From NCBI GenBank assembly GCA_021414245.1, contig JAIOOU010000004.1, positions 124,001-188,000 of the forward strand: a stretch of DNA of 64,000 nucleotides. Direction: 5' to 3'. Source of the DNA: Chloroflexota bacterium (lineage in GTDB: Bacteria > Chloroflexota > Anaerolineae > Anaerolineales > Villigracilaceae). The notes beneath the pieces are model-generated. The model made no database searches and was not told where the DNA came from. It saw nothing but the letters and a program-made list of their open reading frames with translations. The position numbers and the translations under genes are program-made. Below are positions 1 through 64,000 of the stretch, in pieces. Positions within the stretch are counted from its first letter, which is position 1. Each line of letters begins with the position of its first letter.

Positions 1-91
1 TAGTAAATGAGCTGGAATGTCATGGGTCACCTCGCTGGTTACTGATAAATGGGAAAACTGTCAGGATTATACACTTGGAAATTATTAAAAA

Positions 92-123
92 AACAAGAGC
101 CCAATGCAGGATGGTCTCTTGTT
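92..123 (-). terminator. Rho-independent terminator after the acetolactate decarboxylase gene
   Basis: Arms AACAAGAG (92-99) and CTCTTGTT (116-123) form an 8-bp stem with a 16-base loop. Read on the minus strand the stem runs into a T-tract (complement of the A run at 87-93). It lies just past the stop codon at 128. Positions 1-86 show no gene or clear signal. Confidence 0.7.
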
Positions 124-127
124 ATGA

Positions 128-871
128 TCATTTCTCGACCTTGTCCAGGTCTTTCCCGATATCGCGTTGAAAATCCCAGGTCAGATAATCCAGGTTGGAG
201 GGCAGGGATAATTCAACCGTATATAGATATTGCAACTGCACCTTCAACCTGCGTGGATGGCATTCCAGCAAATGCCCGCCGCTGGTGCGGTCCTCGTTCA
301 GGAAATGCAGGTGCACGCCCGGTACGCTGAGGGAGGATATAAAGGAGGGTGTGTAGAATCCCACCATTAATCCTTTGACATTGTTAAATTCAAAAGTGGG
401 TTGATCCTTTGCCACTTCCACCAATGGACGGTAATTCTCCTGCCTTGGCACCGAGCGGGTTTTGACATAGTCAAATTCACCCTCGAGACGGAAGGCGTAG
501 AACAGATTCGGTGAAGGCATGAGCTCCTTCATCCAGTCCAGGAATTCCTCATGGGACAATTCCTTTTCCAGTTCCTCCTCGCTGGAAGGCTGAAAGAAGG
601 TCACGGCGGCAAAGGGGGTACAGGTCTCTTCGTCCTTGATCTGGTTGACCCTGCCATCCGAGCTCACACGGTAGATCAGTCCGTCGAACATCATCATCTC
701 GCCGTCCAGGTCGTTGAAGGTCCCAAGGCCAAAGTCGCCATGCTTTCTGATCTCGGAGAAGGGGATGTTCTGCTCGTAGATGCCCTCGACCAGCGCGTTG
801 ACCGGGGCGCACAGGTAGATCTTGTTGTCGGCTTTTCGCTTTCTAATTCTGCGCAGGGTGGTTCGTTCCAT
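128..871 (-). CDS. budA: Alpha-acetolactate decarboxylase
   Basis: Converts (S)-2-acetolactate to (R)-acetoin in the cytoplasm, draining acetolactate from branched-chain amino acid synthesis into acetoin/butanediol. About 247 residues, normal for the family, with no signal peptide. The family core is plain: APVNALVEGIYE, then HGDFGLGTFNDLDGEM, and near the C-terminus GVHLHFLNEDRTSGGH, whose H-x-H-x10-H supplies the three zinc ligands known in this family. ATG at 871 is preferred to ATG at 892 because GGAGAAAG lies at a proper distance before it. It is the last gene of a minus-strand run, 58 bases after a HAD hydrolase. No acetolactate synthase lies nearby, so the substrate presumably comes from a synthase elsewhere. 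Confidence 0.93.
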   Translation of the reverse strand: MERTTLRRIRKRKADNKIYLCAPVNALVEGIYEQNIPFSEIRKHGDFGLGTFNDLDGEMMMFDGLIYRVSSDGRVNQIKDEETCTPFAAVTFFQPSSEEELEKELSHEEFLDWMKELMPSPNLFYAFRLEGEFDYVKTRSVPRQENYRPLVEVAKDQPTFEFNNVKGLMVGFYTPSFISSLSVPGVHLHFLNEDRTSGGHLLECHPRRLKVQLQYLYTVELSLPSNLDYLTWDFQRDIGKDLDKVEK

Positions 872-929
872 TTTGTTCTTTCTCCGTGTCATACCTGCAC
901 TTGCGTGCGGCGCATTGGCAGAATGATCC

Positions 930-1586
930 CTACCCGATCTTCGGTGTGTCGCCGATGATCTCCCAATTTCGTTCGAGGGCGAAAGCCTTCAGTTTTGCGT
1001 CCGGATAGACAGCCACGGGGTGATCGGCATGTTCGAGCAGAGGGACATCCAGAATGGTGTCGCCATAGGCCACATCCACCCGGTCCACGCCGAGACGGCT
1101 GAGGACCTGTTCGATCTTTTTTTCGTTGGCCATTAATTCGCCGACCAGTTTTACCCGTCCGTTCACGATCTCGACCGGGGTGCCGATGGTCTGGGCGCCG
1201 ATGCGCCTGGCAAATGGTTCAATGAAAGGTTCCACCACGCTGCTGGCGATGTACACCTTTGCGCCCTGTGTGCGGTGTTTGATGAGGCGTTCGACCACAT
1301 CCTCGCGGCGTTTTTTCCAAAAATCATGCTCCACCACCCATTCGGAGACCTGACTTAATTTTTCAGGATTCGCATCCTTGATATAAGCCAGGCTGTCGAC
1401 CATCAACTTTTGTCCCCAGGCCTGCCAGTCGATCATTCCATTCTTTGCGAGAACGTACGAGGGCATGATCGCGGCCATGTACAGGCTGGCACGAAACTTG
1501 CTCTGGTTGTGTTTTACCCAATCCACCAGCCCCAAAAAGGGGGAGCCAGTGGTCAATGTACCCATCAAATCCGATGCGACGATCAT
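930..1586 (-). CDS. HAD-family (HAD-IB-like) hydrolase with an altered motif I
   Basis: About 218 residues with the HAD fold layout: motif I near the N-terminus (SDLMGTLT), a Ser motif II (VYIASSV), a Lys motif III (NEKKIEQ) and an acidic motif IV (YGDTILDVPLL), resembling phosphoserine-phosphatase-like HAD-IB proteins. The first Asp of motif I, the nucleophile, is present, but the residue two positions on, Asp or Glu in most phosphatases, is Met here. Established knowledge: that second acid is the general acid/base in phosphotransfer members. The substrate cannot be told. GGAGAAAAC precedes the ATG. It sits between an alpha/beta hydrolase gene and the acetolactate decarboxylase on the same strand. 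Confidence 0.8.
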   Translation of the reverse strand: MIVASDLMGTLTTGSPFLGLVDWVKHNQSKFRASLYMAAIMPSYVLAKNGMIDWQAWGQKLMVDSLAYIKDANPEKLSQVSEWVVEHDFWKKRREDVVERLIKHRTQGAKVYIASSVVEPFIEPFARRIGAQTIGTPVEIVNGRVKLVGELMANEKKIEQVLSRLGVDRVDVAYGDTILDVPLLEHADHPVAVYPDAKLKAFALERNWEIIGDTPKIG

Positions 1587-1608
1587 GTTTTCTCCAATAA
1601 GAAGGTGG

Positions 1609-1655
1609 CCGTGTCACTCGAGGGAAGCTTGAGATGCTTTGCCGGAGTGACACGG
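1609..1655. repeat. REP-like palindromic element
   Basis: Perfect 11-bp arms CCGTGTCACTC (1609-1619) and GAGTGACACGG (1645-1655) enclose a 25-base centre. It lies between two co-directional minus-strand genes. Read on the minus strand it shares the ordered blocks TGTCA, CCGG, AAGCATCTC and AAGC with the element at 22666-22735, so it looks like one copy of a dispersed intergenic family. It could also act as a transcript-stabilising or terminating hairpin, but has no T-tract. Confidence 0.65.
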
Positions 1656-1667
1656 AATCAGCAGGGA

Positions 1668-2531
1668 TTATCCCTGCGCGAACTCTTTTACAACCCGGTG
1701 GAACTTTTCAGGTTCCTCCACGAATCCGTAATGGCCGGATTCGTCGAAGATCTCCAGCCTCGCATTCGGGATCTCCTTCACCATTTCCCCAGCCATGGCC
1801 ACATTCGTGATGAAATCATGCCTCCCGACGATGACCAATGTGGGGACCTTGATCCTCTTCAGGTGCGGACGCAGGTCAAAGGTGGGCGCCTCCTTTTCAT
1901 TGAAGACCCGCAGCGGCGCGATCTTGATGAGCGTATCCTTCGTGCGTTCAGCATAAGCCTGGGCGCGGACATTAAACTTCTTGAAATAAAACTTCTTCTC
2001 GCGCTGCCACAGGCGTCCCATGTCCTCATCGCTTTCATACTCACCGGCCCATTCCTTTTTGAGGGCATCCAGGGAATCTTCAAACCAGGTTTCATTTTTG
2101 AATTCCTGCACGGAGGCTTCCACGTCGTTCAGAAATTCCCCGAAGTAGGCGGATGTGTCGAACAGGATCAGCCTGGATAACGAGTCTGGATGGGTGAATG
2201 CGAATTGCATTGCAACCATGCCGCCATGTGACCAGCCCATCAGGACCGGCTTGTCCAAACCGAGATGGCTGCGCAGGGCCTCCAAGTCAGCGGCGTAATC
2301 AGGCAAAAGGTAGGCGTCCCCGGCCGCGGGTCCGGAGAGCCCCGAGCCGCGCGGATGAATGGCCACAATCGTGACGAATTCATCGATCCCGGCGAAGTCA
2401 TCCCAGTCGCGCGCATCCGCTCCCGGACCTCCGGAATGCGCGATCAGCACCGGGCCCTGTCCGCGCACCGTGTAGTGTATGCGCACACCGTTCAAAGTAA
2501 CGTCATGCTCGCCTGCGGATAATTTTGTCAT
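1668..2531 (-). CDS. Alpha/beta hydrolase, S33/proline-iminopeptidase-like
   Basis: A single-domain alpha/beta hydrolase of about 287 residues. HSGGPG is the oxyanion-hole motif seen in S33 peptidase-like members, GWSHGGM is the nucleophile elbow with the catalytic Ser, GRHD supplies the acid and SGHYGF the catalytic His. No signal peptide, so it is probably cytoplasmic. The substrate is unknown; S33-like relatives include aminopeptidases and ester or lactone hydrolases. The start is set at ATG 2531, which leaves 4 bases after the stop of the upstream SulP gene; a longer form from 2555 would overlap that gene. The close spacing suggests co-transcription with the transporter. Confidence 0.85.
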   Translation of the reverse strand: MTKLSAGEHDVTLNGVRIHYTVRGQGPVLIAHSGGPGADARDWDDFAGIDEFVTIVAIHPRGSGLSGPAAGDAYLLPDYAADLEALRSHLGLDKPVLMGWSHGGMVAMQFAFTHPDSLSRLILFDTSAYFGEFLNDVEASVQEFKNETWFEDSLDALKKEWAGEYESDEDMGRLWQREKKFYFKKFNVRAQAYAERTKDTLIKIAPLRVFNEKEAPTFDLRPHLKRIKVPTLVIVGRHDFITNVAMAGEMVKEIPNARLEIFDESGHYGFVEEPEKFHRVVKEFAQG

Positions 2532-2535
2532 TCGA

Positions 2536-4740
2536 TCAATCCAGCAAAGCTTCAATGGCGCGGTTGTTGTCGGTCATGCGTTCGACCAGTTGACGCGCGA
2601 TCCATTCATGCAGGGCGGATGCCACATCCGGGTCCTGCGTTTCCATTTTTTTCATCGAATCCAATTGCAAGCGGTAGAGCACACTCTTTTGAGTCGCGAC
2701 CACGTTGGCCGTGCGTTCGCCTTTGAGATACAACCCGAGTTCGCCGACCACCGTCCCGCTGCGGATGCTGCGCAGACGCATGATCTCGCCGTCCTCGGAT
2801 TCCAATTGTACGTTCAAGCGGCCTGACTCGATGAAATACATGGAGTCGGGCGCGTCGCCGCGCCGGATGATGTAGGAGTTTTCGGGCACCTCCATCCGCT
2901 CCAGATAGCTGATGAGTTTTTCGATCAGGGCAGGCTTGGGAAAGGTGGAGCGCAGCTGGGATTTGATGCCCACCTGGATGAATTGTGTGGAAGCCTCATA
3001 TTTTTGAAGCAGCTTGTTTTCGCACCATTCCATGCCGTGATCCAGGGTCGGGAAGAATTGCACGCGTTGATCGGCCTTGAAATCCCCGCGTTCCATTTGC
3101 TGACGGATGTCGGGCCGCACCGAGGTCAATGCCAGGAAAATATCATATTGCTCGGCCAGCTGACGCATGCGCGTAAAGCTGGAAACCGCCGATGAGTCCA
3201 ACCCGTGGATGCGGTGGAAATCCAGCACGATGAAAAGCTCCCTGGCGGTCTGGTCTTCCAGTAACTGGCGGACACGGTTAAGCAGTTTATCCGAGGTTCC
3301 AAAGAAGATGTATCCCTGCAGGCGGAAGATGTGTATGGCTTCGCCCTTTTCCTGCAGGATCTCGCGCTGGACCGCGGGGCGGTCCACTTTGGCATGATAG
3401 ATCTTTCCATTCAACGAGTCGCGGATCATGTTCACGCGGCTGTATTTGTAAACGAAGACGATCGTCGCGACCGCAATACCTGCGCCGACCCCTTGCAGGA
3501 ATCCAAAGGCGGCGATAACGACCAGGCTGGCCAGTACAATGAAATACTCGGTATGCGGAAGCTTGAACCAGGCATCGTAGACCCAGTCGATTAGAAAGGA
3601 CAGGCCCAGTACCAAAAGCAGGCTGCTTAACAAGGCGACCGGCAGGTAGCTGACAAACGCCCCTCCGGCCAGCAGGATGAGTCCGCACAAAAGGGTGGTG
3701 GTAATCGTGAGAATGCGTGACTTTGCCCCCATGCGTTGACCGAGCGCGGTCGCGCCCAGCATGTGATAGCCGGCCGGTCCGCCGCCCAGTCCGGAGACCA
3801 GGTTGGCGAATCCGGTCACGCGTAATTCACGATTCAGGTCGATGTCGCGTTTGGCCACCAATTCCAGTCCGCTGGCATTCAGCAGAAAGGCGATCAGGCT
3901 CACCAGCGGAACCGGAATGAGCTTGTCTGCATTGTTTGCGAGCACGGTCCAGTTCACTTGATTGAGATTAATTAAAGTGAACGGTTTCCACAACCCCCCG
4001 GAAGGGAATTGCGGCAGGAGCAATCCGAGGCTGCGCGCCTGTTCAATGGAGATGCCGGCCACAACCAGGGAGCCGTAAAAGAGAAGGATGGCACTGAGAA
4101 TAATTCCCGGCCAGACCAGAAAATGATTGACCTTGCGCAGGACCACCAATACGATGATCGCGAAGATCGTGCCCGGCAGCCAGCGTACCAGCATTTGAGT
4201 TTGCAGCAGGTTGAGCAGGGCCTGCACGCTCAATGTCTGCCCGGCCATGACTTCGATCGCGCCGCGGGTCAGTAGCCAGCCGGTGCCGGCCAGAAATCCG
4301 CCCACGACCGGATAGGGAATATAACGGACAAGATTGCCCAGTTTGAATTGGCCGATCAGGAAGAAGGTCAGCCCGGTCACAAGCGAGGAAAGGATGATGC
4401 CGGCCACAATGGTGGAGAAAATGGAATCAGGGTCGCCCGTCCCAGCGAGTGCCGCAGTGATTCCCCCGGCGGCCACGGCCAGCAGGGCGGCCGGCCCATC
4501 CTGCGGACCAATGGCAATGCCCGGCATGGAGCCCAGAATGGAAAGGACCAGTCCCAGGGCGAATCCGCCGAACAGGAACAAACCGATGCCTTGCGGCACG
4601 TACGAACTCATCTCGCCGCTGAAGACCAGGGTGGCCAGCGAGATGCTGACCACGATCACGATCAATCCTGCCACCAGGCCGGCGGTAAGACTGGTGACCA
4701 CCTGCCGGGTATCAAGGGATGCAAACAGTTTGTTTTTCAT
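2536..4740 (-). CDS. SulP/SLC26-type anion transporter with STAS and cyclic-nucleotide-binding domains
   Basis: A 734-residue inner-membrane protein. Roughly residues 15-430 form a SulP-type transporter with about a dozen hydrophobic segments. A STAS domain follows (about 455-575, including GLDSSAVSSF at the position phosphorylated in anti-sigma antagonist relatives), then a cyclic-nucleotide-binding fold (about 605-715) with GDAPDSMYFIESG and the pocket-like GELGLYLKGERTANV. SulP members carry sulfate, bicarbonate or dicarboxylates; the anion cannot be told here. The added C-terminal domain suggests gating by cAMP or cGMP, and a class III cyclase occurs at 43594-44373, though that link is only inference. 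It is probably first in a minus-strand unit with the alpha/beta hydrolase. Confidence 0.9.
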   Translation of the reverse strand: MKNKLFASLDTRQVVTSLTAGLVAGLIVIVVSISLATLVFSGEMSSYVPQGIGLFLFGGFALGLVLSILGSMPGIAIGPQDGPAALLAVAAGGITAALAGTGDPDSIFSTIVAGIILSSLVTGLTFFLIGQFKLGNLVRYIPYPVVGGFLAGTGWLLTRGAIEVMAGQTLSVQALLNLLQTQMLVRWLPGTIFAIIVLVVLRKVNHFLVWPGIILSAILLFYGSLVVAGISIEQARSLGLLLPQFPSGGLWKPFTLINLNQVNWTVLANNADKLIPVPLVSLIAFLLNASGLELVAKRDIDLNRELRVTGFANLVSGLGGGPAGYHMLGATALGQRMGAKSRILTITTTLLCGLILLAGGAFVSYLPVALLSSLLLVLGLSFLIDWVYDAWFKLPHTEYFIVLASLVVIAAFGFLQGVGAGIAVATIVFVYKYSRVNMIRDSLNGKIYHAKVDRPAVQREILQEKGEAIHIFRLQGYIFFGTSDKLLNRVRQLLEDQTARELFIVLDFHRIHGLDSSAVSSFTRMRQLAEQYDIFLALTSVRPDIRQQMERGDFKADQRVQFFPTLDHGMEWCENKLLQKYEASTQFIQVGIKSQLRSTFPKPALIEKLISYLERMEVPENSYIIRRGDAPDSMYFIESGRLNVQLESEDGEIMRLRSIRSGTVVGELGLYLKGERTANVVATQKSVLYRLQLDSMKKMETQDPDVASALHEWIARQLVERMTDNNRAIEALLD

Positions 4741-4813
4741 CGTACCGTCCCTACCTTTAAATCAAAGATGCCTGATTGTATCTGAATTTATATTTGGACC
4801 GTATCACCCAAAA

Positions 4814-5587
4814 CTACTGCGCGGTATTGCCCCCATCCACCAATAATAAATGACCGGTCACGAAGGTTGAATCGTCCGAGGCCAGGAATAAAACTGCGCG
4901 GGCAATCTCCTCCGGCTGGCCAAAGCGCCCCAAAGGAATGTACTCGCTTGCTTCCCGGATGGCTTCTTCGATCTTCACCGGATCGGAGCCTTCGAAATAT
5001 CCCTTTTCCATCCAGCGGTCTACAAAGGTATCGCCGGGACAGACCGCATTGACACGAATGCCTTCGCGGGCATGATCCAGGGCCATGGCCTTGGTCAGCA
5101 TGCCCACCGCGCCCTTGCTCATAATGTAAGGCAGGGCATTTCTTCCGGCCACCAGGGACCAGTCTGAACCGTTGTTGACGATCGCGCCCCTGCCGCGTTC
5201 CTTCATGTGCGGGAGGACCAGCTTGCACATGTGCCAGACTGCCGTCACATTGATGTCGAATGTGTCACGCCAAACTTCCTCTGACGTGCTCTCCGCCGTG
5301 CCCTTGGTGACAATGCCGGCGTTGTTGAACAAAACATCGATCTGACCGAATTCCTTAAGCGTGGCATCGACGACTCTTTGGCAGTCTTCCAGCCGGGTGT
5401 GGTCGGCCTCCACGAACACGCATCGCACTCCCTTTCGCCTGCATTCTGTTTCGACAGCTTTTCCCTTGTCCGCCCGCCTGCCCGTGACGATCAGATTCGC
5501 GCCCTCCTCTGCAAATAACAGGGCCGTGGCTTTTCCGATCCCGCTCGTCCCGCCCGTGATAATGGCTGTCTTGTTTTTTAGTTTCAT
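4814..5587 (-). CDS. Short-chain dehydrogenase/reductase
   Basis: A classical SDR of 257 residues. The Rossmann motif TGGTSGIG is at residues 11-18, the NNAG motif lies in the middle, the active-site Ser is in NNGSDWS and the YxxxK pair is YIMSK. The C-terminal GHLLLVDGG is also typical. Basic residues after beta-2 (GRRADK) favour NADP(H), a weak inference. It probably oxidises or reduces an alcohol/ketone pair in the cytoplasm; the substrate is unknown. GAGGAGAGC precedes the ATG. It diverges from mutS2, and their 78-base shared upstream region carries a period-10 repeat. Confidence 0.88.
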   Translation of the reverse strand: MKLKNKTAIITGGTSGIGKATALLFAEEGANLIVTGRRADKGKAVETECRRKGVRCVFVEADHTRLEDCQRVVDATLKEFGQIDVLFNNAGIVTKGTAESTSEEVWRDTFDINVTAVWHMCKLVLPHMKERGRGAIVNNGSDWSLVAGRNALPYIMSKGAVGMLTKAMALDHAREGIRVNAVCPGDTFVDRWMEKGYFEGSDPVKIEEAIREASEYIPLGRFGQPEEIARAVLFLASDDSTFVTGHLLLVDGGNTAQ

Positions 5588-5612
5588 GAAAGCTCTCCTC
5601 GCTGGATATTTT

Positions 5613-5652
5613 ATCCGTGTTTGTCAGTGTTCATCCATCTTCATCTGTGGTT
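5613..5652. repeat. Period-10 degenerate tandem repeat in a divergent promoter region
   Basis: Four consecutive 10-base units, ATCCGTGTTT, GTCAGTGTTC, ATCCATCTTC and ATCTGTGGTT, fill most of the gap between the SDR gene (minus) and mutS2 (plus). The phasing is close to one helical turn. Strings of this ATCCGTGTTCATCTGTGG type are familiar between genes in many environmental bacteria (from memory), so it may be a spreading repeat rather than an operator. Confidence 0.5.
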
Positions 5653-5665
5653 TAATTCAGTCATT

Positions 5666-8059
5666 ATGGACAGCAAGACCCTCAACGTTCTCGAATACCC
5701 GAAGATCCTGCAGCAACTGGCGGGTTTTTGTGATTTCTCTGCCTCGATGGACCTGGCGCGCGCGCTCGAACCGACCTCCTCCTTCGAGCTGGCCACCGCC
5801 CGCATTGCGGAGACCAGCGAGGCACGCAAACTGCTTTCGATGCAAAGCACGGGCGTCGGTGCCGCACATGATATCCGTCCGCAGGCTGACCTGGCCGCGC
5901 GCGGCGGTGTGCTCGATCCGCATGCGCTGCTGGATGTCAAATCCACACTGATCGCCTGCCGTGATCTCAAGAAGGCCTTTGAAAAACGCAACGATGAATA
6001 TCCGCGCCTGACCCAGGCTGCTCAGGGGTTGCCCGACACGCACGGCCTGGTGGATGCCATTACGCGCATCCTCTCGGACCGTGGCGAGATCCTGGATTCA
6101 GCCTCTCCCAAACTCGGCGAGATCCGCCGCAGCTTGCGCGTGGCCCAGGATCGTTTGATGAGCCGCCTGCAAAAGTATGTGACCGATTCAAAGACGGTCT
6201 CGATGCTGCAGGAACCCATTGTGACCCAGCGGGATGGGCGCTATGTGATTCCCTTGCGCGCGGAATTCAAGGGCAAGATCAAATCCATTATCCATGACCA
6301 ATCCTCCAGCGGTGCGACGTTGTTTGTGGAACCGTTGCCGGTTGTGGAAGCCAACAACCAGATCCGCGAACTGCAGCTGGCCGAGCGGGATGAGGAACGC
6401 CGCATCCTGACGGAAGTCTCCGTGCAGGTGGGCGAGCATGTGACCGAGTTAAAGTACGGCGTGGAGAATCTGGCCGTGCTTGACCTGGCCTTTGCGAAGG
6501 CGAAATACGCCGAACAGCTGCATGCCAGTGAACCGATCCTGCACCCGGCTGTTGAAGATAAGAAGCAGACGGTGCCCGCCCGGACCTGGTCCATTGTACG
6601 GCTGTTGAACGCCCGTCACCCATTGCTTGACCCGAATAACGTGGTGCCCATCGATGTGGATCCGGCGCCCGGCACACGTGCCATCGTCATTACGGGACCG
6701 AACACGGGTGGAAAGACCGTTTCATTGAAAACCGTTGGTTTGCTGGTGGTGATGGCTCAAAGCGGGTTGCACATCCCGGCCCAAAGCGGATCGGAACTGC
6801 CATGTTTCCATTCCGTCTGGGCCGATATCGGCGATGAACAATCCATCGAGCAGTCGCTTTCCACGTTCAGCGGTCATATCACGAACATTATTCGCATCCT
6901 CAAAAAAATGGACAGCCAGTCCCTGGTCATCTTCGATGAGCTGGGTTCCGGCACCGACCCGCAGGAAGGCGCCGCCATTGCGCGCGCGATCCTGGTCCAC
7001 CTGCTTGAATCCGGCGCGATGACGTTGGTGGCCACACATTATCCCGAGTTGAAGACCTTTGCGCATGGCACGGAGGGCGTGGTCAATGCCTCGCTGGAAT
7101 TTGACATCAAGACCCTGCGCCCGACCTATAAATTAACCCTGGGCCTGCCCGGCCGTTCGAACGCGCTTCTGATCGCGCAGAAGCTGGGCCTGCCTCAAAC
7201 GATCATTGATTTTGCCAAGGCGGAGATCAATCCGCTCGACCTGCGCGCGGACAAATTGCTGGACGACATCCGCAAGGAACGCAACCGCACCTCGCGCGAG
7301 CGTGAAAAACTGGAGAAGGCCCGCGCCAAATTGGAGGCGCAAACCCGTGAGCTTGAAAAGCGGCTTGAGAAGATCGAAGATGAACGCCGCGAAACGCTGG
7401 CCAAGGCCCGCGCCGAAGGCGAATTGGAAGTGGCTGTACTCAAGCAGAACATGGATTCATTGAAGAGCCAATTGAAGAAAGCCAAACAGCCGCTGGAAGC
7501 CATCAAGGCCATCGAAGAGAAGATCGAAAAGATGGAGGAGAAGGTCGAAACGCCCGTTGAGAGACGGCAGACCACGGATCACGGACCCTCCCTCATTCAG
7601 TTGGGAGAACGGGTGACTGTCAGCAGCTTGAATGCCGAAGGCCTGGTGACCGCTTTGGGTGAGTCAGATGCGGAGATCCAGATCGGGACCCTGCGCGTGC
7701 GGGCGAGATTGTCTGATCTGGTGAGAATGTCTGGCAAGCCGAAATCCGAAGAAAAACAAAAGACTGCGGCAGGCAGCGCACGGTCAACGGTTGTCACTCC
7801 TTCGAAATCCCCCGGCATGGAAGTGGACCTGCGCGGATTGATGGCTGAGGATGCGCTCGACAAGCTGGAGCGATACATGGAACAGGCTTTTCTTTCCGGC
7901 CTGCCCTTCGTGCGCATCATTCACGGCAAAGGCACCGGCAAGTTAAGACAGGCGGTGCGCGAGGCCCTGCGCGGACATGAGTATGTCAGTTCGTTCGAGG
8001 AGGGCGGGAGCACCGAAGGCGGTGAAGGCGTGACGGTTGCAAAAATGAAAAGCGGGTAG
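5666..8059 (+). CDS. mutS2: Endonuclease MutS2
   Basis: A MutS-family ATPase with a C-terminal Smr nuclease domain, 797 residues, the usual size for MutS2. Seen: an N-terminal core domain, Walker A GPNTGGKT near residue 343, Walker B LVIFDELGSGTDP near 421, a Lys/Glu/Arg-rich coiled coil at about 520-640, and an Smr domain from about 719 (VDLRGLMAEDALDKLE, then IIHGKGTGKLR). MutS2 proteins suppress recombination by cleaving branched DNA, and some act on collided ribosomes; both are family knowledge. No MutL lies nearby. The start is ATG 5666; a reading from 5621 would begin inside the upstream repeat. Confidence 0.96.
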   Translation: MDSKTLNVLEYPKILQQLAGFCDFSASMDLARALEPTSSFELATARIAETSEARKLLSMQSTGVGAAHDIRPQADLAARGGVLDPHALLDVKSTLIACRDLKKAFEKRNDEYPRLTQAAQGLPDTHGLVDAITRILSDRGEILDSASPKLGEIRRSLRVAQDRLMSRLQKYVTDSKTVSMLQEPIVTQRDGRYVIPLRAEFKGKIKSIIHDQSSSGATLFVEPLPVVEANNQIRELQLAERDEERRILTEVSVQVGEHVTELKYGVENLAVLDLAFAKAKYAEQLHASEPILHPAVEDKKQTVPARTWSIVRLLNARHPLLDPNNVVPIDVDPAPGTRAIVITGPNTGGKTVSLKTVGLLVVMAQSGLHIPAQSGSELPCFHSVWADIGDEQSIEQSLSTFSGHITNIIRILKKMDSQSLVIFDELGSGTDPQEGAAIARAILVHLLESGAMTLVATHYPELKTFAHGTEGVVNASLEFDIKTLRPTYKLTLGLPGRSNALLIAQKLGLPQTIIDFAKAEINPLDLRADKLLDDIRKERNRTSREREKLEKARAKLEAQTRELEKRLEKIEDERRETLAKARAEGELEVAVLKQNMDSLKSQLKKAKQPLEAIKAIEEKIEKMEEKVETPVERRQTTDHGPSLIQLGERVTVSSLNAEGLVTALGESDAEIQIGTLRVRARLSDLVRMSGKPKSEEKQKTAAGSARSTVVTPSKSPGMEVDLRGLMAEDALDKLERYMEQAFLSGLPFVRIIHGKGTGKLRQAVREALRGHEYVSSFEEGGSTEGGEGVTVAKMKSG

Positions 8060-8072
8060 GCCCGTTCCTGTT

Positions 8073-8100
8073 TTGAATCCCCGTGAAGATGGTATATAAT
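8073..8100 (+). promoter_or_regulatory. Candidate sigma-70-type promoter
   Basis: TTGAAT (8073-8078), a 16-base spacer and a perfect TATAAT (8095-8100) precede the small gene at 8126. Initiation near 8107 would leave a leader of about 20 bases with the AGAGGAG ribosome site. The -35 box starts 14 bases after the mutS2 stop, so the small gene probably has its own transcript. Confidence 0.6.
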
Positions 8101-8125
8101 TTTCATACTCAAAGAGGAGCCTCCC

Positions 8126-8368
8126 ATGTCGATTGATGATGCCATTAAACAGATGACAGACAAGATCAAGGCTGCGTGCGGAAGCGCCGAGGTGAAGGTG
8201 GCGAAAATGTCCGATGAGGAGGCGCGTCTTTCCGTGTATGCGCCGGCCGGGGACATGCAGAAGATCAAGGATGCGACCTTTCAACCTGCGATGGATATGT
8301 TGAATAAGGATGGGATGGATGTGCAGGTCTTTGTGTACGACAAGGATGCACCGCCTTTGAAGGGATAA
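8126..8368 (+). CDS. Small conserved-looking protein of unknown function
   Basis: An 80-residue soluble protein with a good ribosome site (AAGAGGAG), its own candidate promoter and a strong terminator after it, which together make it very likely real. It is rich in Lys, Asp and Met with one Cys near residue 18. The pattern suggests an alpha-beta-beta-alpha-beta fold: an amphipathic N-terminal helix, a strand EARLSVYAP, a second helix and a final strand VQVFVYDKD. I do not recognise a family. There is no signal peptide or membrane segment. Confidence 0.75.
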   Translation: MSIDDAIKQMTDKIKAACGSAEVKVAKMSDEEARLSVYAPAGDMQKIKDATFQPAMDMLNKDGMDVQVFVYDKDAPPLKG

Positions 8369-8388
8369 AGGTGAAAAGATCAAGATGG

Positions 8389-8424
8389 TTTGTCCCGAAA
8401 ATTACTTTCGGGACAAACTTTTTA
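8389..8424 (+). terminator. Strong rho-independent terminator
   Basis: A perfect 12-bp stem, TTTGTCCCGAAA (8389-8400) with TTTCGGGACAAA (8406-8417), a 5-base loop and then CTTTTTATTT. It ends the transcript of the small gene at 8126-8368. Confidence 0.9.
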
Positions 8425-8473
8425 TTTAATGGAAAAACGCTCGTGCGGGAGGAGGGAATGCTGCCCCAAATAC

Positions 8474-9469
8474 TCATGGGGCGGATGGTGCCTCCTGCCG
8501 GTCAGTTGCGGCCCGCCAGACAACATCCAAAACTTCGAGGCCCGTCATGCGGTGACGCAGGGCCGCCTCTTCATTGAGATAGACAGCGCCCTGTTCCTCG
8601 CGCCCCTTCATGACGTACAGTCCGCGGCCGGGCAGGTCCGACAGGGCGGCCCAAAAATTCCAGAGCGGAAGGTCGAATTCGGCGGCCAGCACGGCCATGT
8701 CACGATTGATGCGGTGATCCAGCTCACGGTTGTCGGCCTTGGTGGCCAGGATCGGCACCACCCCCTTGTCGATCAATTGGGTGATGATCGTGCGCAGGTA
8801 TTCGGTGTTGCGCGATTCGAAATGTGTGCCGATCTGGATGATGACATAAGATGGATTGTGAATGCGCAACTCACATTCGACCGGCGTTTCAGCAAAGGAA
8901 CAACCGTATTCGCCGCGATGCCATTGATCCCACAACAACGCACCGGGCGTGGTGCCGTCCTGCGAAGTGGGGCTGTCACGGTTGAAGGATCCTTCGAAGT
9001 AGAGTACGGTCTCGCGCAGTTCCGGGGGAAGGCTTTCGGTCACGAGCGGATCGGTCTCGAATACACCGAGGAATTCAGCCGGCCGGCTTTGACAATCCCC
9101 GAAGATCGAAAAGGCGTGCGGGTCGTTCCCAAGCGAGAGTCCGTTTTCATGGATCACACGGACATTTGAATCCACTTCCGGAATGACCGGCAGATTTTGC
9201 CAATCCTCGGAGACTGGCGTTGTTGTCTCAATTGTTGATGTGGACGAAGGAGTCAGGCTGGTTTGAAGATCAGATTTGCTGCCGCTCCGGGTCGGGACCG
9301 CGCTACCGGTTGGCGTGGACATGGAGACAGGCTCGCGCCTTGGGGTGGGGATCAATTGGTCCTGGGTGTAGGTGGGTGTGGATGTGGCGGTGGGCTGGGG
9401 AGTGTGCGGTATCTGGCAGGCACTTGTCAACAGGCAAATGAATAGGGTCAGGATGAGCCTGTGATTCAT
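8474..9469 (-). CDS. Lipoprotein with SGNH-hydrolase-like domain
   Basis: About 331 residues. The N-terminus has a signal peptide with lipobox LLTSAC, so it should be lipid-anchored outside the membrane. Residues about 20-105 are a Thr/Ser/Pro-rich linker. The rest resembles the SGNH/GDSL fold: block I is SIFGDCQS, a GDS-like site with Cys in place of the usual Ser; block III-like IQIGTHFES; then a strand and helix ending in VPILATKAD and DLPLWNFW. The fold assignment is by pattern only and the activity is uncertain. ATG 9469 is chosen because the hydrophobic signal begins there; an upstream start would run into the preceding phosphatase gene. Confidence 0.7.
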   Translation of the reverse strand: MNHRLILTLFICLLTSACQIPHTPQPTATSTPTYTQDQLIPTPRREPVSMSTPTGSAVPTRSGSKSDLQTSLTPSSTSTIETTTPVSEDWQNLPVIPEVDSNVRVIHENGLSLGNDPHAFSIFGDCQSRPAEFLGVFETDPLVTESLPPELRETVLYFEGSFNRDSPTSQDGTTPGALLWDQWHRGEYGCSFAETPVECELRIHNPSYVIIQIGTHFESRNTEYLRTIITQLIDKGVVPILATKADNRELDHRINRDMAVLAAEFDLPLWNFWAALSDLPGRGLYVMKGREEQGAVYLNEEAALRHRMTGLEVLDVVWRAATDRQEAPSAP

Positions 9470-9482
9470 GAGAATGGGTTCT

Positions 9483-9941
9483 CTATCTGAGTTTATCCGC
9501 GCCTGCCCATTGATCTGCAAACCTTAGAATGCGCGGACGGATGTAAAAGGCAAACGGGTCCGCCTGCGGACGTTTCTCTTTGATCAACCGCATCGCGGAA
9601 GCGGCTTCATATCCTTGTGCGATCAGGATGGCCGCTCCCATGGTCACGCCGCGATGGACTCCGCCCGCACAGTGAGCATAGACCCTGCCCCCGGCGCAGA
9701 TCGTTTCCAGTGCGGCCCTGGCACCCCGCTGCAGGGCTCTGATCGAGATCGGGATGAGCGGAGAATCAAAGGTGGGCAGCCATAACAACGTTAAGGGAGA
9801 CTCGTGCACGTCCCGGCGCGGACGATATTCCACACGCATATTGATCACGAGTCGCACGCCCAGCTCGCGCAACAGGTCGTAATCACTCGCGGATGGGGTC
9901 GTGCCGATGAACAGGTCACCGGTAATGGAGGAGAAATTCAT
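9483..9941 (-). CDS. Dual-specificity/tyrosine phosphatase-like protein
   Basis: A 152-residue single-domain protein with the cysteine phosphatase loop HCAGGVHRG (C-x5-R), in which Cys forms the phosphoenzyme and Arg binds phosphate. An upstream Asp in LPTFDSP could be the general acid. Its size fits atypical dual-specificity phosphatases. It acts in the cytoplasm on phosphoproteins or other phosphate esters. A Ser/Thr kinase occurs at 17926-20121, but a link is only suggestive. It ends 13 bases before the lipoprotein start, so the two are probably co-transcribed. Confidence 0.85.
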   Translation of the reverse strand: MNFSSITGDLFIGTTPSASDYDLLRELGVRLVINMRVEYRPRRDVHESPLTLLWLPTFDSPLIPISIRALQRGARAALETICAGGRVYAHCAGGVHRGVTMGAAILIAQGYEAASAMRLIKEKRPQADPFAFYIRPRILRFADQWAGADKLR

Positions 9942-10073
9942 GCGGGAAATCTTATCACACGGGGAAAATTCCGGTTTTCAACCGATTGCCACACGTTCTT
10001 AGGACGTTCTTCACTGTTACCCCGAACGGTCTTCATGTACAGTACGCTCATTCGGCTTTCAACTGCTTAAAGA

Positions 10074-11891
10074 ATGAGACCAGATTTTCCCCGATACGCA
10101 CAAAGATCCACTTCCCGCTCCGCGCAATTCGCGCGGCTGCTTTTGGCATCCCTGAGTTTGATAATGCTCCTGAGCGCCAGCCTCCTCCTGACAGGCAAGG
10201 TGGATGCGGCACAGGACCTGCAGATCACCGGCACGCCGACCATCGTTCCGGGTGCAACGCCTACGTTTGACATGAGTCGCCTGGCAAGCCCGGTCGTGCC
10301 TGAGGTCCGCGAACAGGTGGACAAGGGCGCAATCATTTATTGGGGCGTGTGCATGGCCTGTCACGGTGACCGGGGGCAGGGACTTACCGATGAATGGCGC
10401 TTGGGCGCCTTTGGAGAGGATGCCAATTGCTGGCAGTCCGGTTGTCACGGGGGCGATTATCCACCGCAGGGATTTGAAATGCCGAAAACCCTGATCTTTC
10501 CGCCCCTCGGCACAGCCGGCGCTCTCGGCCGTTTTGAAAATGCCCAGCAGCTATATGATTATGTGGTTGAGATGATGCCATGGTGGAAACCCCGTTCCCT
10601 TGGACCTGAAAAAGCCTGGCAGGTGACCGCCTACCTGTTGAAGATGAGGGGCAGTCTGCCGGGCGGACTTTTTTTAAATGAGACCAACGCCTCCGCCGTC
10701 CCGGTTCATCGGGCCATTCCGGTTCCGCAACATCAAAACAATGGAATTTTCTTTTTTATCGGGACGCTTGTCTTCGCCGCGATCGGACTGCTTACCCGGG
10801 ATTATTTTGCAGCGAGGGAGAGCGCATCCGGTCGTGACCTGTCAACGGGCCGGGCGGCCCGGCCGAATTTTTTCGCCCATTTGCATCCCCCGACCATTCC
10901 CGCCGCGCAGTCGCGCTGGCGGTATACCCTGGGTGCAGGCGGGGCGGGGGTCTTTCTGTTTTTGGTATTGTTGGTGACCGGCCTGCTGGAAATGTTCTAT
11001 TATGTTCCCTTGCCTGAAAAGGCCGCGGTGTCGATTGAGACCATGATCAACTTTGTGCCGTTTGGTGCCCTGGTCCGAAATCTGCATTACTGGTCCGCGC
11101 AGTTGCTGGTGATCACGGCCCTGATCCATCTGGCGCGGGTCATTTTCACCGGGGCATATTCCGCTCAACGAAAATTCAACTTCCTGCTGGGACTCGGGCT
11201 GCTGGTCTTCGTTATCCTGTTGGATTTTACCGGCTATGTCCTGCGCTGGGACGAAGGCATTCGCTGGGCGTTGACTGCCGGAACCAATTTGTTGAAATCG
11301 ATTCCGTGGATCGGTCCCGGTCTGTATGAATTTGTGCTCGGCGGCAGCGGACCGGGTCCCGCCGCCCTGCTGCGTTTTTATTCCTGGCATATCTACGTGC
11401 TGGCGCTGGCGGGCGTGATCGTCTTGATCTGGCACTTATTCCGCGTACGCCGTGACGGGGGCATCTCAACTGCGCCTGTGCTGGAACGCGAAGACCCGGC
11501 CCGCATCACAAGAACCGATCTGCTCAAGCGCGAGATCTTGGGAATGTTTATCGGTGGTATATTTCTGCTGATATTATCAACCTGGATGCCCGCGCCGATT
11601 GCCGCCCCGATCCGTGCCAACACCATTTTGGATGCGGACTCAAGTGCGCCGTGGTTCTTCCTGTGGGTCCAGCAGCTTCTCAAATTGGGTGACCCCTTCC
11701 TGTTGGGAGTGCTGTTGCCATGCGGAGTGCTGATCCTGATCGGCGCCCTGCCTTATGTTTTCAAGGACATCCGGCCAAATGAACTTGGCCGCTGGTTTCC
11801 CCGCAGCGGACAGATCATGCAGTTGCTGTTCATCATCATTGCCGTGCTTATCATGGCTTTGACCGCTTTCTCGGTTTTAAAAACACCATGA
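10074..11891 (+). CDS. Fused cytochrome c - cytochrome b (b6/subunit IV-type) protein
   Basis: A 605-residue membrane protein joining parts of a quinol:acceptor oxidoreductase. An N-terminal signal/anchor (about 20-45) is followed by a cytochrome c domain with CMACH at 93-97. A second motif, CWQSGCH at 119-125, is CX4CH. One membrane helix (about 217-236) leads to a cytochrome b core with haem ligands H338/H352 (HX13H) and H439/H454 (HX14H), the b6-type spacing. About 490-600 is a three-helix subunit-IV-like part. The Qo-site PEWY position reads APWF. Expected role: oxidise menaquinol and pass electrons to the Rieske protein, whose gene overlaps by 4 bases, and to the c haem. No clear ribosome site precedes the ATG. 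Confidence 0.88.
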
Positions 11892-12304
11892 AAAAGATTT
11901 CCAGACGTGATTTTCTCAAACTTGCCGGTGACTCCCTGCTCGGCCTGAGCTTTTTGGCCGGTCTGGCCGGATTGATCCGCTTCCTTTCCTACGACATGGA
12001 TCCGGCGCCGCCGTCTCAATATGACCTTGGCCCGATGGAGGATTTTCCGCCGGGTTCGCGCACCCTGTTGATGCACATTCCGGCCGTCCTGATCCATGAC
12101 AAGAGCGGTTATCTGGCCATGAGCCTGATATGCACCCATCTGGGTTGCACGGTGGAACAAAAAGGCAGGGACTATGAATGTCCCTGCCACGGTTCCAAAT
12201 ATGATGAGAAGGGCTATGTTACCCGCGGACCATCCAATACGCCATTAAAAAAACTGCGCGTTGAAATTAACGAAATTGGCAATGTGATTTTACACATGGA
12301 TTAA
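11888..12304 (+). CDS. Rieske [2Fe-2S] protein of a cytochrome b6/bc-type complex
   Basis: 138 residues. The N-terminus carries a Tat-type signal anchor (ISRRDFLKL then a hydrophobic stretch), so the folded cluster domain is exported and held at the outer face of the membrane. The cluster ligands are in CTHLGC and CPCHGS, two Cys and two His, with both Cys of the usual disulfide present. It takes one electron from quinol at the Qo site and passes it to a c-type cytochrome. ATG overlaps the stop of the cytochrome c-b gene by 4 bases, so the two are translationally coupled. A terminator follows. Confidence 0.96.
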
Positions 12305-12312
12305 TTGCCCGG

Positions 12313-12380
12313 CCTTGTCTTTCCGTACGAGCCCGGGCACGGAATGGAAAGTAGGAGTGAACAAGGAGGTTTTTTATTTT
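12313..12380 (+). terminator. Terminator of the cytochrome b/Rieske operon
   Basis: A nested imperfect hairpin: outer arms CCTTGT (12313-12318) and ACAAGG (12361-12366), inner arms CTTTCCGT (12319-12326) and ACGGAATGGAAAG (12339-12351, one 3-base bulge), and a self-complementary GCCCGGGC in the loop. GGTTTTTTATTTT follows at 12368-12380. It begins 9 bases after the Rieske stop codon. Confidence 0.6.
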
Positions 12381-12390
12381 CATGGGGGAA

Positions 12391-12501
12391 TTACATGGCT
12401 TCGATCTGTCCGTCCACCAGGCTTAATTTTTCGAACCAGTTGAATAGAAGAAAGCCGGCGGCGATGCAGGCCAGCCCGACCAGCAATTCGCCGGTCACCA
12501 T
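12391..12501 (-). CDS. Candidate 36-residue single-pass membrane protein
   Basis: A short minus-strand frame (ATG at 12501, TAA at 12391) that would encode MVTGELLVGLACIAAG, then FLLFNWFEKL and a polar acidic tail. The first 20 residues make one convincing membrane helix and codon third positions are GC-rich, as in neighbouring genes. It is convergent with the cytochrome b/Rieske operon and lies in an otherwise empty 337-base gap. No good ribosome site is seen. Small one-helix subunits are known in b6f-type complexes, but nothing here proves a link. The alternative is chance. Confidence 0.35.
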   Translation of the reverse strand: MVTGELLVGLACIAAGFLLFNWFEKLSLVDGQIEAM

Positions 12502-12641
12502 CGCGCATTTGAGCCCGGGCTGGTTTGAGGTTGTTCGTCAACCCCAAACGGCATGTGAGATTTGTTCTTTTAAAATATATGTGTCGGGTCGTAATGGATA
12601 ATCACAACTCATGTCAGGTAAATTTATGCTAAACTCGCCAC

Positions 12642-14264
<1,623 letters not shown>

Positions 14265-14278
14265 ATTGATGAAAGAGG

Positions 14279-14303
14279 AAAGAAGAAAGAAGAAAGAGGA
14301 ATG
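14279..14303. repeat. Left arm of an imperfect inverted repeat flanking the four-helix-bundle gene
   Basis: A purine-only tract of GAA/GAAA units directly before the small gene. The 19 bases at 14279-14297 match the reverse complement of 14788-14806 at 18 of 19 positions, and the match resumes with AATG after a 2-base insertion. The tract also contains the AGAGGA ribosome site. Confidence 0.6.
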
Positions 14304-14309
14304 ATCTGC

Positions 14310-14783
14310 ATGAATTATGTTGAGTGGCAAAAATCTATTCCAACCGAAATTACGAACGATCCGATTTGGAAACTTGAAGTGTATCGTTTTGCATTATTTG
14401 CTGGAGACATTGGATGGCATGATGTGCTTGCTCTGTCCAAAAATAAACTCATGTATAGTATTACAGACCAACTACATCGTTCCCTTGGTTCAATCAGCGC
14501 AAATTTGACCGAAGGATATTCAAGAAGCAAAGGCCTGGACCGGGCGCGCTTTATTGAAATATCTCTCGGCTCTGCTCGTGAAAGCCGCGACTGGTATTAC
14601 AAATCAAAGCAGGTTTTATCTCCTGAAGTCATCAAACATCGCATGGAGCTGATCACTCATATTATTGCATTGTTGGTTCCAATGATTTCCCATCAAAGAA
14701 AGAATGCCATCCGCGAAGAACAAGCCGAATATCTGATCCAACCATCAAACTTCTCCATTGATTCAGAAGTACCCATCCCTTAA
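14310..14783 (+). CDS. Four-helix-bundle protein, 23S rRNA intervening-sequence (S23) type
   Basis: About 157 residues, mostly helical. DQLHRSLGSISANLTEGYSR and ARFIEISLGSARESRDWYY are hallmarks of the S23/four-helix-bundle family (TIGR02436-type), whose members occur inside 23S rRNA intervening sequences, free in genomes, and as Avd partners of diversity-generating retroelements. The molecular role is unknown; relatives form pentamers that bind nucleic acid. Base use is clearly more AT-rich than its neighbours, suggesting later arrival. ATG 14310 is favoured over 14301 since AGAGGA then lies 9 bases upstream. It sits between inverted repeats, amid genes for acyl-CoA metabolism to which it bears no evident relation. 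Confidence 0.85.
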   Translation: MNYVEWQKSIPTEITNDPIWKLEVYRFALFAGDIGWHDVLALSKNKLMYSITDQLHRSLGSISANLTEGYSRSKGLDRARFIEISLGSARESRDWYYKSKQVLSPEVIKHRMELITHIIALLVPMISHQRKNAIREEQAEYLIQPSNFSIDSEVPIP

Positions 14784-14807
14784 CATTTCTTTCATCTTTC
14801 TTCTTTT
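14784..14807. repeat. Right arm of the inverted repeat flanking the four-helix-bundle gene
   Basis: A pyrimidine-rich CATTTCTTTCATC / TTTCTTCTTTT tract starting right after the TAA stop (14781-14783). Its reverse complement matches the left arm at 14279-14303. It ends 13 bases before the next gene's ATG. Confidence 0.6.
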
Positions 14808-14820
14808 ATAGGAACTTACC

Positions 14821-15297
14821 ATGCCCTTCGAATCCACCACACCCCACCATTTCCTCTCCCGCCTGGCTGGCAATTGGCGCGGACTGTCCAGGCTCTGGCT
14901 CGAGCCGGATAAACTTGCGGATGAAGCCCCGCTGGTCGGGACCATCCAATTGCTGCTCGAAGGGCGCTTTGCCCTTTATCTTTATCAAACCTCCTTTGAT
15001 GGCGAACCCCAGCATGGCATGTTCACCTTCGGTTACAACACCACGCTCGCGCAATTCGAAGCCAGTTGGGTGGATTCGTTTCACACAGGCACGGCCATCA
15101 TGTTCTGCACCGGTGTCGAGAAGGAAAACGGTTTCTCTGTTACGGGCAGTTACGCGGATCCGTCCGGCGGACCCGACTGGACCTGGCGCACGGAAGTTGA
15201 GTTGATCGACGGCGAGCTTACGATCACAGCCTATAACATCGATCCGGAAGGCGGCGAATCCAGGGCAACGGAAACGATCTTGAAAAAAGTGAAATAA
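14821..15297 (+). CDS. DUF1579-like protein
   Basis: A 158-residue soluble protein that looks like a DUF1579-type beta-barrel: LSRLAGNWRGLSRLW at the N-terminus, then repeated beta strands such as GRFALYLYQTSF, HGMFTFGYN and ELTITAYNI, ending in TETILKKVK. This pattern (weigh, perturb, compare strands around GNW) is common in this lipocalin-like family. The function of the family is not established. No signal peptide. It may originally have followed the carboxyltransferase gene directly, before the four-helix-bundle unit came to lie between them; that is inference. Confidence 0.65.
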   Translation: MPFESTTPHHFLSRLAGNWRGLSRLWLEPDKLADEAPLVGTIQLLLEGRFALYLYQTSFDGEPQHGMFTFGYNTTLAQFEASWVDSFHTGTAIMFCTGVEKENGFSVTGSYADPSGGPDWTWRTEVELIDGELTITAYNIDPEGGESRATETILKKVK

Positions 15298-15453
15298 GCA
15301 AAAAACCAACCATAAGGACCATGATTTCCCGTATAAGTTTGCGTTTTTGTAAGGTTGGGTGGCTGTTTTATTGATTTATCGGAACGTCCGGAGTAACATT
15401 GCATTGGCTGATAGGTGGTTAGGCTGCATCCTGCAAAATTGGAAGGTTTTAGA

Positions 15454-15999
15454 TTGGATACTCAAACTCTTCGGAAATTTTGTTCTGTTTGCAAGTTAGC
15501 CAATGACATTGATGCGCTTGTCTGTCAGCATTGCGGCGCGCCTTTTGTTTCCAGCTTGAACGATGCGCCCACGACACAGCGCCCGGGGAAATCGTTTGAA
15601 CTGACAGAGGAGATCAAGGATCAGGTCACAAGTTCGCACACGCCGCCGCGTATAGGCCTTTCCATTTTTCTTTTGAACAACGGCGAACCCATCGCCTTGA
15701 GCGAGGAACCCGAGTTTGTTCTTGGCCGCGGTGAAGGACCGAGCGCGGAGCCGCTGGTTGACCTCACCAAGTATGAAGGATTTGTAACGGGGGTTTCCAG
15801 AAGACACGCCATGATCAAAGCCGTGGATGACAAATATGTTCTGATCGACCTGAACAGCTCCAATGGAACCTGGCTGAATGGAGAACGATTGCTGCCCACC
15901 AAACCGCATGATCTGCCGAGCGGGGGGGTCATTCAATTGGGCCGTTTGAAACTGGTTGTGGTTTACCTGCGCCCGCCTACTTATAAGAAAACCAATTAA
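15454..15999 (+). CDS. FHA-domain protein with N-terminal zinc ribbon
   Basis: About 181 residues. A zinc ribbon at the N-terminus (CSVC, ten residues, CQHC) is followed by a linker and an FHA domain at about 80-175 with the phosphothreonine-binding residues: [14 protein letters not shown] and [14 protein letters not shown] domains bind phospho-Thr peptides, so this is probably a reader for the Ser/Thr kinase encoded two genes on (17926). No membrane segment. TTG 15454 is chosen because GGAAGG lies 7 bases before it; a GTG at 15415 would add 13 poorly conserved-looking residues. A close paralogue with the same zinc ribbon occurs at 23889-24368. Confidence 0.85.
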
Positions 16000-16010
16000 C
16001 AGCGAACTGT

Positions 16011-17885
16011 ATGCAGGATTTTTCCAAAATCCCTTCGCCTCCGGTCAGGCCTCCTTCGCGGCGTAAAAAGAAACGCCAGTCGGACCTGTTGCTGTTTTTA
16101 TTTTTCCTGTTCCTGCCCAGCCTGCTTGCCGTCTGCCTGGGATTCGGTCTGTTCCGCGCGGGATACATCCCAAGTTTTATTGCCTCCAATTTGACGGCCA
16201 CCGTGGCCGCCCAGAAGAATGTCAGCTGCCAGGCCCTGATCGAAAAGGCCATGCAGACCTCCAATACAGCCTGCAGCGAGATCGCATCGAACACGGCCTG
16301 TTATGGGAACAATACCATTAAAGCGGACCTGGCGCCCGGAACCACGCAAACATTTTCAACCCGCGGCGATGTCGTTGATGTCGACAAGGTCCGCCGTATT
16401 TCCGCCTCGCCTTTAAAGCTGGACAGCAATGAGTGGGGTATTGCTGTTTTAAAGGTCATTGCGAATCTGCCGCGTTCCCTGCCGGGTCAGACGGTGACCA
16501 TGGTGGTGTTTGGAAATACAACCCTGGATAACGAAAGCGGCAGCCTTGAATCCTTCTTCTTTTCCAGCGAGCTGGGCCAGATCGTATGTGAAAAGGTCCC
16601 TGACGATGGGATCATGATCAGTGTGCCGGAAGGCGAGGGAGTCCGGTTTAACGTCAACGGTTCGGAATTAACCCTGACCGGAGATGCTTCCATTAAGGCT
16701 GTAAAGAATGGAAAAATGGAAGTCAGTCTGTTTGAAGGCTCCGGCCGCATCGTCTCTAACGGGCAGGAACAATACTTCGGAGCCGGCCAGCAGGTTGACG
16801 TTCAGTTGGGAGGCGAGAATGGCACCTCTTCCATCAGTGCACCATCCGCACCGAAGCCGTTGTCCCAGGAGGATCTGGATACCGCCTGTGCGTTGACGGG
16901 TCAATTCTGCACACAGGATCAGATCACTCCGGTCAGCAGTGAAGCAGCGCAGCAATCCATTCAGCAGGAGCTTGGCATCACCCCGACGGTCGCTTTGACG
17001 GCGACGAATTCGTATACCCCAACCGCAGCGGTGACCTTTACTCAAACCCTCACGCCCACCGCTGCATTTACACCGACCATTACCAGCACACAGACCCCGA
17101 TCGTTACCAATGCCATTATTTTAATTCCCTCGTGGACCCCAACCCGCACGCCCACCAAAACCAAGACTCCGGTCCCGGCGGCTCCAAAATCAAAGACACC
17201 CACCAAGACCCCAACCCGCACCCGGACTCCGACCCGAACGCCAACCCGTACCCCGACGATCACCCCGGGCGGGCCGACACTCACCCCAAGCAATACAGCA
17301 ACTAATACTGCCACAAATACAGCGACCAATACCGCTACCAATACCGCCACCAACACGGCGACGAACACCGCAACCAATACGCCCACAAATACAGCGACCA
17401 ATACTGCGACCCGTACCGCCACGAACACGGCGACGAACACCTTCACGCCAACCGCCACATTTACGGCAACGGATACCTTTACTCCAACGGCGACCAATAC
17501 TCCGATCGGAGATGCTGTCTGTTCCCAGATCACTGCTGGATCCCTGTCACGAAGCGGGAAAGATCTGGTTTTTGATTTGACCAATAGTTTTGGCGGTGAT
17601 GTCACTATTGATGCCATGCACATCATCTGGCTTGTAAGCCCGGCTATCAAATTGAATACTATCAACATGGATGGCAATCAGATCGTAAGTGCCAATGAGT
17701 CGACCTCGCCCAGTGATTACCCATCCCCGAATCCATTTGCTGGGACTGTCGCCCGGCGTATCATAGAAAATGACGGTTCTCCAATTGAAACATTCACGAT
17801 TACTTTCGAAGAGAATCCAACCGGAAGTGGATATTCAGTCCAGTTGCATTTTGACATTGGCTGCCAGCTCACAGTTTCGAATTAA
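16011..17885 (+). CDS. Membrane-anchored extracellular protein with FecR-like domain and Thr-rich repeats
   Basis: 624 residues. A basic cytoplasmic tail (PSRRKKKRQ) and one signal-anchor helix (about 25-50) place the rest outside the cell. Residues about 100-275 resemble a FecR-like beta domain ([13 protein letters not shown], then [19 protein letters not shown] and [19 protein letters not shown]). Next comes a long Pro/Thr linker that ends in a regular Asn-Thr-Ala-Thr repeat, then a C-terminal beta domain of about 120 residues. Several Cys pairs fit an exported protein. It lies 11 bases after the FHA gene and 40 before the kinase gene, so the three probably form an operon. A surface sensor or structural partner of the kinase is plausible but unproven. 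Confidence 0.8.
17296..17436 (+). repeat. In-frame 12-base tandem repeat encoding (Asn-Thr-Ala-Thr)n
   Basis: About eleven units with the 12-base period AAT-ACN-GCN-ACN, varying mostly at third positions, inside the extracellular linker of the 16011-17885 protein. The units before and after are Thr/Pro-rich versions of the same pattern. Such repeats change length easily by slippage or recombination, giving a spacer of variable reach outside the cell. Confidence 0.85.
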
Positions 17886-17925
17886 AAAACCCCTTAAATT
17901 AATAATATAACCATCCCGCCGACTT

Positions 17926-20121
17926 ATGCTAAATGAACTCCGTCCCGGCATTCAATTTCGCCAATATCAACTCCTCGAGCAGATCGGCGTGGGGGGGCAG
18001 GGCGTTGTCTGGTCGGCCGAGGACCTCCAGCGGAACGACATTGTCGCCATCAAATACAATGAAATTCTAGATTCAGAGGAACAGCAGGCGGATGACGAGA
18101 TGTTCGAACGGCAGCTGGGAAAGCTGCTTACAATTCAACATCCCAATATTCTTCCGGTCTACGATTTCGGCCTGGAGAAGCAGGTCCGCTATCTGGTTTC
18201 CCCGTATATTTCCGGAGGGTCGTTATTTGAACGGATCCATCAGAGTCCGCTGTCCTTTGAGGATGCCTTGCGTTATTCAACCGAGATCGCGTCTGCGTTG
18301 GATTACCTGCACGGACAGGGGGTGATTCACCGCGATATCAAGTCATCCAATATATTGCTGAGTTTAAAGAACAGGACCTATCTTGCCGATTTCGGTCTGG
18401 CGCGGTCCGTATCCACCACCACCCAGGCCCTGCACACCGGCCGGGGAACACCTCCCTATGCCCCGCCCGAACAACACAAGCTTTTGGAGATCACGCCGAA
18501 GTCTGACATCTACAGCTTCGGCATCCTTCTTTATGAGATCTTCACCGGCCACCTGCCCTGGGATGGGGAGAGCATTCTGGGCATAAAACAACTGTATTCG
18601 AACAGCGAACTCCCGGATCCCTGCGAGCTTAATAGCACATTGCCGCCGCTCATGAAGGATGTCCTGCGTCGCGTGACCTCGGCGGACCCGGCGGTCAGGC
18701 CCTCCTCCGCCCGGGAGGTCATGAAGATGCTTTATTACATCTTCAACATCAAGGACTTCCCCCTTTCCAATGAATTGACAATTGACCGGGCTTCGATCCG
18801 CTCGCATGACGCTGATGAACTGTTTACCCGGAATCTGATGCGTTGGTCCATGGACGATGATACAACCGAACCCGGCCTGACAAAATTTGCATTGATCCAC
18901 GTTGACCAAAAGCTAAAGGATATGGAGAAGACCGGAGGGCGGATCGGCCAGTTCCTGCTGTTCCATGCAGTCAAGTATGGATACCACGAGGATCATTGGT
19001 GGCGGAAGGTTGCCGACCCCCGGGAGAGGCTGCTGGTATCTTCAGCCTTGCTGGCCAGACGCAATGAGGTGATCGCGACCCGTGTGATGTCCCACCTGGT
19101 CAGGGACCAGGTCATTCGCAAAATGCCGGGCGAACAGCTTGCCGCAGTCACCGCTCCGCTTCTGGAAACCGTGCTCAAGTCAACCAATCCGGCTTTATCC
19201 TATAAATTGCTTTCCGCATTACATGCACTTGTCCCGGCCGGTTCCGCATGGGGCGGCTCAATCTTGAGCGCGGAGTTGAGCAGACTTTTGGGTGAGCTGG
19301 CGGCCAATGATTCGGATGTCGGAGACCAGGCAGCGTGCCTGATCGGACATTTACGTTCCCAGCCGGCCCTCCAGATCCTGTCAAAGGCGGCAGACTCAGA
19401 CCGCCTGATTCCGGCTCTTCTGGAAGTCCAGCGTTCCGCCGGACACCTGCCGGCTTTTGTGTCCGCGAACATCCGTTGGCGGGTGACGCTGGAGTGGGTT
19501 GCTCAGCGTTTGACGGTTCAGCCGGCCCGTTTGTTTGCCGCCTATATGCTTGCACTGGCGGGTGCCACTCTTGGGATCGGTACGCAGGTATATCTAACCT
19601 ATCGTCTGCCTGAATTCATGGATGCGGCCCGCATCTCGGCTTCGCTGGAGCAGGGCCTGATCACCGGTGTCATCTTTAGCCTCGGCATTCTGCTTTCACG
19701 GGTGATCGTTGAGCGTTTTGCCGGAGCGGGTGCGCTCCTGCGGCTTGCCCTGGGAACTGTGGCCGGCGCAGTTGGAATGAATATTGCCATGTTTATCTTC
19801 CACGTGCTCTTCATCAATACGCCCCCGGGCGGATTCCTGATCACCCTGGGTTGTACTTTGATCGCCTTTACCTATTCATTGGGTGGATTGATCCGGTATC
19901 GTTGGGTCGCGATGGTCCTTTCCTCAGGCGCCATTGTTCTTGCGATCAGCAGTACCTGGGCGGCACATCTTGCCCTGGCCTCCTCCATCACCGAATGGAC
20001 GCCGATGTTCCTGTATGATTACAACTGGTCCTGGTCACAGATTTTGATCGCGGCCGGCATGGTCGGAGTCTGGATGGGTGTATTGGGAAACCTGGTCGGG
20101 CTGGTTGTAAAAGAGACCTAG
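17926..20121 (+). CDS. Membrane-anchored Ser/Thr protein kinase
   Basis: 731 residues. An N-terminal Hanks-type kinase (about 12-270): glycine loop IGVGGQGVVW, Lys in VAIKYNE, catalytic loop HRDIKSSN near 136-143, DFGLA near 155-159, activation-segment end GTPPYAPPE. All catalytic residues are present, so it should be active. The middle (about 290-530) is helical without a family I can name. The C-terminus (about 535-731) has around six hydrophobic segments, an unusual membrane anchor; no PASTA repeats are seen. It probably phosphorylates Thr on partners read by the FHA proteins of this window. It follows the Thr-repeat surface protein by 40 bases. Confidence 0.92.
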   Translation: MLNELRPGIQFRQYQLLEQIGVGGQGVVWSAEDLQRNDIVAIKYNEILDSEEQQADDEMFERQLGKLLTIQHPNILPVYDFGLEKQVRYLVSPYISGGSLFERIHQSPLSFEDALRYSTEIASALDYLHGQGVIHRDIKSSNILLSLKNRTYLADFGLARSVSTTTQALHTGRGTPPYAPPEQHKLLEITPKSDIYSFGILLYEIFTGHLPWDGESILGIKQLYSNSELPDPCELNSTLPPLMKDVLRRVTSADPAVRPSSAREVMKMLYYIFNIKDFPLSNELTIDRASIRSHDADELFTRNLMRWSMDDDTTEPGLTKFALIHVDQKLKDMEKTGGRIGQFLLFHAVKYGYHEDHWWRKVADPRERLLVSSALLARRNEVIATRVMSHLVRDQVIRKMPGEQLAAVTAPLLETVLKSTNPALSYKLLSALHALVPAGSAWGGSILSAELSRLLGELAANDSDVGDQAACLIGHLRSQPALQILSKAADSDRLIPALLEVQRSAGHLPAFVSANIRWRVTLEWVAQRLTVQPARLFAAYMLALAGATLGIGTQVYLTYRLPEFMDAARISASLEQGLITGVIFSLGILLSRVIVERFAGAGALLRLALGTVAGAVGMNIAMFIFHVLFINTPPGGFLITLGCTLIAFTYSLGGLIRYRWVAMVLSSGAIVLAISSTWAAHLALASSITEWTPMFLYDYNWSWSQILIAAGMVGVWMGVLGNLVGLVVKET

Positions 20122-20183
20122 CTCCATTCCGCTCAATCTCGGATAAAATCATCTCGGTTCTCTATCATCAGGATGCATAAATC

Positions 20184-21182
20184 ATGAAAATATTGATCAT
20201 GGGCGGCACCCGCTTTCTCGGACGTCATCTGGTTAACTCGGCCCGCGCCCGCGGACACGAAGTGACCCTCTTCAACCGTGGACAATCCAATCCCGATCTG
20301 TTCGGCCAGGTTGAAAAGATCCGTGGCGACCGGGAAAAGGATCTGGATAAACTTTCCGGCCGCAACTGGGATGCGGTCATTGACACCTGCGGATATGTCC
20401 CGCGCATCGTCCGCTCTTCCGCCGGCGCGTTGAAGGGCAGGGTGGAACAATATGTCTTTATCTCCAGCATTTCCGTGTATTCTGATTTTTCGAAAATTGG
20501 AATCAACGAAAGCGGTCCGCTGGGCCGGATCGAAGATGAGACGGTCGAGGAGATTACCGGCGAGTCCTACGGACCGTTGAAGGTCCTGTGCGAAAAAGCT
20601 GTGCAGGAAGTCTTTGGGATCAACTCGCTGATCGTTCGTCCGGGGCTGATTGTAGGTCCGCACGACCCGACCGACCGTTTCACCTACTGGCCCGTGCGCG
20701 TGGCCCGCGGCGGGCAGGTTCTTGCCCCCGATCGGCCGGATGCCCTGACCCAGATCATTGATGTGCGCGACCTGTCGGATTTTGTCGTTGAATTGATCGA
20801 GCAGAACGTATCGGGTGTATTTAACGCCACCGGTCCCGATCATGAATTGAGATTTGGATACCTGCTTGATACCTGCAAACTGGTCAGCGCCAGCGATGCA
20901 AAATTCAAATGGGCCCCGCTTGAATTCCTCATAAAAAATAAAGTTGAGCCGTGGAGCGATCTGCCCGCCTGGCTTCCCGATTCCGGGGAGAACGCGGGTT
21001 CCTCCCGCGTGGATGTCACCAAGGCCGTCCGGGCCGGTTTGAAATTCCTTCCACTGGAAAAAACCGTACGGGACACCCTTGATTGGGCGAACACGCGTCC
21101 GGTCGATCACAACTGGCGGGCAGGCCTGACGCCCGGACGTGAAAAAGAATTGCTGGATCTGTTGCAGGCCGATGTTCAATAG
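20184..21182 (+). CDS. NAD(P)-dependent epimerase/dehydratase (extended SDR)
   Basis: 332 residues. The N-terminal GGTRFLGRHL is the dinucleotide-binding loop of atypical or extended SDRs. FISSISVYSD supplies the active-site Ser and YGPLK the YxxxK pair. RPGLIVGPHDPTDR and IIDVRDLSDFVV are typical of the nucleoside-diphosphate-sugar epimerase-like group. The substrate is unknown; relatives include sugar epimerases and plant isoflavone-reductase-like proteins. Its 3' end overlaps the biotin carboxylase start by 11 bases, so translation is coupled with the acyl-CoA carboxylase genes, which hints at a role in the same pathway. Confidence 0.88.
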   Translation: MKILIMGGTRFLGRHLVNSARARGHEVTLFNRGQSNPDLFGQVEKIRGDREKDLDKLSGRNWDAVIDTCGYVPRIVRSSAGALKGRVEQYVFISSISVYSDFSKIGINESGPLGRIEDETVEEITGESYGPLKVLCEKAVQEVFGINSLIVRPGLIVGPHDPTDRFTYWPVRVARGGQVLAPDRPDALTQIIDVRDLSDFVVELIEQNVSGVFNATGPDHELRFGYLLDTCKLVSASDAKFKWAPLEFLIKNKVEPWSDLPAWLPDSGENAGSSRVDVTKAVRAGLKFLPLEKTVRDTLDWANTRPVDHNWRAGLTPGREKELLDLLQADVQ

Positions 21183-22659
21183 GATCCTGATCGCCAATCG
21201 CGGCGAGATCGCCCTGCGCGTCATGCGTGCCTGCCGTGAGCTTGGCATTCAAACCGTGGCCGTGTATTCCGAGGCGGACCGGAACTCCCCGCATGTGCAT
21301 TTCGCCGACGAAACTGTTTTGTTGGGCGGTGCCTCCCCCCGCGAATCTTATTTGAATGTGGACAGACTGGTCGCGGCAGCTACTCAAGCCCGGGCGGATG
21401 CCATCCACCCGGGCTATGGTTTTCTCTCTGAGAACGCTTCCTTCGCAGCGGCAGTTGACTCTGCCGGCCTGACCTTCATCGGCCCTTCGGCAGAATCCAT
21501 TCGTGCCATGGGGGACAAGGCTCAATCAAAGATCGCGATGAAAAAAGCGGGTGTGCCGACCGTGCCGGGTTTTGAAGGCCTCGAGTCCGAAAAGGATTTC
21601 AGGAGGGCTGCAAAAGAGATCGGCTATCCCGTGTTGATCAAAGCCTCTGCGGGCGGAGGCGGCAAGGGCATGCGTGTCGTCCATGAAGACAGCCAATTGT
21701 CCGAGGCCATTGAGTCCGCCAGGCGCGAAGCCCTGAACTCCTTTGGCGATGAAGGATTGCTGATTGAAAAATATCTTGCGGATGCCCATCACATTGAATT
21801 CCAGGTCTTCGGCGACCGGCATGGAAACCTTGTTCATTTGTTTGAACGCGAATGTTCCGTGCAGAGGCGGCATCAAAAGATCATCGAGGAGACCCCTTCA
21901 GCGCTGTTAACCCCAGAAATTCGGGAAGAGATGGGGCAGGCTGCGGTGGCCGCCGCCAGGGCGGTGGATTATTACAATGCGGGCACCATCGAATTTATCT
22001 TCGATCCAAAGACCCGGCAATATTATTTTCTTGAAATGAACACCCGCCTGCAGGTGGAACACCCGGTCACGGAGGCGGTCACCGGGATCGATCTGGTCCA
22101 GTGGCAGATCCGCATCGCGGCAGGAGAGAAATTTCCCTTTTCCCAAAAGGACATTCACCAGCATGGACACGCCATCGAGTGCCGGGTGTATGCCGAGGAT
22201 CCGGCCAATGGGTTCATGCCAAGCACGGGCGTGCTTCTGCAATTCGGCGAGCCGAAAGGCCCCGGCATCCGTGTGGATTCAGGATTTGTCACCGGCAGCG
22301 AGGTAACTCATTTCTACGATCCTCTCCTGGCGAAATTGATTGTCCATGCCGGAGACCGCACGGCAGCCATGCAAAGAATGCAGATGGCCCTGCGGGAATT
22401 CGTCGTACATGGGGTGGTGACCAATATCGACTTTATGCAGGCCGTTCTAAGGCATGATGATTTTGCCAAGGGCAATGTGTCCACAAGATGGGTGGAGGAG
22501 AATTTCAAGGAATGGCAAACGCCCCAACCCTCGACAGAATCCCTGATCGCGGCCGCGCTCGCGGATGTGGCTTTTCCAGGCTCAAAAGCGCAGCCAGCCG
22601 TTTCCAACGAGACGGATCCCTTTAATCCGTGGAAGCAAATGAATAATTACAGGAATTAA
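21172..22659 (+). CDS. Biotin carboxylase subunit of an acyl-CoA carboxylase
   Basis: About 495 residues. ATP-grasp enzyme that carboxylates biotin using ATP and bicarbonate. N-terminal FNRILIANRGEIALRVMRAC, glycine-rich loop ASAGGGGKGMRVV, KIIEETPS, and the metal/biotin region FLEMNTRLQVEHPVTE are all intact. A C-terminal biotin-carboxylase domain is present but no biotinyl domain; the carrier is the separate gene at 22747. ATG 21172 overlaps the SDR gene by 11 bases; a start at 21139 would extend further into it. Likely partner of the carboxyltransferase at 12642 (methylcrotonyl-CoA type), though service to more than one carboxylase cannot be excluded. Confidence 0.94.
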   Translation: MFNRILIANRGEIALRVMRACRELGIQTVAVYSEADRNSPHVHFADETVLLGGASPRESYLNVDRLVAAATQARADAIHPGYGFLSENASFAAAVDSAGLTFIGPSAESIRAMGDKAQSKIAMKKAGVPTVPGFEGLESEKDFRRAAKEIGYPVLIKASAGGGGKGMRVVHEDSQLSEAIESARREALNSFGDEGLLIEKYLADAHHIEFQVFGDRHGNLVHLFERECSVQRRHQKIIEETPSALLTPEIREEMGQAAVAAARAVDYYNAGTIEFIFDPKTRQYYFLEMNTRLQVEHPVTEAVTGIDLVQWQIRIAAGEKFPFSQKDIHQHGHAIECRVYAEDPANGFMPSTGVLLQFGEPKGPGIRVDSGFVTGSEVTHFYDPLLAKLIVHAGDRTAAMQRMQMALREFVVHGVVTNIDFMQAVLRHDDFAKGNVSTRWVEENFKEWQTPQPSTESLIAAALADVAFPGSKAQPAVSNETDPFNPWKQMNNYRN

Positions 22660-22665
22660 GATGCA

Positions 22666-22735
22666 TGTCATGCCGGGCATGGTGAAGCATCTCCAAGCCG
22701 TTGTGCCGAGACTCTTCGCCGGGTTCGGAGCGACA
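22666..22735. repeat. REP-like imperfect palindrome
   Basis: The gap between the biotin carboxylase and carrier genes is filled by arms of 28 bases each: the left begins TGTCATGCCGGGCATGG and ends GAAGCATCTC, the right runs from GAGACTCTTC to GGAGCGACA. They pair at 18 of 28 positions plus several G-T pairs. It shares TGTCA, CCGG and AAGCATCTC with the element at 1609-1655, so both probably belong to one dispersed family. Confidence 0.65.
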
Positions 22736-22746
22736 TCTTTCAAATC

Positions 22747-23217
22747 ATGAAAACAACCTTTGATACCCAAACCATTGAGATCAACCCGTCAGGCGGGAAT
22801 TATTCGGCTGTGCTTGGCGGGAGGATCATTTCCATTCAGATCCTGCGCGCCGAAAACGGCCGCATGGACCTGCTGATCGATGGTCAGCGCGTGAATGCGC
22901 AGGTCTCCTCCGACGGGGCCAGACGCTGGGTGACCGTGAACGGCCGCACCCTGATGCTGACCAAAACATCCGGTGCGAAACGGGGCGTCCGCCACGATCA
23001 TGCCGGGGGATTGATCGCGCCCATGCCCGGTCAGGTAAGAAGCGTGACCGTGGGTGTGGGGGATGCGGTTAAGAAGGGACAGACCCTTTTGACGATGGAA
23101 GCCATGAAGATGGAGATCCGCATCCAGGCCCTGAAGGATGGGCTGGTGAAGGCGGTCCATGTGACGCAGGGGCAGACCGTTGAACGCGAACAGATCCTGA
23201 TCGAAATGGAGGACTGA
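22747..23217 (+). CDS. Biotin carboxyl carrier subunit
   Basis: 156 residues. The C-terminal biotinyl domain (about 80-155) has the modified Lys in EAMKME, preceded by APMPGQVRSV and followed by VTQGQTVEREQILIEMED. The first 75 residues form a beta-rich domain (YSAVLGGRIISIQI, RRWVTVNGRTLML) like the carboxyltransferase-binding part of fused alpha subunits, so this is the detached C-terminal half of an MCC/PCC-alpha-type chain. It swings biotin between the carboxylase (21172) and carboxyltransferase (12642). The MaoC gene begins with the base after its stop. Confidence 0.93.
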   Translation: MKTTFDTQTIEINPSGGNYSAVLGGRIISIQILRAENGRMDLLIDGQRVNAQVSSDGARRWVTVNGRTLMLTKTSGAKRGVRHDHAGGLIAPMPGQVRSVTVGVGDAVKKGQTLLTMEAMKMEIRIQALKDGLVKAVHVTQGQTVEREQILIEMED

Positions 23218-23673
23218 ATGGCCGGAAAATATTTTGAGGATCTCGAAGTGGGGATGCATTTCAAACATTCGGCGGGGCGCACGATCACCGAGATGGATAA
23301 CATGCTTTTCTCGGCCCTGACGATGAACACCCAGCCGTTGCATGTTAATGAGGAGTTCGCGGCGAATACCGAGTTCGGCCAGCGGATCGTGAACGGCATT
23401 TTCACGCTTGGTCTGGTGGTCGGGTTGACGGTTTCGGAATTGAGCGAAGGCACGATCGTCGCAAATTTAAGCTATGACAAGGTTATACATCCACATCCCA
23501 CTTTTCATAACGATACGATCTACGCCGAGACGGAGGTGCTGGAAAAACGCGAATCCAAATCCCGGCCGAATGCGGGGATTGTCAAGTTCAGGCATTGGGG
23601 CAAGAAGTCCGATGGCACGGTCAAGATCGAGTTTGAACGAACAGCCATGTTCCTAAAGAGGCCGGTGGAGTGA
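23218..23673 (+). CDS. MaoC-family hot-dog hydratase
   Basis: 151 residues, a single hot-dog domain of the MaoC/R-hydratase group, which adds water across the double bond of an enoyl-CoA. GRTITEMDNMLFS and TMNTQPLHVNEEFA correspond to the hydratase motif; the usual Asp of GDxNPxH is Asn here while the His is kept, a pattern I associate with mesaconyl-CoA-hydratase-like members. It starts directly after the biotin carrier stop. With the CitE-like lyase at 24523, a hydration-then-cleavage pair for a branched C5 or C6 acyl-CoA is a reasonable inference. Confidence 0.85.
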   Translation: MAGKYFEDLEVGMHFKHSAGRTITEMDNMLFSALTMNTQPLHVNEEFAANTEFGQRIVNGIFTLGLVVGLTVSELSEGTIVANLSYDKVIHPHPTFHNDTIYAETEVLEKRESKSRPNAGIVKFRHWGKKSDGTVKIEFERTAMFLKRPVE

Positions 23674-23888
23674 AATTCGGCCTCGCCCGGCTTCCTGCAG
23701 CATTTTCAGGGGGTGAAATCCACATCCAAGTTGATGACATTTGTAGGAATTTTCCAATTCCCCATAGTACTTTGGTAACCCACCTTACAAAGAGTTATCA
23801 ATGGGTTTAATGCGGCAATCCAGGCTTGCTCATGGTGTATTATTAAAATTGTTTTATAAAAAACTCCACCTGTTTCAGGATGTTTGAA

Positions 23889-24368
23889 ATGAATACTCAT
23901 GCCTTTATAAAGTTCTGCCCGTCCTGTAAGCTGGGCATTGATGCGAATTCGATTGTTTGCAGGCATTGCGGCGCAATTTTGGATTTAACCCCGCCGGGTT
24001 CCACTCCAAAGGATAATAATCTGGTGGCGGGTCTGCCGCGCCCCAAGGCTGGACTGGCTGTGTATCCCTCTGGTACCACCACGCCGATCGCCGTGACAGA
24101 GGACAAGGAATTCGTCCTTGGGCGTGAAACCGGCGGCGAGTCGGAGAAGATTGTTGATCTGACCAGCCTGGATGGGTTTGCGATGGGGGTTTCAAGACGG
24201 CATGCAATGATCCGCGCAGTGGAGAACGGATATATGTTGATCGATCTGAACAGCTCGAATGGCACGTGGCTGAATGGACAGATCCTTGTGCCGACGATCT
24301 TATACGAACTGCCGAGCGGGTCGAACGTGCAACTGGGGCATTTAAAGCTGGTGGTCATCTATCAATAA
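23889..24368 (+). CDS. FHA-domain protein with N-terminal zinc ribbon
   Basis: About 159 residues and a paralogue of the protein at 15454-15999. The zinc ribbon (CPSC, ten residues, CRHC) is followed by a Pro-rich linker and an FHA domain with [14 protein letters not shown] and [11 protein letters not shown], all phosphothreonine-contact residues present. A cytoplasmic phosphopeptide reader. ATG 23889 is chosen as AGGA lies 8 bases before it; ATG 23880 has no room for a ribosome site. A 215-base gap precedes it, AT-rich towards the gene and probably carrying its promoter. A terminator follows, so it appears to be its own transcription unit dropped into the acyl-CoA gene run. Confidence 0.87.
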   Translation: MNTHAFIKFCPSCKLGIDANSIVCRHCGAILDLTPPGSTPKDNNLVAGLPRPKAGLAVYPSGTTTPIAVTEDKEFVLGRETGGESEKIVDLTSLDGFAMGVSRRHAMIRAVENGYMLIDLNSSNGTWLNGQILVPTILYELPSGSNVQLGHLKLVVIYQ

Positions 24369-24404
24369 GCAGTCATGACCTGAAAATCGAAACCATTAAA
24401 GTCC

Positions 24405-24433
24405 ACGCGAATTCATTGAATTCGCGTTTTTTT
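24405..24433 (+). terminator. Rho-independent terminator
   Basis: A perfect 10-bp stem, ACGCGAATTC (24405-24414) with GAATTCGCGT (24418-24427), a 3-base loop and seven T. It ends the zinc-ribbon FHA gene. Confidence 0.88.
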
Positions 24434-24522
24434 ATTCCGTACGCAGGAATACGCGATTAATGCTATTATCGGTCGAAAGTATTTTGATCCGGCCGTTCCG
24501 GTCAATTCAATTGGGAGTATTT

Positions 24523-25395
24523 ATGCATTCACGACGGGCCCTGCTTTACATGCCGGGCGATAACTGGAAGATGATCACGAAATCGGTCACACTCGGTGTG
24601 GACTCCATCTGTATGGACATGGAGGACGGCACGGCGCTGAATAAAAAGGCCGAAGCCCGCGCCACCATCGCGAAAGCCCTGCAGGAATTGGATTTCGGCA
24701 GGAGTGAAAAACTGGCACGGATCAATTCCATTGGATCGGGATGGGAAAAAGAAGATATCGAAGCCGTGCTGCCATTTCACCCGGATGGGATCGTGATCCC
24801 CAAGGTCGAATCCTTCGAGCAGGTGGAATGGGCGGACAGGATCATCGAAGCCGCCGAACTTAAACAGGGCTGGCCGGTCAAATCGGTTCGCGTGCTGATC
24901 GGGGTGGAAACAGCCAGGGGGATCATGAATCTCAGGGAGATCGCGGCACATCCGCGGTTGGATGCGGTCATTTTTGGCGGGGAGGATTTTGCCGCTTCGA
25001 TCGGTGCGACCCGCACCCGCGAAGCCGTGGAATTATCCTATGCGCGGCAGGCCGTGGTGGTGACCTGTGCCGCCTATGATCTGCAGGCGATTGATATTGT
25101 CACGATCGATTATCGGGACCTGAAAGCCTTGCGGGCCGAATCTGAATTTGGCGCGCGGCTCGGGTATTCCGGAAAACAGATCATTCACCCCGCACAGATC
25201 GAGCCGGTTCAAACCGCCTTCACACCCGATGACGCCTCCATTTCGTACGCGCGGCGTATCGTGGAAACATTTGAAGCCAGCCAACAGGCAGGCAAAGGTG
25301 CGTACTCACTGGATGGCAAAATGATCGACATGCCGCTCTTGAAGAACGCACAAAAGCTGCTGGCGCGGGCGAGGGCAGCCGGAAAACAGGTTTGA
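24523..25395 (+). CDS. CoA-ester lyase, CitE/HpcH-HpaI family
   Basis: About 290 residues. A TIM-barrel lyase of the CitE-like group, which cleaves or forms 3-hydroxyacyl-CoA esters such as malyl-CoA or citramalyl-CoA with a divalent metal. Seen: RRALLYMPGD at the N-terminus, DMEDGTALNKKAEAR (acidic metal-binding turn), ARINSIGSGWEKED, VIPKVES, LIGVETARGIMNL and FGGEDFAASIGATRTRE. A catalytic partner for the MaoC hydratase at 23218 is likely. ATG 24523 has GGGAG at the right distance; the frame is open to 24460 but that stretch lies against the preceding terminator. The substrate is not determined. Confidence 0.88.
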   Translation: MHSRRALLYMPGDNWKMITKSVTLGVDSICMDMEDGTALNKKAEARATIAKALQELDFGRSEKLARINSIGSGWEKEDIEAVLPFHPDGIVIPKVESFEQVEWADRIIEAAELKQGWPVKSVRVLIGVETARGIMNLREIAAHPRLDAVIFGGEDFAASIGATRTREAVELSYARQAVVVTCAAYDLQAIDIVTIDYRDLKALRAESEFGARLGYSGKQIIHPAQIEPVQTAFTPDDASISYARRIVETFEASQQAGKGAYSLDGKMIDMPLLKNAQKLLARARAAGKQV

Positions 25396-25414
25396 TGGAA
25401 TTAAGGAGTTTGAT

Positions 25415-26257
25415 TTGTTATCGATACTTTATGGTCTGGGTGCCGCGCTAAGCTGGGGCGCGGGTGATTTCACCGGGGGATTGGCCGCCCGCAAGGTGGG
25501 TGCGTTTCGTTCAGTCTTTTATGCTGAAGTGATCGGTGTGCTCGCACTTTTTATTGCAGTGGCTTTTGCAGGCGAACCCCTTCCGGGTGCGAAAAGCTGG
25601 CTGGTGGCCACGCTGGCTGGAATGCTTGGCTCGGTTGGATTAATCCTTTTGTATCAGGCAATGGCCACCGGGTTAATGAGCATCGCTGCGCCGGTTTCGG
25701 CCCTGTTGGCGGCAGCGCTGCCCGTCCTGGTTGGAGTCTGGACACAGGGCCTGCCGAAATTTTCCACCCTGCTTGGATTTGGTTTCGCCTTGTTCGCGGT
25801 GTGGATGGTCTCCCAGGGCGAAGGCGGCATCAAGGATGTTTTCTCGCATCTTTCGGACCTGAAATTGCCTCTGTTTGCGGGAATTGGCTTTGGCCTTTAT
25901 TTTGTTTTCATGCACGAAGCCACCAAAGACGGGGCAACCGTATGGCCCATGGTGGCATCCCGTACGGGCGGGATGCTGCTCATTGTGGCGTACCTGCTTA
26001 TCTCACGGTCCACCTGGAGGATCGATCCCTCCGCCTGGCCGGTCATTACCATGAATGGCATCCTGGATATCGGCGGGAATTTCTTTTTCGTCCTTGCCAG
26101 TCAAATCGGCAGGCTGGATGTTTCGTCCGTCTTAAGTGCGCTTTTCCCGGGCGCCACCGTCATGCTGGCCTGGATCGTCCTCAAGGAACGACTGACCCGT
26201 AATCAATGGATCGGGATCGTTGCCGCCCTGACCGCTATTGTGCTGATGACGATTTGA
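25415..26257 (+). CDS. DMT-superfamily (EamA) transporter
   Basis: 280 residues with about ten hydrophobic segments in two EamA halves (LYGLGAALSWGAGDFTGGLA opening the first; WPVITMNGILDIGGNFFF and VLSALFPGATVMLAWIVLKE in the second). Drug/metabolite transporters mostly export small organic compounds; the cargo is unknown. TTG 25415 is the start: AAGGAG lies six bases before it and no ATG fits. It follows the CitE-like gene by 19 bases and is probably co-transcribed. Its end overlaps the convergent sensor kinase gene by 23 bases. Confidence 0.88.
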   Translation: MLSILYGLGAALSWGAGDFTGGLAARKVGAFRSVFYAEVIGVLALFIAVAFAGEPLPGAKSWLVATLAGMLGSVGLILLYQAMATGLMSIAAPVSALLAAALPVLVGVWTQGLPKFSTLLGFGFALFAVWMVSQGEGGIKDVFSHLSDLKLPLFAGIGFGLYFVFMHEATKDGATVWPMVASRTGGMLLIVAYLLISRSTWRIDPSAWPVITMNGILDIGGNFFFVLASQIGRLDVSSVLSALFPGATVMLAWIVLKERLTRNQWIGIVAALTAIVLMTI

Positions 26258-27734
26258 CGTTGAGTGAATCCTGCGGGAGTGTGATCTCAAATGTGGATCC
26301 CTTTCCGGGTTCGCTTTTCACTTCAACCCTTCCCCCGTGTAATTGAGCAACGCCCTGCACGATCGCCAACCCCAGTCCGCTTCCGGCCGGGGTTGTTTCT
26401 TCATTTTGAGTACGCGACTCGTCCACGCGATAAAAACGGTCAAAGAGATGGTCCAGGTGTTCGCCCGGGATGCCGGGACCTGTATCCGTAACCCGTACCC
26501 AGCCTTCGGTCCCGGAAGGATGCGCTCCTGTTTCAACGAGGACATTTCGGACTTTGCCGGTTTCATTTTGCGCGGTGTATTTGACCGCATTTTCCACCAG
26601 GTTTGTCAGCATCTGAGTCAAAGATTGGCGGTCCCCGGAGATGAGCACTTCGGGCAGGTCGCCTGTTTCCAGTTTGATTTCCTGGCGCGCAGCCAGGGGG
26701 GCAAGCCGTTCCACAACATCCAGGGCCAGGTCGCTCAGGTCAAGCGATTCGCGAATCAAAGGCTCACGGCCTGCGTCCATGCGGGCCAGAGTGAGCAGGT
26801 CGTTGACAAGCTGTCTCATCAATTCGTTTTCCGATTGCACGATTTCCAGCACGCGCTGATATTCCTTCGTGGAACGGGGGGCGGAGAGCGCGCGCATGGT
26901 TTCCAGATTTACAATGGTCAAGGGGGTGCGCAGTTCATGACTTGCATCTGCGGTGAATTGACGCTGGCGCGCAAATGCAGCTTCAAGGCGCCCCAGCATG
27001 GAATTAAAAGTTTCGGCCAGCTGGCCGATCTCATCTTTTTTTGAAAGGTCAAAGCGCTGGCTAAGGTCCGTCTCGCTGATCGAGCGGGCTTTGGCCGCGA
27101 TCGTTTTTACGGGCCGCATGGCGCGGTCCGCCAGCCAAAACCCGCCGGCAAAGGAGACCAGCAGGGTCAAACCGATCAATGTGATCAGGGTGGCGAACAG
27201 ACGCCCCAAGCGTCCTCCCGGGTCAAGCGGGGAACCAAGTGCAAGGTAACCCGTAAATATTTCCCCGGAATAAAGAGGCACGATCTTGAAAACGTATTGA
27301 ACCGGATCATCGGTGTTGGCAATGGAAATACTTTCGATTACAGCCCCGCGTCCCTCGCCCACATGTATGGGGGACAAATCGAGGCTGGGTTCCCGCGAAA
27401 CCGGTCCCCAGAGCTTTTGCAGTTCCCCATCCGCGGTATACAAGGCCAGAACATCCTCCTTTTGGAAGGATGACTCGTCGTCATTGGGGAGGATCGGAAA
27501 CCCGGGTGCTTCACCAAATTGAGGACGGGTCAGGTCCGCCCCAAAAGCCTTTTCGATGTTTTCGAGTTTGGCTTCCAGCCGGATCAAGGTCTCCGCCTGT
27601 AGTTCCTGAATTTGCATGTAGAACAACATGCCGCTGAACCCGGTCAACAGGATCGCAAGAATAAAAACGAACCACAAGGCCAGTCGAAAACGAATGCTGT
27701 GCAGGATCAGGTTCAGGCGGTTGAAAAATTTCAT
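26235..27734 (-). CDS. Two-component sensor histidine kinase
   Basis: About 499 residues. Two membrane helices (about 15-35 and 175-200) frame an extracytoplasmic sensor of roughly 140 residues. A HAMP segment (MRPVKTIAAKARSISETDLS) leads to the phosphoacceptor His in FTADASHELRTPLTIVNLE, then an ATPase domain with NLVENAVKYTA, TDTGPGIP and GSGLGLAIV. It autophosphorylates and passes phosphate to the response regulator encoded just upstream (27743). ATG 27734 is taken; a TTG at 27746 overlapping the regulator's stop is the alternative. The signal is unknown, but the regulated operon appears to be the divergent ApbE/haem-protein operon. Confidence 0.92.
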   Translation of the reverse strand: MKFFNRLNLILHSIRFRLALWFVFILAILLTGFSGMLFYMQIQELQAETLIRLEAKLENIEKAFGADLTRPQFGEAPGFPILPNDDESSFQKEDVLALYTADGELQKLWGPVSREPSLDLSPIHVGEGRGAVIESISIANTDDPVQYVFKIVPLYSGEIFTGYLALGSPLDPGGRLGRLFATLITLIGLTLLVSFAGGFWLADRAMRPVKTIAAKARSISETDLSQRFDLSKKDEIGQLAETFNSMLGRLEAAFARQRQFTADASHELRTPLTIVNLETMRALSAPRSTKEYQRVLEIVQSENELMRQLVNDLLTLARMDAGREPLIRESLDLSDLALDVVERLAPLAARQEIKLETGDLPEVLISGDRQSLTQMLTNLVENAVKYTAQNETGKVRNVLVETGAHPSGTEGWVRVTDTGPGIPGEHLDHLFDRFYRVDESRTQNEETTPAGSGLGLAIVQGVAQLHGGRVEVKSEPGKGSTFEITLPQDSLNVKSSSAQ

Positions 27735-27742
27735 GAAGATTC

Positions 27743-28417
27743 TCAAGCCGGGCGGCGCAGGCGGTAACCCGAACCACGAATGGTCTCGATCAATTTCACT
27801 TCAAAGGGATCGTCGATCTTGCGGCGCAGACGGCGGATATACACATCCACCACGTTCGACATGACCGTGGCGTCGTAACTCCATAAGTGGGTCTCTGCCA
27901 TTTGGCGGGTGATCAGACGGTTTGGATTGCGAACCAGATATTCCAGCAGGGCGTATTCACGTGAAGTCAATTCGATGGATTTCCCGTCGCGTTGCACGAA
28001 ATGGGTGGCGGGATCAACTGTCAGGTCTGCGATCGTGATCTGGCCGCTCTTGTCGTCCGATTCGCGCCTGAGCAAGGCCCGCAGCCTGGCCCTGAGCTCT
28101 TCCATCTCAAAGGGTTTGATCAGGTAGTCGTCCGCACCGCTGTCCAACCCGAGAACCCGGTCTTCGAGTGCATCCCGGGCGGTAAGCATCAGGATCGGCG
28201 TTTTTACATGACGGTTTCGCAGCGAACGGCAGACTTCGATCCCGCTTCTGCGCGGCAGCATGACGTCCAGGATGATCAGGGCATATGGGGTTAATTCAGC
28301 CAACTCCTCGCCCTCCTGGCCGTCGAAGGCCACATCCACGGCATAACCTTCATCCGCCAGGCTGAGCCGTAACGAGTCGCTTAATCTTCGATTGTCTTCC
28401 ACCAGCAGAATCCGCAT
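27743..28417 (-). CDS. OmpR/PhoB-family response regulator
   Basis: 224 residues. Receiver domain with acidic pocket (LLVEDNRR), phosphorylated Asp in LIILDVMLP, Thr in MLTARD and Lys in YLIKPFEMEEL. The C-terminal winged-helix DNA-binding domain (about 130-222) has SREYALLEYLVRNPNRLITR and IETIRGSGYRLRR. It should bind direct repeats with an 11-base period; exactly such repeats (ATGAC/ATGACA and TGTCAT/TGTCAT) lie in the intergenic region at 28451-28499. The gene heads a two-gene unit with the sensor kinase. Confidence 0.95.
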   Translation of the reverse strand: MRILLVEDNRRLSDSLRLSLADEGYAVDVAFDGQEGEELAELTPYALIILDVMLPRRSGIEVCRSLRNRHVKTPILMLTARDALEDRVLGLDSGADDYLIKPFEMEELRARLRALLRRESDDKSGQITIADLTVDPATHFVQRDGKSIELTSREYALLEYLVRNPNRLITRQMAETHLWSYDATVMSNVVDVYIRRLRRKIDDPFEVKLIETIRGSGYRLRRPA

Positions 28418-28450
28418 GTTTTCCTCTTAAGGTGATTGTAGCATTTCAAA

Positions 28451-28515
28451 ATGACTTGCAGATGACAGAAGTCCCCATGTCTTGTCATGCCTGTGTCATT
28501 TCCCCATACTATACT
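28451..28515. promoter_or_regulatory. Candidate operator/promoter region for the divergent two-component and redox operons
   Basis: ATGAC (28451) and ATGACA (28462) are 11 bases apart, and TGTCAT (28483) and TGTCAT (28494) are also 11 apart in the opposite orientation, making a symmetric site centred near 28475. TATACT at 28510-28515 is a good -10 box for the rightward operon, without a recognisable -35, and the last TGTCAT ends 10 bases before it. This is the layout of an activator-dependent promoter bound by an OmpR-type regulator. Confidence 0.55.
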
Positions 28516-28552
28516 CCCGAACAGACTTGAGCACAAAACAGCAAGGAGAACC

Positions 28553-28918
28553 ATGAAAAAACAATACACGGCATTACTGGCCGCATTCGCGATCACGATC
28601 TGTATGGGGGCCGCCATGCTCCTGGTCAGTGGAAACGCCCTGGTCAACCGGAATGGGATTCCCGTGGCTGATTCCCCCGCGGCGGCCACCGCCACAGCCC
28701 AGGCCAAAACCGCCGAACAGGCCCAGATCCAGCAATTACAAAGCCTGGTCACCGAATACCAAACCCGGGAAGTGAAATACCAGGCCGAATTAAAAAGCGC
28801 AGGCCAGGACCTTGATCGGGCCAATAATCAAATGCGCCAATACCAGATGCTTCTGCTGGCGTTGCAAAACCGCGGTTACATCAGCATCGATCCCAGCGGC
28901 CGAATCCTGATTCAATAA
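28553..28918 (+). CDS. Small exported or anchored coiled-coil protein
   Basis: 121 residues. One N-terminal hydrophobic segment (about 8-30) acts as signal or anchor, followed by an Ala/Thr-rich linker and a Gln/Glu-rich coiled coil at about 50-100 (AEQAQIQQLQSLVTEYQTRE). The C-terminus ends GYISIDPSGRILIQ. AAGGAG precedes the ATG. First gene of the redox operon, probably a small partner of its membrane proteins. I do not recognise a family, and no flavinylation-type Ser/Thr motif is evident. Confidence 0.75.
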   Translation: MKKQYTALLAAFAITICMGAAMLLVSGNALVNRNGIPVADSPAAATATAQAKTAEQAQIQQLQSLVTEYQTREVKYQAELKSAGQDLDRANNQMRQYQMLLLALQNRGYISIDPSGRILIQ

Positions 28919-28929
28919 AAGGAAAGATC

Positions 28930-29172
28930 ATGAAAATTTGGAAAAGCATCATTCGAATTTGGTTTACCCTGGCCAGCCTGGGAAGTTTTTTTCTCGGCTG
29001 GATCGTCCTGGCGCATGCCCCCAAGCCCAACCAATTTAACCCTGCCAGTCTTGCATCCATGCCAAAATTGGACCCCGTTCCTTCCGTCGATCAGATCATG
29101 AATGAAGGGCAGTCTCAAAGTTTCTTCCGGGCCAGTCCGCGCAGGCTGGTTTTGCGTTCCGGCGGCTCCTGA
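28930..29172 (+). CDS. Small single-pass membrane protein
   Basis: 80 residues. An N-terminal amphipathic stretch (MKIWKSIIRIWF) continues into one membrane helix (about 8-30, ending GWIVLAHAP); the rest is a short polar tail ending PRRLVLRSGGS. GGAAAG lies before the ATG. It starts 11 bases after the coiled-coil gene, and its final base is the first base of the ApbE start codon. Unknown function; its place suggests an accessory subunit of the flavin/haem system. Confidence 0.7.
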   Translation: MKIWKSIIRIWFTLASLGSFFLGWIVLAHAPKPNQFNPASLASMPKLDPVPSVDQIMNEGQSQSFFRASPRRLVLRSGGS

Positions 29173-30107
29173 TGCAGATCGAAAATTTCCGCGCGATGAA
29201 TTCCCAGATGGTATTGGTCGCGGAAGGGGAGGCTTCGCAGGTCAGGTTTGGGCTGGCCGCGGCACAGGAATTTATGGAAGCCGGTGAAAAACGGTTCACC
29301 CGCTTTTCCGAATACAGTGAGCTCGCCAGATTGAACCGTTCGGCCGGGAGCTGGTTTGCGGCATCCGCGGACCTGTTCGATGTGGTCCGTGAGGCGCAGG
29401 CCCATTTTCACCGGACGCATGGCTTGTTCGACCCTTCGATCCTCCCGGACCTGCAAAATGCCGGCTATGTTCACAGCATGGATGAAATCCGCCGCATCGG
29501 TTCCGCCCCCCGGCCTGCCCGGCCTTTTCAAAAATTCGCCTCCGGTTTTGAATCGGTCGAACTTAATGAAAATACCCGGTCCATCCGCCTGCCCGAAGGC
29601 CTGCAGATCGATCTGGGCGGGATTGCAAAAGGCTGGATCGCGGAACGGGCCGCGCGTCTGCTCAGCCGATACACATCCAGTTGCGCGGTCAATGCGGGCG
29701 GGGATATGTTCCTGATCGGCCGTCCGCCGGGAAAGGATTGCTGGGAAGTGGGACTCGAGGATCCTCGCGACCCGCAAACCGATATTTCGGTTCTTTTGCT
29801 GCAGGAAGGTGCGGTCGCCACTTCGTCGGTTGTAAAGCGCGCCTGGAAACAGGGGCAGCTTTCCCGTCATCATTTGATCGACCCGCGCACGGGCGAGCCG
29901 GCGAATACTTTGTGGTTAAGTGTCACAGTCCTTGCGGCGCATGCCGTCACAGCGGAGAGCTTCGCCAAGGCCTTCCTTATTGCGGATGAAAACGAGGCCC
30001 GGCAACTTGGCCGGCAAAATCCTGAATTAACCGTTCTGGCCGTGGATAAGGCTGGAAATTTGATAAGTCTGGTGCAAGCCAGGGAAAGTTCATATGTCCA
30101 TGATTAA
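29172..30107 (+). CDS. apbE: FAD:protein FMN transferase
   Basis: 311 residues. ApbE attaches FMN from FAD covalently to a Thr/Ser of partner proteins outside the membrane. Family signs: the MNSQMVLVAEG opening, HGLFDPSILPDLQNAGY, IDLGGIAKGWIAER, VNAGGDMFLIG and HHLIDPRTGEPANT with the metal-binding Asp. No cleavable signal or lipobox is seen, unlike many ApbE proteins, so either the preceding membrane proteins help localise it or it works inside. No FMN-accepting protein is recognisable in the operon. Confidence 0.92.
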   Translation: MQIENFRAMNSQMVLVAEGEASQVRFGLAAAQEFMEAGEKRFTRFSEYSELARLNRSAGSWFAASADLFDVVREAQAHFHRTHGLFDPSILPDLQNAGYVHSMDEIRRIGSAPRPARPFQKFASGFESVELNENTRSIRLPEGLQIDLGGIAKGWIAERAARLLSRYTSSCAVNAGGDMFLIGRPPGKDCWEVGLEDPRDPQTDISVLLLQEGAVATSSVVKRAWKQGQLSRHHLIDPRTGEPANTLWLSVTVLAAHAVTAESFAKAFLIADENEARQLGRQNPELTVLAVDKAGNLISLVQARESSYVHD

Positions 30108-30750
30108 TTTGATCTCAAATCTGTTTGCCATCGATAGTTTGCAATTCTGGTGGTATCTGACCCGTGCGGCGGGCCTGATGGGATATTTTCTGATCTGGCT
30201 TTCCACCGTCTGGGGACTGGTGGTAAGCAGCAAGATTTTGGATCCCTTCATGGAGCGCGCCTTCACCTATGACTTCCATGAATACCTGTCGTGGCTGGGG
30301 CTGGCCTTCATTGGCATCCACGTGATCGTGCTCATGGCGGATCAATATCTGCCGTATACGCTCTGGCAGGTGTTAATTCCCTTCCTGTCCCCCTACCGCC
30401 CATTCTGGGTGGGGATCGGCGTGATCGCGCTGTATCTGTCCCTGCTGGTAACGGTCACCTTCTATCTCAAGGCCAGGATCGGAGCGCAGGCTTTCCGCAG
30501 GATCCATTATCTGAGCCTTGTCGGTTATTTGGGCGCCACCTTGCACGGCTTGTACGCGGGCACGGATTCGGTCCTGCCGGCTGCGAACCTGATGTATAAA
30601 GGCACCTTCCTGATCACACTTTTTCTGGTCGTGTATTGGGTGGTCCTGTTATATGGTAGAAAGCAGGATGAGGAAAAGTTGAGAAAACAGCTTTTGAGGG
30701 AGAAACGGCGCAACACAGCCCGACCTGCTGCAGCGGGGAACTCCCGTTAA
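30094..30750 (+). CDS. Ferric-reductase-like haem b membrane protein
   Basis: 218 residues with about six membrane helices of the ferric-reductase-like domain (MsrQ/YedZ/Nox-like). His residues near 62 and 76 (DFHEYLS and GIHVIV), and near 137 and 149 (IHYLS, LHGLY), are spaced to hold two haems across the membrane. It probably moves electrons between quinone or flavin and an acceptor outside. It lacks FAD/NAD domains, so an electron donor, perhaps a flavinylated protein made by the ApbE encoded just before it, is needed. ATG lies within the last codons of apbE (14-base overlap). Confidence 0.85.
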   Translation: MSMINLISNLFAIDSLQFWWYLTRAAGLMGYFLIWLSTVWGLVVSSKILDPFMERAFTYDFHEYLSWLGLAFIGIHVIVLMADQYLPYTLWQVLIPFLSPYRPFWVGIGVIALYLSLLVTVTFYLKARIGAQAFRRIHYLSLVGYLGATLHGLYAGTDSVLPAANLMYKGTFLITLFLVVYWVVLLYGRKQDEEKLRKQLLREKRRNTARPAAAGNSR

Positions 30751-30789
30751 TCAAAATTCCCAAAAATCCTTGAAGGCGGAAAATTGTGT

Positions 30790-30883
30790 TATACTCCCGT
30801 CGCTCTCAACGGAGAGTTGGTTTTTGGGAAATTGTTTTGATCACTCTAAATGATGGCCCGGCGCAACTTGGTCGGGCTTTTTT
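30790..30883 (+). promoter_or_regulatory. Leader of the DEAD-box helicase gene with hairpin/U-tract
   Basis: TATACT (30790-30795) is a likely -10 box; TTGAAG upstream is only 14 bases away, so the -35 is weak. Shortly after comes a terminator-like hairpin, GCCCG (30856-30860) with CGGGC (30873-30877), then six T (30878-30883). The helicase ATG is 120 bases further at 31003. A leader with an early terminator suggests attenuation or a short RNA. Compare the csp leader at 32799-32829. Confidence 0.5.
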
Positions 30884-31002
30884 GTTGGGCGGGTTCCCTT
30901 GCAAAAGTGAACTTTGTTGGCAAGAAGGAAGTTAAACGGAGTTATCAGAACGTTTCATTATTTAGTGTCGTTGCAGTGATTGCAGGGACAAAAGGAAATC
31001 TG

Positions 31003-32691
31003 ATGACAACCGAATTTACTTCTTTAAACCTGCGCCCCGAACTGGAGCAGGCCATTCTTGAGCTTGGCTATGTCACGCCGACCGCCATTCAATCCGACAT
31101 GATCCCCCTCATGCTGACCGGTGTGGACGTAATCGGTCAGGCTCAAACCGGCACCGGCAAGACCGCCGCCTTCGCACTCCCCATTCTGCAAAACTACATT
31201 CATCAACGGCTGCCCCAGGCGCTTGTTCTTGCGCCCACGCGTGAACTGGCTGTCCAGGTGGCAAGCGCCATGGAAGAGTATGGCAAGCATCTTAAGGTGC
31301 GCGTACTGGCTGTCTACGGCGGCCAGCCGTACGGACCGCAGGTCAATCAACTCAAACGCGGCGTGGACATCGTGGTCGGCACCCCCGGCCGCATCATCGA
31401 CCTGATCGCGCGCAAGGTCCTGGACCTGAGCATGATCAAATCCGTGGTGCTTGATGAAGCCGACGAAATGCTCAACATGGGATTCATCGAACCCGTGGAG
31501 GAAATTCTTTCGGCGACTCCCACCGCCCGGCAGACCGCGCTCTTCAGTGCGACCCTGCCTGTGCGCATCCGCCATCTGGCAGACCGCTTCATGCGCGACC
31601 CCCAGTCTGTCACCATCAAAAAATCGACCCTGACCGTTTCATTGATCGAACAACGCTATTATCTGGTCCACGAAGGCGACAAACTGGCGGCGCTGACCAA
31701 TCTGTTTGAGGTCGAACCGATTACCAGCGCGTTGATATTCGTCCGCACCCGTGTGGAGACCGGCCAGCTGGCCAGTCAACTCTCCGCGCGCGGCTTCCCG
31801 GCCGAGGCCATCAACGGCGATCTTGAGCAAAACGCACGTGAGCAGATTCTTGGAAGATTCCGCGCCGGGCAGATCAAGGTATTGGTCGCCACCGATGTGG
31901 CTGCACGCGGCCTGGATATCGATAATATTTCGCACGTGTTCAACTATCACCTGCCCGATGACGCCGAAGTGTATGTCCATCGCATTGGGCGCACCGGCCG
32001 GGCAGGCAAGACCGGCATTGCGATCTCCCTGTTCGCACCGCGCGAGAAACGCCGTTTGCGCGAGATCGAGCACATGACCAAGCAGGCTCTCACACTTGGA
32101 AAACTGCCCACCGCTGCCGATATTACCCAGCACCGCGAGAATCAATTGATCGAGCAGTTGAAGGTCTGGCTGGGCCGCGGACGCTATCAACGCGAACGCG
32201 AATTGATCGCACGTCTGGTGGAGGAAGGCTTTGATCCATTGGAACTGGCCGCCGCTTCCTTGAAATTGTCCCGCGCGGACGAGAAACAGCGCCCGGTTGC
32301 CAATGTGACCGATGTGGTTGTGTCCGAAAGCCGTTCTGCCTATCGCGGCGATCGGGACTTCAGCCGCGGCAAACCCCAGGGCAGGGACGCTGGAAAGCGC
32401 GACTTTGGAAAACGCAGCGACCGCGACACGGGAACGAACAAACGCGCTTCGCACGAGGCTGGAATGACCCGCCTGAAATTGAACAAGGGCAAGGAAAACG
32501 GGGTCCGCCCGAATGATATCGTCGGTACGATCGCCCATCATGCAGACATCCCCGGCAGTTCGATCGGCAAGATCCGCATCGAAGACAAATATACCTACGT
32601 GGATGTGCCTGAGGAATTGGTTGAGAAGGTGCTCAAACACAACGGCAATTATCGCATCGGCAAGGACAAATTCACCCTGGTGAAATCGTAA
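31003..32691 (+). CDS. DEAD-box ATP-dependent RNA helicase, DeaD/CsdA-like
   Basis: About 562 residues. RecA domain 1: Q motif (PTAIQSDMIP), AQTGTGKT, VLDEADEML, LFSATLP. Domain 2: LIFVRTRVETG, VATDVAARGLDI, HRIGRTGRAGKTG. A charged linker rich in Arg, Gly and Asp (about 435-490) precedes a DbpA-type RNA-binding domain (about 495-562: DIVGTIAHHADIPGSSIG, YTYVDVPEEL), as in CsdA/DeaD helicases that help ribosome assembly in the cold. ATG 31003 has AAAGGAAA before it; the frame is open upstream to 30850 but passes through the leader hairpin. A cold-shock protein gene follows. Confidence 0.94.
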   Translation: MTTEFTSLNLRPELEQAILELGYVTPTAIQSDMIPLMLTGVDVIGQAQTGTGKTAAFALPILQNYIHQRLPQALVLAPTRELAVQVASAMEEYGKHLKVRVLAVYGGQPYGPQVNQLKRGVDIVVGTPGRIIDLIARKVLDLSMIKSVVLDEADEMLNMGFIEPVEEILSATPTARQTALFSATLPVRIRHLADRFMRDPQSVTIKKSTLTVSLIEQRYYLVHEGDKLAALTNLFEVEPITSALIFVRTRVETGQLASQLSARGFPAEAINGDLEQNAREQILGRFRAGQIKVLVATDVAARGLDIDNISHVFNYHLPDDAEVYVHRIGRTGRAGKTGIAISLFAPREKRRLREIEHMTKQALTLGKLPTAADITQHRENQLIEQLKVWLGRGRYQRERELIARLVEEGFDPLELAAASLKLSRADEKQRPVANVTDVVVSESRSAYRGDRDFSRGKPQGRDAGKRDFGKRSDRDTGTNKRASHEAGMTRLKLNKGKENGVRPNDIVGTIAHHADIPGSSIGKIRIEDKYTYVDVPEELVEKVLKHNGNYRIGKDKFTLVKS

Positions 32692-32723
32692 TTGGTGTGC
32701 AGACAACATGCTGAAAGTCGTCA

Positions 32724-32752
32724 TTGACACAACTTCAGCGCCATGATAAAGT
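32724..32752 (+). promoter_or_regulatory. Promoter of the cold-shock protein gene
   Basis: A consensus TTGACA (32724-32729), a 17-base spacer and TAAAGT (32747-32752). Initiation near 32759 would give a 5' leader of about 140 bases before the ATG at 32900, long as is usual for csp genes. Confidence 0.7.
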
Positions 32753-32798
32753 AGTGATTAACACGGATACCAGTAGTTCGCTTTGGAAGTATAACCAT

Positions 32799-32833
32799 CG
32801 GCTCAGGGTAAAAGTCCCTGGGCCGTTTTGTTT
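32799..32833 (+). promoter_or_regulatory. Hairpin with U-tract in the csp leader
   Basis: CGGCTCAGGG (32799-32808) pairs with CCCTGGGCCG (32816-32825) with one G-T pair, a 7-base loop, and TTTTGTTTTG follows. It looks like a terminator but lies between the csp promoter and csp gene, so it may be a temperature-sensitive attenuator. The helicase leader has the same arrangement at 30856-30883. It could also terminate read-through from the helicase gene. Confidence 0.55.
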
Positions 32834-32899
32834 TGTCTGTTCTGGCGAAAGAACCGGGTCCTCCAAATTCCTTTCGTAAGTTGCCATAGGAGGCAAACA

Positions 32900-33112
32900 A
32901 TGTCAGAACGTATTATCGGAACAGTCAAATGGTTCAACGGAAGCAAGGGCTACGGCTTTCTTGCTCGTGAAGGCGGCGCGGATGTTTTCGTGCACTTCTC
33001 CGCGATCCAGGGCGACGGTTTCAAAAATCTTGAAGAAGGTCAGAAAGTAGAATTCACCGTTGAGAAAGGCCCCAAGGGTCCGCAGGCTAGTAACGTAGTT
33101 GTAGTGAACTAA
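32900..33112 (+). CDS. Cold-shock protein, CspA family
   Basis: 70 residues, the standard one-domain beta-barrel. RNA-binding motifs KGYGFL (RNP1) and DVFVHF (RNP2) are intact, and it opens with [15 protein letters not shown]. It binds single-stranded RNA and DNA and melts secondary structure, often as a cold-induced RNA chaperone. A perfect AGGAGG lies before the ATG, and the gene has its own promoter, long leader and strong terminator. Together with the DEAD-box helicase upstream this forms an RNA-remodelling pair. Confidence 0.97.
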
Positions 33113-33131
33113 TACAAACTGTAAAACTTAA

Positions 33132-33168
33132 AAACTCCCCGGACTAAAGTTCCGGGGAGTTTTTTTTT
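33132..33168 (+). terminator. Strong rho-independent terminator after csp
   Basis: A perfect 12-bp stem AAACTCCCCGGA (33132-33143) with TCCGGGGAGTTT (33151-33162), a 7-base loop and a T-run to 33168. It starts 19 bases after the csp stop and also separates it from the convergent acetyltransferase remnant. Confidence 0.92.
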
Positions 33169-33179
33169 GATTCTCTTTT

Positions 33180-33695
33180 TTATTTCAGCAGCTTATACAT
33201 GAACACGGTGGTGTGCAGGGAACCGTCGCTGCTGCGGGCGTATTCGGGGATGGTGCCCGCCCGCGTATATCCCAGCTTTGCATATAAGTGTTCCGAAGGG
33301 TCGCCCGCGCGGGTATCCAGGATCAATGTGGTCCGTCCGGCAAGCCCGGCTTCCTGTTCAATGGCATTCATGAGAGCTTTGGCAATACCCTTGCCGCGAT
33401 GGGAACTGTGAACCATGAGTTTCGCAACCTCTGCGCGGTGGCTTCCATTGGGGCGGCCAGCCAGGTCAAGTTGAACGGTACCAATGAGATCCTGGCCTTC
33501 CCCGGCAATAAGCAGAATGCGCTGCGTGCCTTGTAATGCCGAAACCACTTCCTACCAGTAGGCCATGGCGTCCTCGTGAGAGAATGGAGTGAGAAATCCG
33601 ATGGATGCTCCGCTTTCAACCGCATTCTGCAGGAGCGACGCCAGTTTTGGCAGTGCCGGGGTGACATTCCCGGAAGTCAACCGCTGGATGTTCAT
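33180..33695 (-). pseudogene. GNAT acetyltransferase interrupted by an amber codon
   Basis: A 172-codon frame from ATG 33695 (3 bases after the stop of the upstream oxidoreductase gene) to the stop at 33180. Codon 48 is TAG (33552-33554), in AYW-stop-EVVSALQG. Downstream the GNAT fold is intact, with the acetyl-CoA loop HSSHRGKGIAKALM, then LDTRAGDPSEHLYAKLGYTRAG. No frameshift is involved: the frame is open on both sides of the single stop. CAG to TAG would be the simplest change. A shorter 122-residue product from GTG 33548 is possible but would lack the first strand and helix. It is a pseudogene unless the stop is read through or is a sequencing error. Confidence 0.75.
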
Positions 33696-33698
33696 GTT

Positions 33699-34868
33699 TT
33701 ATTTCCAGATATGCCCGTATTCGAATTCGCCTTTGATCAGCTGCCCTTCCGCGAAACGCTCGAATCGGAAGGGGCTGATATCCACGGTTTTGGATCTGCC
33801 GTCCAAAATTAATTCAGACATGCCGGCGCCGGCGGCAGGGGAGATCTTGAAGCCTGTGCCACTCAGTCCGCAGGCGAGATAAAAACCCGCGGGTCCCGCC
33901 GCGCCGAAAATGGGCCGCTGATCCGGGGTGAGCCCATCCCGGCCGACATGGACCGAGTGCAGGCCGCTCTCTTCGATCTTTGGGATGCGCCTGACCATGT
34001 TATCTATCAGGTTGTTGAGAAAATTCGGTGTGGGGGTTTGATCTTCCGCATCGGGCGCTTCGTTGCGCATGGATTCGTCCTCACCAGCCGCAAGGATCAG
34101 CGCGCTGCCTTCCGGGCGGAAATAACAATTGACCGTGTCGTCGATCACGGCCGGGAAGGTGCCCAGGGAAGGCGGACGATGCAGAAAAGCCACATCGTGG
34201 GTCCAGGTTTCGAGCGGGACGCTCACATTAGCCATCCTTGCGACATGTGCGGCCCAGGTTCCGGCTGCGTTGACAATGACCGGCGCGGAGAAATCACCCT
34301 GGTTCGTGCTGACACCGGTCACGTGTGCGCCGGCGGTGTGGATGGCGGTAACTTCGCAGTTCTGTGTCAGCGTGGCGCCGTTTCGTTTTGCAGAATCAAG
34401 CATCGAGTTTGTGGTCAGAGTCGCGTCTGCGTAGCCGGAGTCAGGCTCGTAGGCGGCGAAGTCAAATTGATCGGTTAAAAAATCAGGGGCGAGTTTTTTC
34501 ACATCCCCCGCAGTGATAATGGAGGTCTTGATTCCAATGCGCTGTTGATTGGCGACATTGCCGCGTAGTTTGTCCTCGTGTTCGCGTTTCGCGATCTGCA
34601 GGAATCCGGTACGCATGAAGCCGCATTCGCCGCCGACCCGTTCGCGCCAGTTGGTGAAGTATTTGCTGAAACTCACAAAGGCCAGCTCGGATTCAGCTTT
34701 GAGATCGTAATGCATGCGCACCAGTCCGCTGGAGTGGCCGGTGGCGCCGGAGGCAACGGTTTTGCGTTCGAGGATAAGCGGTTTGAGTCCGCGTTCGGCG
34801 AGATGGAAGGCAATGCTGACGCCGATCACGCCAGCGCCGATGATGATGGCATCGTGGGATTGAGTCAT
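33699..34868 (-). CDS. FAD-dependent amine oxidoreductase, sarcosine-oxidase/DAO family
   Basis: 389 residues. N-terminal FAD-binding motif IIIGAGVIGVSIAFHLAERG, then ERKTVASGATGHSSG typical of DAO-family proteins that oxidise N-methyl amino acids, and near the C-terminus GRDGLTPDQRPIFG and ACGLSGTGFKISPAAG closing the FAD site. It probably demethylates or oxidises a secondary amine such as sarcosine or another amino acid; the exact substrate is unknown. It diverges from the dimethylglycine-dehydrogenase-like gene at 34991, and both may serve stepwise removal of methyl groups. It is followed by the broken GNAT gene. Confidence 0.88.
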   Translation of the reverse strand: MTQSHDAIIIGAGVIGVSIAFHLAERGLKPLILERKTVASGATGHSSGLVRMHYDLKAESELAFVSFSKYFTNWRERVGGECGFMRTGFLQIAKREHEDKLRGNVANQQRIGIKTSIITAGDVKKLAPDFLTDQFDFAAYEPDSGYADATLTTNSMLDSAKRNGATLTQNCEVTAIHTAGAHVTGVSTNQGDFSAPVIVNAAGTWAAHVARMANVSVPLETWTHDVAFLHRPPSLGTFPAVIDDTVNCYFRPEGSALILAAGEDESMRNEAPDAEDQTPTPNFLNNLIDNMVRRIPKIEESGLHSVHVGRDGLTPDQRPIFGAAGPAGFYLACGLSGTGFKISPAAGAGMSELILDGRSKTVDISPFRFERFAEGQLIKGEFEYGHIWK

Positions 34869-34945
34869 GTGAATTCCCTTGAAAAGGATTTTTTGTTGGA
34901 GGGAATTTTAGCAGGTTATTCGGCGGGCGGGTCGCCCTGCAAGGT

Positions 34946-34951
34946 TATAAT
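34946..34951 (+). promoter_or_regulatory. Candidate -10 box before the dimethylglycine-dehydrogenase-like gene
   Basis: A perfect TATAAT lies 40 bases before the ATG at 34991 in the 122-base divergent gap. No consensus -35 is seen at the expected place, so an activator may be needed. AGGAG is well placed before the ATG. Confidence 0.4.
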
Positions 34952-34990
34952 CGGCGCAATTTCAGCATCCCGATTTAGGAGCGCAACTTT

Positions 34991-37402
34991 ATGAAGTCGC
35001 ATGTGCAGGTGGTCGTTGTCGGCGGTGGGATCGTGGGGACGAGTGTGCTGTACCATCTTGTAAAATTCGGCTGGACGGATGTGCTGCTGATCGAGCGCAA
35101 TGAATTGACCTCTGGTTCCACCTGGCATGCGGCCGGTGGATTCCACGCACAGAACGACGACCCGACCATTGCGGGACTTCAAGGTTATACCATTCGATTA
35201 TATAAAGAGATCGAGGCCGAGAGCGGACAAAACATCGGCATGCACATGACCGGCGGAGTCAGCCTCGCGACCACGCCGGAACGCTGGGAAATGCTCAAGG
35301 TCGAGAAATCGCGCTTTGAAACAATGAATATGGACACGCATCTCATCACACCCAAAGAAATTCAAGAAATGTGCCCCATTGTGGATTTGAAGGATGTGAT
35401 TGGCGGTTTATATGATGAATTCGAAGGCTACATGGATCCGCATGGGACCACACACGCGTATGCAGGCGCGGCACGCAAACGTGGCGGCGAAATTTCTTTG
35501 AATAATCGTGTACTTGAATTGAATCAACTGGTCAATGGTCAATGGTCAGTGGTGACAGAACAGGGAACGGTCATTGCTGAACACGTGGTCAATGCCGCCG
35601 GGTTATGGGCTCGTAAAGTGGGGAACATGGTTGGGATTAACTTGCCTGTCATACCCATGCAGCATCATTATTTGGTTACAGAAGACATTCCTGAATTGAT
35701 TAAATTAGAAAAGGAAATTATTTCAGTCACCGACCTGGAAGGCTTCACTTATCTTCAGCCTGACAGAAAAGGTGTTTTGCTCGGCGTTTATGAACAGAAT
35801 CCACGCCACTGGAAGACCGAGGGCGCCGATTGGGAATACGGCATGGAATTGCTTTCCACCGACATCGACCGCATCAGCCCTGAACTTGAAATTGGATTCA
35901 ATCGTTTTCCTGTACTGCAAAACGCAGGCATTCGACGCTGGGTGAACGGCGCATTCACATTTACGCCGGATGGGAATCCACTGGTGGGGCCGGTGCCCGG
36001 GATGAAGAATTGCTGGGTCGCGTGCGGATGCATGGGCGGTTTTTCACAAGGCGGCGCGATTGGGCTCACGCTTGCCAATTGGATGATCCATGGTGACCCT
36101 GGTTATGACATCTTCGGCATGGATGTCGCCCGTTATGGAAAATTCGCTTCCGATGATTCATATCTCAAGGCGAAAACCGCGCAATTTTATGCAAGGCGAT
36201 TTGTGATCTCGTATCCGAATGAAGAACTCCCCGCAGGGCGTCCGCTCAAGACCTCACCAAATTATGATGTGTTGAAAAAGGCGGGTGCTTTGTATGGTGT
36301 TACCTGGGGCATGGAAACCCCGCAGTATTTCACACCAAATCAAATTGATTTTATTGAAAAACCCACTCTTCGGCATTCCAATGCGTTTGATTTTGTGGCC
36401 GCAGAAGTCAGATCAACGCGGGAAGCGGCAGGTATGTTCGAGAGCGCAGTCTATGCTCGTTATGAAGTCTCAGGCCCGGGCGCGGAGGCGTGGCTGGATC
36501 ATCTGGTCGCATCGAAGCTGCCGAAGATTGGACGCATCAAACTGGCGCCGATGTTGAACAAAAATGGAAAGTTGATGGGTGACCTGACCATCAGCCGACT
36601 CGCCGAGGATCGTTTCTGGATCATCGGTTCGTATTATCTGCAGGAATGGCATATGCGCTGGTTCCATGAAAACCTTTCCGCAAATGAAGTGACGATCAAA
36701 AACCTTTCCGATGACTGGATGGGGTTTGCCTTGTCGGGCCCCAATTCAAGAAAAATTATTTCTCAGTTTGCCGGCGCGGACATGTCGAATGAAGCATTCC
36801 CATTTTTATCCTGCCGTGAAATGGAAGTGATATCTGCAAACGCAATGGTCGCGCGCATCTCGTTGACGGGCGAGTTGGGCTACGAGATCAATGTGCCTGT
36901 GGCATATCAACAGGCCTTATATGCTGCGCTGACCGAAGCTGGCAGGAATTTGGGATTGGTCAACATCGGCAATCGTGCCCTCGATAGTCTGCGGCTAGAG
37001 AAGAGTTATGGCATTTGGAGCGCTGAGTTCACGCAGGGATACACGCCCGGAATGTCTTATCTCAAGGATTTCATCCCCTTTGATAAAGGTGATTTTATCG
37101 GGCGTGAGGCGGCGTTGAAGGAAAAGGTGACAGGTGCAGCTCAAACTCTCGTTGCTTTACAAGTTGATTCAATCGATGCCGATGCTCCAGTGTATGCTCC
37201 CGTGAAATCCAATGGCAAAGTCGTTGGATTTATCACATCGTCTGCTTATGGACATTTCGTGAAGGAGAGTCTGGCTTTGGCGTATGTTGAAAAGGAATTT
37301 GTCGATGCTGATCTAACAGTGGATGTGATCGGTGAAGCGAAGCAGGCGATTGTGTTGAAAGAACCTGCCTATGATCCCAAAGGCGAGAAGTTAAGAGCGT
37401 AG
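34991..37402 (+). CDS. Dimethylglycine/sarcosine-dehydrogenase-like FAD protein fused to a GcvT domain
   Basis: 803 residues. The N-terminal FAD domain (about 1-370) has VVVVGGGIVGTSVLYHL and ERNELTSGSTWHAAGG, with the His of TWHAAGG where dimethylglycine dehydrogenases attach FAD covalently. A linker domain leads to a C-terminal aminomethyltransferase (GcvT-like) half (about 430-800): LSGPNSRKII, SLTGELGYEINV, ALDSLRLEKSYG. Family knowledge: the oxidase half removes a methyl group from an N-methyl amino acid and the folate half captures the formaldehyde as methylene-tetrahydrofolate. The substrate is probably dimethylglycine or sarcosine. AGGAG precedes the ATG. Confidence 0.92.
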   Translation: MKSHVQVVVVGGGIVGTSVLYHLVKFGWTDVLLIERNELTSGSTWHAAGGFHAQNDDPTIAGLQGYTIRLYKEIEAESGQNIGMHMTGGVSLATTPERWEMLKVEKSRFETMNMDTHLITPKEIQEMCPIVDLKDVIGGLYDEFEGYMDPHGTTHAYAGAARKRGGEISLNNRVLELNQLVNGQWSVVTEQGTVIAEHVVNAAGLWARKVGNMVGINLPVIPMQHHYLVTEDIPELIKLEKEIISVTDLEGFTYLQPDRKGVLLGVYEQNPRHWKTEGADWEYGMELLSTDIDRISPELEIGFNRFPVLQNAGIRRWVNGAFTFTPDGNPLVGPVPGMKNCWVACGCMGGFSQGGAIGLTLANWMIHGDPGYDIFGMDVARYGKFASDDSYLKAKTAQFYARRFVISYPNEELPAGRPLKTSPNYDVLKKAGALYGVTWGMETPQYFTPNQIDFIEKPTLRHSNAFDFVAAEVRSTREAAGMFESAVYARYEVSGPGAEAWLDHLVASKLPKIGRIKLAPMLNKNGKLMGDLTISRLAEDRFWIIGSYYLQEWHMRWFHENLSANEVTIKNLSDDWMGFALSGPNSRKIISQFAGADMSNEAFPFLSCREMEVISANAMVARISLTGELGYEINVPVAYQQALYAALTEAGRNLGLVNIGNRALDSLRLEKSYGIWSAEFTQGYTPGMSYLKDFIPFDKGDFIGREAALKEKVTGAAQTLVALQVDSIDADAPVYAPVKSNGKVVGFITSSAYGHFVKESLALAYVEKEFVDADLTVDVIGEAKQAIVLKEPAYDPKGEKLRA

Positions 37403-37410
37403 GATCATTT

Positions 37411-37477
37411 ACCGCGAAGAGCGCAAAGGACGCAAAGATTAAAAGCTCTTCTTGGCGCTCTTCGCGAGCTTCGCGGT
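37411..37477. repeat. Intergenic inverted repeat (CGCGAAGAGCGCAAAG type)
   Basis: ACCGCGAA (37411-37418) pairs with TTCGCGGT (37470-37477), with inner GAGCGC / GCGCTC pairing around AAAGCTCTTCTTGG. It fills the gap between the dimethylglycine-dehydrogenase-like gene and the CocE gene. Strings such as CGCAAAGGACGCAAAG recur between genes in many environmental genomes (from memory), so it is probably one copy of a dispersed palindromic repeat. Confidence 0.6.
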
Positions 37478-37494
37478 TCAAAAATGGATAACCC

Positions 37495-39504
37495 ATGACC
37501 CCATACCAAACCAAAGTCCTCTACAACGTTCGCATCAAAATGCGCGATGACATCGAACTCTCCGCCAATCTCTTCATGCCGATTCCAAAAACGGATGATG
37601 AGAAATTCCCTGTCATCCTCGAAATGATCCCTTATCGCAAAGATGACTGGCGCTATGTCACCGACCATCAGCGAATGCTGTACTTTGCTGAAAGAGGATT
37701 CGCCTGCTGCAGGCTCGATATCCGTGGCACAGGCAGCAGCCAGGGGATTGCGCGCGATGAATACACCGCCGAAGAAACACAGGATGGATACGAAACCGTC
37801 GAGTGGCTGGCTGCGCAGGATTGGTGCAGTGGCAATGTGGGCATGTGGGGAATGAGCTATGGCGGCTTCACGTCGATTCAAGTGGCAAAGATGCAGCCGC
37901 CACATTTGAAAGCGATCGTCGCCGTCTATGCCACGGATGATCGTTACGTCGATGACTCACATTACTTGGGCGGATGCAAAACAGCCAGTGAGTGGGCGCA
38001 GTATGCCGTCAGCCAGGTGGGGTCGAATGCGATGCCTCCAAAGAAGGAATATGTACGGGGTGACTGGGCAGCCCAATGGAAGGAAAGACTCGAAAAGACT
38101 CCGCTATGGCTTGAATACTGGCTGCGCAATCAAACCGATGGCGCTTATTGGCGCACGGGGTCATTGAATCCGGAATATGAAAAAATAACGTGTGCACTTT
38201 ACAGCATCGGCGGCTGGATGGATAGCTACGTCAATGCGGCGGTGCGCATACATGAAAAATGTATTAATGCGCCCCGCAAATGTTTGATCGGCAATTGGAA
38301 TCATCAAATGCCCGATATCGCAATTCCCGGGCCGAACCTCGATTACCTGCATGAGATGACGCGTTTTTTTGAATATTGGTTAAAGGGAATTGATAACGGC
38401 ATCATGAATGAGCCAGCTTTCACGTTCATGCGCCGCGAATATACCGTGCCTGAAGCATTCCCTGCGATGATGAACGGTGAATGGATGAGTACAGATGTCT
38501 ACCCGTTGACCTCGACTCGCCTTAAAGAATTTTGTCTTGGTGATAAAAACTTGTCTGCTCAACAAGCAGACGCATCTTCCTCCGACCATTATTTGAATCG
38601 TCCCGCCCACGGCACGGCCTCATCTTATTGCTGGGGCGCTGGCGTGCCGCCCAATGGACTCTTTCGTGACCTGCGTCCGGACGAATCAGTCATTCCCGTG
38701 TACACAAGTGGCGTATTAACCGAGCCGCTGGATTTCATGGGCATGCCCGAAGTGATCCTGCATTTGAGTTCATCCGCGCCTGTTGCGTATGCAGTCGTGC
38801 GCCTGACTGATGTCGCGCCCGATGGCACGTCCGCACAAGTGACTGCGGGCATTTTGAATCTCACGCATCGAAATAGTCATGAGCACCCCGAAGCCTTAAC
38901 CCCGAATGAAGTCTGCGAAGTGAAAATAAAAATGCGTGCCACGGCCTATCGTTTCCTGCCTGGCCATCGCATTCGATTGACGATTTCCAGCACCTATTGG
39001 CCGTTGATCTTTCCGTCGCCCTATAAAGCGGATAATTATCTACATCGCGGCGGAAAACATAATTCACGTTTAATTTTGCCTGTTGTGGATCAAGAATCGC
39101 TGCCCGTTCCGCAATTCAAAACCACACCGCCTGAAATGATCGCGATGGGCGAGAGCATCTTCGATGTGTCCGAATGGAAGATCGAAGAGGATGTCATCGC
39201 AGGTTCGCTGACCGTCAAATCCTACGGCGGGGACCGTTCCACGCTGCCCGATGGAACCGTCATCACCACGTCAGAACGAATTAACATGACCGCGTATCAT
39301 CAAGACCCCGCCCACGCGCAATTCTATAATGACATCAATTACCATCTCGTCGAGCATGGACAGGACATCCACATCCAATCCACAGGCTCGATCCGCACCA
39401 CGGAGGCGAATTTTCATTTGGATATTCAATTAATTGTGAAGTTAAATGGGAATGTGTTCTTCCAAAAATCCTGGCTCGAGAGCGTCAGGAGGAATCTGGT
39501 GTAG
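37495..39504 (+). CDS. CocE/NonD-type hydrolase (X-prolyl dipeptidyl-peptidase S15 family)
   Basis: 669 residues. An alpha/beta hydrolase domain (about 10-310) with nucleophile elbow GMWGMSYGGFTS, then a C-terminal jelly-roll (about 330-560) with AQVTAGILNLTHR and RFLPGHRIRLTISSTYWP, as in CocE esterases and S15 peptidases. LDIRGTGSSQG is the usual strand-turn before the nucleophile. About 100 further residues after the jelly-roll form an extra beta-rich part (YGGDRSTLPDGTVI). No signal peptide. The substrate could be an ester, amide or X-Pro peptide. It follows the dimethylglycine-dehydrogenase-like gene after a palindromic repeat. Confidence 0.88.
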   Translation: MTPYQTKVLYNVRIKMRDDIELSANLFMPIPKTDDEKFPVILEMIPYRKDDWRYVTDHQRMLYFAERGFACCRLDIRGTGSSQGIARDEYTAEETQDGYETVEWLAAQDWCSGNVGMWGMSYGGFTSIQVAKMQPPHLKAIVAVYATDDRYVDDSHYLGGCKTASEWAQYAVSQVGSNAMPPKKEYVRGDWAAQWKERLEKTPLWLEYWLRNQTDGAYWRTGSLNPEYEKITCALYSIGGWMDSYVNAAVRIHEKCINAPRKCLIGNWNHQMPDIAIPGPNLDYLHEMTRFFEYWLKGIDNGIMNEPAFTFMRREYTVPEAFPAMMNGEWMSTDVYPLTSTRLKEFCLGDKNLSAQQADASSSDHYLNRPAHGTASSYCWGAGVPPNGLFRDLRPDESVIPVYTSGVLTEPLDFMGMPEVILHLSSSAPVAYAVVRLTDVAPDGTSAQVTAGILNLTHRNSHEHPEALTPNEVCEVKIKMRATAYRFLPGHRIRLTISSTYWPLIFPSPYKADNYLHRGGKHNSRLILPVVDQESLPVPQFKTTPPEMIAMGESIFDVSEWKIEEDVIAGSLTVKSYGGDRSTLPDGTVITTSERINMTAYHQDPAHAQFYNDINYHLVEHGQDIHIQSTGSIRTTEANFHLDIQLIVKLNGNVFFQKSWLESVRRNLV

Positions 39505-39544
39505 AAATAAAATCGGAGACGAACTCGTCTCCGATTTTATTTTC
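39505..39544. terminator. Bidirectional terminator between convergent genes
   Basis: A perfect 17-bp stem, AAATAAAATCGGAGACG (39505-39521) with CGTCTCCGATTTTATTT (39526-39542), and an AACT loop. T-rich sequence follows on both strands, so it can end both the CocE transcript and that of the convergent DUF1295 gene. Confidence 0.92.
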
Positions 39545-39557
39545 ATTTTGTGATTGA

Positions 39558-40424
39558 TTACAACTTTGGAATCAGCACCGGTGTATTCTTCTTGTACGTT
39601 TCATAATCTTCCTGCCCGCCCCATTTTTCGTCCGCGCGCTTTTCCAGCAGGGGTACTCCGCTGACGCGGGTGAGCAGCAGGGTCACAAAGAGAGGCGAGA
39701 TCAGCGCGATCCACTGCCAGCCTTGCAAAACGGGTAACGCAATCACCGCGATGCCCACCCAAAGCAGAATCTCACCGAAGTAATTGGGGTGCCGGGAACG
39801 GGACCAAAGACCGGTTTGAATGAACTTTCCCTTGTTGGCGGGGTCGGCGTTGAAGCGGCTTTTTTGCGAGTCCGCTGTGACCTCGATTGCGAATCCGATC
39901 ACCCAGAGCAAAGCGCCGATGACCGCGAAGGCATCCAGGCTTTTGTGTGTGGAAGTGGTGATCGCCACCAGTGCGGCTGCGGCGGTGAAGGTCACCCACA
40001 GCCCTTGAATGGTCCACACATTGAGGAAACGAATGAAGGAAGGTTTGATCTCGTCAAAGCGGCCGTCTTTGCCCGCTTTTTGGATGCGGGTGAACAAAAA
40101 GGAGCCGAGACGGATCGCCCAGATCACCACCAGTGCGAATAACAGCATGGATCGGGCATCCATGCTTGGGCTGAGGGACACTGCCATGATCATCACGGCA
40201 ATATAAGTCAGGCTGCCTGTGATATCGAAGAATTTCTCGGTTTGCAGGAAGTAGGCCGGGATGAATGCCAGCCACTGGACGAGAAATGCCACGCCAACGG
40301 TGAGCATGAACACGGGAGTGCCATTCAGCGAGTCCCCACCCTGACTGCCCGCCAGCGCCACCAGATAGCCAATTAATATTTCAACGGGAAAGACAATGAG
40401 CGAAATGAGGTCGGTTCTTTTCAT
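39558..40424 (-). CDS. DUF1295 / steroid 5-alpha-reductase-like membrane protein
   Basis: 288 residues with about seven to eight hydrophobic segments. The C-terminal signature FIQTGLWSRSRHPNYFGEIL and QEDYETYKKNTPVLIP are diagnostic of DUF1295, the membrane methyltransferase/steroid-reductase-like group. Relatives reduce or methylate lipophilic substrates, but the function here is unknown. Alone on the minus strand, convergent with CocE and divergent from the membrane-protein pair at 40668. The 243-base gap at 40425-40667 holds no gene; TTTGGA and TACACT (about 40575-40602) are a weak promoter candidate for the plus strand. Confidence 0.88.
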   Translation of the reverse strand: MKRTDLISLIVFPVEILIGYLVALAGSQGGDSLNGTPVFMLTVGVAFLVQWLAFIPAYFLQTEKFFDITGSLTYIAVMIMAVSLSPSMDARSMLLFALVVIWAIRLGSFLFTRIQKAGKDGRFDEIKPSFIRFLNVWTIQGLWVTFTAAAALVAITTSTHKSLDAFAVIGALLWVIGFAIEVTADSQKSRFNADPANKGKFIQTGLWSRSRHPNYFGEILLWVGIAVIALPVLQGWQWIALISPLFVTLLLTRVSGVPLLEKRADEKWGGQEDYETYKKNTPVLIPKL

Positions 40425-40667
40425 GATGTTTCATCCTTATTAAATTTGATGGTCCAGACATGCCTGTGCATCTTCTTTTACCGGTCCCTTGCTGATAAAC
40501 GAAATTATACGCCTTCCCATCGAACCTGGTGGGCGAGTGTTGGCTGGACGGAATTTGGAATGATCTCCGCGCTTAATTTGGATTTCATCTGACTGGGTTA
40601 CACTTGGGGTATATCCGTTTTCAGGCTGCCTCCAAATTCGACCTGCGGAACAATGGAGAGGTAATTC

Positions 40668-41435
40668 ATGAAAGAACCAAACCAAACACTGACCATCCAG
40701 CCCCGCCGCATCACCCAGCTCCTCCTCGGCGCGGCCATCGTTGTCGCCGTTTTTTCCTTCATCGGTCAGTATCTGACCCTTTTTCCCGGGTCCTTCCAGG
40801 TCCATAACCCTGCAGAAGCCTATATTCTGGACAATTATTTCATCCTTGAGTTCAAACTCAATAGCATGTCCAATATTGTGGTCTTTTTTACCTCGTTCAT
40901 TCTTTTGTCAGCTGTGGCATTGTTATTTTTCCTGATCGCCATGCGCAAGGCTTCCATCCTGGATAGGTTCAAACGAAGCTGGCTTGCCTTTGCCTTGTTT
41001 TTCCTGTACCTGTCGGTGGATACGGCATCGATCCTGCCCGAAAAATATGTCAAGTTCTACAATTCCTGGACCAACGCGAACGGCTGGTTCACCTTCAGAT
41101 GGGGTTTTATCCTGGCAGCCTTGTTGATCCTTGGGTTTTTGTTGCGCGGCTTTTTCAGCCAACTTGAGGCCGGGTTCAGGTCACGCCTGTTCACCTCCAT
41201 CGGCTTGTACTATGCGGGACTGCTGGGCGTTGAACTATTCAGCGGCCATTACACAACGTATTTCAATCCCCAAACCCTCGGGCTGTCGATCCTGGTCTTT
41301 GCAGCGGAACTGACGGAATTTGGCGGGTTGATCCTGCTCATCAACAGTCTGCTGGACTATATTGGGATGTCCTTTCCTGAGATCCGCTTCTTAACCCGGT
41401 CCAAAGATTCAAAGCTGCCTTCAGGAGATGAATAA
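40668..41435 (+). CDS. Multi-pass membrane protein, first of a tandem paralogous pair
   Basis: 255 residues with about six to seven hydrophobic segments and a basic N-terminal tail. It aligns along its length with the next protein: LGAAIVVAVFSFIGQYLTLFP here and a similar opening there, both with a WT-x-x-NGWF segment and an LFSGHY/IFSGKY segment. The third-helix motif is YLSVDTASILPEKY, whereas the neighbour has YLSIDEQAMLHEKL, so this copy keeps the Asp and one Glu but lacks the Glu and His. I do not know a named family. GGAGAGG precedes the ATG. Confidence 0.75.
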   Translation: MKEPNQTLTIQPRRITQLLLGAAIVVAVFSFIGQYLTLFPGSFQVHNPAEAYILDNYFILEFKLNSMSNIVVFFTSFILLSAVALLFFLIAMRKASILDRFKRSWLAFALFFLYLSVDTASILPEKYVKFYNSWTNANGWFTFRWGFILAALLILGFLLRGFFSQLEAGFRSRLFTSIGLYYAGLLGVELFSGHYTTYFNPQTLGLSILVFAAELTEFGGLILLINSLLDYIGMSFPEIRFLTRSKDSKLPSGDE

Positions 41436-41436
41436 A

Positions 41437-42207
41437 ATGAAAAACACAGAGTATGCCCAGGAAATCCGGCCGGGCCGGATCGTCCGTATCTTTTTTATCG
41501 CAACCATCCTTCTCGGGATTTTAAGTTTTATCGGCCAGCTGCTCAGGTTGTTTCCGAAAGATTACAGCATCAACGGTCCGCTGGAGGAATCTTTTCTTGA
41601 CATCTTCATCTATCAATTTGGGGTCAATACCGAAGCCAATATTGCAACGCACTTCAACACCCTGATCCTGGTCATCGTCGCAGCCCTGTTCCTGGTCATT
41701 GCGGTATTGAAATATACGCAGAAGGACCGCTTCAGACTCAGCTGGCTGGTGCTCAGCCTGTTTGTTCTGTACCTGTCCATTGACGAGCAGGCCATGCTGC
41801 ATGAAAAACTCAGCAAACTGTTCTCGGGCTGGACCAGCCTAAACGGCTGGTTTGAATACAAATGGGTCATTCCGGGCATTGCCGGGGTGCTTGTCTTTGC
41901 GGTGCTCTTCATCCCCTTCTTTTTTCACCTGGAGACCCGCTTCAAGGCACTCTTTATCGTTGCGACCGTCATGTACTTTTCCGGTGCCCTGGGGAGCGAG
42001 ATCTTCAGCGGCAAGTATGCCAGCCTGCATGGTACCAAAAACATCACCTATTCCCTGATGACCACGATCGAGGAGATGCTGGAATTCAACGGGGTGAACT
42101 TGTTGATGTATTCCCTGCTGCTCTACATCCAGGCTTACTTTGGCGATATTCGTCTGATCGTCGGGACAAAAAAACCGGACAGTGGGCAGCAAACCGCTGG
42201 CAGGTAG
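41437..42207 (+). CDS. Multi-pass membrane protein, second of a tandem paralogous pair
   Basis: About 256 residues, six to seven hydrophobic segments. The motif YLSIDEQAMLHEKL (Asp-Glu-x4-His-Glu) at the start of a loop could hold a metal or be catalytic; similar DE-x4-HE motifs occur in uncharacterised Chloroflexota membrane proteins in my recollection. A second acidic cluster, MTTIEEMLEFNG, lies near the C-terminus. ATG 41437 is chosen because AGGAG is 9 bases upstream; ATG 41428, inside the previous gene, is too close to it. It arose by duplication with the gene before it. Function unknown. Confidence 0.75.
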   Translation: MKNTEYAQEIRPGRIVRIFFIATILLGILSFIGQLLRLFPKDYSINGPLEESFLDIFIYQFGVNTEANIATHFNTLILVIVAALFLVIAVLKYTQKDRFRLSWLVLSLFVLYLSIDEQAMLHEKLSKLFSGWTSLNGWFEYKWVIPGIAGVLVFAVLFIPFFFHLETRFKALFIVATVMYFSGALGSEIFSGKYASLHGTKNITYSLMTTIEEMLEFNGVNLLMYSLLLYIQAYFGDIRLIVGTKKPDSGQQTAGR

Positions 42208-42220
42208 GAGGGGACCGGTC

Positions 42221-42556
42221 ATGTCCGATCAGAAACACAATATAGTCTGGTCCTCTGAACAGGGTGACCTGCGCAGGCAAACCAAAACTTCGAATGTCGT
42301 TTCCCTGCCGCCTCAACAGCAGACGGTATATCTGCACCGTGAATCCAGCGGGCGCGGCGGCAAGGCGGTTACGCTTGTAAAAAAGCTGGTCCTGTCTGCG
42401 GACGATCTAGGGACCCTGGCGAAAAAACTGAAAAATGAATGCGGCGCCGGCGGTACGATCAAGGATGGCCTGATCGAGATCCAGGGCGAGCATCGTGAGA
42501 AGATCGCCGCTGTCCTGCAGAAGCTTGGGTACAAGGTCAAAATAGCCGGTGGGTGA
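42221..42556 (+). CDS. SUI1/eIF1-like translation factor (YciH family)
   Basis: About 111 residues. A flexible N-terminus is followed by a SUI1 domain (about 38-110): VYLHRESSGRGGKAVTLVKK, then CGAGGTIKDGLIEIQGEH and AVLQKLGYKVKIAGG. Bacterial YciH proteins bind the small ribosomal subunit and, like eIF1, can affect start-site choice, especially under stress; this is family knowledge. AGGAGGGG lies before ATG 42221. It follows the membrane-protein pair by 13 bases and is followed by a perfect terminator. Confidence 0.93.
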   Translation: MSDQKHNIVWSSEQGDLRRQTKTSNVVSLPPQQQTVYLHRESSGRGGKAVTLVKKLVLSADDLGTLAKKLKNECGAGGTIKDGLIEIQGEHREKIAAVLQKLGYKVKIAGG

Positions 42557-42571
42557 ATTGCCTGCTCATCC

Positions 42572-42604
42572 AAAAGGACTCCGCAATTGCGGAGTCCTTT
42601 TTCT
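42572..42604 (+). terminator. Rho-independent terminator
   Basis: A perfect 30-base palindrome (42572-42601: AAAAGGACTCCGCAA then its mirror) followed by TTTTC. It ends the SUI1 transcript. Confidence 0.9.
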
Positions 42605-42748
42605 ATTAAACTGCGTTTAGTGCCAATTGTTCGAGTGGAAGATTGTTGTATTTGCCTGAGTCTTTCCGCATTCATTTCAAAGATTTGCATACTCAAAAAG
42701 GCGGAACTTTTTTGTGCCGTCCCCGTCAATATTAGCAATGGAGACAAA

Positions 42749-43426
42749 ATGAAAAAGACTTTACCCCTGATCCTCTTTTTGATCGTTTTTATAATCAGCG
42801 CCTGTGCGCCCCAAATGAGCGCGCCGCTGACGCCTTTGCCTGCAGTGACGCAGGTTCCGGTGACCGAGGCTCCCACGGCGAAATTATACGCGAACAGCGA
42901 GTTCGGTCTCGGCTTTCAAATCCCCGCCAGCTGGTTTGGTCCCGAGGAATATGTGTCGGAGGGGACCCTTCGTGTGGAAGTCGGGTCGGACAAGGTTTAT
43001 CCGTATGGGGAGCCGCCGGAACAACCCTCTGACGTTAAAAACTCCTACAACATTGTGATTCAATACACAAAAAATAATCAAAACCAGTATTGGAAGGCTA
43101 CCCTTGAATCCCTGCTGGGCTTGAGGGATGGAGAATCGTTTTCAGATGCCAGGAGCATGGTCATCCGTGTCAGACAATTTGATCTGGGCAGGTTTAAAGG
43201 GTTTGAATACATCACGACCCTTTCGGAGACGGCGCAAACGGACCCTTTCTATTCAAGGTCGGTCATCCTTTTTGACGGACAGTCCAATGACCTGGTGACC
43301 ATTCTGGGGCAGCCGGTCAATGTCCAGGTCAACGAAGGCGCAAACTGGCGCCAGGTCTATCAGGTGATCGATGATGCGAACCTGACTGTCTTTCATGAGA
43401 TCCTGGGATCGCTCACACTGGAGTAG
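42749..43426 (+). CDS. Lipoprotein of unknown function
   Basis: About 225 residues. Signal peptide with lipobox FIISAC, a short Thr/Pro linker, then a compact domain of about 180 residues (SEFGLGFQIPASWFGPEEY near its start, ending HEILGSLTLE). The pattern of an FQIPASW opening and a closing ILGSL strand resembles PsbP/LpqN-like surface lipoproteins, by eye only. It should be anchored on the outer face of the membrane. GGAG precedes ATG 42749; the frame is open upstream into the preceding terminator and is not used. A terminator follows. Confidence 0.8.
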   Translation: MKKTLPLILFLIVFIISACAPQMSAPLTPLPAVTQVPVTEAPTAKLYANSEFGLGFQIPASWFGPEEYVSEGTLRVEVGSDKVYPYGEPPEQPSDVKNSYNIVIQYTKNNQNQYWKATLESLLGLRDGESFSDARSMVIRVRQFDLGRFKGFEYITTLSETAQTDPFYSRSVILFDGQSNDLVTILGQPVNVQVNEGANWRQVYQVIDDANLTVFHEILGSLTLE

Positions 43427-43457
43427 GCAACAATTCATGTCCATGATTCCGTTAAAA

Positions 43458-43493
43458 CAAAACCCGGAGAGTTTTATCTCCGGGTTTTGTTTT
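43458..43493 (+). terminator. Rho-independent terminator
   Basis: A perfect 13-bp stem CAAAACCCGGAGA (43458-43470) with TCTCCGGGTTTTG (43477-43489), a 6-base loop and TTTT after it. It ends the lipoprotein gene; the A-rich 5' side may also work for the convergent cyclase transcript. Confidence 0.88.
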
Positions 43494-43593
43494 GGTGTGA
43501 CAGATGCTCAAACGGATCGGTAGTATGGAGAAGAAGAAAACGGCAATTCTTTTTCTTTTCATCAATCTCATTCGACCCGTATGTGACAAAAAC

Positions 43594-44373
43594 TCAGGCG
43601 CGCATCACGCGGACCGGTACCGGTTCGCTGATTCCCTTGAGTTCCAGATGGCGTGTTTCCAATCCCGTCCCATCGACGCCTGCTTTTGCGAGGGCTTTCT
43701 CGCTGACGATGATCTCACCTGCCGCGGCCTTGGAGGCAAGCCTGGCGGTCGTGTTGACTTCATCGCCGATCGCTGAAATATTGACCAGGCCATCCGCGGA
43801 ACCCATCGCACCGAAAAAAGCCACCCCGGTGTGGACTCCGATGCCCACGGGGATCTTCTGCCTCTCCATGGCCTTGAGGATGTTTTTCGCCGCACGGATC
43901 GTTCTGATCGTGTAATCTGGCCCGGCAATGCCTGCGCCCCAAAAGGCAGCCACGGCATCGCCCGCCAGTTTTTCGACGAGCCCGTCCTCATGCGTGATGA
44001 TATGGGTGGATTCCACATAAAAACGATTGATCAACCTGCTGAATTCCATGGGACTCATTTGTTCGGAAAGAGCGGTGGACCCGCGGATGTCCACGAACAA
44101 CATGGCCATCTCCACTTCCTGCCCGCCGGGGAATTTTTGGGCGTAATACTCGCATATATTGCAAAATCTCGGATTGAAGGTGGATTGTTTTTTCCCGTAA
44201 AACGTGCGCGCGATGATCCCTCCCACCCCGTGAAAAGGTGCGTTGCAGAACTTGCAGCGCGGATCGTGAGGCAGCATGCGCAGAAAACGGAATTGTTGTT
44301 TCTCCACCTTGTAGGCATCGGTCATGAACCAGTCGTGCCACATCTGCCCAACATCGGGTTTGGTTTCAGTCAT
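43594..44373 (-). CDS. Class III adenylate/guanylate cyclase with N-terminal zinc-finger-like segment
   Basis: 259 residues. The cyclase homology domain (about 85-255) has MLFVDIRGSTALSE (metal-binding Asp), VEKLAGDAVAAFWG (second Asp), GIGVHTGVAFFGAMG and SAIGDEVNTTARLASKA with the Asn/Arg transition-state pair. All catalytic positions look present, so it should make cAMP or cGMP; base preference cannot be told. The N-terminal 85 residues have CKFC and CNIC separated by 27 residues, a likely zinc site. No membrane segment. It could supply the nucleotide for the SulP fusion at 2536. GGATG lies upstream of the ATG. Confidence 0.9.
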   Translation of the reverse strand: MTETKPDVGQMWHDWFMTDAYKVEKQQFRFLRMLPHDPRCKFCNAPFHGVGGIIARTFYGKKQSTFNPRFCNICEYYAQKFPGGQEVEMAMLFVDIRGSTALSEQMSPMEFSRLINRFYVESTHIITHEDGLVEKLAGDAVAAFWGAGIAGPDYTIRTIRAAKNILKAMERQKIPVGIGVHTGVAFFGAMGSADGLVNISAIGDEVNTTARLASKAAAGEIIVSEKALAKAGVDGTGLETRHLELKGISEPVPVRVMRA

Positions 44374-44713
44374 CGGTCACATCCTTTTTACGAATAAGGA
44401 ACCTGGCAGGTTATTTGTATTTAATCACAGATGTGAAAATGCCACAATAATATGGGCTCTTGACTTCCATCCCCAGGCGGGTGCCTGGTGTGATTTGGCC
44501 GCCCTCCCCCAAGTAGTGGATTGTAAAACTCCCCAATCGCAGGATGCCCCTGATGGAATGCCGATCTATAATTTGCTAACAGCTCCGGGGGTATGGATCA
44601 AACGTCATATTTCATGTGTTCCAATTTAAGACATTTATTTGGATGAAAATGAAACGTATGGAGAAAACCGTCAGCCACGCCCTTGTTCTTTGGAAGGGGT
44701 GTAAGGAGAGATT
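44374..44713. other. Gene-free 340-base intergenic region
   Basis: No convincing gene. It separates the divergent cyclase and FHA genes and should hold both promoters, but no box pair stands out. CCAGGC (44473-44478) and GCCTGG (44483-44488) form a small 6-bp hairpin without a T-tract. TAAGGAGAG at 44701-44709 is the ribosome site of the FHA gene. Confidence 0.6.
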
Positions 44714-45154
44714 ATGTCTATGACGAAACTGAAAATTGGCCCTGAAGCGATCACCGTCACACTGCGAACGGGGGATGTTTCGGCTGCGGTTGTTGACAGC
44801 ATGGAACCATCCTTGATCCCGGTCGATGGCGTTTCCTTTTATGTCCTTAGGCTCGGCAAGGCGATGATTGTTCATCCCGAAGGGGACTTTTTCATCGGCC
44901 GGAGTGTATCCAACGATCAATGGCCTCCCCAGATCAATCTGGCGGAAATGGACAATTTCTCCGCGAGCGTTTCAAGATGGCATGCCATGATTCATCCGGT
45001 CAAGGGCGGGTTTGAAATTATCGATCTGTTCAGCAGCAACGGCACGAAGCTTGACGGCCGCCGCCTGATTCCGAACAAGGCTTATCCATTACCTTCCGGA
45101 GCCGAGCTGAGTATCGGCCGGGAACGGTTGAAGGTCATCTATGGTCCCATTTAA
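44714..45154 (+). CDS. FHA-domain protein
   Basis: 146 residues, without the zinc ribbon of the copies at 15454 and 23889. A short N-terminal part (about 1-45) precedes an FHA domain: FFIGRS, VSRWHAMIHPV and LFSSNGTKLDGRRL. The usual SRRH is SRWH, leaving the key Arg and His in place, so phosphothreonine binding is plausible. Probably cytoplasmic. It is followed 84 bases later by a close paralogue, and diverges from the nucleotide cyclase gene. AAGGAGAG precedes the ATG. Confidence 0.85.
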   Translation: MSMTKLKIGPEAITVTLRTGDVSAAVVDSMEPSLIPVDGVSFYVLRLGKAMIVHPEGDFFIGRSVSNDQWPPQINLAEMDNFSASVSRWHAMIHPVKGGFEIIDLFSSNGTKLDGRRLIPNKAYPLPSGAELSIGRERLKVIYGPI

Positions 45155-45238
45155 AAGTGTGGAGAGAAGGAAAAAAATAAATGTTCACTCATGATAAACA
45201 TGCCCGGGCGATGCCATCGAATATCTTAAGGAAATCCC

Positions 45239-45697
45239 ATGCTTGAGGAGGAAGTTGATCAGGGCCCCGAAACGGTGACCCTTGCATTGCTGCCGGCTGA
45301 AATCTCCAGGATTGCCGCCAGTTCCATCGACGCTTCCATGACTCCGGTCGATTCCATTTCTTTTTACATTTTGCGGCTGGCCAGGGTCATTGTGGTCCGG
45401 CCTGAGGGTGTTATTTTTATCGGCCGTAATGTCCAAACGGACTCGTGGATCCCGCAAGTTAACCTCGCCGATTTGGATGGTTTTGCCAGAAGTGTCTCGA
45501 GGCGACATGCGATGATTCGGCCCCTGGCGGGCGGATATGAGATTACCGATCTCGGCAGCACAAATGGCAGCAGGCTGGATGGTCGCCGCCTGGTTGCCAA
45601 CAAGGCATATCCTCTGCTCTCTGGAGCGCAGCTGACTGTTGGCCAGGAGCAATTAATGGTGATTTATCACCCGTTTGCATCCAGCTGGCCAAAGTGA
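45239..45697 (+). CDS. FHA-domain protein
   Basis: 152 residues and a paralogue of the protein just before it: the N-terminal VTLALLPAEIS, ASMTPVDSISFYILRLARV and FHA residues [15 protein letters not shown] and DLGSTNGSRLDGRRLVANKAYP follow the same order. No zinc ribbon and no membrane segment. The tandem arrangement points to recent local duplication. A hairpin CGGACC/GGTCCG lies just after it at about 45699-45717 without a T-run. Its phosphorylated partner is unknown. Confidence 0.85.
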   Translation: MLEEEVDQGPETVTLALLPAEISRIAASSIDASMTPVDSISFYILRLARVIVVRPEGVIFIGRNVQTDSWIPQVNLADLDGFARSVSRRHAMIRPLAGGYEITDLGSTNGSRLDGRRLVANKAYPLLSGAQLTVGQEQLMVIYHPFASSWPK

Positions 45698-45745
45698 GCG
45701 GACCATTCTTCGGTCCGTGATTCCCCTGGCCGTATTTTTTCGAAC

Positions 45746-46129
45746 TTAAACCTGGGTTTGTTTCCAATCCCTGTACTTGTGCAGGTCCTGCTCGACCAGC
45801 ATCAAACAGGCGCCCATGACCGCTACATCGTCCAATTGGCCGATCAGGGGCAGCATATCCGGGACCAGGTCAAACGGATTGAGCACATAGATCAGGGTGA
45901 AGACGATCGAGGCGATCGATCCGTATGGAATCTGGCGATAGGTCCCGGACAGATAATCCTTGACAATGGCGATCAACAGCTGGCCATCCTGCACAAATCT
46001 CGCCAGCGGACCGTGGGTGCTGAACTTCCTTTTGATTTCCTCGGACTTGTCGGCGACTCTTTCAAAATCCCTGTCGGTAATCTTTTGCGCCCCTTCCTTC
46101 ACGAACTCTTCATCCGGCTTGTGAAACAT
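45746..46129 (-). CDS. YkvA/DUF1232-family membrane protein
   Basis: 127 residues. The core SIASIVFTLIYVLNPFDLVP then DMLPLIGQLDDVAVMGACL is the DUF1232 signature, a short membrane-associated hairpin. The N-terminal 70 residues are charged and helical. Function unknown across the family. GGAGC lies before the ATG. Alone, convergent with the FHA pair. The 191-base stretch at 46130-46320 that separates it from the next gene shows no gene. Confidence 0.9.
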   Translation of the reverse strand: MFHKPDEEFVKEGAQKITDRDFERVADKSEEIKRKFSTHGPLARFVQDGQLLIAIVKDYLSGTYRQIPYGSIASIVFTLIYVLNPFDLVPDMLPLIGQLDDVAVMGACLMLVEQDLHKYRDWKQTQV

Positions 46130-46320
46130 TTTTTCCTGCTCCTTTCACTCCGTACACGATCGGGGAGTGATGTGATTTCATTGTATCAAAGAAGCAGGCT
46201 TGACGGCGTGGAGCCCGATAGGTCTGAAGCGCTTTGCCGCTCCCGTGTCCTCAATCCGAAGCGTCATTTACATCGCCGGCCCGTGGACCTCGTGATATGC
46301 CTGGAAACAGCAAAGTGCAT

Positions 46321-47970
46321 TTACACCTCCTTCTCCTCATCCTCCCTCGCCGCTTCGCCTCTTTCCATCTTCTTCCTCAAATGCTCGGGCCACACACTCA
46401 CATCCTCCGACGGCAAAAAAGTCAGGCTTGGGCCGTGCTGGGTGAGAATGTCCCGCGTGCGACAGTTAAGCACCACCTTGGCCGCATCGATGCCCGATCC
46501 GGTCACGCCCGCCACGCCGTGGCTGAGCGTGCTTGCGCCGCATAAAAACAACCCCTCGAACTCGGTGCGCGGCCTGAATCCCAACGGTCCCACCTGCGAC
46601 GGGCTTTTCTCGATGCCGTATAGATTTCCGCGCGTGGCGTTCAGATAATGTTCGTTGGTCAGCGGCGTGCCGAGGCTGTAATATACAATGTGCTTGCTCA
46701 GACCGGGTACGTATTTTTCCAGTCCGCGCACCATGCGCCATGCCAGGTCTTCCTTCATTGCATCATAGTCCGCGGGGCGCGCGCCGTATTTTGTGTGTGC
46801 CCATTTTTCGAAGGCCTCATAACCCACGAACGCGAAAGACTCGCAGGTGTGATGTCCGCTATGCATCTTCGATGGGTCCTTCAATGTGGTCGCTGTCAGG
46901 AACATGCCGGGCGGAGTCTCTTCGCGCAGCAGGGCGTCCGTGAGTCCGTCCGAATAGATCCTGTCCACATCGGCATTTTCATAGAACCAGAAATTGCCCG
47001 AGTCGAGTCCCGCGCCACGCAGATCCATGTCGGTGGCGAAGAACAGGCTCAGGCACGAAGTCGAATATTTTACAGAATCAACTTTCCGCTTGAGTCGAGG
47101 CGGGAGTTTTTCCCTCCCGATTAATTTGCCGAACGTCACCTCAGGGTCCGCATTGGAAATGACCACGTCCGCGCGGATTTCTTCGCCCGAATCCAATTCC
47201 ACACCGATGACTTTTTTCCCTTCGACGAGGATCCGCTTCACTCTTGACTGAAGCCTGATCTCACCACCCGCGCGTTTTAGCGCCCTGACGAATGCGCGCG
47301 GCAGCGCGAACGCCCCGCCCAGCGGATAATATCCGCCGTCGAGATAATGATGGGTGATGCCAGCGTGCATGAAGGCCGAAACCTGCGATGGCGGCAGGCC
47401 GTGGTCTCCCGCCTGGCCCGCCAGCACGCCGCGCAAGACCGGGTCGCTGATGTGCGCGTTGATCAGGTCCGCACCGCTGGCACGCATCCACTTGAGGATG
47501 GTTGGTGCGCTCAGCGCGGATTGCACAGGCCTGCCCAGGTTGCCAATTCGTGAAAGTGATTCGATCATGTTTGTGAGAGTAGCGAAATATGCATCAATGC
47601 CCCCTGCTTCGTGCGCGAATTGACCCTTTAATCTCTCGATCAGATTCTCTTTGCCTTTGGGGAAATCCACGCGTTGATCCCCGACGATGATGTGATCGTA
47701 GCCATCCGGATTGAGTTCGCAGAAGGTCAGGTCACCTGACACCCCAAGACCTTCATAGATATTTCGCAAATGTCCGCCCTCATGCAGGTCGCCGATGTAA
47801 TGTACGCCCGGGCTGAAGCGATAGCCTTCGAGGGTGAACGAATGGGTCCATCCGCCGGGACGGTCGTGCTGTTCAAGCACCAGCACTTTCCTGCCGGCCT
47901 GTGCCAATGCGACTGCGGCGGTCAACCCGCCCGCGCCGGAACCGATGATGATCGCGTCATAGTTTGACAT
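46321..47970 (-). CDS. FAD-dependent oxidoreductase, retinol-saturase/carotenoid-isomerase-like
   Basis: 549 residues. N-terminal IIIGSGAGGLTAAVALAQAG and LEQHDRPGGWTHSF bind FAD; GVHYIGDLHEGGHL is characteristic of the RetSat/CrtISO branch of the phytoene-desaturase superfamily; the C-terminal GLFLCGASTLSHGVAG closes the FAD site. The branch saturates, desaturates or isomerises polyene chains; other carotenoid genes are absent nearby, so the substrate is open. No membrane helix. The last 20 residues are strongly charged (EEDEEKEV end). GGAG lies before the ATG. Confidence 0.88.
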   Translation of the reverse strand: MSNYDAIIIGSGAGGLTAAVALAQAGRKVLVLEQHDRPGGWTHSFTLEGYRFSPGVHYIGDLHEGGHLRNIYEGLGVSGDLTFCELNPDGYDHIIVGDQRVDFPKGKENLIERLKGQFAHEAGGIDAYFATLTNMIESLSRIGNLGRPVQSALSAPTILKWMRASGADLINAHISDPVLRGVLAGQAGDHGLPPSQVSAFMHAGITHHYLDGGYYPLGGAFALPRAFVRALKRAGGEIRLQSRVKRILVEGKKVIGVELDSGEEIRADVVISNADPEVTFGKLIGREKLPPRLKRKVDSVKYSTSCLSLFFATDMDLRGAGLDSGNFWFYENADVDRIYSDGLTDALLREETPPGMFLTATTLKDPSKMHSGHHTCESFAFVGYEAFEKWAHTKYGARPADYDAMKEDLAWRMVRGLEKYVPGLSKHIVYYSLGTPLTNEHYLNATRGNLYGIEKSPSQVGPLGFRPRTEFEGLFLCGASTLSHGVAGVTGSGIDAAKVVLNCRTRDILTQHGPSLTFLPSEDVSVWPEHLRKKMERGEAAREDEEKEV

Positions 47971-47993
47971 CCAATACTCCTTGGGTCGGTACG

Positions 47994-48548
47994 CTAGGGC
48001 AGGGCGAGATAGTAACTGTCGCCGGACAGTGCTTCGTAAACAAGCTGCAGGCCGGAGTCGCCCACGGAAACGATGAAAGGCACATTGCCGGAAATGGTTG
48101 CGCCGCCCGGAAAATCAGGGTCCTTTAGGATGCTGTCCACTCCTGTAATGTACCATTGCGGGTATTTGAAGACGTTGTTTGATACCGACAATCTTATTTT
48201 GAAGAGATCCAGGTGACATTGCTGGTCCGCGGGTGCTTCGCAGGTCACGGCCACGGTCACAAAGACATATTGCTGGTATTCGCGCGGCTGGGCGTTGAAG
48301 ATGTCGCCGGCGGATACCAGCCCGTCTGCGGGACGGATCGAACCCGTGATCACAAATTTCATCTGGTCCACAGTCACCTCGGACCCAAATGGAATCGGGG
48401 TGATCCGGGGAGTTTGAGGCGGTGTGGTGGCGGTTGGCAATTCCAAAGCATGGGTCGGGGTGCTGACAACTGCCGCATTCGGGCTGCAGGCTTGAGTGGT
48501 CAATGTCCAGGCGAGGACGCAGAACAGGGCTATCTTATTGCGCTTCAT
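47994..48548 (-). CDS. Lipoprotein, DUF4352-like
   Basis: About 184 residues. Signal peptide with lipobox LTTQAC, a Thr/Pro linker (about 25-55) and a beta-sandwich domain with a KFVITGSIRPADG strand, YQQYVFVTVAVTCE and a paired Cys. This follows the telokin-like DUF4352 pattern of extracellular immunoprotective-like domains, assigned by eye. Anchored outside the membrane. ATG 48548 is preferred to a GTG at 48560. It ends 23 bases before the retinol-saturase-like gene and could be co-transcribed. Confidence 0.75.
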   Translation of the reverse strand: MKRNKIALFCVLAWTLTTQACSPNAAVVSTPTHALELPTATTPPQTPRITPIPFGSEVTVDQMKFVITGSIRPADGLVSAGDIFNAQPREYQQYVFVTVAVTCEAPADQQCHLDLFKIRLSVSNNVFKYPQWYITGVDSILKDPDFPGGATISGNVPFIVSVGDSGLQLVYEALSGDSYYLALP

Positions 48549-48608
48549 TTTGGTTTTCACATTTCGAGTGCAGTTCGATTTTCATTTGGACCCGCCTTTC
48601 AGGGGACA

Positions 48609-49094
48609 TTATTTATCCTGGCCGGTTTTTTCACCCAGGTCTATTTTTCGAGCAACATAATTTTCATAATCCGGCACCAGGCGGTCGTAGGGCTTGTCCA
48701 TCAGCGGGGAGGAGATCATAAAATCCGCCGAGGCCCGGTTGTTGGCGATTGGAATGTTCCAGACCACCGCCATACGCAGGAGAGCCTTCACGTCCGGGTC
48801 GTGCGGCTGGGGTTCCAGGGGATCCCAGAAGAAGATCAGGAAGTCGATCTTGTTTTCGACGATCTTCGCGCCGATCTGCTGGTCGCCGCCCAGCGGTCCA
48901 CTCTTGAGTTTGGTGACCTTCAAGCCGAGTTCCTGTTCCAGGATCTTGCCGGTCGTACCAGTGGCAAAGATCTGATGATGCGAGAGCAGTACGCGGTTGA
49001 ACTTCGCCCATTCCAGCAAATCGCGCTTCTTATTGTCGTGCGCCACCAGGGCGATCTTCTTGTCGTGTTCCATCGGGATCTTTTTGTGCGGCAT
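48609..49094 (-). CDS. mgsA: Methylglyoxal synthase
   Basis: 161 residues. Converts dihydroxyacetone phosphate to methylglyoxal and phosphate, a bypass that frees phosphate when glycolysis backs up. Family signature complete: [34 protein letters not shown] (catalytic Asp) and [20 protein letters not shown] with the second Asp and His. The C-terminus [17 protein letters not shown] is slightly longer than in E. coli. GGAGC precedes the ATG. It lies 18 bases after the small membrane-protein gene on the same strand. Confidence 0.96.
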
Positions 49095-49112
49095 GATCTT
49101 TTGCTCCGTGTT

Positions 49113-49481
49113 TTATCCGGATCCCAAAGGCCCGACCCATGCACTCCAGGCCGCCATGAACCCGAACAATATGCCAAAGAACACAATGCTGAAAACGACC
49201 AGCCGGATCACCCCTTTGCTGTCCGTGGGCGCGATCAACTTTCCGAGGGCCTCCCCGCCCAGGATCGAATACGACAGTCCGAAGAGAATGCCCAGCACGG
49301 TCCAGGTGATCAGGTTCGAAGAATACAGCACATTTTCACTGTGATTAAGCACAGCCCGTAATGGCGTGATGATCGTAAAAAAGGCCACGCCGCACGAGAT
49401 CAGCAGGATGTAGATCCCCCCGGAACGGTCTGCCAGCCATTTGTTTTCCTTCCTCTTTGCGCCCTTCTCTTTATTTTGCAT
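49113..49481 (-). CDS. Small membrane protein of unknown function
   Basis: 122 residues with three hydrophobic segments (about 22-42, 57-76 and 92-116), a basic N-terminus (KEKGAKRKENK) and no recognised family. Its ATG overlaps the end of the serine hydrolase gene by 11 bases, so translation of the two is probably coupled, and methylglyoxal synthase follows 18 bases later. This three-gene arrangement may be an operon, but the functions do not obviously join. Confidence 0.75.
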   Translation of the reverse strand: MQNKEKGAKRKENKWLADRSGGIYILLISCGVAFFTIITPLRAVLNHSENVLYSSNLITWTVLGILFGLSYSILGGEALGKLIAPTDSKGVIRLVVFSIVFFGILFGFMAAWSAWVGPLGSG

Positions 49482-50970
49482 TTTGTTTCTCCTGAGGCTT
49501 TATCTTTTTGAAAACATGCTCCAGCGGGTCGATCCAGTCTTCGCGGATTTTTACATGGAGCTCGATCACCCGTCCCTGTCCGTCACTGATGAACGGGATC
49601 AAACTTTCGCCCAGCACAGGATCATCCCATTTACAAAGAAAGGTATCGTAGTGCCAGTGCTCGAGAGTCCCGGAAATGCTTTTGTGAGCCTGCAATTGGA
49701 TGTGAAGCGCGCTTCCTTCCACCCTGAGAGCTGCTCCTCCCAAAATCAAACTGTCATAGTCCCCGGCATAATCTTCCAAGTCAAACGAAGGACGGGTGTT
49801 CTTTGCGCGTGAGGCAGTGACCTGTTGTTTGGCTGCTTCCGTCTTTGCATTTCCCTGCTTCTCCAGTTCAATATAGGTTTGAACCCAATCGCGCGGATCA
49901 AGGCCAAGCATTTTTTCGATCAGGAAATGTCCCAGAATGATGTAGGCTGCGTTGGGCAGTTTGTTGGTGAAGATGGCAATGCCCAGTTTCTCCTCGGGGA
50001 TCAGGATCATGTTCGAGAGCATTCCGTCCACGCCGCCGGTGTGCCGGACGGTCAGTCTGCCATTGCTGTCGCTCAGGAACCAACCCAGTCCATAGACGGA
50101 GAAATGCCGGGAGGGGAATAACTTTTTTTCGACGGCTGTCAGCTTGATGGGCGTGTGAGGCGTGTGCATCTCCTCGATCAGGCCCGGGTCAAGCAGACGT
50201 TTGCCTTCGAGGCTGCCCTGATTAAGTTGTAATCTCATCCATAAGGCCAGGTCCGCCACCGAGGCGCAGATCGAACCCGCCGCACCGACATGCGCATCCT
50301 GGCGGTAGGCCACGGTCTGTAAATTTCCCTTTACATCTTCATGCGGCGTGGCGATATTGGTGCGTTCCGCGAAGTAGCGCGGATTGGTGACGCTGTCGGT
50401 CATGCCGAGCGGTTTGAAAATGCGTTCTCGGATGAAATCGTCCCAGCTCAAGCCGCTGACTGTTTCGATGACCAGCCCGGCGGTGATGAACATCAGGTTG
50501 GAGTATCCGTAGCCGGCGCGGAAACTGTATTCCGGTGGAATGTACTGCAAACGACGGACCACTTCCACTGTGGGGTAACTGCTCAATAACAAGACGTCAC
50601 CCGCCCAGGTCCCAAGTCCGCTGCGGTGGCATAACAGATCACGGATTGTCATCAGCTCGGTCGCGTGCGGGTCGTGCAGTTTGAAAGCCGGCAGATATTT
50701 TGTGACCGGGTCATCCCAGCCGACTTTGCCCTCCTGCACGAGCAGGGCCATGGCCGCGGCCGTGAACGATTTTGTGTTCGAACCGATCGCGAATAGGGTG
50801 TGTTCGTCGACTTTTCCTGGCTTGTCCATATCCAGGCTGCCGTATCCTTTGGAAAGTAAAACCCTGTCGTCCTTGACGACCGCCAGCGCCAGCCCGGGGA
50901 CCTTCCAGGTTTGCATGGCTTTGTTGACGGTCTCTTCGATCTCTTTTTCCAGTTTTGCGGTTGGGTTCAT
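49471..50970 (-). CDS. Serine hydrolase of the beta-lactamase/class C esterase family
   Basis: About 499 residues. The class C penicillin-binding-type domain (about 1-360) has SNTK (Ser nucleophile and Lys, IGSNTKSFTAAA), Tyr-x-Asn in YGYSNLMF, and HTGG in place of KTG near 300. A C-terminal domain of about 110 residues (YAGDYDSLILGG onwards) is the small beta-barrel often fused to such peptidases. Likely a D-aminopeptidase or esterase; true beta-lactamase action is less likely. No signal peptide is seen with ATG 50970 (AGGAAA upstream); the frame is open to 51018. It overlaps the following membrane gene by 11 bases. Confidence 0.88.
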   Translation of the reverse strand: MNPTAKLEKEIEETVNKAMQTWKVPGLALAVVKDDRVLLSKGYGSLDMDKPGKVDEHTLFAIGSNTKSFTAAAMALLVQEGKVGWDDPVTKYLPAFKLHDPHATELMTIRDLLCHRSGLGTWAGDVLLLSSYPTVEVVRRLQYIPPEYSFRAGYGYSNLMFITAGLVIETVSGLSWDDFIRERIFKPLGMTDSVTNPRYFAERTNIATPHEDVKGNLQTVAYRQDAHVGAAGSICASVADLALWMRLQLNQGSLEGKRLLDPGLIEEMHTPHTPIKLTAVEKKLFPSRHFSVYGLGWFLSDSNGRLTVRHTGGVDGMLSNMILIPEEKLGIAIFTNKLPNAAYIILGHFLIEKMLGLDPRDWVQTYIELEKQGNAKTEAAKQQVTASRAKNTRPSFDLEDYAGDYDSLILGGAALRVEGSALHIQLQAHKSISGTLEHWHYDTFLCKWDDPVLGESLIPFISDGQGRVIELHVKIREDWIDPLEHVFKKIKPQEKQNAK

Positions 50971-51077
50971 GAAAGATTTCCTGCATCTTCTGTCAATGGG
51001 TTTTTGGTTTGCGATCACGACGGCAATTGAAATGCGCGACTGTCCAATGATACTCCCAGATGCCGTGGGTTATTAAA

Positions 51078-51113
51078 TTAGAAACCCCACTCCTTTTGGA
51101 GTGGGGTTTCTAA
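51078..51113 (-). terminator. Terminator-like perfect hairpin after the cupredoxin gene
   Basis: A 16-bp stem TTAGAAACCCCACTCC (51078-51093) with GGAGTGGGGTTTCTAA (51098-51113) and a four-base loop. On the minus strand it begins 12 bases after the cupredoxin stop at 51125 and runs into an AT-rich stretch with a short T-tract, so it ends that transcript before the serine hydrolase gene. Confidence 0.85.
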
Positions 51114-51124
51114 TTTGGCTTTTT

Positions 51125-51517
51125 CTATTTTACGATCAGGGTGGCGACCATGCCGAGTTCAATGTGCCCGGGGATGCCGCAGATGATATCGTATTCACCG
51201 GGTTCGGTGGGGGTGGTGAAGGTGTCCGATTTGGTCGTTCCGGCCTCAACGCCGTCCAGTTCCCAGAAGATTTTAGCCTCATCCTTGTCGCCGAAGGGAG
51301 GGGTCACATGTTCGCCCAGTTTGAGGATGGCGAATTCATGCTCAATGACGCCGTCGTTTTTCAGGTTGACGGTTACTTCCGTGCCGGCGGGAACGGTGTA
51401 GGTCGTTGAATCATAGCCTGAGTCAGTTGCGGTTACATTAAGGGTGACTTTTTTGGACGCGCAGGCCGAAAGGGACAGCGCGAGCATGAGCATGGCAATA
51501 ACGAGATTTTTTTTCAT
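51125..51517 (-). CDS. Cupredoxin (plastocyanin/azurin-like) lipoprotein
   Basis: About 130 residues. Signal peptide with lipobox SLSAC, then one cupredoxin domain. Copper ligands are in place: His in IEHEFAI, then Cys, His and Met in CGIPGHIELGM (C-x4-H-x4-M), the type 1 blue-copper pattern. It should carry single electrons outside the membrane, and could in principle accept them from the cytochrome c-b/Rieske complex at 10074. AAGGAG precedes ATG 51517. Both a terminator after it and a 133-base upstream gap suggest a single-gene unit. Confidence 0.9.
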   Translation of the reverse strand: MKKNLVIAMLMLALSLSACASKKVTLNVTATDSGYDSTTYTVPAGTEVTVNLKNDGVIEHEFAILKLGEHVTPPFGDKDEAKIFWELDGVEAGTTKSDTFTTPTEPGEYDIICGIPGHIELGMVATLIVK

Positions 51518-51650
51518 CTTGCTCCTTTGGATTGAATGTAAAACCGAATCCACTGTAGCACCCCAATATAAGAATTGAATGAGATATGCCCGTTTTGTTT
51601 TCTGTTGATTTAATTAACCTTGCCCGATTGCCTTTTCCAAAAGCAAGCCC

Positions 51651-52112
51651 TCACTCTTCCGTCACCACCAATGTAACGCGGTATTCCGAGTCCCTGATAG
51701 GCCCGGTTGATCGGACAGGATAAGGCAGTACGCCTGTCACCCGGATCAAATAGCCCGCGTGGACTGCACGGTCCGCAACCCCTTCAAACGCCAGACCGGG
51801 TGCGCGGCCGTTGTTATCGGTAAAGGTCTGCAGGTCGATGGCAACCGGGTCCCCATCGCCTTTTTGAACGGAGAGGGAAATGGAGACCGGTCCGCTGACG
51901 GCACATTCGATATCACTCGGGCAACGCTCATCGCCGGCCACTCCGATCAGTCGAATGGTCAAGTCCGCGTCCGTGAGCAGGGCGGATTGCCCCGGGGCCA
52001 ACGTGAATTCCACATCCTGCGAAGCAGCCACGGGCGGAGGGGGAGTCGCGGGCCGGCAGGCCGTCAACAGGACCGCCAGAATGATGAACATATTCAGAAG
52101 GCCAGATTTCAT
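51651..52112 (-). CDS. Lipoprotein of unknown function
   Basis: 153 residues. Signal peptide with lipobox LLTAC, a Pro-rich spacer (PATPPPP), then a beta-rich domain with a Cys pair (ERCPSDIECA) and GYLIRVTGVLPYPVR. The CPSDIECA pattern around a conserved Cys pair recurs in secreted bacterial proteins of unknown role. AGGAGG lies before the ATG. It follows the phosphotransferase gene by 15 bases and may be co-transcribed with it. Confidence 0.78.
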   Translation of the reverse strand: MKSGLLNMFIILAVLLTACRPATPPPPVAASQDVEFTLAPGQSALLTDADLTIRLIGVAGDERCPSDIECAVSGPVSISLSVQKGDGDPVAIDLQTFTDNNGRAPGLAFEGVADRAVHAGYLIRVTGVLPYPVRSTGPIRDSEYRVTLVVTEE

Positions 52113-52127
52113 CCAGAGTCCTCCTTT

Positions 52128-53141
52128 TTAGTTTCCCAGTTTTTTTTCGTATTCAAGAAATTCACGCAGCAGTTCGGGCACAATGTAGTCGTATTTTTCT
52201 CGGAAGGGCTCCGCCAGCCGGGAGACCGTCTGGTGCCACGAAAGCGCCTTGACGATCGAAGCCACACAGCGGGATATCGCGAAGGCGGACAGCAGGTTTT
52301 CCATCGAGGCAAATCGCTGCCAGGGCTGAAGATATACATGCAACAATGAATTCATTTCCGGGGTGAAGGAATAATCCTCGAGGTTCAGCGAGATCTCGAT
52401 GCTGACGAAGAGGGTCCGCAGGGACATGAAGGGATGGCTGATGCAGGCGTCGCCCCAGTCAAAGAGCGTGATGCGTCCATCTTTTACAAGCACATTGCCA
52501 TCATGAAAATCCCCATGATTGAGGGTCTCGGGGATCCCGAAGGCAGCCAGGTCCCTGCACATGCGGGTAAAGCGCGGCCCGGCCTCCTGCACAAGACCGA
52601 ACTCATCGGAGGTTAACCCTCTCGGCAGGTCCACGCGCAGGCTATCGGCTTCCGTCAACAACCATGAATACAGGCCCGGCAGATTTTCAAGTCTCCAATC
52701 CGGAATGCCAAGCTCCAGCAATTCAGATTGGTGATCCACCAGCCCCACTTGAAGTTCAGAGAAGAGCGCGATGACCGGCTTCCACGGAGCAATATCCTGG
52801 GTGGGCCGGATCGAGGCCCGCAGCGGTTCACCGCCATCGCGCATCAACATCCAGCCGCGGCTTGTGTCAACGGCTGCAAGCTCGGGCATGCATTGCGGGT
52901 ACAGTCCGGCCACTTTATGGGTGAGTGCAGCTTCATAAATAGTCTCTGTCGCAGTGGCTTTGAAAAACAGGTTACCTTGATCGGTGGGAACGCGCAGCAC
53001 CGTGGACCAGGGATAAATGTGCGGCTGTTCGAATGAGCCGGTGATATTGATTTGCTGACGGGCGGTCTCGGCCTGAATCCAATCACGGACCTGTCCTAGC
53101 CAGGCCTGATCCTCCCAATGCAGTTTCGGTTGCTCTGACAT
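52128..53141 (-). CDS. APH-family phosphotransferase
   Basis: 337 residues with the kinase-like fold of aminoglycoside/choline phosphotransferases. LFFKATATETIYEA is the ATP-binding strand with its Lys, LNHGDFHDGNVLV holds the catalytic Asp and Asn of the Brenner motif, and ITLFDWGDA has the metal-binding Asp. It transfers phosphate from ATP to a hydroxyl of a small molecule; the family covers antibiotics, choline, sugars and amino sugars, and no resistance role is implied. GGAGC lies before the ATG. It follows the VOC gene by 12 bases. Confidence 0.86.
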   Translation of the reverse strand: MSEQPKLHWEDQAWLGQVRDWIQAETARQQINITGSFEQPHIYPWSTVLRVPTDQGNLFFKATATETIYEAALTHKVAGLYPQCMPELAAVDTSRGWMLMRDGGEPLRASIRPTQDIAPWKPVIALFSELQVGLVDHQSELLELGIPDWRLENLPGLYSWLLTEADSLRVDLPRGLTSDEFGLVQEAGPRFTRMCRDLAAFGIPETLNHGDFHDGNVLVKDGRITLFDWGDACISHPFMSLRTLFVSIEISLNLEDYSFTPEMNSLLHVYLQPWQRFASMENLLSAFAISRCVASIVKALSWHQTVSRLAEPFREKYDYIVPELLREFLEYEKKLGN

Positions 53142-53153
53142 GATTGTCTGCTC

Positions 53154-53501
53154 CTACATCATCTGCAGGCCGATCAAATTCCCGTCTGGGGCGGCGATGA
53201 AGGCAAAGGCGCCCGTGCCCATTTGCATTCTGGGCGCAACGATCTTGCCGCCCAGGCTTTCCGCTTTCGACAGGATCGCATCGATATCGGTGACGCGCAC
53301 AGAGACGCTCGGCGTTCCACCGGCGCGCATCTGATCAGATTTCATAATCCCCACGCTAACTCCGCCGCCTTCGGACATGTAGATCATGTATTCCGGTGTG
53401 AAGGCCTGGAATTCCCAGCCGAACAATTGATTAAGGAATCTTTGCATCAGTTCAGGGGCGGGTGTGCCCCATTCGACATGACAGATGAAGGGTGTGGTCA
53501 T
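53154..53501 (-). CDS. VOC-superfamily (glyoxalase/bleomycin-like) protein
   Basis: About 115 residues, one vicinal-oxygen-chelate domain of two beta-alpha-beta modules: FICHVEWGTPAPELMQRFL, FGWEFQAF, SVSVRVTDIDAIL and FAFIAAPDGNLIGLQ. The metal sites are only partly visible (His in the first strand), so it may be a binding protein rather than an enzyme. ATG 53501 has GGAGAACTG in front of it; the longer frame to 53621 overlaps the sulfurtransferase gene and is not used. Together with the sulfurtransferase before it (68-base gap) and the APH gene after it, it is probably part of one transcript. Confidence 0.85.
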   Translation of the reverse strand: MTTPFICHVEWGTPAPELMQRFLNQLFGWEFQAFTPEYMIYMSEGGGVSVGIMKSDQMRAGGTPSVSVRVTDIDAILSKAESLGGKIVAPRMQMGTGAFAFIAAPDGNLIGLQMM

Positions 53502-53569
53502 CAGTTCTCCGGTTGGTTTGAAAAATCTTTCGTTGATATCGAACGAGGATGTTTTCGAAAAAACGGGCG

Positions 53570-54433
53570 TTAGTCCGTTTCCACAGGCAGCCCCGAGGAA
53601 GACTGTCCCCACTCGCTCCACGAGCCGTCATAGACCGAGAGGTTTGAATATCCCGCCAGCTCCGCCGCAAGCGCGTCAATGCAGGCAGTCACACCGGAGC
53701 CGCAGCTGAAGATCAATTTCTGATCCTTATGTATGATGTTTGAAAAAATGGAGTCAAGTTGTGGCGCAGGCAGCAGAAACCCGTCCACGACAACACTTGC
53801 GTATGGCAGATTGATCGAATTGGGGATGTGGCCGCCGTGCAAACCGGCGCGTGGTTCAGGGTCGATGCCTTTGAAACGGCCTTCGGAGCGGGCGTCAATC
53901 ACGGCATAGCGCGGATCGGAGATCGCTTCGAGCACCTGATCCGAGTTCGTGAAGAGTTCGGGATGTGACCGGGCGACGAAATCTCCGCGCTGCCGGGCGA
54001 ATTTTTCGGGTTCCTTTTTTTCCAGTGCGTGGCCAGCCTTTTCCCAGGCCGGCAGGCCGCCATCCAGGACAGCCACTTGGGCATGTCCCATGGCGCGGAA
54101 CATCCACCAGGCCCGCGGACTGGAAAACACGCCCGTACGGTCATAGACCACGATGGCGCTGTCTTGATGGATGCCAAGTTTTTGTATTTCCTGTGTGAAG
54201 AATTCCGGGGATGGCATCATGTGCGGCAGGTCGGTGTTTTTATCGCGGATGTCATTATCAAAATCAAAACGCCTCGCGCCTTTGATGCAGGCTGGAGTTT
54301 CCAGGGAGGTATCGCGGGTTCCCGCAAAGACCGGTTTCATGCTGGCATCCAGAATGACGAGGTTGTCGTCGTTTAAATGTTCAGCCAGCCATTGCACGGA
54401 TACGAGGGAGGAAGTGATTTTTGCTTTTGACAT
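53570..54433 (-). CDS. Thiosulfate/3-mercaptopyruvate sulfurtransferase
   Basis: 287 residues, two rhodanese domains in tandem. The first is a non-catalytic-looking domain (VYDRTGVFSSPRAWWMFRAM at its loop), the second has the active loop CGSGVTAC, the 3-mercaptopyruvate/thiosulfate type. It moves sulfane sulfur to cyanide, thiols or proteins in the cytoplasm. Length and motifs match the SseA family. The ATG follows ACCTGATG and has only a weak ribosome site. A perfect hairpin lies upstream at 54496-54536. Confidence 0.93.
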   Translation of the reverse strand: MSKAKITSSLVSVQWLAEHLNDDNLVILDASMKPVFAGTRDTSLETPACIKGARRFDFDNDIRDKNTDLPHMMPSPEFFTQEIQKLGIHQDSAIVVYDRTGVFSSPRAWWMFRAMGHAQVAVLDGGLPAWEKAGHALEKKEPEKFARQRGDFVARSHPELFTNSDQVLEAISDPRYAVIDARSEGRFKGIDPEPRAGLHGGHIPNSINLPYASVVVDGFLLPAPQLDSIFSNIIHKDQKLIFSCGSGVTACIDALAAELAGYSNLSVYDGSWSEWGQSSSGLPVETD

Positions 54434-54493
54434 CAGGTCACCTGTTTTGATTGATTTTGAAAATTATACGATAGGTTTGGCTGCGAAATTCAT

Positions 54494-54536
54494 TAACAAA
54501 AAAGAGCGGGTCGTCCTGCAGGACGACCCGCTCTTT
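54494..54536 (-). terminator. Rho-independent terminator after the aminotransferase gene
   Basis: A perfect 16-bp stem, AAAGAGCGGGTCGTCC (54501-54516) with GGACGACCCGCTCTTT (54521-54536), and a TGCA loop. On the minus strand it is followed by a T-run (complement of the As at 54498-54503). It starts 22 bases after the aminotransferase stop. Confidence 0.92.
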
Positions 54537-54558
54537 AAATCCTTTGCAGGATGTGCTG

Positions 54559-55737
54559 TTATCCGTGCCTGGACATGAATCTTTCCATGCGATGCAGGGC
54601 TTCCTCGATCTTGCTGTATTCCGTGGCGTAACAGGCGCGCACGAAGCCGTCTCCGCCGGGGCCGAAGGCATTGCCCGGTACAACGGCGACCCCTTCCTCG
54701 CGCAGCAATGTTTCGGCGAAGGTCTCGTCGTCCATGCCGGAGGCCTTGATGTTGGGGAAGGTGTAGAAGGCGCCGCGCGGTTCAAAGGTGGAAAGGCCGA
54801 GGCGGTTCAATCCGTTGACCAATAGCTGGCGGCGGCGGTCATACTCCGCCACCATTTCCAGCACATACGGTTCGCCGGTCTTCAAGGCTTCAATGGCGGC
54901 GTCCTGTGCGGTGGTCGGCGCGGACATGATCGTGTATTGATGAATACGCACCATGCCCTGGATGATGTCGGATGGTCCGCAGGCGTAGCCGATACGCCAG
55001 CCGGTCATTGCGTAATCCTTTGAGAAACCGCCCAGCAAAATGGTGCGGTGCTTCAGCCCCTCGTCCAAGGCGGGGAAACAGACATGGTCGAAATTGTATA
55101 CAAGCCGGTCGTAAATTTCATCCGAGACTACGATCAGATCGTGTTTATCCGCGATCTTTGCGATCTCCAGCATGACTTCACGCGGAGCGACCGCACCGGT
55201 CGGGTTGGAGGGATAACCGATAAAAATGACCCTGGTGCGCGGCGTGATGGCCTTGCGAATATCGTCCGGGTCGATGGTGAAGTTGTTTTCAAGACGGGCG
55301 GGAATCTCGACCGGCACACCGCCCGCCAGGATCACCTCGGCTTGATATGAAACAAAGCAGGGTGTCGGGATGATGACCTCGTCGCCCGGTTCAAGGATGG
55401 CGGTAAAGGTCAGGTATAACGCTTCCGATACACCGACCGTGGCCACGATCTCCTCGGCCGGGTTGTATTTCACCTGGTAAAGTTTTTTCAAATTATCCGC
55501 AATCCCCTGACGGAGCTCCAGCTTGCCGTGGTTGGAGGTGTAGTGCGTCTCCCCGTTCTGCAGCGAGCGGATGCCCGCATCCAGGATCGGTTTGGGCGTG
55601 GTGAAATCCGGTTCGCCGATGCCGAGGGAGATCACATCCTTCATAGTTGCGACGATATCAAAGAATTTTCGAATGCCGCTTGGTTTTAGATCGGCCACGC
55701 GGCGGGCCAAACGTTCCGTGTTGCTAACTTCCTGCAT
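54559..55737 (-). CDS. PLP-dependent aminotransferase, class I/II
   Basis: 392 residues, fold type I. The PLP-lysine is in GFSKDYAMTGWRIGY; YPSNPTGAV and SDEIYDRLVY are cofactor-pocket signatures, and the N-terminal SLGIGEPDF and THYTSNHGKLELR are typical of the aspartate/alanine/aromatic aminotransferase group. It swaps an amino group between an amino acid and 2-oxoglutarate or similar; MalY/AraT-like or aspartate specificity cannot be decided. AGGAGG lies before the ATG. It follows a small unknown gene by 8 bases. Confidence 0.93.
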   Translation of the reverse strand: MQEVSNTERLARRVADLKPSGIRKFFDIVATMKDVISLGIGEPDFTTPKPILDAGIRSLQNGETHYTSNHGKLELRQGIADNLKKLYQVKYNPAEEIVATVGVSEALYLTFTAILEPGDEVIIPTPCFVSYQAEVILAGGVPVEIPARLENNFTIDPDDIRKAITPRTRVIFIGYPSNPTGAVAPREVMLEIAKIADKHDLIVVSDEIYDRLVYNFDHVCFPALDEGLKHRTILLGGFSKDYAMTGWRIGYACGPSDIIQGMVRIHQYTIMSAPTTAQDAAIEALKTGEPYVLEMVAEYDRRRQLLVNGLNRLGLSTFEPRGAFYTFPNIKASGMDDETFAETLLREEGVAVVPGNAFGPGGDGFVRACYATEYSKIEEALHRMERFMSRHG

Positions 55738-55745
55738 TGAGCCTC

Positions 55746-55955
55746 CTAAATGGGTTGTACGTGCCAGTCGTCTGAAATTTCCTGGTAGGTTAATTCAAAG
55801 GCAAAGCCGTTCACGGTCTTTACGCGGAACCCCTTTTCGCCGGGACCGCGCCAGCGCGCCAGAATTTCGGCGATCTCATATTGGCTCCCCTGCCAGTGCA
55901 GGGAAAGCGGTCTTTCCGCATATTCGGTATCTGAACGACATTCAACGATATTCAT
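55746..55955 (-). CDS. Small protein of unknown function
   Basis: About 69 residues, compact and soluble: RPLSLHWQGSQYEIAEILAR, then GEKGFRVKTVNGFAFELTYQ and DDWHVQPI. The strand-rich layout with WQG and a closing W resembles small DUF6504-like domains, though I cannot confirm that. ATG 55955 is assumed; a GTG at 55964 would add three residues. It is directly upstream of the aminotransferase gene (8 bases) and downstream of the nucleotidyltransferase gene (39 bases), so probably in one operon. Confidence 0.7.
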   Translation of the reverse strand: MNIVECRSDTEYAERPLSLHWQGSQYEIAEILARWRGPGEKGFRVKTVNGFAFELTYQEISDDWHVQPI

Positions 55956-55994
55956 GGTCTTCACGAAAAGAAAAGGACTGGAACCGTTCCTGTC

Positions 55995-57029
55995 CTACGG
56001 ATTTACAACACTGCTGTTGTCCCCAAGGTTCAGGCTGGAAGCCTCCTGCCTGACGGCCTGGCCTTCCACGCGACAGTTGCGGCCGATCAGCGAATGGGTC
56101 AGTGCGGTACGCAGGATCTGCGTGCCTTCTTCGATGATGCTGTCTGTGATCACAGCGGCATTGATCTCACAATTCGCCCCGATCGAGACATGCGGCCCGA
56201 TGACCGCGGCTTCCACCTTTGCTGTCGGGTGGATGAAGACGGGCGGTTCGATCTTAACTGTCGGCCGTTTCGCTGCTTCGGTCGAATTGTCGGCCCCCCG
56301 GTCCAGAAGGATGCGGTTCGTCTCCAAAGTGGCTTCGATCGTGCCGGTGTCCAGCCAGGTGCTGATCTGATTCGTGCGGACCTTTGCCCCGTGTTCGATC
56401 ATCAGGGTAATGGTGTCGGTCAGGAAGTATTCGCCCTTCAACATGATGCCGCGTTCCATCTGTTCATCGATCGCGGCCAGGAGTTTTTCGGAGCTCTTGA
56501 AGTAATAACATCCGACCACAACCAGGTTGTTGTCCAGACTTTGCGGTTTTTCGATGAAACGGGTGACCCAGCCTTCCTTGTTCAACTCGGCCACGCCGAA
56601 GCGGCGCGGGTCCGGCACGGGCATCACCCAGGCCACGCCGTCCGCCTGCTCTTTTGCGAGGAAGGAAAAATCCGTTTCCATGAGCGTATCCGAAAAACAG
56701 ATCATGATCGGTCCGCTTAAAAATTCCCGTGCCAGGGCCAGTGCGTGCGATTGGCCCTTCATTTCGCGCTGGACCACGTAATGCGCCTTCAACTGCGGAT
56801 ATTTTTCCTGAATGAATGGGGGAACCTGCATCTCGCCCAAATACGGGCCGAGGATGAAAATGTATTCGACATTTTCTGGGTTCGGCAGGGTCTTGAACAT
56901 GTCCATCAAATGTTCCAGGGAGGTCTTGCCGGCCACGCTGACGAGCGGCTTGGGTTTGCTCCAGGTATGCGGCCGCATCCGGGTGCCCCAGCCCGCCATC
57001 GGAATTACAACTTTGAGTGATTCGGTCAA
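55995..57029 (-). CDS. Sugar nucleotidyltransferase with left-handed beta-helix
   Basis: 344 residues. N-terminal NDP-sugar pyrophosphorylase domain with GWGTRMRPHTWSKPKPL, SDTLMETDF and EKPQSLDNN; the C-terminal quarter (about 250-330) has hexapeptide repeats of a left-handed beta-helix (VIGPHVSIGANCEIN, VITDSIIEEGTQI). It makes an NDP-sugar from NTP and a sugar 1-phosphate (glucose-1-phosphate thymidylyl/uridylyl type). There is no acetyltransferase active site, so the helix is probably regulatory or for oligomer contact. GAGGAATTC precedes the ATG. Confidence 0.9.
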   Translation of the reverse strand: MTESLKVVIPMAGWGTRMRPHTWSKPKPLVSVAGKTSLEHLMDMFKTLPNPENVEYIFILGPYLGEMQVPPFIQEKYPQLKAHYVVQREMKGQSHALALAREFLSGPIMICFSDTLMETDFSFLAKEQADGVAWVMPVPDPRRFGVAELNKEGWVTRFIEKPQSLDNNLVVVGCYYFKSSEKLLAAIDEQMERGIMLKGEYFLTDTITLMIEHGAKVRTNQISTWLDTGTIEATLETNRILLDRGADNSTEAAKRPTVKIEPPVFIHPTAKVEAAVIGPHVSIGANCEINAAVITDSIIEEGTQILRTALTHSLIGRNCRVEGQAVRQEASSLNLGDNSSVVNP

Positions 57030-57097
57030 CGAATTCCTCCAGTGAAAGATTTCAATGTTATTTTACCAAACGAAAGGGGGCCGCCTCGTGCTCCGGC

Positions 57098-58816
57098 TTA
57101 ACCACCGATCTTTTCGAGTTTTTCCATTTGTTCGACGATCAGGTCCGTATAAATCCCGAGCGTTTTTGCATCGAAGGAAAGTCTTGCGCCCGCCGTTTGA
57201 AACAACTCAGGCAGTGGAACCGTCGAACCGAGCGCCAGCGCCTTGCGGTAATCTTCGACGGCTTTCTTTTGATCTTTGAGCGCATTTGCCCATACCTGCA
57301 CCGCGCCCAATTGTGCGAGACCATATTCGATGTAGTAAAAGGGGGTAGTGTGAATGTGACCCTGTCTGTGCCAGTAGGTCTTTTTGGCGTCTTCAAATCT
57401 CCCATAGTCGATGCCGGGCAAGAAGCGATCCCACAATTCGCCCCATTTCTCGTCACACTGGACCGGATCCGAACTGTTTTGCGGATTCTCATAGATCCAA
57501 TGTTGGAAGGCATCCACGAGGGCCATGTACGGCCAGAATGTAATGATGCCTTCAAGATGTTCAAGGCGGGCGCGTGCGGCTTCGCTTTCCGTATAAAAGC
57601 CGCCATGTTCCCTGGTGATGTAGGGTGATGCGAGCAGTTCCATGGCCATGGAAGCCACTTCCGCGAACTCGGCCGGGACATACGTTTCAGCGCGTTCATG
57701 GAAATAGGGAACGGACATCGCTTCAAATGCGTGGAAGGCGTGCCCGCCTTCATGCAGTATGGTGGCTACGTCCAGGTGCGTGACGGTATGGTTCATGAAG
57801 ATAAAAGGCTTCCGACTCACGCCGTAGATCAGGTTGTATGCCCCGGCCGCCTTGTTCTTGCGGCTTTCCAGATCGAGCAAGTCCTCGTCGATTAAGGTTT
57901 GGAAATAGCCGCCGAATTTCGGGTGCACCCTGGCGAAAATGTCCCTTGTTTTGGATTTGAATTCATCCAGGGACTGGTACGGTGCAAGCTCGCTTTTGTC
58001 AGACGTGTCAACCAGTTGATCCCACGGGCGCAGCGATTCGACGCCTAATTTTTGCCTGCGTTTTTCATAAATCCGTGTCACTGCCGGGACAACCACCTCT
58101 TCGATCGCTTTGTGGAAGGTCTTGCAATCTTCGGGTGAATAATCGAAACGGAATTTTTGCTCCCAGGCATAGGAACGGTAATCCGGCAGGCCTGCGTTTT
58201 GGGCAAGCTTGAGCCGCACTTCCATGTATTGTTTCCATAAACGATGAATTGCATCCCGATTCTTGATGCGCGTTTCCGCGATCATTTTCCATGCTTTTTC
58301 GCGGATGGCGCGGTCTTTCCTTTGAAGCAGGGGGTACATTTGAGAGATGGTGCGTTCCTCCCCTTCCCAGAGCATGGTTTGCGCGCCCATGATCTTGTCG
58401 TACTCGCCGTTTAATTTCTGCTCCTCTGTGAGCAGTTCAAGATTGGCCTGGTTGAAGATGCCCGCTTCGGCACGCATCTTTTTTAAACCCATTTTGAAGT
58501 TTTCGGGTTGCAGGCCGCTCGCAAGAAGTTTTTCCTTTAGTTTTTGTTCCTCGGTTCGCGCCTGCGGCTGAATCGTTTCAATAAAATGATTAAAACTTTT
58601 TTCGATCTGTTCGTCAGCGGTGTATTGTGTGGTCGCGACAAACCGGCGGGTGTACTGCTCGTCCAGCCTGTCGGCAATCGCGGACCAGTCGGAAAGCCAT
58701 GCGGCCAGATTGTCCTTTGTTAAGTCTGCAGATTGCAGGGCCTTAAAGTGCGGCTCGTAATCCGCCCATTCCATGGCAAGAATGTCTTCCGGTGTGGTTG
58801 GTAGATTCTTAAGCAT
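57098..58816 (-). CDS. M3-family oligoendopeptidase
   Basis: About 572 residues, a thimet-oligopeptidase/PepF-like metallopeptidase. The zinc site is ILHEGGHAFHAFE (HExxH), with the third ligand expected in the following helix (YVPAEFAEVASMAMEL). GVSRKPFIFMNHT is also typical. It cuts short peptides in the cytoplasm. ATG 58816 has AGAGGAAA before it; the frame stays open to 59020 but that part is the antisense of the ChrA gene. No signal peptide. It lies 14 bases after the ChrA gene. Confidence 0.93.
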   Translation of the reverse strand: MLKNLPTTPEDILAMEWADYEPHFKALQSADLTKDNLAAWLSDWSAIADRLDEQYTRRFVATTQYTADEQIEKSFNHFIETIQPQARTEEQKLKEKLLASGLQPENFKMGLKKMRAEAGIFNQANLELLTEEQKLNGEYDKIMGAQTMLWEGEERTISQMYPLLQRKDRAIREKAWKMIAETRIKNRDAIHRLWKQYMEVRLKLAQNAGLPDYRSYAWEQKFRFDYSPEDCKTFHKAIEEVVVPAVTRIYEKRRQKLGVESLRPWDQLVDTSDKSELAPYQSLDEFKSKTRDIFARVHPKFGGYFQTLIDEDLLDLESRKNKAAGAYNLIYGVSRKPFIFMNHTVTHLDVATILHEGGHAFHAFEAMSVPYFHERAETYVPAEFAEVASMAMELLASPYITREHGGFYTESEAARARLEHLEGIITFWPYMALVDAFQHWIYENPQNSSDPVQCDEKWGELWDRFLPGIDYGRFEDAKKTYWHRQGHIHTTPFYYIEYGLAQLGAVQVWANALKDQKKAVEDYRKALALGSTVPLPELFQTAGARLSFDAKTLGIYTDLIVEQMEKLEKIGG

Positions 58817-58830
58817 GAGTTTCCTCTCTT

Positions 58831-59388
58831 TTACCTGTAGATCACAAAACCCAAAATTGCACCGGCCATCACCAGCCAGACCGGATTGATCTCCGTCAAA
58901 GTCAGCAGGGTAAATGCGGCGATGGCGATCAGACCCTTGTCCCAGTTTTGGACCAGGCCTTTTCCCCAGCCCAGCTTGCTCACACTGAAGACCGAATATG
59001 CCATCACGTAGGTGGTCCACAACAGCAGGCCCACGATGACAGGGCGCACGGCTTTTAGCATCGCGACCACGATGGGGCTGTCCTTGATCCCAAAAAAGAA
59101 AATGACCATGACCAACATCAATACGGTGGTCGGCAGGATCGTGCCGGAGACGGCTGAGATCGCGCCGAGTGTGCCGGCCATCTTATAGCCGATATAAGCG
59201 GAGACCTGCGGCGCGATCGGACCGGGTAATGCATTTCCGATGGCGAGCGCGTCTGCAAATTCCTCGGTGGTGACCCAGCCCATGTTGACCGATTCGCGCT
59301 GCATCAATCCCATCGAAGCGGGCCCGCCGCCCCATGAAAACAAGGCGACCCGAGAGAACACGATGAACAAACTCCAAAGCACATTCAT
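58831..59388 (-). CDS. Short-chain chromate transporter (ChrA family)
   Basis: About 185 residues, one CHR domain with about six hydrophobic segments. LFSWGGGPASMGLMQRE and ALPGPIAPQVSAYIGYKM are the family signature. CHR proteins export chromate (proton-coupled in tested cases) and the one-domain type usually works as a pair encoded by neighbouring genes. Only one CHR gene is seen here, so a partner may be elsewhere or it may form a homodimer. ATG 59388 is 2 bases after the NUDIX stop, with GGAGA at the right distance; a longer frame upstream is not used. Confidence 0.9.
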   Translation of the reverse strand: MNVLWSLFIVFSRVALFSWGGGPASMGLMQRESVNMGWVTTEEFADALAIGNALPGPIAPQVSAYIGYKMAGTLGAISAVSGTILPTTVLMLVMVIFFFGIKDSPIVVAMLKAVRPVIVGLLLWTTYVMAYSVFSVSKLGWGKGLVQNWDKGLIAIAAFTLLTLTEINPVWLVMAGAILGFVIYR

Positions 59389-59390
59389 TT

Positions 59391-59843
59391 TTACCATTCT
59401 CCAAATTGAGGATGTGGAAGATTTTCTGCATATTCCTGCAGGCGCAGGCGGTGTGAAGGCCAGAGGTCCCGGGGCAGTTCCTTTAATGGAAAGGCGCGCA
59501 CTTCCGCGATCTCCCCGTCCGGTTTGCCTTCGATGGAAAAGTCTTTGCACAAGAATACGATCCCATGATCGGTCTTCCAGTCCACAAAGCTGGTGTATGC
59601 GCCCATTAGAGTCACTGTACCCAGCTGCGCGCCTGTTTCTTCGCATGCTTCCCGTCTTGCACCCTGTTCGAGGGTCTCGCCGCGCTTCAGTCCGCCCCCG
59701 GGCATGAACCAGCCCGGGATATAGGTGTGACGCACCAGCCAGACCTTGTCCTCCTGAACCATCAGGGTGCGCACTCCGATTCGGACCGGACGAAAGAGGA
59801 AGCAATACATCCGGAAACCGAGGTAAAGCAAACGAATCAGCAT
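59391..59843 (-). CDS. NUDIX hydrolase
   Basis: 150 residues. The NUDIX box is complete: GLKRGETLEQGARREACEET with G-x5-E-x7-RE-x2-EE-x-G, binding Mg or Mn. N-terminal IGVRTLMVQEDKVWLVRHTY and MPGGG are usual. It hydrolyses a nucleoside diphosphate linked to another group; the substrate is unknown. The N-terminal 25 residues are hydrophobic (LLYLGFRMYCFLF), which may be a membrane-associated helix or a signal anchor, unusual for a NUDIX enzyme. It lies 5 bases after the aldo-keto reductase gene. Confidence 0.9.
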   Translation of the reverse strand: MLIRLLYLGFRMYCFLFRPVRIGVRTLMVQEDKVWLVRHTYIPGWFMPGGGLKRGETLEQGARREACEETGAQLGTVTLMGAYTSFVDWKTDHGIVFLCKDFSIEGKPDGEIAEVRAFPLKELPRDLWPSHRLRLQEYAENLPHPQFGEW

Positions 59844-59848
59844 TGTAT

Positions 59849-60826
59849 TTATGAATGACCCAAAGTCGGGTGCGGTTGATATAACTCTTCGAGCCGCCTG
59901 ACTTCATTGTCGGATAGTTTAATGTCCAGGGCGGCAATTGCCTGATCCAAATGCCCGATCTTGCTGGACCCGATAATGGGTGCGGCGATATACGGTTTGC
60001 TCAACACCCAGGCCAGCGCGATCTGCGAAGCGGTAGCCTGGTGACCCTTGGCCACTTCTGCAGCGCGATCCGCCACTGTGAAATCCTGCTCGTGAAAATA
60101 CATGTCATTGGCAAACGGGTCGCTTTGTGCGCGGATGGTTTCCCCGCCGCCTCCGCGTTTGCGGTTCCCGGCAAAAAATCCGCGGGCCATCGGGCTCCAC
60201 GGAATTAATCCAATGCCCTGGTCCCTGCACAGGGGGATCATCTCGCGTTCCTCCTCGCGGTAGACCAGGTTGTAGTGGTTTTGCATGGACACGAACTTCG
60301 CCCAGCCGTTGACCTCGGAGGTATGCAATGCTTTCATGAATTGCCAGGCAAACATGGAGGAAGCGCCAATGTAGCGGGCTTTTCCTGCACGCACGACGTC
60401 GTTCAGGGTCTCCATGGTCTCTTCGATAGGGGTGTTGTAATCCCAGCGATGGATCTGGTACAGGTCCACGTGATCCATTTGCAGGCGTTTGAGGGAGTTG
60501 TCGATCGAATCCAGAATATGTTTACGGGAAAGTCCGCGGTCGTTGACCTCATCGCTCATCGGGTTGAAGACCTTGGTGGCCACCACAACGCTCTCGCGTT
60601 TGATTCCTTTTAATAGACTGCCGGTGATGCGTTCGCTTTCGCCCAGGGAATACACGTCTGCCGTGTCGAAGAAGTTGATGCCGGCATCCAAGGCGCGTTT
60701 GACGAAGGGCTTTGCTTCATTTTCATCCAGCACCCACTCGCGCCATTTCTTCGACCCGTAGGTCATCATCCCCAAACACAGGCGCGAAACTTTTAGTCCG
60801 GTATTGCCGAGGTTAACGTATTGCAT
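59849..60826 (-). CDS. Aldo/keto reductase
   Basis: About 325 residues, an AKR TIM barrel. The catalytic tetrad is visible: Asp in FFDTADVY, Tyr in the same turn, Lys in VVATKVF and His in LYQIHRWD; the NADP site near the C-terminus has IIGSSKIGHLDQAI. It resembles the AKR11/YajO-like group that reduces aldehydes. ATG 60826 has AAAGGAG five bases upstream; a start at 60847 would precede it. It heads the closely spaced run AKR, NUDIX, ChrA, M3 peptidase (gaps 2-14 bases), probably one operon. Confidence 0.92.
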   Translation of the reverse strand: MQYVNLGNTGLKVSRLCLGMMTYGSKKWREWVLDENEAKPFVKRALDAGINFFDTADVYSLGESERITGSLLKGIKRESVVVATKVFNPMSDEVNDRGLSRKHILDSIDNSLKRLQMDHVDLYQIHRWDYNTPIEETMETLNDVVRAGKARYIGASSMFAWQFMKALHTSEVNGWAKFVSMQNHYNLVYREEEREMIPLCRDQGIGLIPWSPMARGFFAGNRKRGGGGETIRAQSDPFANDMYFHEQDFTVADRAAEVAKGHQATASQIALAWVLSKPYIAAPIIGSSKIGHLDQAIAALDIKLSDNEVRRLEELYQPHPTLGHS

Positions 60827-60876
60827 GGAAACTCCTTTTGAATTCATATGCAGGAGCAGGCTCCCGCATACCGGAT

Positions 60877-63081
60877 TTACAGGATCGTTAAATTAGCCAG
60901 GGATGCGGCCAGCCTTTTAATTCCCACGGATTCAAAGACCACGTCCACGATCTCATCGTTGTCCTGCAGTCTGCTGTCGAGGACCATGCCTTCGCCCCAG
61001 AGGGGATGCTTGATGCGGGTCCCGGCGCGGAACTGCTGGCTGCTCGCAACAGGAGCAGCTTTGGGCGGGGAGGGAAGCGTCCACTTTGAATCGGATGGGC
61101 TGGAATTTCCGTAGGATGTTCGGGAGGAGGAGAATGAAGTTGTGGGACGTCCCGTGCGGGTTTTGCCAACCAGTAATTCCGCGGGCAGATCCTCCAGAAA
61201 ACGGGATGGATAGGTTTCCTCGGAGAGGCCGCGTCCGCCGCGTTGGATGGCGCGCAATAAATAAAGTTTGTCCTTGGCGCGGGTGATGCCCACATAAAAA
61301 AGGCGCCGCTCCTCCTCCATCTGTTCAGGCTCGTCGAAGGAACGGCTGTGCGGGATGATCCCGTCATCTAGGCCGACGATAAAGACCGCGCCGAATTCCA
61401 GTCCCTTCGCGGCGTGCAGGGTGAGCAGGGTAGGTGCGTTGGTGTCCGTAATGGTGTCCTGATCGGCGACGAGTGCAATGTTCTCGAGAAATTCATCCAG
61501 GCTGCGGGTGGAATATTCAAGGGCAAGGCGTTTTAATTCCTCCACGTTCTCCCAACGCTCGGCGCTTTCCTCGGTTTCATCCTCCAGGATGTGCGCCTTG
61601 AAGTTTGTGTCGCGGATGATGTGATCAAAGAGTTCGGCAGTGGTCAGGGTCCTGGCCGCATTGTGCCAGCTGGCGAGCATGCCGCCGAAATCCGCGAGCG
61701 GCAGGGCTGCGCGGCCGGTGAAGGCTTTGTAATAGGGCGAGTCGCCGCCGCGGGCAAGGTCAAGTAAAACCGCCCCCGGGCTGATCCCGTTCTGGCGCGC
61801 GACCAGATGCAGGGTGGTCAAGGTCTTTTCGCCGATCCCGCGCGGAGGGACGTTGATGATGCGGCCAAGGGCGGCTTCGTCGGCGGGGTTGTGCGCAAGA
61901 CGCATGAAGGCGATCATGTCCTTCACTTCGCGTCGTCCATAAAACCTTTGCGCGCCGACCAGGCGATACGGGAGCCGCGCCTGTAAAAAGGCTTCTTCAA
62001 TTAAACGGGACATTGCGTTGGTGCGGTACATCACCGCGCAGTCGCCGGGTTCGAATTGTTTGCTCAGCACGAGCTGGGCGATGGTATCCACCACAAAAGC
62101 AGCCTCGCCGTAATCGTCGCGGGCTTCGAAAAAGAAGATCTTGTCGCCCGCACCGCGGTCGCTGAACAGTTTTTTCTTGCGGCGGTTGCCGGCGCGGTCG
62201 ATCACGCTCATGGCGGCATCCAGGATGTTTTGATGGGAGCGGTAGTTCTGTTCCAGAAGCACCACCTGGGCATTCGGGAAATCCTGTTCGAAGCGGTGCA
62301 CATTGCGCCAGTCTGCGCCGCGCCAGGCGTACACGCTTTGGTCTGGGTCGCCCACGCAGAAGATGTTCTTATGGAAGGAAGCCAGGTGTTTTACCAGCGC
62401 GTATTGCGCGAGGTTGGTGTCCTGGAACTCGTCCACCAGAACGTGGCGGAATCTCTGTGCGTATTTGTCACGCACGGACGGAACTTCCTCCAGCAGGCGC
62501 GCAGTGTAAACCAGCAGGTCGTCAAAGTCCACGGCGTTGCTGGCGATCAATCTCTTTTGATATTCGACATATACACGTTTGACCACTTCATCACGATAGG
62601 TGCTGACCGGGTAATCGTCCGGTCCGATTAGTTCGTTCTTGGCGCGTGAGATGGCGGCATGAATGCTGGCGGGCCGGTAGAGTTTTTCGTTCAGGTTCAA
62701 TTCCTTTACTACGCTTTTGACGATCCTCTCCTGGTCGTCCGAATCGAAGATCACAAAATTCGATTCAAGCGGCAGGTGCTCAACCTCGCGTCTCAGGATG
62801 CGCGCACAAATGGAATGGAAGGTGCCCAGCATGATGCCTTCGGTGGCCTGCTCGTTCAACATGGCCTTGACCCGCTGATCCATTTCCTTCGCCGCCTTGT
62901 TGGTGAATGTGACCGCGATGATCTGCCATGGGCGGACTCCTTCGGACGCGATCAGATACGCAATACGCTGCGTAAGCACCCGCGTCTTTCCGGACCCCGG
63001 GCCTGCCACTACCAGAACAGGTCCGTCCGCCGCTGTGACCGCTTTACGTTGTTGGGGGTTGAGTTTGTCTAGAAAATCCAT
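60877..63081 (-). CDS. ATP-dependent DNA helicase, UvrD/PcrA type
   Basis: 734 residues, superfamily 1A helicase. Motifs in order: Q motif LNPQQRKAVTAADGP, Walker A AGPGSGKT, motif II LVDEFQDTN, motif III GDPDQSVYAWRGAD, motif V LHAAKGLEFGAVF, motif VI FYVGITRAKDKLYL. The C-terminal part ends in a Tudor-like domain (GTRIKHPLWGEGMVLD), as in PcrA/UvrD that contacts RNA polymerase. It unwinds DNA 3' to 5' in repair and replication-conflict processing. The size and tail favour PcrA/UvrD over Rep. It lies 70 bases after the mechanosensitive channel gene. Confidence 0.96.
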   Translation of the reverse strand: MDFLDKLNPQQRKAVTAADGPVLVVAGPGSGKTRVLTQRIAYLIASEGVRPWQIIAVTFTNKAAKEMDQRVKAMLNEQATEGIMLGTFHSICARILRREVEHLPLESNFVIFDSDDQERIVKSVVKELNLNEKLYRPASIHAAISRAKNELIGPDDYPVSTYRDEVVKRVYVEYQKRLIASNAVDFDDLLVYTARLLEEVPSVRDKYAQRFRHVLVDEFQDTNLAQYALVKHLASFHKNIFCVGDPDQSVYAWRGADWRNVHRFEQDFPNAQVVLLEQNYRSHQNILDAAMSVIDRAGNRRKKKLFSDRGAGDKIFFFEARDDYGEAAFVVDTIAQLVLSKQFEPGDCAVMYRTNAMSRLIEEAFLQARLPYRLVGAQRFYGRREVKDMIAFMRLAHNPADEAALGRIINVPPRGIGEKTLTTLHLVARQNGISPGAVLLDLARGGDSPYYKAFTGRAALPLADFGGMLASWHNAARTLTTAELFDHIIRDTNFKAHILEDETEESAERWENVEELKRLALEYSTRSLDEFLENIALVADQDTITDTNAPTLLTLHAAKGLEFGAVFIVGLDDGIIPHSRSFDEPEQMEEERRLFYVGITRAKDKLYLLRAIQRGGRGLSEETYPSRFLEDLPAELLVGKTRTGRPTTSFSSSRTSYGNSSPSDSKWTLPSPPKAAPVASSQQFRAGTRIKHPLWGEGMVLDSRLQDNDEIVDVVFESVGIKRLAASLANLTIL

Positions 63082-63151
63082 GAGTCTATTATAAACGGCG
63101 CGATAAATAATAAGGGCGGGGATGCCCCGCCCGTTTTCGATCCTTATTTTC

Positions 63152-63541
63152 TTACTTCAGTTCGGAAGTGCAGTGTGCACAGCGCGTGGCCTTGATCGGA
63201 ATCACGCTCAGACAGTACGGGCAGTCCTTGGTGGTGGGGTCCGCCGGGGCGGGGGCCTTTTTCATTTTGTTTGCAAGCTTGACGATGAGAAAGATCACAA
63301 AGGCGATGATGAGAAAGTCAAAGATGGCTTGTACAAATACGCCCCAGGTGATGACGGCTTCACCCACAGTGGTGGACAATCCGCTGAAGTTAATCCCGCC
63401 GATCAGAAGTCCGATCACGGGCATAAGAATGTCGTTGACCAGCGAACCAACGATTTTTCCGAACGCCCCGCCGATAATAACTGCAATGGCAAGGTCCAGC
63501 ACATTGCCGCGCATGACAAATTCCTTGAATTCCTTTAACAT
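63152..63541 (-). CDS. mscL: Large-conductance mechanosensitive channel with C-terminal zinc ribbon
   Basis: 129 residues. MscL: N-terminal [20 protein letters not shown], pore-lining [18 protein letters not shown] with small residues, second helix [20 protein letters not shown]. It opens as a safety valve under turgor. After the second helix a linker leads to CPYC, ten residues, CAHC, a small zinc ribbon in place of the usual helical bundle at the C-terminus, which is not standard for E. coli-type MscL. GGAGAAAAC precedes the ATG. Confidence 0.95.
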
Positions 63542-63818
63542 GTTTTCTCCTGTTTTTGGGTGATGGTTCCCTTTGGATTTTATGGTATGGTCAGGGGTCT
63601 GTCAACGATGGGCAGCTTTTTGTGGAGCCTGCACCCGGTAAAGAACTGCTTTTTTGATGGCTGGGCAGGCAGCGGACGGGAAGATGTGCCGCTTTTTGTC
63701 AAAAATTGTCACAAAAATTGGCCCAAAAAACAGTTCTCTAGAGGGGTGTTTTCCTGTTCTTCCGCCGTGTATTTTGAATATAATTGTGACTATACATATT
63801 TGCTTGGGGTCCCGGCTG
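63542..63818. other. Intergenic region with phased A-tract direct repeats
   Basis: No gene seen. Between 63700 and 63731 three A-tract units repeat every 12 bases: CAAAAATTG (63700), CAAAAATTG (63712) and CAAAAAACAG (63724). They lie about 90-120 bases before the -35 box at 63819 and could be an operator or an intrinsically curved upstream element for the ABC transporter genes. Confidence 0.4.
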
Positions 63819-63846
63819 TTGACGCTCCTAAAGAATTAGGTATAAT
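63819..63846 (+). promoter_or_regulatory. Near-consensus sigma-70-type promoter of the ABC transporter genes
   Basis: TTGACG (63819-63824), a 16-base spacer and a perfect TATAAT (63841-63846). Initiation near 63853 gives a leader of about 63 bases before the ATG at 63916. It is the best promoter match in the window, so this operon is probably well expressed. Confidence 0.8.
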
Positions 63847-63915
63847 CTAATTCGCTTTGAAGCACGGTCGTAATCGCAAGAGCAATTATCTCAATGTAGA
63901 AAAGGACCTTTGCGG

Positions 63916-64000
63916 ATGCCTGATCTTTTATTAGATATTAAAGGGCTCGAAACCGAGTTCAAGACTCCGGACGGGATCATCCATGCAGTCAATGGAGTGT
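63916..64000 (+). CDS. Peptide-type ABC transporter ATP-binding protein (partial, 5' end)
   Basis: Only the first 28 codons lie inside the window. LLLDIKGLETEFKTPDGIIH and AVNGV match the N-terminus of OppD/DppD-type ATPases (strand, FxTxxG turn, then AV-x-G-V before the Walker A loop). AAAGGA lies 9 bases before the ATG. The rest of the gene and its operon continue beyond the end of the window. Confidence 0.8.
   Translation, partial: MPDLLLDIKGLETEFKTPDGIIHAVNGV

Follow-up and report, generated by a model that had tools for sequence, protein, structure and literature searches.

Inverted seven-base repeat arrays around an S23-type four-helix-bundle gene of a Chloroflexota bacterium: probable ends of a small mobile element

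Intervening sequences (IVSs) of 23S rRNA are known to harbour members of the S23 family. Among cyanobacterial repeats, the name STRR reportedly goes back to Mazel in 1990, and small mobile repeats are said to have been described in this group by Elhai in 2008. In the accessible text of its description, the IVS of Coxiella has a 28-bp terminal stem, is cut by RNase III and carries two to three GACAGAT heptamers before its S23 gene, with a number that varies between strains, and the same text cites earlier suggestions of present or past IVS mobility (PMC4990558). From the portions available of the respective papers, CPR rRNA insertions contain S23 genes as well (PMC11270868), IVP genes have been found in cas loci (18 genes; PMC3936711), a relation of PF05635 to Avd has been noted (PMC10053308), and heptamer repeats have been reported as the STRR repeats of cyanobacteria (PMC2670836) and as the TAACTGA repeats of Beggiatoaceae, Cyanobacteria and Bacteroidetes, which are direct repeats whose origin was called unknown (PMC4679880). 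A search of the available text of the TAACTGA paper for S23 or four helix returned no mention. In the literature within reach (mainly titles and abstracts, with subscription papers and preprints outside PMC mostly unreachable), we found no report joining heptamer arrays to four-helix-bundle (FHB) genes generally, and the nearest published precedent for such a link, as far as its accessible text goes, is the single Coxiella IVS case (PMC4990558).

We analyzed a 64-kb stretch of a Chloroflexota contig (64,000 nucleotides, positions 124,001 to 188,000 of JAIOOU010000004.1), hereafter the window, which contains an S23/IVP-type FHB gene at 14301..14783 on the + strand. The original prediction, made from the letters of the window alone, had placed this gene between inverted repeats matching at 18 of 19 positions, and this was confirmed: the arms at 14279-14297 and 14788-14806 are 19 nt long, 95% identical (18/19) and 490 nt apart, and form the only inverted pair of this quality and spacing in the window (19 nt, at most one mismatch, a common exact 9-mer, gap of 300-700 nt), while none of 5 first-order Markov windows yielded a pair by the same criteria. 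The left arm is a period-7 tandem array (14271..14301, +; inverted core 14279-14297) that TRF called independently with 4.4 copies of the unit GAAAGAA, and the right arm (14788..14806, +) is the reverse complement of that array at 18/19 positions, falling slightly below our array threshold when scored by itself (27 against 28). Shuffling the flanks with their composition kept gave a mean score of 9.2, and 0 of 5000 shuffles attained the observed score of 18, so purine/pyrimidine bias alone is insufficient to explain the match between the arms. The left tract had been described as ending at the start codon; the likely start codon is ATG 14310, because homologues begin there (residue 3-5). As anticipated, the gene is lower in GC than its surroundings (0.41 across the FHB gene against 0.49-0.60 in surrounding windows). 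It lies between genes and not inside an rRNA gene, with an acyl-CoA carboxyltransferase gene upstream, outside the element (12642..14264, +; PF01039), and a DUF1579 gene downstream (14821..15297, +; PF07617). The supposed interruption of a run of carboxylase genes thus stood on the upstream side but not downstream, where DUF1579 is not a carboxylase, and several relatives that lack the FHB gene have the DUF1579 gene directly beside the carboxyltransferase gene. An Rfam search of 13900-15200 returned no match. Elsewhere in the window, a second period-7 array (35524-35553, unit TCAATGG, 4.1 copies) lies inside an apparent open coding stretch about 20 kb from the closest FHB gene, and tandem repeats of 12/24/36/72 nt at 17207-17490 encode a Thr/Asn/Ala-rich part of the ORF at 16011-17885.

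The window protein matched PF05635 (S23, 23S rRNA IVP) at 50.6 bits (curated cut-off 33.8) and TIGR02436 (four helix bundle protein) at 59.7 bits (cut-off 24), and its AlphaFold model consists of four long helices (mean pLDDT 80.6). A Foldseek search of this model against the PDB placed chains of the S23-like structures 2rld and 2gsc at ranks 1-10 (prob 1.00, E 0.004-0.04, none <0.001) and 4dwl (Avd) at rank 19. The source genome holds four FHB genes in total, and the words in their flanks differ by locus: AAAGAAG in the window, GATGAAT at L002, where the two sides have matching arrays, and GATTTGC/GATTTAC at L003, which has a clear array on one side. The fourth gene, L001, has no measurable arms by score, the inverted scores being 22 for the window, 18 for L002, 13 for L003 and 11 for L001.

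Set beside the IVSs, the window locus is likewise a unit of about 0.4-0.5 kb that holds an S23 gene and whose complementary ends are predicted to be able to form a stem around the gene, and the heptamers beside the S23 gene recall those of Coxiella in the available text (PMC4990558), so the likeness to IVS anatomy first proposed for this locus was upheld. The differences are that FHB units stand at junctions between protein genes and not in rRNA (none of the seven rRNA motifs sought was present in the surveyed FHB loci), that each copy has its own word, and that inverted arrays lacking an FHB gene exist as separate inserts among the FHB units. An FHB unit therefore has the anatomy of an IVS and, by its location, falls outside the definition of one.

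For the survey, we scanned 235 sequences, of which 216 had an FHB match, and dropped 20 with an identical FHB domain or flanks shorter than 120 nt, yielding 196 loci including the window: 123 from Chloroflexota (window included), 72 of 80 named loci and one viral contig, the one relative found in the viral collection. These 196 loci are not independent, because near-identical copies and same-site orthologues remain among them; most are best-scoring matches, which favours intact genes, and the named sample was gathered with a narrower alignment and favours one IVP subfamily. For each locus we obtained an inverted score by comparing the 250 nt before the gene with the reverse-complemented 250 nt after it and taking the best local match. 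Its median was 19, against 11 in a mismatched-locus control with a 95th percentile of 18 and a 99th percentile of 22. Scores exceeded 18 in 109/196 loci and 22 in 67/196 (51/123 Chloroflexota, 16/72 named, 0/1 viral), compared with 13/196 above 22 for the direct-orientation version of the test and with 5 above 18 and 1 above 22 among 116 mechanically called neighbouring ORFs. Among the record titles of the 16 named loci that exceed 22 are Chloroflexi, Phycisphaerales, Kuenenia, Verrucomicrobiales, Acidobacteria, Nitrospiria, Bacteroidia, Sulfuricella and Polyangiaceae. Arms of this kind around FHB genes, which it had been suggested to look for in related genomes, were found above the 99th percentile of the control in about a third of the loci, with words that differ by locus.

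The arms are built on a period of seven. Among the 109 loci above 18, agreement was 0.56 at lag 7 and 0.54 at lag 14 against a background of 0.27, and the best lag was 7 or 14 in 89 loci and 8 in 12. Both sides of the gene carried a period-7 array in 111/196 loci and a single side did in 61; the other 24 had none, so that 85 lacked an array on one or both sides. Of 496 background stretches taken farther from the gene in these loci, 14 held one. Where both sides had an array, the left word and the reverse-complemented right word differed at 0-2 of 7 positions in 96/111 loci, compared with 19% of mismatched pairs and with 24/111 when the words were compared in direct orientation (≤2/7 differences); the inverted orientation was the closer one in 94 loci, the direct orientation was closer in 9, and 8 were tied. 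The FHB loci carry 130 distinct canonical words, many of which, such as GATTAGC and CTATCAG, are not purine tracts.

We then compared the window's junction across 30 loci of the genus: 12 carried the FHB gene, 16 lacked it, one (L058) held a decayed FHB gene with the left arm kept and the right arm lost, and one had no carboxyltransferase. Because the same site is filled in 12 of these 30 loci, the window copy looks long resident. No close empty copy of the window's site was found among the 30, only diverged unoccupied junctions; empty sites of other FHB elements exist in Nostocales plasmids (see below). Pairwise dN/dS of the FHB protein at this site was 0.04-0.27 in the 31 of 45 pairs for which it was computable, most of them near saturation, the other 14 having saturated dS and no ratio; two loci with the FHB gene in split pieces (L051 and L061) were compared by their flanks only and left out of dN/dS. 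On these ratios the protein is under purifying selection at the window's site. Some of the 12 filled loci carry AAAGAAG words on both sides and others GAAAGTG/GTGAGTG on both sides, and the loci's own pairing of left and right arms beat random pairing (p 0.002, 20000 permutations); at a second shared site, upstream of a thiolase-like gene (6 loci), 4 of 720 permutations were as good, the true pairing included. As read from these alignments, the arm word is copy-specific and fast-drifting, yet left and right change together. Arms varying freely around a conserved gene had been named as what would speak against a unit of gene and arms. The arms do vary, but the two sides vary jointly, so the link between arms and gene was strengthened and not refuted. 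At the same junction, the right arm of L043 carries both word types and its FHB gene resembles a hybrid of two types found at this site, possibly a product of recombination between element types. At this junction L038, L042, L051 and L057 carry further dispersed repeats, TGGTCGAGTAG...GAGACCA-like and GTCATGCTGAGCG-like, and in two cases such repeats lie inside or beside an FHB left arm.

Evidence for movement comes from relatives on Nostocales plasmids and not from the window's own site. In one Nostoc operon available in nine copies (L309-L317), junction A is filled by an FHB gene with GGAGTCA arms in 3 copies, empty in 5 and occupied by another ORF in 1, and junction B is filled in 1 and empty in 8, by a different FHB element with GGGAAAA arms; the empty sites at both junctions hold no array. 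The GGAGTCA FHB gene and its arms also occur at unrelated positions on plasmids of Trichormus/Scytonema and Aulosira. Plasmids of Nostoc linckia and Microchaete have the Trichormus site without the insert, between flanks that are 98.6% and 98.0% identical. Target duplications vary between sites, from about 5 bp at two to 3 bp exact at one and none at one: the filled Trichormus copy has GTAAT (5 bp) at both ends, junction A repeats TTCTA with a 1-nt change nearby, junction B repeats only ATG exactly (3 bp), and an insertion nested in L315 has no target repeat, the Aulosira site showing a small loss of flank. Derivatives are present as well: in L322 the FHB element has an internal deletion but keeps its two arms, L323 has lost the gene end and right arm and kept the left arm, L315 has an FHB-less inverted array inserted inside the FHB gene itself, and further FHB-less inverted arrays occur in L311, L314 and L330. 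The copy number of the heptamers shifts by 7-nt steps, L320 lacking 14 nt that are present in L319. Filled and empty sites, unrelated placements, a deletion derivative and FHB-less arrays together argue that the FHB units are small mobile elements with gene-bearing and gene-less, MITE-like forms, and the suggestion of a small mobile unit with its own arms was in this way borne out through relatives.

Three other plasmid arrangements were recorded. In the nesting seen across L322, L330 and L329, the GGAGTCA element lies within a tract of GAGTAAT type, and the close relative L329 lacks this tract. On a Pseudanabaena plasmid (L307) an FHB gene sits between cas6 and cas4 with arrays on both sides, partly direct and partly inverted, and on a Picosynechococcus plasmid (L321) one sits between cas10 and cmr3 with short-repeat arrays on both sides.

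Array density was compared over larger blocks, a comparison that is only indicative with an FHB-free control of 208 kb from four genomes. The 464 kb of the window's contig held 7 heptamer arrays, 2 of them at FHB genes, and 399 kb of the genome G106 held 43, of which 8 lay within 300 nt of FHB genes and 35 farther away. At a stricter threshold for pairs (partner within 1.5 kb, score of at least 19), the 464-kb block gave no pair despite its two FHB genes, and in the G106 blocks four inverted pairs had arms about 430-630 nt apart, each of them at an FHB gene (4 of the 7 there; one of the four assigned to its gene by coordinates). The G106 blocks also held one non-FHB pair, with a gap of 1.2 kb, and one pair whose members overlap. 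FHB genomes ranged from 0 to 8.5 arrays per 100 kb, and the four FHB-free genomes had none in their 208 kb. The zero belongs to G025, which runs contrary to the trend, with 6 FHB matches and no array in 100 kb.

The units encode no recombinase gene, and we looked for partner enzymes in 20 genomes with FHB genes. Reverse transcriptase (PF00078) had no match in 8 of the 20, including G106 with its 22 FHB matches, nor in G000, and Y1 transposase (PF01797) had none in 6 of the 20; the source genome has one PF01797 match, on another contig (C6). For the 20 genomes searched, these absences rule out both enzymes as universal partners residing in the genome. The FHB units resemble REPIN/RAYT systems and MITEs, as far as the available text describes them (PMC3116915), in their inverted ends, gene-bearing and gene-less forms and intergenic insertion, and differ from REPIN/RAYT or IS200/IS605 in having no Y1 transposase and ends that are not one conserved sequence. 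With Avd of the diversity-generating retroelements they share the four-helix-bundle fold and not the reverse transcriptase. With the STRR and TAACTGA repeats, from the accessible parts of both papers, they share seven-base tandem units between genes that differ by 7-nt steps (PMC4679880, PMC2670836); FHB arrays, in contrast, are inverted pairs around a specific gene and not direct repeats.

Four other accounts of the locus were weighed. Modelled on the IVS, the unit could act as RNA: its arms would pair in the transcript, RNase III would free the FHB message, the protein would bind its own stem, and operons would tolerate the unit since it is cut out. The sense RNA of the window unit is indeed predicted to pair its ends (z -2.6, with 1/100 shuffles as good), the 28-bp stem, RNase III cutting and heptamers of the Coxiella IVS offer a precedent within the text available (PMC4990558), and the upstream neighbour is co-directional with the FHB gene in 92/126 loci by a crude ORF call. 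By the same call, however, the FHB gene is opposed to both neighbours in 13/126 loci, a further gene that runs against its neighbours being that of L332, between nrd genes, and RNA cutting alone explains neither movement nor heptamers. A strand-specific test of arm mismatches showed no excess of G:U-compatible differences over those of the A:C type (252 against 310; per locus, 30 one way, 45 the other and 34 ties), so the test gave no support to an RNA stem as what holds the arms alike: a stem in RNA is possible but is not what the differences between arms show. We regard this account as rather unlikely. The neutral outcome of the wobble test would suit a purely mutational origin, in which slippage grows the heptamers and template switching keeps the arms alike, both being functionless marks of old insertions, and so would the change in copy number by 7-nt steps (14 nt between L320 and L319) and the fast variation of arms at conserved sites. 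Arms are nevertheless rare at neighbouring genes (1/116), and therefore something specific to FHB genes starts them; gene-less inverted arrays, moreover, occur as inserts. This origin seems to us unlikely, somewhat more so than an RNA unit.

That FHB genes land in pre-existing heptamer arrays acting as hot spots would fit the orphan arrays and the L322 element in its array-like tract, but a gene landing within an array would be flanked on each side by the same word in the same direction, against the 94/111 loci in which inversion is closer and the 9 in which direct orientation is, and it is contradicted at the sites examined by the array-free empty sites of junctions A and B; we consider it highly improbable. 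Least credible of all is an ordinary role in expression, in which a ribosome-binding region rich in purines and a pyrimidine tract would be complementary by chance. The left arm of the window is purine-rich and abuts the start codon, as this would have it, but shuffles that preserve composition never attain the score and the survey contradicts it with its many non-purine words.

The stretch at about 14271-14808 is in our view probably a gene-bearing small mobile element, an S23/Avd-like FHB gene between inverted arrays of about seven bases, an explanation based on comparison, mostly of relatives. Such elements sit at junctions between genes. Its matched arms could let the ends pair, in a DNA hairpin or a single-stranded intermediate that would be the moved form, and the same paired intermediate might allow one arm to be copied from the other. 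A ring of FHB protein would bind or anneal the paired ends, this and the end pairing being the weakest steps of the scheme, and the cutting or copying enzyme would be supplied by the host.

More tentatively, and with considerable doubt, we propose that FHB/S23 proteins could be the mobility proteins of widespread recombinase-free elements with self-renewing inverted heptamer ends, each round of movement or repair rewriting both ends in step, and that rRNA IVSs, STRR and TAACTGA repeats and the IVP genes of cas loci would be their products. This proposal would join three separate topics: the S23/IVP genes, whose function is unknown, the heptamers, whose origin is unknown, and the rRNA IVSs, for which mobility has been proposed. 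It would also let the IVP genes counted in cas loci in the available text of PMC3936711 be read simply as insertions like the others (L307, L321), so that these genes may be passengers there. With a concrete unit that has defined ends, empty sites and gene-less derivatives, movement of the FHB elements would become testable in culturable cyanobacteria.
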